Positions 1-10,264 of a stretch of 10,264 nucleotides of DNA are shown piece by piece. Both the position numbers and the translations under genes were made by a program. The number at the start of each line of letters is the position of its first letter. Position 1 is the first letter of the stretch. The DNA comes from Planctomycetales bacterium. Its GTDB lineage: Bacteria > Planctomycetota > Planctomycetia > Pirellulales > UBA7805. The notes below the pieces were generated by a model. The model worked only from the letters and a program-made list of their open reading frames with translations. It was not told where the DNA came from and did no database searches. The DNA lies in assembly GCA_011772275.1 (NCBI GenBank), contig WVZU01000216.1:1-10264 (forward strand), given 5' to 3'.

Positions 1-21
1 GGGGCTGATCGGCCTTTCTCC

Positions 22-606
22 ATGATTTTTTTGATCGATAATTTCGATTCCTTCACGTACAACCTTGTACAGCGCCTGGGCGAGCTCGATCCGCAGTTAG
101 AGATCGTCGTGCGTCGCAATGACGAGATTACGGTTGAGCAAATCGAGCGGTTGCGGCCCAGCCACGTGATCATTTCCCCTGGACCCTGCACGCCCAACGA
201 GGCCGGCATCTCTGTGGCTGCCGTGCGATGCCTGGCTGGGAAGGTACCCCTGTTGGGCGTCTGTCTGGGTCACCAGTCGATTGGTCAGGCGTTCGGGGCG
301 AACATTGTCCGAGCCGACCGGCTGATGCACGGCAAGACCGATTCGATTTATCACGACCAGCGAGTCCTTTTTGCCGGGCTGCCGAATCCGCTGACGGCCA
401 CCCGCTACCATAGCTTGATTATTGAGCCGAAGTCGTTGAGCGACGTGTTTGAAGTCAGCGCCTGGTCGGACGCGCCCGACGGTACTCGTGAAATCATGGG
501 AATTCGGCACCGCACCTTGCCGGTGTTCGGCCTGCAGTTTCACCCGGAAAGTTTTCTCACGGAAAACGGCACTCAGCTGCTGAAAAACTTCCTGGCCGTT
601 TCGTAG
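22..606 (+). CDS. pabA: Glutamine amidotransferase, component II of aminodeoxychorismate/anthranilate synthase
   Basis: This 194-residue protein is a class I (triad) glutamine amidotransferase. The family releases ammonia from glutamine and passes it to a chorismate-binding partner (PabB or TrpE) to make aminodeoxychorismate for folate or anthranilate for tryptophan. The start [15 protein letters not shown] is the classic opening of the family, and the length is normal. The oxyanion-loop motif PGPCTP lies at 53-58, the nucleophile Cys81 sits in GVCLGHQ, and His174 and Glu176 in FHPES complete the triad. No clear Shine-Dalgarno is visible in the 21 bases before the ATG. The partner subunit is not in the window and could lie to the left. 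TrpG and PabA cannot be separated by sequence, and one protein often serves both pathways, so the symbol is a convention. The family assignment is very secure. Confidence 0.95.
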
Positions 607-609
607 TTG

Positions 610-649
610 GCCCCTGCCAGATTTTTTGGATGGGGGTTGAGGCAGGGGC
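610..649. other. Long-loop inverted repeat after pabA
   Basis: A perfect 9-bp inverted repeat, GCCCCTGCC (610-618) and GGCAGGGGC (641-649), encloses a 22-nt loop that holds a run of six T. It begins four bases after the pabA stop codon. No T run follows the right arm, so it is not a textbook intrinsic terminator on either strand. It could be an mRNA 3'-end structure or a processing site. The pairing is seen directly; the function is unknown. Confidence 0.5.
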
Positions 650-708
650 ATGCGTGATGTGGGGTGTGGGATGCCATCTCTGGAACCTTGATACGGAACC
701 CGCCGCCG

Positions 709-2013
709 ATGATCTCTGCAGAACAGGCCCTGCAGCTTGTCCTGGACGCCGCTCAACCACGACCGCCGGCCCGCGTGTCGCTGGCCGAGTCGCTGGGCCG
801 GGTCCTGGGCGAGGACGTGGCCAGCGATGTCGACTCGCCACCGCACGACAAGTCGCTGGTGGACGGGTATGCGGTCAGCGCGGGTGCTTTTGGGGGTCGA
901 GCGGAAAATCGGTTGGTGGAACTGGCGGTCATCGCACAGATCGCCGCCGGCGAAATGCCCGTCGGCAAAGTTGCCCGCAGCACCGCCGTCCGTGTCATGA
1001 CCGGCGCGCCGATTCCTGAGGGGGCCGATGCGGTGGTGATGGTCGAGCAGGCAGAGTGGCAGGACGATCCGGCCGGGCCCCTGGGCGTGGTACGCTTTCC
1101 CCAAGGTATCCAAGTCACCGCCGGACAAAATATCATGCGACGCGGCGCTTCCCTCCGCCGCGGCCAGGTGGTGCTCGATTGCGGCATTTCCATTCTCCCA
1201 GCGCAGATCGGCCTGTTGGCCGAGGTTGGACGAGCGGATGTGGCGGTGGTGCCGCCGCCGCAGGTGGCCGTGCTGCCCACCGGCGACGAACTGGTCGATG
1301 TCGGATTTGTGCCGGGACCGGGCAAGATTCGCAACAGCAACGGACCCATGCTGATTTCCCTGGCTCGACAGGCTGGCGCCGTGGTCCGCGACCTGGGCGT
1401 GGGGCGCGACGACTACCCGCAACTTGCGGCGCTGGTCCACCAAGGCCTGCATGCCGACATCTTGATCACCGCCGGTGGCGTCTCGGCGGGCGTCCGGGAC
1501 CTGGTCCCCCAAGTGCTCCGCAAAGCGGGGGTTGCTCAGGTGTTTCACAAGGTGCGCCTCAAACCGGGGAAGCCGTTGTGGTTTGGGGTTCGTCGAGCGG
1601 GTGTTGAGGATCAGGGCGAAGCGGCGTCGACGCTGGTCTTCGGACTGCCCGGCAACCCCGTCAGTAGCTTTGTCTGCTTTCATCTGTTCGTCGCCCCCGC
1701 GATCGCTCGACTGGCCGGTCACCCCCGGCCGACAGCGATGCGGGTGATGGGCAGGTTAAGCGATCCTTTTCAACAGGGTGCCGATCGCGCGACGTACCAC
1801 CCGGCATGGATGGAACATGGCGATCCGCATGCGGTGCGGCTGATCCCCTGGCGGGGATCGGCCGATTTGCGGGCACTGGTCGATGCCAATGCCCTGGCGG
1901 TCTTCCCCGCCGAAAACCGCTCGTACCAGCCGGGGGACCCGGTCGAATGCCTGCTGTTGCCGGCCGGGCAAAATTCCATCTGGTCTGACCAGGCCGTTCG
2001 CCGTACGCTTTAG
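709..2013 (+). CDS. moeA: Molybdopterin molybdenumtransferase MoeA
   Basis: MoeA inserts molybdate into adenylylated molybdopterin, the last step of molybdenum cofactor synthesis in the cytoplasm. From the ATG at 709 the protein has 434 residues, slightly above the family's usual 400-410. Family motifs are in order: DGYAV (52-56), MTGAPIPEGADAVV (97-110), LPTGDELV (189-196), GKIRNSNGP (205-213), TAGGVSAG (254-261) followed by Asp264, LKPGKP (284-289) and GLPGNPVSS (312-320). The last third forms the small C-terminal beta domain. I chose 709 because MISAEQALQLVL is the usual MoeA opening. An in-frame GTG at 664 would add 15 uncharacteristic residues, although a purine-rich stretch precedes it. 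No molybdoenzyme or other cofactor gene is nearby, so the context adds nothing. The identification is very secure and the exact start less so. Confidence 0.95.
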   Translation: MISAEQALQLVLDAAQPRPPARVSLAESLGRVLGEDVASDVDSPPHDKSLVDGYAVSAGAFGGRAENRLVELAVIAQIAAGEMPVGKVARSTAVRVMTGAPIPEGADAVVMVEQAEWQDDPAGPLGVVRFPQGIQVTAGQNIMRRGASLRRGQVVLDCGISILPAQIGLLAEVGRADVAVVPPPQVAVLPTGDELVDVGFVPGPGKIRNSNGPMLISLARQAGAVVRDLGVGRDDYPQLAALVHQGLHADILITAGGVSAGVRDLVPQVLRKAGVAQVFHKVRLKPGKPLWFGVRRAGVEDQGEAASTLVFGLPGNPVSSFVCFHLFVAPAIARLAGHPRPTAMRVMGRLSDPFQQGADRATYHPAWMEHGDPHAVRLIPWRGSADLRALVDANALAVFPAENRSYQPGDPVECLLLPAGQNSIWSDQAVRRTL

Positions 2014-2204
2014 TTCCAGATACGATGCTCGATCGTCGTCGCAGTACCTGAAACAGCGGCGGCCCAGCGAAGCGCAGCGGCTAGGCGGGAACCAGCCGAG
2101 CGGAGTTTGGGGATCGCCGTTCCGAAAACGGGCCTCGCACCTTGGCAGCCTCGCAGCGTTTCTACCTATCCCTATCTTCCGTTACCGTTACGAATCTTTT
2201 TTTG

Positions 2205-3989
2205 ATGAGCACGGCGACCGGCAGAACGAGCGTGGACGGTGAGCGGAAGGCTTTGCAATCCGGCGGCTTGCAGCCTGCCGGCAGGGACACCCTCGCCGGC
2301 TCCCGCACGACCGTCGGGCTCGGCCTGCTGGGCAGCCTGACCTTCTGGATGTCGCAACCGCCCCTTGACTGGGGGCCGCTGGGCTGGGTGGCCCCCGTGT
2401 TCTGGCTGCTGTTGATCCGGCAGCCGCGGTTGAGCGGTTGGCGGCCGTATGGGGTATTGTACCTGGTGGGCGTCGTCTACTGGGGCGCCTCGACCTATTG
2501 GTTGACCTTGCCCCACTGGTCGGCCGCGCTGGGCTGGGTGGCCATGTTCTTGTACCTGGCCTGCTACGTCCCGCTGTTCGTGGGGCTCTCGCGCGTGGCC
2601 GTGCACCGCCTGGCGGTGCCGTTGATCGTCGCCGCGCCCGTCGTCTGGACGGGGCTGGAACTGGTCCGCGCCCATTTCGCCACAGGTTTCCTGATGGCCG
2701 CCCTGGCCCATACGCAGTATCGCTGGATCGGTTTGATCCAGGTCAGCGATCTGGTGGGCGCTTATGGACTCAGCTTTTTGATGATGTTTATCTCGGCCTG
2801 CCTCACGATGTCGTTGCCCGGTAGCCTGATGGGGATGGGAGGGCGGCCCGCGCCGCGGTGGCCGCTGGCGGCCGGGGCCGCCGCGCTGATCGCGGCACTG
2901 GCGTACGGCCACTTTCGCACGGTCGACCATCCGACACGCGCGGGACCCAAGGTGGCCTTGATCCAGGGCAGTATCGACACGGTGTTTGGCGGTGATCCGC
3001 TGCGGCAGCGGACGGCAATTTATCGACAGTACATCAATCTCTCCCGCCAGGCACTCCACCGCGACCCTGGCCTCGACCTGCTGGTATGGCCCGAGTCGAT
3101 GTATATCGTGCCGCTGGTGTTGATCGACGAAGGGGCGTTTCTGCCGGAGGAACAACTGGTCCAAGGGTTCCACTTCCCACCCGCCGAAGCCGCGGCCTAC
3201 CAGTCGGAAAAGCGGCTGCCGGAGGCCATTGATGAATGGCGCGCCGTGGGTCGAGCGTGGTTTTCGCAAACGGCCGCGACCATTGCCGAAGCGGCCGCCG
3301 CGGGCCGGAAAGATTCCTCGTCCACAAACAAGCCCGCGTTGTTATTGGGGCTCGATTGCGAACACTACCGGCCCGGCGGGCTGGATCGCTTCAATACGTC
3401 CCTCTACCTGAACCCCCAGGGAGAAGTGATCGACTATTACCACAAAATGCACCCGGTCATGTTTGGCGAATACGTACCGCTGGGGAACTGGTTTCCCGCT
3501 CTGTACCGCCTGACCCCTCTGTCCGGCGGACTGACGGCCGGATCGGAACCCAAGGCCTATGAGATTGCCGGCGCCCGTTTGACCCCCAACATCTGCTACG
3601 AGACGATCCTGCCGCATGTGATCCGCCGGCAGGTGGCCAGCTTGCGGGACGAAGGCCGCGAACCAGATATCCTGATCACGCAGACCAACGACGGCTGGTT
3701 CTGGGGGTCCGCGGCGCTGGACATGCACTTGATTTGCGGCGTGTTCCGGGCGGTCGAGTGTCGCAAGCCGCTGCTGATCGCCGCCAATACCGGCATCTCG
3801 GCTCATATCGATGCCGACGGCCGTATTCTGGCGCACGGACCACGGCGAGAAACCGATACCCTCATCGTCCGCCCCCAGATCGATGCCCGGCTGAGCGGCT
3901 ACGTGCTTGCCGGCGATTGGTTCGCCTGGCTGTGTGCCGCCTCCTCCGCCGGCCTGGCCCTGGTGGGATGGAAAGGCTGGAAACGCTGA
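2205..3989 (+). CDS. lnt: Apolipoprotein N-acyltransferase
   Basis: Lnt transfers an acyl chain from a phospholipid to the N-terminal cysteine of lipoproteins in the inner membrane. The protein has 594 residues, against 512 in E. coli. Seven hydrophobic segments lie at about 37-51, 57-71, 82-101, 110-133, 136-154, 184-204 and 220-237. A periplasmic nitrilase-type domain follows (about 248-560), then a last membrane segment at 564-589. The triad is visible: Glu297 in LVWPES, Lys414 in YYHKMHPVMFGE and Cys464 in NICYE, matching E267, K335 and C387 of E. coli. Glu to Lys spans 117 residues here and 68 in E. coli, so about 49 residues are inserted there, including a charged and Ala-rich stretch. 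NDGWFWGS (495-502) follows the Cys. The ATG at 2205 comes after a run of seven T and has no Shine-Dalgarno. A TTG at 2142 is possible but adds an unlikely N-terminus. Confidence 0.93.
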   Translation: MSTATGRTSVDGERKALQSGGLQPAGRDTLAGSRTTVGLGLLGSLTFWMSQPPLDWGPLGWVAPVFWLLLIRQPRLSGWRPYGVLYLVGVVYWGASTYWLTLPHWSAALGWVAMFLYLACYVPLFVGLSRVAVHRLAVPLIVAAPVVWTGLELVRAHFATGFLMAALAHTQYRWIGLIQVSDLVGAYGLSFLMMFISACLTMSLPGSLMGMGGRPAPRWPLAAGAAALIAALAYGHFRTVDHPTRAGPKVALIQGSIDTVFGGDPLRQRTAIYRQYINLSRQALHRDPGLDLLVWPESMYIVPLVLIDEGAFLPEEQLVQGFHFPPAEAAAYQSEKRLPEAIDEWRAVGRAWFSQTAATIAEAAAAGRKDSSSTNKPALLLGLDCEHYRPGGLDRFNTSLYLNPQGEVIDYYHKMHPVMFGEYVPLGNWFPALYRLTPLSGGLTAGSEPKAYEIAGARLTPNICYETILPHVIRRQVASLRDEGREPDILITQTNDGWFWGSAALDMHLICGVFRAVECRKPLLIAANTGISAHIDADGRILAHGPRRETDTLIVRPQIDARLSGYVLAGDWFAWLCAASSAGLALVGWKGWKR

Positions 3990-4012
3990 GGGGGGCTGGA
4001 AACGCTGAGCGG
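3975..4012. repeat. 19-bp tandem duplication across the lnt stop codon
   Basis: Two adjacent 19-bp units, 3975-3993 and 3994-4012, differ at one base (GGCTGGAAACGCTGAG plus GGG or CGG). The first unit encodes the last residues of Lnt and its TGA stop at 3987-3989. The second lies wholly downstream of the stop. This looks like a recent slippage or local duplication that left the protein unchanged. Confidence 0.8.
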
Positions 4013-4046
4013 CCTTCGCCGCGATCGCCGGAATGTTCTCCGAAAC

Positions 4047-4074
4047 AAGGGGAGCCGGCACCGGGGCTCCTTTT
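4047..4074 (+). terminator. Probable intrinsic terminator after lnt
   Basis: The arm AAGGGGAGCC (4047-4056) pairs with GGCTCCTTTT (4065-4074) around an 8-nt loop, using two G-T pairs. The core GGAGCC/GGCTCC is perfect and is followed by a four-T run. It lies 58 bp after the lnt stop and before the next promoter, where a terminator is expected. The T run is short, so efficiency is uncertain. Confidence 0.6.
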
Positions 4075-4111
4075 CCAAGCGAAAGAGGGGCTCTTTGCCA
4101 AGCGGAAGAGG
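4065..4111. repeat. Imperfect 23/24-bp tandem repeat downstream of lnt
   Basis: Two adjacent units, 4065-4088 and 4089-4111, share the pattern GGCTC, then T-rich, then CCAAGC, then GAAGAGG or GAAAGAGG, with one length difference. The first unit begins with the right arm of the terminator hairpin. Between the units the perfect short hairpin AAAGAG-GGG-CTCTTT (4082-4096) forms. It appears to be a partial duplication of the terminator's downstream half. Confidence 0.6.
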
Positions 4112-4350
4112 GAGACAGACCAGAACCGTACCTGGCCCCTGAGCGGGCACCCGCTTGCAGCGGATTGGCAAACCAGGGTGTGGGTCCAGAACGGCCTGGG
4201 AGAGTGCCTGGCGATCAAAGCGGCCGCGCCCGAATCCACCCTCTCGTTGCGAGGAGAAGGTCAACTGGAGAACACGTTTTGGAAGCTGCGTCGCCCGCCG
4301 GGTGAGCTTGCCACAACTGGTTCAGGCACAGGGGGTTAGCCGCCCTTAAT

Positions 4351-4380
4351 TTGACACGCGCAAGCGGCCGTAACTATACT
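4351..4380 (+). promoter_or_regulatory. Sigma70-type promoter of the 4541-9222 cluster
   Basis: A perfect -35 hexamer TTGACA (4351-4356) and a -10 hexamer TATACT (4375-4380) are separated by 18 bp, close to the housekeeping consensus. Transcription would start near 4387, giving a leader of about 150 nt before the ATG at 4541. The position between the lnt terminator and the cluster's first gene supports it. It is the best promoter in the window. Confidence 0.75.
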
Positions 4381-4437
4381 GAAAGTGTTCGTATCGTTAC
4401 GCGACCCGTGCAGCCGCGGCCAGGTGGGTTGGGCAGT

Positions 4438-4465
4438 CTTCCGGGCGAACGGAAGTCTTTTCGCC
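4438..4465 (+). promoter_or_regulatory. Leader hairpin with T run and a competing or pseudoknot pairing
   Basis: CTTCCG (4438-4443) pairs perfectly with CGGAAG (4450-4455) around a 6-nt loop and is followed by TCTTTT (4456-4461), which looks like a small intrinsic terminator about 50-75 nt into the transcript. The whole loop GGCGAA (4444-4449) is complementary to TTCGCC (4460-4465). The two pairings could coexist as a tight H-type pseudoknot or alternate, as in an attenuator. The complementarities are seen directly; the regulatory role is inference. Confidence 0.4.
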
Positions 4466-4490
4466 AGGGGGAACTGCGCCTGCGGCCCAT

Positions 4491-4516
4491 CGCCCGGCGG
4501 GTTTGGCGGCCGGGCG
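4491..4516 (+). promoter_or_regulatory. GC-rich hairpin just upstream of the ribosome-binding site
   Basis: A perfect 8-bp stem, CGCCCGGC (4491-4498) with GCCGGGCG (4509-4516), closes a 10-nt loop. It ends 10 nt before the strong Shine-Dalgarno AAGGAG at 4527-4532. All pairs are G-C, so it should be very stable in the mRNA leader. It could shield the leader or tune translation of the next gene. Confidence 0.45.
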
Positions 4517-4540
4517 CCGCGCTAGTAAGGAGCCGGTTCT

Positions 4541-5422
4541 ATGAATGTTGTGGGCAAAATCTTTGTGTTTCTGGTGTTTGTGATGAGCGTGGTGTTCAGC
4601 GCGTTTTCCGTGATGGTTTATGCCACGCACCAGAACTGGAGAGACGAGATTTTGCGAACCGAACCAGGAGCGGATGGCAAGCCGGGCTGGAAAAAGCAAC
4701 TGGAATTCCAGGAAGATCAGAAAAAGCAGGCCCAAGCGGAACTTAATGACCTGAGAGACGAACTCAAAGCAGAACGTGTCGCCAAGCGGCAACAGGTTGC
4801 CAAGCTGGAGCAGGAAAAGGAACGGCTACTGGCAGAAACCGGCAACCTGGCAAAACAAAACGAAGAGCAAGAAAAAAATCTGACCAAGGCCCTGGACGAC
4901 ATCAAAAACGCCGATGAGCTGTTGGAAAATGCGCGGACAGAAGGGAACGACTTGCGTGAGCAGATTCGCAAAGCGCGGGAAGAGATTGCGGGCAAGTACG
5001 ATACGCTGCTGGAAGTGCGCGAGCAATTGCATCAAAATCTGGGACAGATTGCCCTGCTGGAAGAACGCAACAAGCAGCTAAACGAGGCCGTCGGTCAGGC
5101 GGAGGCCTGGCTGAAAAAGTTCGGTGTGAATAAGGAAACCCCCCTGGACTCGATCGAGCCGCTGGTCGAAGGGCGGGTGACACGAGTCAAAAAGGTCACC
5201 GATGACGTTTTTGTGGAAGTTACCATTGGCAGTGACGATGGGCTCCGCAAAGGCCATCAGCTGGAGGTATACCGCGGCGGGACTTACGTGGGGCGAATCG
5301 ACATTATCAAAGCCTATCCCGACCGTGCCGTCGGCCGGGTCGACCGCCAATACCAGCAGATGCTGATCCAGGCTCGCGATCGAGTCAAAGCGCGGCGGAG
5401 CCTGACGCTCACCGCCGGCTGA
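4541..5422 (+). CDS. Single-pass membrane coiled-coil protein with MreC-reminiscent C-terminal domain
   Basis: I do not recognise this 293-residue protein as a named gene. The N-terminus has one membrane segment (about 5-28). A long, highly charged Glu/Lys/Gln-rich coiled coil follows (about 50-192), then a compact C-terminal domain (207-290) with the pattern VEVTIGSDDGLRKGHQLEVY and GGTYVGRID. This topology, and the G-x-x-DGL-x-KG turn followed by a GRI strand, recall MreC, the periplasmic scaffold linking MreB to PBP2. A similar turn also occurs in other small beta domains such as the FlgT C-terminus, so MreC homology is not proven. Start choice is firm: AAGGAG (4527-4532) lies 8 nt before the ATG. 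It is the first gene after the promoter at 4351 and heads a cluster containing mreB and a PBP2-type gene, which supports a shape-related role. Confidence 0.85.
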   Translation: MNVVGKIFVFLVFVMSVVFSAFSVMVYATHQNWRDEILRTEPGADGKPGWKKQLEFQEDQKKQAQAELNDLRDELKAERVAKRQQVAKLEQEKERLLAETGNLAKQNEEQEKNLTKALDDIKNADELLENARTEGNDLREQIRKAREEIAGKYDTLLEVREQLHQNLGQIALLEERNKQLNEAVGQAEAWLKKFGVNKETPLDSIEPLVEGRVTRVKKVTDDVFVEVTIGSDDGLRKGHQLEVYRGGTYVGRIDIIKAYPDRAVGRVDRQYQQMLIQARDRVKARRSLTLTAG

Positions 5423-5530
5423 AGTCGCGTCGGCGACCAGGTCGAACTGGCAGCGGAAGGCAGCGGGAGGCGGCAGGCAGAGCAAGGCAGATGGGGGCCG
5501 GGCGGGCCAGACTTGGGCCGCGGCCGCCGA

Positions 5531-5549
5531 GAAATTTTTTAGAAATTTT
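5531..5549 (+). repeat. Paired GAAATTTT motif before the small membrane-protein gene
   Basis: GAAATTTT occurs twice (5531-5538 and 5542-5549), 11 bp apart, about one helical turn, in an A/T-rich island inside otherwise GC-rich DNA. It ends just before the Shine-Dalgarno GAGGAG at 5555-5560. It could be an unstructured A/U-rich ribosome standby site or a protein-binding site. No matching -35/-10 pair was found around it. Confidence 0.4.
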
Positions 5550-5568
5550 GGGCTGAGGAGTTCCCGCG

Positions 5569-5787
5569 GTGGCAGAAGAAAAAGAGCAAAACGGACAAGA
5601 GGGTGCCGTCCAGAAGCAAAAGGCTAGCGTCTATACCATGATGCTGATCTGCTCGTTTCTTGCCCTGGTTCTGGCCTGCTTGCTGATGTACCTCGAACTG
5701 CGGCGGTACGATTTCGATATGGAAGCGGAAAAGTACAAAAGCTCCAGCGCGGCTCAGATCGTGGCGAACTCCCCGTTTTTGGGCTAG
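5569..5787 (+). CDS. Small single-pass membrane protein, function unknown
   Basis: This 72-residue protein starts with GTG, placed 8 nt after the strong Shine-Dalgarno GAGGAG (5555-5560), which makes the start convincing despite its rarity. The first 20 residues are polar and rich in Glu, Gln and Lys. One hydrophobic segment follows (about 21-43, centred on SFLALVLACLLMYLEL), then a short tail of about 29 residues with charged and aromatic positions. I do not recognise the family. It sits 146 bp after the coiled-coil gene and about 210 bp before mreB, where mreD would be expected, but MreD has several membrane segments and this has one. In size and topology it is closer to small bitopic partners such as FtsL or FtsB, without any sequence evidence for either. 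Confidence 0.75.
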   Translation: MAEEKEQNGQEGAVQKQKASVYTMMLICSFLALVLACLLMYLELRRYDFDMEAEKYKSSSAAQIVANSPFLG

Positions 5788-5883
5788 CTGCTAGCATCCC
5801 CCTTTCTGTATTCTCTGGACCCGGTTCCGGCACGGGCCAAACTTCGGCCGTGTGGGGTCGACCGGACCAGGTTTCGCGTCTTT

Positions 5884-5899
5884 GGTTCGGGGTCGAACC
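5884..5899 (+). other. Hairpin in the mreB upstream region
   Basis: GGTTCG (5884-5889) pairs perfectly with CGAACC (5894-5899) around the loop GGGT. It lies about 100 nt before mreB and about 100 nt after the preceding stop codon. No T run follows. It may be an mRNA structure or, as a DNA dyad, a binding site. Confidence 0.4.
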
Positions 5900-5943
5900 G
5901 ATATCCAAACGAAAACCTGAACGAAAACACCCAACTGGTTTCG

Positions 5944-5961
5944 TGCAGGCGGAACCCTGCA
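5944..5961 (+). other. Second hairpin in the mreB upstream region
   Basis: TGCAGG (5944-5949) pairs perfectly with CCTGCA (5956-5961) around a 6-nt loop. It ends 38 nt before the mreB start. The 212-bp gap that holds both hairpins has no convincing promoter, so mreB is probably read from upstream. The hairpins may then separate or tune expression of the two halves of the cluster. Confidence 0.4.
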
Positions 5962-5999
5962 GTTTCAAGCCCGAACTCTGACTGGCAAAGCGAGCAAGG

Positions 6000-7064
6000 A
6001 TGCTCAACCGACTCTTCGGTCTCCTGACCACCGATCTGGCGATCGACCTGGGCACGGCCAATACGTTGATCAGCCTGGCCGGCGATGGCGTCGTGCTGAA
6101 CGAGCCGTCCGTGGTGGCCATTGAACGTTCCGGACGCGTGCTGGCCGACGGTTGCGCCGTCGGCCACCTCGCTCGACAAATGCTGGGACGGGCCCCCGAG
6201 TCGATCCGCGTGGTCCGGCCGTTAAGTGAGGGCGTGATCCGGGACTTTCAGCTGTGCGAAACGATGTTGCGATATTTCATGCGGAAAGCTCAGCGGCAGA
6301 ACTGGGGCGTCGGCCCTCGCGTGATCGTGACCGTGCCTGGCTGCATCACGCCGGTGGAGAAACGAGCAGTATACAACAGCGCGCTCCGCGCCGGCGCTCG
6401 ACAGGTCTACCTGCTGCTGGAGAGCAAGGCGGCGGCCATCGGCGCGGGACTGCCGATCGCCGAACCGGTGGCCAACATGGTCTGCGACATCGGCGGCGGT
6501 ACGACGGAGGTGGCGGTGATGAGCTTAGGGGACGTGGTCGCCAGCCATTCGATCCGGGTCGGTGGTGACCAGATGGACGCGGCCATCATCGACTATTTGA
6601 AAAAGCACTGCCAGCTGCGGATTGGGACCAGTGGAGCGGAGCGGTTGCGGATCGAACTGGGCAGCGCTTATCCCCTGGAAGAAGAAAAAACGGACGAAGT
6701 TTCCGGGGTCGACGTGATCAGCGGCCTGCCGCGGAAGGCGCAGATCACCAGCGAACAAGTCCGCGCCGCACTGGGGGACCCGTTGGCCCACATCATCGAC
6801 GCCATCAAGGAGACGATCGACGGCTGCCAACCCGACCTGGCCGCCGACCTGGTGGAAAACGGGCTGGTCCTGACCGGCGGCGGTGCGCTGCTGAGGCGCT
6901 TGGACCGCTTTGTCGGCGAGCAGACGGGTTTGCCGTGTCGGGTCTCCCGCCATGCCCTGGAGGATGTGGCCCGCGGCAGCCAAATCTGCCTGGAACAGTT
7001 TGGCCGGTGGCGTGGTTTTCTGGAATCCAGCGACGACGATGTCCCCAGCCGAACCGCCTATTGA
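6000..7064 (+). CDS. mreB: Rod shape-determining protein MreB (actin family)
   Basis: MreB is the bacterial actin homologue. It polymerises with ATP under the inner membrane and organises lateral wall synthesis. The 354-residue protein, near the usual 345, opens with a short amphipathic stretch (1-9) typical of membrane-binding MreB. It then has phosphate-1 AIDLGTANTLI (14-24), VLNEPSVVAI (32-41), MLGRAPESI (61-69), RPLSEGVIRDF (73-83), VPGCITPVEKRAV (112-124), phosphate-2 CDIGGGTTEVAVMS (162-175), RVGGDQMDAAI (186-196) and the adenosine motif LTGGGALLRRLDR (291-303). One oddity: the usual EEPMAAAIG reads LESKAAAIG (140-148), losing the first Glu and the Pro. The ribosome-binding site is weak. 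The last 26 bp overlap the next gene, a PBP2-type transpeptidase, MreB's usual functional partner. Whether this is the only MreB of the organism cannot be told here. Confidence 0.93.
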   Translation: MLNRLFGLLTTDLAIDLGTANTLISLAGDGVVLNEPSVVAIERSGRVLADGCAVGHLARQMLGRAPESIRVVRPLSEGVIRDFQLCETMLRYFMRKAQRQNWGVGPRVIVTVPGCITPVEKRAVYNSALRAGARQVYLLLESKAAAIGAGLPIAEPVANMVCDIGGGTTEVAVMSLGDVVASHSIRVGGDQMDAAIIDYLKKHCQLRIGTSGAERLRIELGSAYPLEEEKTDEVSGVDVISGLPRKAQITSEQVRAALGDPLAHIIDAIKETIDGCQPDLAADLVENGLVLTGGGALLRRLDRFVGEQTGLPCRVSRHALEDVARGSQICLEQFGRWRGFLESSDDDVPSRTAY

Positions 7065-9222
7065 CTGGCATCGCGTCGTCCCCGACGACCGTCTGCCTTT
7101 AGCTGCCGACTCCCGGCAACGCATCGCCTGGTTGTGTTTGGCCTTTGTGGGACTGGCCGGGCTCGTACTGGCCCGCTGCCTCTGGATCCACATCGACAGC
7201 GGGCCCGCCTACCGCGCAGCGGCCCTCCGTCCCAGCGAGATCCGTCAAGCGATCCCGGCCCGGCGGGGAACGATCCTTGACCGGCGGGGAGTGGTTTTGG
7301 CCGAGGATCGCCCCGTCGACGTGCTGACACTGCACTACCGCTGGCTGCAACAGCCGCCCGATCCCGGCTGGCTTAAAAGGCAGGCCCAGCAAAGCTTGTC
7401 TCCCTTGCGGCGCCGCGACCCGGCGGCCGTCGCCGAGGCCACAAAACGGGTGGCGGGCGAGATCCGACAGCTTCACCGGCGGCTGGCACGCGAGTGTGGG
7501 TTATCCGACCAGCAGTGGGAAAGCCGTCGACGTCATGTCCAGCAGGGTGTCGAGCGGACTGCCGCGGCAGTCAACCGGCGGCGGCGGACACGATACCAGC
7601 AAGACGTGGCCCCGACCGCTGGGCCCCACCGCGATGAGGGCCGCTGGTCGACGCTGCTGACCGACGCGATCAAGGCCCTCTTCACGCCCCCGGAACCGCT
7701 GCCGCCCCCCGCCGTGATCATCCGGGAAGAGACGCAGCATCACGTGATGTACCGCGGCGTCGACGTGGCGTGGAAAGAGCGAATTGAGCGATCGCCCGAA
7801 AAATACCCCGGCGTCCTCGTTCAGCAGCGGCGAATCCGGACCTATCCCCACGGTTCACTGGCCGCCCACCTGATCGGCTACGTGTCCCCCCAGGATCCGC
7901 CGGAGGCGAGCGGGCGGGCGGGTATTGAATTGGCAGGCCAAAGGCAGCTGGCCGGCCGGCCGGGCAGTGCCCTCCAGCAGGCCACCCCCGGCGGAGAGAC
8001 CGCCGAACCAATTCTGGAAACGGCCGCCATCGACGGCCGCGATCTGGTGACGACGCTCGATTGGCGGTTGCAGGCGGTCGCCGAACGATTGTTGGACGAT
8101 GCCTGCCGGCGGCGCGATATCCGCCAGCGCCGCCGCCACGCGTTGGGACAACCTCCGCTGCCGGCCGGCGGCAGTATGATCGTGGTCGATGTTTTTCGCG
8201 GAGAGATCCTGGCGATGGCCAGCGGGCCGCGGTTCGATCCGAACGACTTCGCCCAGGGAGATACCCCCAACGTCCGCCGCTGGCTGGCCGAACCGAATCG
8301 CGCCATGTTCGACCGGTCGATCCAGATGGCCATCCCGCCCGGCTCGGTCTTCAAGCCGGCGATGGCGATCGCGATGCTGGAGGCGGCCGACCTGGACCCC
8401 GCCGCTCCGTTGATTTGCCGCGGCTACCTGCAGACGCCCGACCGGCAGCGGTGCATGGTCTTCCGTCGCTACGGCATCGGACACGGCCCCACCCACCTGG
8501 CCGATGCCCTGGCGCAAAGTTGTAACGTCTATTTCTTCCACTATGCCGGCAAGATGGCTCCGGAAGCACTCACCCATTGGGCCATGCGATTCGGCTTCGG
8601 CCAGCGGACGGGTATCGATCTTCCGGCCGAGTCCGCGGCGAATCTGCCCACGCCTGGGGACGTCTTGGCGGGCCATCGTGCGGGCTGGCAAGAGGCCGAT
8701 TCCCAGGCCCTGGCGATCGGCCAGGGTCGCCTGACCGCCACCCCCCTGCAAATCGTGCGGATGATGGCGGCCCTTGCCAACGGGGGTTCCTTGATCGTCC
8801 CGCGAGTGACCCGCGCGGAGGTCGCCTTGCGAGCCCTTCCGGACCTGCCGGCGACTTTGCAGGGGATGCGGATTCCCGGCTTGCGAGCCGCCAGTTTGGA
8901 GGCGGTGCGGGAGGGCCTCTTGCGGGTGGTAGACCACCCGGCCGGGACCGCGCATCGCACCGTCTTCATCGACGGGTTGCCCGTGGCGGGTAAGACGGGC
9001 ACCGCGGAGGCCGGACCGGGGCAGGAAGACCATGCCTGGTTTGCCGGCTACGCCCCGGCCGACGATCCCCGCATCGCCCTGGTGGTGGTGCTGGAACATG
9101 CCGGGGATGGATCGGTCTCCGCCGGCCCGGCCGCTCGCCAATTGCTGCTGACCATCCGTCGCTTGGGCTACGTGGGCAAGCCGGTCACCCACCTTTCCCG
9201 GACGGAAGCAGGCAAAAAATAA
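7039..9222 (+). CDS. mrdA: Penicillin-binding protein 2, class B peptidoglycan transpeptidase
   Basis: This is a class B PBP: a membrane-anchored D,D-transpeptidase that cross-links peptidoglycan in the periplasm, most like the elongation enzyme PBP2. From the ATG at 7039 it has 727 residues (E. coli PBP2 has 633). One membrane segment lies at about 28-50, then the dimerisation-domain motif RRGTILDRRGVVLAED (75-90), YPHGSLAAHLIGYV (269-282) and GIELAGQRQL (295-304). The transpeptidase domain (about 335-705) has all three motifs: S436-V-F-K439, S494-C-N496 and KTGT (652-655). About 75 residues at 112-187 form an Arg/Gln-rich, probably helical insert that explains much of the extra length. The ATG overlaps mreB by 26 bp, suggesting translational coupling. 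A longer frame opens from 6910, but its 43 extra residues only shadow mreB. FtsI/PBP3 is the alternative; the MreB neighbour favours PBP2. Confidence 0.92.
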   Translation: MSPAEPPIDWHRVVPDDRLPLAADSRQRIAWLCLAFVGLAGLVLARCLWIHIDSGPAYRAAALRPSEIRQAIPARRGTILDRRGVVLAEDRPVDVLTLHYRWLQQPPDPGWLKRQAQQSLSPLRRRDPAAVAEATKRVAGEIRQLHRRLARECGLSDQQWESRRRHVQQGVERTAAAVNRRRRTRYQQDVAPTAGPHRDEGRWSTLLTDAIKALFTPPEPLPPPAVIIREETQHHVMYRGVDVAWKERIERSPEKYPGVLVQQRRIRTYPHGSLAAHLIGYVSPQDPPEASGRAGIELAGQRQLAGRPGSALQQATPGGETAEPILETAAIDGRDLVTTLDWRLQAVAERLLDDACRRRDIRQRRRHALGQPPLPAGGSMIVVDVFRGEILAMASGPRFDPNDFAQGDTPNVRRWLAEPNRAMFDRSIQMAIPPGSVFKPAMAIAMLEAADLDPAAPLICRGYLQTPDRQRCMVFRRYGIGHGPTHLADALAQSCNVYFFHYAGKMAPEALTHWAMRFGFGQRTGIDLPAESAANLPTPGDVLAGHRAGWQEADSQALAIGQGRLTATPLQIVRMMAALANGGSLIVPRVTRAEVALRALPDLPATLQGMRIPGLRAASLEAVREGLLRVVDHPAGTAHRTVFIDGLPVAGKTGTAEAGPGQEDHAWFAGYAPADDPRIALVVVLEHAGDGSVSAGPAARQLLLTIRRLGYVGKPVTHLSRTEAGKK

Positions 9223-9254
9223 ACGGCCCACTCGCCAAAGCGAGCGGGCCGTTT
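9221..9254. terminator. Bidirectional terminator between convergent genes
   Basis: The arm 9223-9235 (ACGGCCC, A, CTCGC) pairs with 9240-9252 (GCGAG, C, GGGCCGT) around the loop CAAA, with one A-C mismatch. On the plus strand the stem runs into four T (9252-9255). On the minus strand it is followed by a T-rich stretch, the complement of the A run at 9213-9223. It overlaps the last two bases of the PBP stop codon and lies about 55 bp beyond the end of the convergent minus-strand gene, so it probably ends both transcripts. Confidence 0.8.
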
Positions 9255-9268
9255 TCACGACGTTTTCA

Positions 9269-9290
9269 CTTGTTCGCCGCAGCGAACAAG
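9269..9290. other. Perfect 9-bp hairpin downstream of the Cys-rich gene
   Basis: CTTGTTCGC (9269-9277) pairs with GCGAACAAG (9282-9290) around the loop CGCA. It lies 17 bp beyond the stop codon of the minus-strand gene and before the shared terminator. No T run follows on either strand, so it is more likely an mRNA 3'-end stabilising structure than a second terminator. Confidence 0.5.
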
Positions 9291-9307
9291 GAACACACCG
9301 CGCGTGA

Positions 9308-9862
9308 TTAACCACATCCGCAAGTCGCGGCAACACCGCACGTCGCGGCAGCGCCACAGCCGCAATGCGACCGGTGGCAGCAACGCACCTTGCGGCACTT
9401 CACTTTGCAGCACTTGGGCTTGCAGCAGCGAGGCTTGCAGCACTTGGGCTTGCAGCATCGGCTACGGCACTTCTTCGGACGGCAGCAGCTCGCTGCCTCA
9501 CATCCACAACTCGGCTCGGCAGCACAACCGCAACCGTGATCGGCAGCCGCACCGCAATCAGCGGCCACGCCGCAGCTGTCACACGAGTCGCAACCGCCAC
9601 AGCGATGACGATGGCAACGGACTTTCTTGCAGCAGCGGACCTTGCAGCAGCGGGTGCGCTTGGGCCGGCAGCAGCGGTGCGATCGAGCTTCGCAACCACA
9701 GCCAGCGGCGACGCCGCAATCGGCAGCCACACCACAATCGGCGGCTACACCACAGTCGCCGAAGCTGGTAAACAGGAAGTTGGCAGCTTCTGCTTCGGTG
9801 TTGCCCGCAGCAACGACCAGGCCGGCTACCAACAGCACGGAAAACAACGCGTGCAGTTTCAT
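9308..9862 (-). CDS. Secreted, extremely cysteine-rich repeat protein, function unknown
   Basis: I do not recognise this 184-residue protein as a named family. The ATG at 9862 is preceded at 8 nt by AAGGAG (complement of 9871-9876), so the start is firm. An in-frame GTG at 9871 abuts the ribosome-binding site and is unlikely. Residues 1-26 form a signal peptide (MKLH, hydrophobic core, then TEAEA before ANFLF). The rest contains 40 cysteines in about 158 residues. Two repeat types alternate: small-residue blocks with DCGVAA (36-53, 96-107, 172-184) and basic blocks with CCRPK, CCKPK and CCKPR (64-88 and 126-162). It stands alone on the minus strand, convergent with the PBP gene. The composition recalls metallothioneins or keratin-associated proteins, or disulfide-linked planctomycete wall proteins; these are analogies, not homology. 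Export makes a cross-linked envelope or surface role my preferred guess. Confidence 0.8.
   Translation of the reverse strand: MKLHALFSVLLVAGLVVAAGNTEAEAANFLFTSFGDCGVAADCGVAADCGVAAGCGCEARSHRCCRPKRTRCCKVRCCKKVRCHRHRCGGCDSCDSCGVAADCGAAADHGCGCAAEPSCGCEAASCCRPKKCRSRCCKPKCCKPRCCKPKCCKVKCRKVRCCHRSHCGCGAAATCGVAATCGCG
9405..9459 (-). repeat. 15-bp tandem repeats coding the CCKPK units
   Basis: Three 15-bp units (9405-9419, 9420-9434, 9435-9449) plus part of a fourth follow one another. The first and third are identical (TTGCAGCACTTGGGC on the plus strand). They lie inside the cysteine-rich gene and encode its CC-Lys/Arg-Pro-Lys/Arg pentapeptides, so they are coding repeats rather than a separate element. 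Confidence 0.85.
9704..9757 (-). repeat. 18-bp tandem repeats coding the DCGVAA units
   Basis: Three consecutive 18-bp units encode DCGVAA at residues 36-53 of the cysteine-rich protein, with a few silent differences between units. Related copies occur further along the gene at residues 96-107. They point to growth of the gene by slippage or unequal exchange. Confidence 0.8.
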
Positions 9863-10264
9863 ATCGTTCACTCCTTACTCGACCAAGCCAATTTCTAACG
9901 TGCGATGACGCTGAACGCGACGAGCGTTCCAATTGGACTTGTCGAAACACAAACCGTAAAAACCAATACTACCGGTTAATCACTAGCCAGTTACCACGAT
10001 GGCGCCTGCTGGTGGTAAGCTCGCCGTTGTCGTAATCGTCGACCCCGCTCGCAAGGTTAAGCTGATCCAAATAAATTTACATCGCTATTTCGGAAACGCG
10101 GCCAGTCGTAGCCGAATTGAGGAAAAAACACGTCAACCGGTTGCGCCTGCCCCACGCCCTGGTCGATCTGTGCTTGCCAGGCTGGTTGTGCCGGTCTTGC
10201 CGAACGCCTCCGACGATTGCAAACGCTGACCGTGGTTCCACCCGCCGGCGGCTGCCTGCCGGAA
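9863..10264. other. Upstream region of the Cys-rich gene, no gene seen
   Basis: The Shine-Dalgarno of the minus-strand gene is at 9871-9876. Further out lie the dyad at 9913-9929, the palindrome CCAATTGG (9929-9936) and A/T-rich patches around 9945-9980 and 10068-10085 that could contain its promoter, but no convincing -35/-10 pair could be fixed on either strand. A plus-strand open frame at 9999-10229 has no ribosome-binding site or recognisable product. I see no gene here. Confidence 0.55.
9913..9929 (-). promoter_or_regulatory. Dyad in the 5' region of the Cys-rich gene
   Basis: GAACGC (9913-9918) and GCGTTC (9924-9929) form a perfect 6-bp inverted repeat around 5 nt, followed at once by the palindrome CCAATTGG (9929-9936). 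It lies about 50 bp upstream of the start codon. It could be an operator or an mRNA hairpin; only the symmetry is seen. Confidence 0.35.

Follow-up and report, generated by a model that had tools for sequence, protein, structure and literature searches.

What a planctomycete might do with a small exported protein in which about one residue in four is cysteine is the question raised by one gene in the window, as we call the whole stretch of 10,264 nucleotides that was analyzed. A sequence-only reading had described this gene as encoding an exported protein with 40 cysteines in two alternating block types. Its coordinates, the cysteine count, and both block types were confirmed, and the gene, for which no strand had been given, lies on the minus strand. 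The features of the locus are as follows.

9308 to 9862, minus strand: coding sequence of the 184-residue cysteine-rich protein (ATG at 9862, stop codon at 9308 to 9310), for which relatives were found
9871 to 9876, minus strand: ribosome-binding site AAGGAG, 8 nucleotides 5' of the ATG
9785 to 9862, minus strand: predicted signal peptide, residues 1 to 26 (cut between NTEAEA and ANF), based on the sequence and an AlphaFold2 helix
9689 to 9757, minus strand: first small/acidic block, residues 36 to 58 (three DCGVAA units, then GCGCE)
9599 to 9685, minus strand: first basic block, residues 60 to 88
9488 to 9598, minus strand: second small/acidic block, residues 89 to 125
9365 to 9487, minus strand: second basic block, residues 126 to 166 (CCRPK, CCKPK, CCKPR, CCKPK, and CCKVK units)
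9311 to 9364, minus strand: terminal small, uncharged block, residues 167 to 184
9221 to 9254, minus strand: terminator-like hairpin of 15 pairs with a T-rich tail, between the cysteine-rich gene and a convergent PBP2-like gene

Several features suggest that the frame is a real gene: it has a ribosome-binding site, its repeat copies show synonymous codon drift, the same genome holds a paralogue, and relatives are many. The drift is seen in DCGVAA, each of whose three copies is encoded by a different DNA sequence, with the differences falling at silent positions, which indicates that the peptide and not the DNA is conserved. Open frames on the plus strand overlap the gene and are also present in relatives, as is to be expected from repeats of this kind; we take the minus frame to be the coding one because of the ribosome-binding site, the signal peptide, and the fusion to YTV repeats in relatives described below. 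A scan of positions 9000 to 10264 detected three terminator-like sites, against 1.5 expected, and no promoter-like site. A run of N lies beyond the right end of the window, from about position 10265, in the frame 10217 to 11455 of this locus (L050), so that the sequence 5' of the gene can be read only in part.

The 40 cysteines (10 TGT and 30 TGC codons) amount to 22% of the whole chain. After residue 26, the signal-peptide cut predicted by script and by eye, they are found among 158 residues, in agreement with the earlier estimate of about one in four. The predicted signal peptide is further supported by the AlphaFold2 model, in which residues 4 to 30 form a helix and the mean pLDDT over the first 20 residues is 84. 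This helix is all that was modeled with confidence (mean pLDDT for the protein, 44.7; low confidence at residues 37 to 184), although a model built on 14 sequences says little. The low values fit disorder, which would also be compatible with metal binding. The blocks listed above follow the small-basic-small-basic-small order proposed initially. Our script reads the chain as four alternating blocks and not five, since the last one is uncharged. Charge is strongly clustered (z, 11.1), and none of 200 shuffles that kept the cysteines in place reached the observed value.

Searches of the complete Pfam and NCBIfam libraries with the window protein returned no match at an E value of ≤1, a threshold at which the HMMER filters discard most matches above 0.1. 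At this threshold, there was thus no hit to a metallothionein model in either library and, in Pfam, none to the YTV repeat (PF07639) or to a keratin-associated protein family. The PDB likewise contained no relative, keratin-associated proteins included: the best sequence match had an E value of 0.55, which is chance level, and a profile search gave none. No match was found in the plasmid and phage collections, and seven relatives (L051, L037, L039, L046, L111, L123, and L129) had none in Pfam. The view that the protein belongs to no family that can be named therefore stands, and homologues in a metallothionein family, set beforehand as a refutation, were not found in these libraries. A description of the family was not seen among the papers listed by literature searches; Mahajan 2020 (Genome Biol Evol) or Hieu 2008 may mention it. 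As far as profile matches can define it, the family is unnamed in the libraries searched and widespread in its order.

The extent of the family emerged from successive profiles. A single-sequence search with the window protein retrieved a paralogue in its own genome (E value, 4.2e-13) and matches in the genomes G019 (1.1e-6) and G035 (3.3e-4). The paralogue, encoded on another contig, is longer (251 residues), contains repeated basic stretches, and ends in the tail PPTPKPDASA. Proteins of 161 and 212 residues with the same block order are encoded in two genomes from another family within the order. An alignment of these four proteins (A1) had matches in 95 of the 396 genomes of the order at an E value of ≤1e-3. 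Named genomes scanned with the window sequence alone contained no relative; A1 then gave 13 loci, including those of Rhodopirellula baltica (L046), Botrimarina hoheduenensis, and Lacipirellula limnantheis. In total, 104 distinct candidate proteins were extracted, and 66 of them were used for a second profile (A2), which the window gene, itself one of its rows, matches with an E value of 3.2e-15. At an E value of ≤1e-5, A2 matched 266 of the 396 genomes of the order and 193 of the 252 good assemblies, counts that may err in both directions, since a cysteine-rich profile may catch other cysteine-rich proteins, YTV proteins included, and only 8 candidates were scored per genome, with part of the matches inspected. 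The conservation in related genomes that had been set beforehand as a test is thus present. In a sample of the class, 63 of 248 genomes had a match, 6 of them outside the order; in a sample of the phylum, the 3 matching genomes among 246 were all from the order, with none outside the class. Two of the proteins from other orders of the class (L256 and L257) have a hydrophobic N-terminal stretch and cysteine clusters around basic stretches, and such sparse relatives suggest that the module may predate the order or have spread. The window protein shares with the Pirellulales-type proteins assembled here its match to A2 as well as a predicted signal peptide followed by alternating acidic and basic cysteine-rich blocks. 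Its composition had been considered unusual for bacteria; this may be right in general but does not hold within this order.

The alternating architecture is common among the relatives. The order acidic-basic-acidic-basic-acidic was observed in 70 of 94 relatives and in 1,920 of 9,400 cysteine-preserving shuffles (20%); the relatives had been gathered by similarity and are therefore not independent of one another. By a simpler measure, charge clustering is not uniform: 48 of 98 relatives lay above every one of their 200 shuffles (median z, 3.55), and one (L053) lay below all of them. The units themselves vary. By a loose pattern, 55 of 94 relatives have, where the window protein has CCKPK runs, an amphipathic basic segment resembling CGLLxKLFxKKHxxCC, and three or more units of CC followed by K, R, or H occur in 13 of 94, including the window protein. 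Summed over the 98 relatives, there were 735 CC, 742 CxC, 184 CxxC, and 856 CxxxC pairs. Of the 98 mature chains, 56 have an even and 42 an odd cysteine count, a ratio near chance that speaks against strictly internal pairing and in favor of interchain links or metal binding.

Two further architectural observations concern individual groups. A conserved PPxPxxDxSA-like C-terminal tail was detected by pattern in 14 of 94 relatives, mostly followed by a basic stretch (L046, L051, L129, L248, L249, and others). We considered this tail as a general sorting signal and rejected it, because the six places where it was found, in five genomes, all coincide with A1 or A2 matches or with L046; the tail therefore looks specific to these cysteine-rich proteins. 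A 614-residue frame (L247, on contig 8 of genome G147; G147:C8) contains several cysteine-flanked units of the GLLxKLLxKK type followed by a long proline-rich region and, judged by these motifs, is a longer architecture built on similar units.

The main lead to a function comes from proteins in which the same module is joined to YTV repeats. The matches included four YTV-repeat proteins, two retrieved with A1 (L138 and L141) and two with A2 (L245 and L246). Three of these were long proteins with many YTV stretches, namely, L141 (605 residues; nine stretches; PF07639 E value, 1.3e-84), L245 (590 residues; nine; 6.8e-82), and L246 (582 residues; eight; 2.9e-83). After its YTV stretches, L245 ends in CCEPACGCGHKGGLLKKLFGGCKKSCCDVAPACGCDAEPACGCEVAAPSCGC, which corresponds to the stand-alone module. 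Compared with stand-alone members, the last 90 residues of L141, L245, and L246 scored 86, 95, and 81 bits, respectively, and the maxima of 60 cysteine-preserving shuffles of each tail were 73, 64, and 60 bits. These strong cases are located in genomes that also hold stand-alone members (G378, G136, and G159). Weaker versions of the module were seen in L211 (52 bits versus a shuffle maximum of 48) and in L210, which is barely above its shuffles (38.5 versus 38.1). Others, the YTV protein L158 of the window's own genome among them, have only a short CGC tail, which in L158 still beats its 60 shuffles (49 versus 41 bits). Altogether, 9 of 17 YTV tails beat all of their shuffles and 8 did not, in a nonrandom set whose three strong members were tested because the profile had matched them; most YTV tails inspected contained no module. 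The own genome encodes L158 as a 658-residue protein (L158:2429-4402, contig C59) and has a more divergent YTV-type frame (L159, contig C158).

The YTV domain was found in 383 of the 396 genomes of the order, in 5 of 99 genomes of the phylum sample, all of this class, and in none of 14 control genomes. At least 117 of the 396 genomes of the order have the YTV domain but no A2 match at an E value of ≤1e-5, meaning either that YTV walls do without the module in these strains or that relatives escape the search; the free module is hence no fixed partner of the YTV proteins. Its occurrence both as a free protein and at the end of YTV proteins indicates that the two most likely share the same layer. 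Like the window protein, the YTV proteins are cysteine rich, predicted to be exported, and, in our samples, limited to Planctomycetia, and three of them end in a module of the window type. The window protein differs from them in that it has no YTV repeat, has roughly one-half to one-fifth the length of those examined, and is approximately twice as cysteine rich as L158 (76 cysteines in 658 residues).

The gene neighborhood lends no support to a role in the wall. All other genes of the window are on the plus strand and encode, according to Pfam, a class-I glutamine amidotransferase, MoeA, an apolipoprotein N-acyltransferase, MreB, and a PBP2-like transpeptidase with a PBP dimerization domain, which converges with the cysteine-rich gene, as well as a coiled-coil-like protein and a 72-residue protein, both without a Pfam match above the cutoff. 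A link to mreB and PBP2 based on this proximity was dropped, since the locus does not cluster with others through these genes: of the 25 largest shared-neighbor clusters, a single one (7 of 98 loci) includes it, by way of the frame that holds the run of N, and the largest cluster among the other loci comprises 24 of 98. In the segment from 6000 to 9222, the frame for MreB (354 residues) is followed by the overlapping PBP2-like frame, leaving no room for mreC or mreD between them, and upstream of MreB lies the coiled-coil-like frame (4541 to 5422), with no Pfam family above its cutoff. The draft assembly of the source genome comprises 437 contigs and is 85% complete. The genome encodes a VKOR-type disulfide oxidant (E value, 1.3e-18), an enzyme detected in 9 of 20 genomes, its own among them. 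The corresponding frame (L251, contig C368) extends into a short stretch of N; the frame beside it contains a DsbA-like CPTCPQC motif.

A protein wall has previously been described in planctomycetes. One paper describes YTV proteins as the major constituents of Gemmata walls boiled in 10% SDS (PMC5287468), and a passage on a Tuwongella wall preparation gives cysteine-rich YTV proteins as the two highest-scoring proteins, followed by a large lipoprotein (PMC8567305). For R. baltica, a paper citing Liesack 1986 mentions a proteinaceous sacculus that contains disulfide bonds (PMC2754498). Against this background, we consider it moderately probable that the window protein is a structural protein of the planctomycete wall that is cross-linked by disulfides and accompanies the YTV proteins. 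The presence of the module at the C terminus of some YTV proteins is the principal reason; the signal-peptide-like N terminus, the lack of a confident fold beyond it, the CC, CxC, and CxxxC spacings, and the alternating blocks are also in its favor. The protein would be exported by means of its predicted signal peptide, and its cysteines would be oxidized outside the membrane, possibly by the VKOR-type enzyme; other oxidants would be needed elsewhere, as VKOR was detected in only 9 of the 20 genomes. Disulfides could then form within and between chains, blocks of opposite charge may pair and set neighboring chains side by side in register, and the protein would act as a matrix that cross-links or fills the YTV layer, a role suggested by the fusions. 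Such a protein layer would add to peptidoglycan and not substitute it, as suggested by the MreB and PBP2-like proteins encoded in the window and by a report of peptidoglycan in planctomycetes (PMC4432640). The earlier proposal of an envelope material thereby gains indirect support from the module on some YTV proteins and from the frequency of relatives in the order. A more elaborate, hair-like wall in planctomycetes of this order is unlikely on present grounds but worth stating: long YTV proteins would be its fibers, small polyampholyte cysteine-rich proteins its disulfide matrix, charge blocks would set the register, and some species would have fused both components.

Several known systems invite comparison, and some of them suggest other functions. 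Keratin-associated and cornification proteins are rich in cysteine, carry CC-x-P-x repeats, and are presumed to form a disulfide matrix. The window protein has the same kind of repeats and a presumed matrix role; it differs in being bacterial, in its alternating charged blocks, and in having no Pfam match. We infer both the disulfide cross-linking and this resemblance, as did the sequence-only reading. The chlamydial OmcA and OmcB are disulfide-linked cysteine-rich outer-membrane proteins from the same superphylum as planctomycetes; they would parallel the window protein in function only and are set apart by its lack of a Pfam or NCBIfam match. Metallothioneins are small proteins with CC and CxC clusters, and a periplasmic protein of this kind, whose cysteines would bind copper, zinc, or a similar metal as thiolate clusters outside the cytoplasm, is an improbable yet serious alternative. 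Both of these metallothionein-like spacings are present in the window protein, which lacks a confident fold, and together with CxxC and CxxxC they are abundant in the 98 relatives, which frequently (42 of 98) have an odd number of cysteines. However, the predicted signal peptide conflicts with the cytoplasmic location of metallothioneins, the chain of 184 residues is unlike theirs, no metallothionein model in Pfam or NCBIfam was matched, and the stand-alone proteins scanned had no family match at all. The fusion of the module to YTV proteins and the absence of a metal gene among the seven window neighbors, as judged by Pfam, also argue against metal binding.

The fusion bears in the same way on two other possibilities. 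Predicted export and a composition suited to cross-linking would also be expected of an outer-surface or extracellular material, such as a sheath, holdfast, stalk, or pit component, and genomes often have two or more matches, with or without the conserved PPxPxxDxSA-like tail (14 of 94); we nevertheless consider this improbable, more so than metal binding, because the fusion points to the layer that the YTV proteins occupy. A cationic peptide-like effector, serving as an antimicrobial or competition factor, would account for export, cysteine richness, the basic blocks, and the amphipathic GLLxKLF-type stretch that a loose pattern finds in 55 of 94 relatives. Since acidic blocks offset the basic ones and some YTV proteins carry the module at their end, we give this explanation very little credence.

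A structural role in the wall remains the reading that we prefer. The old question of the planctomycete protein wall gains with this family a concrete further candidate beside the YTV proteins, and the relatives in R. baltica, L. limnantheis, and B. hoheduenensis make it directly testable. If the protein does belong to the wall, it would represent a bacterial parallel to the keratin-associated proteins.
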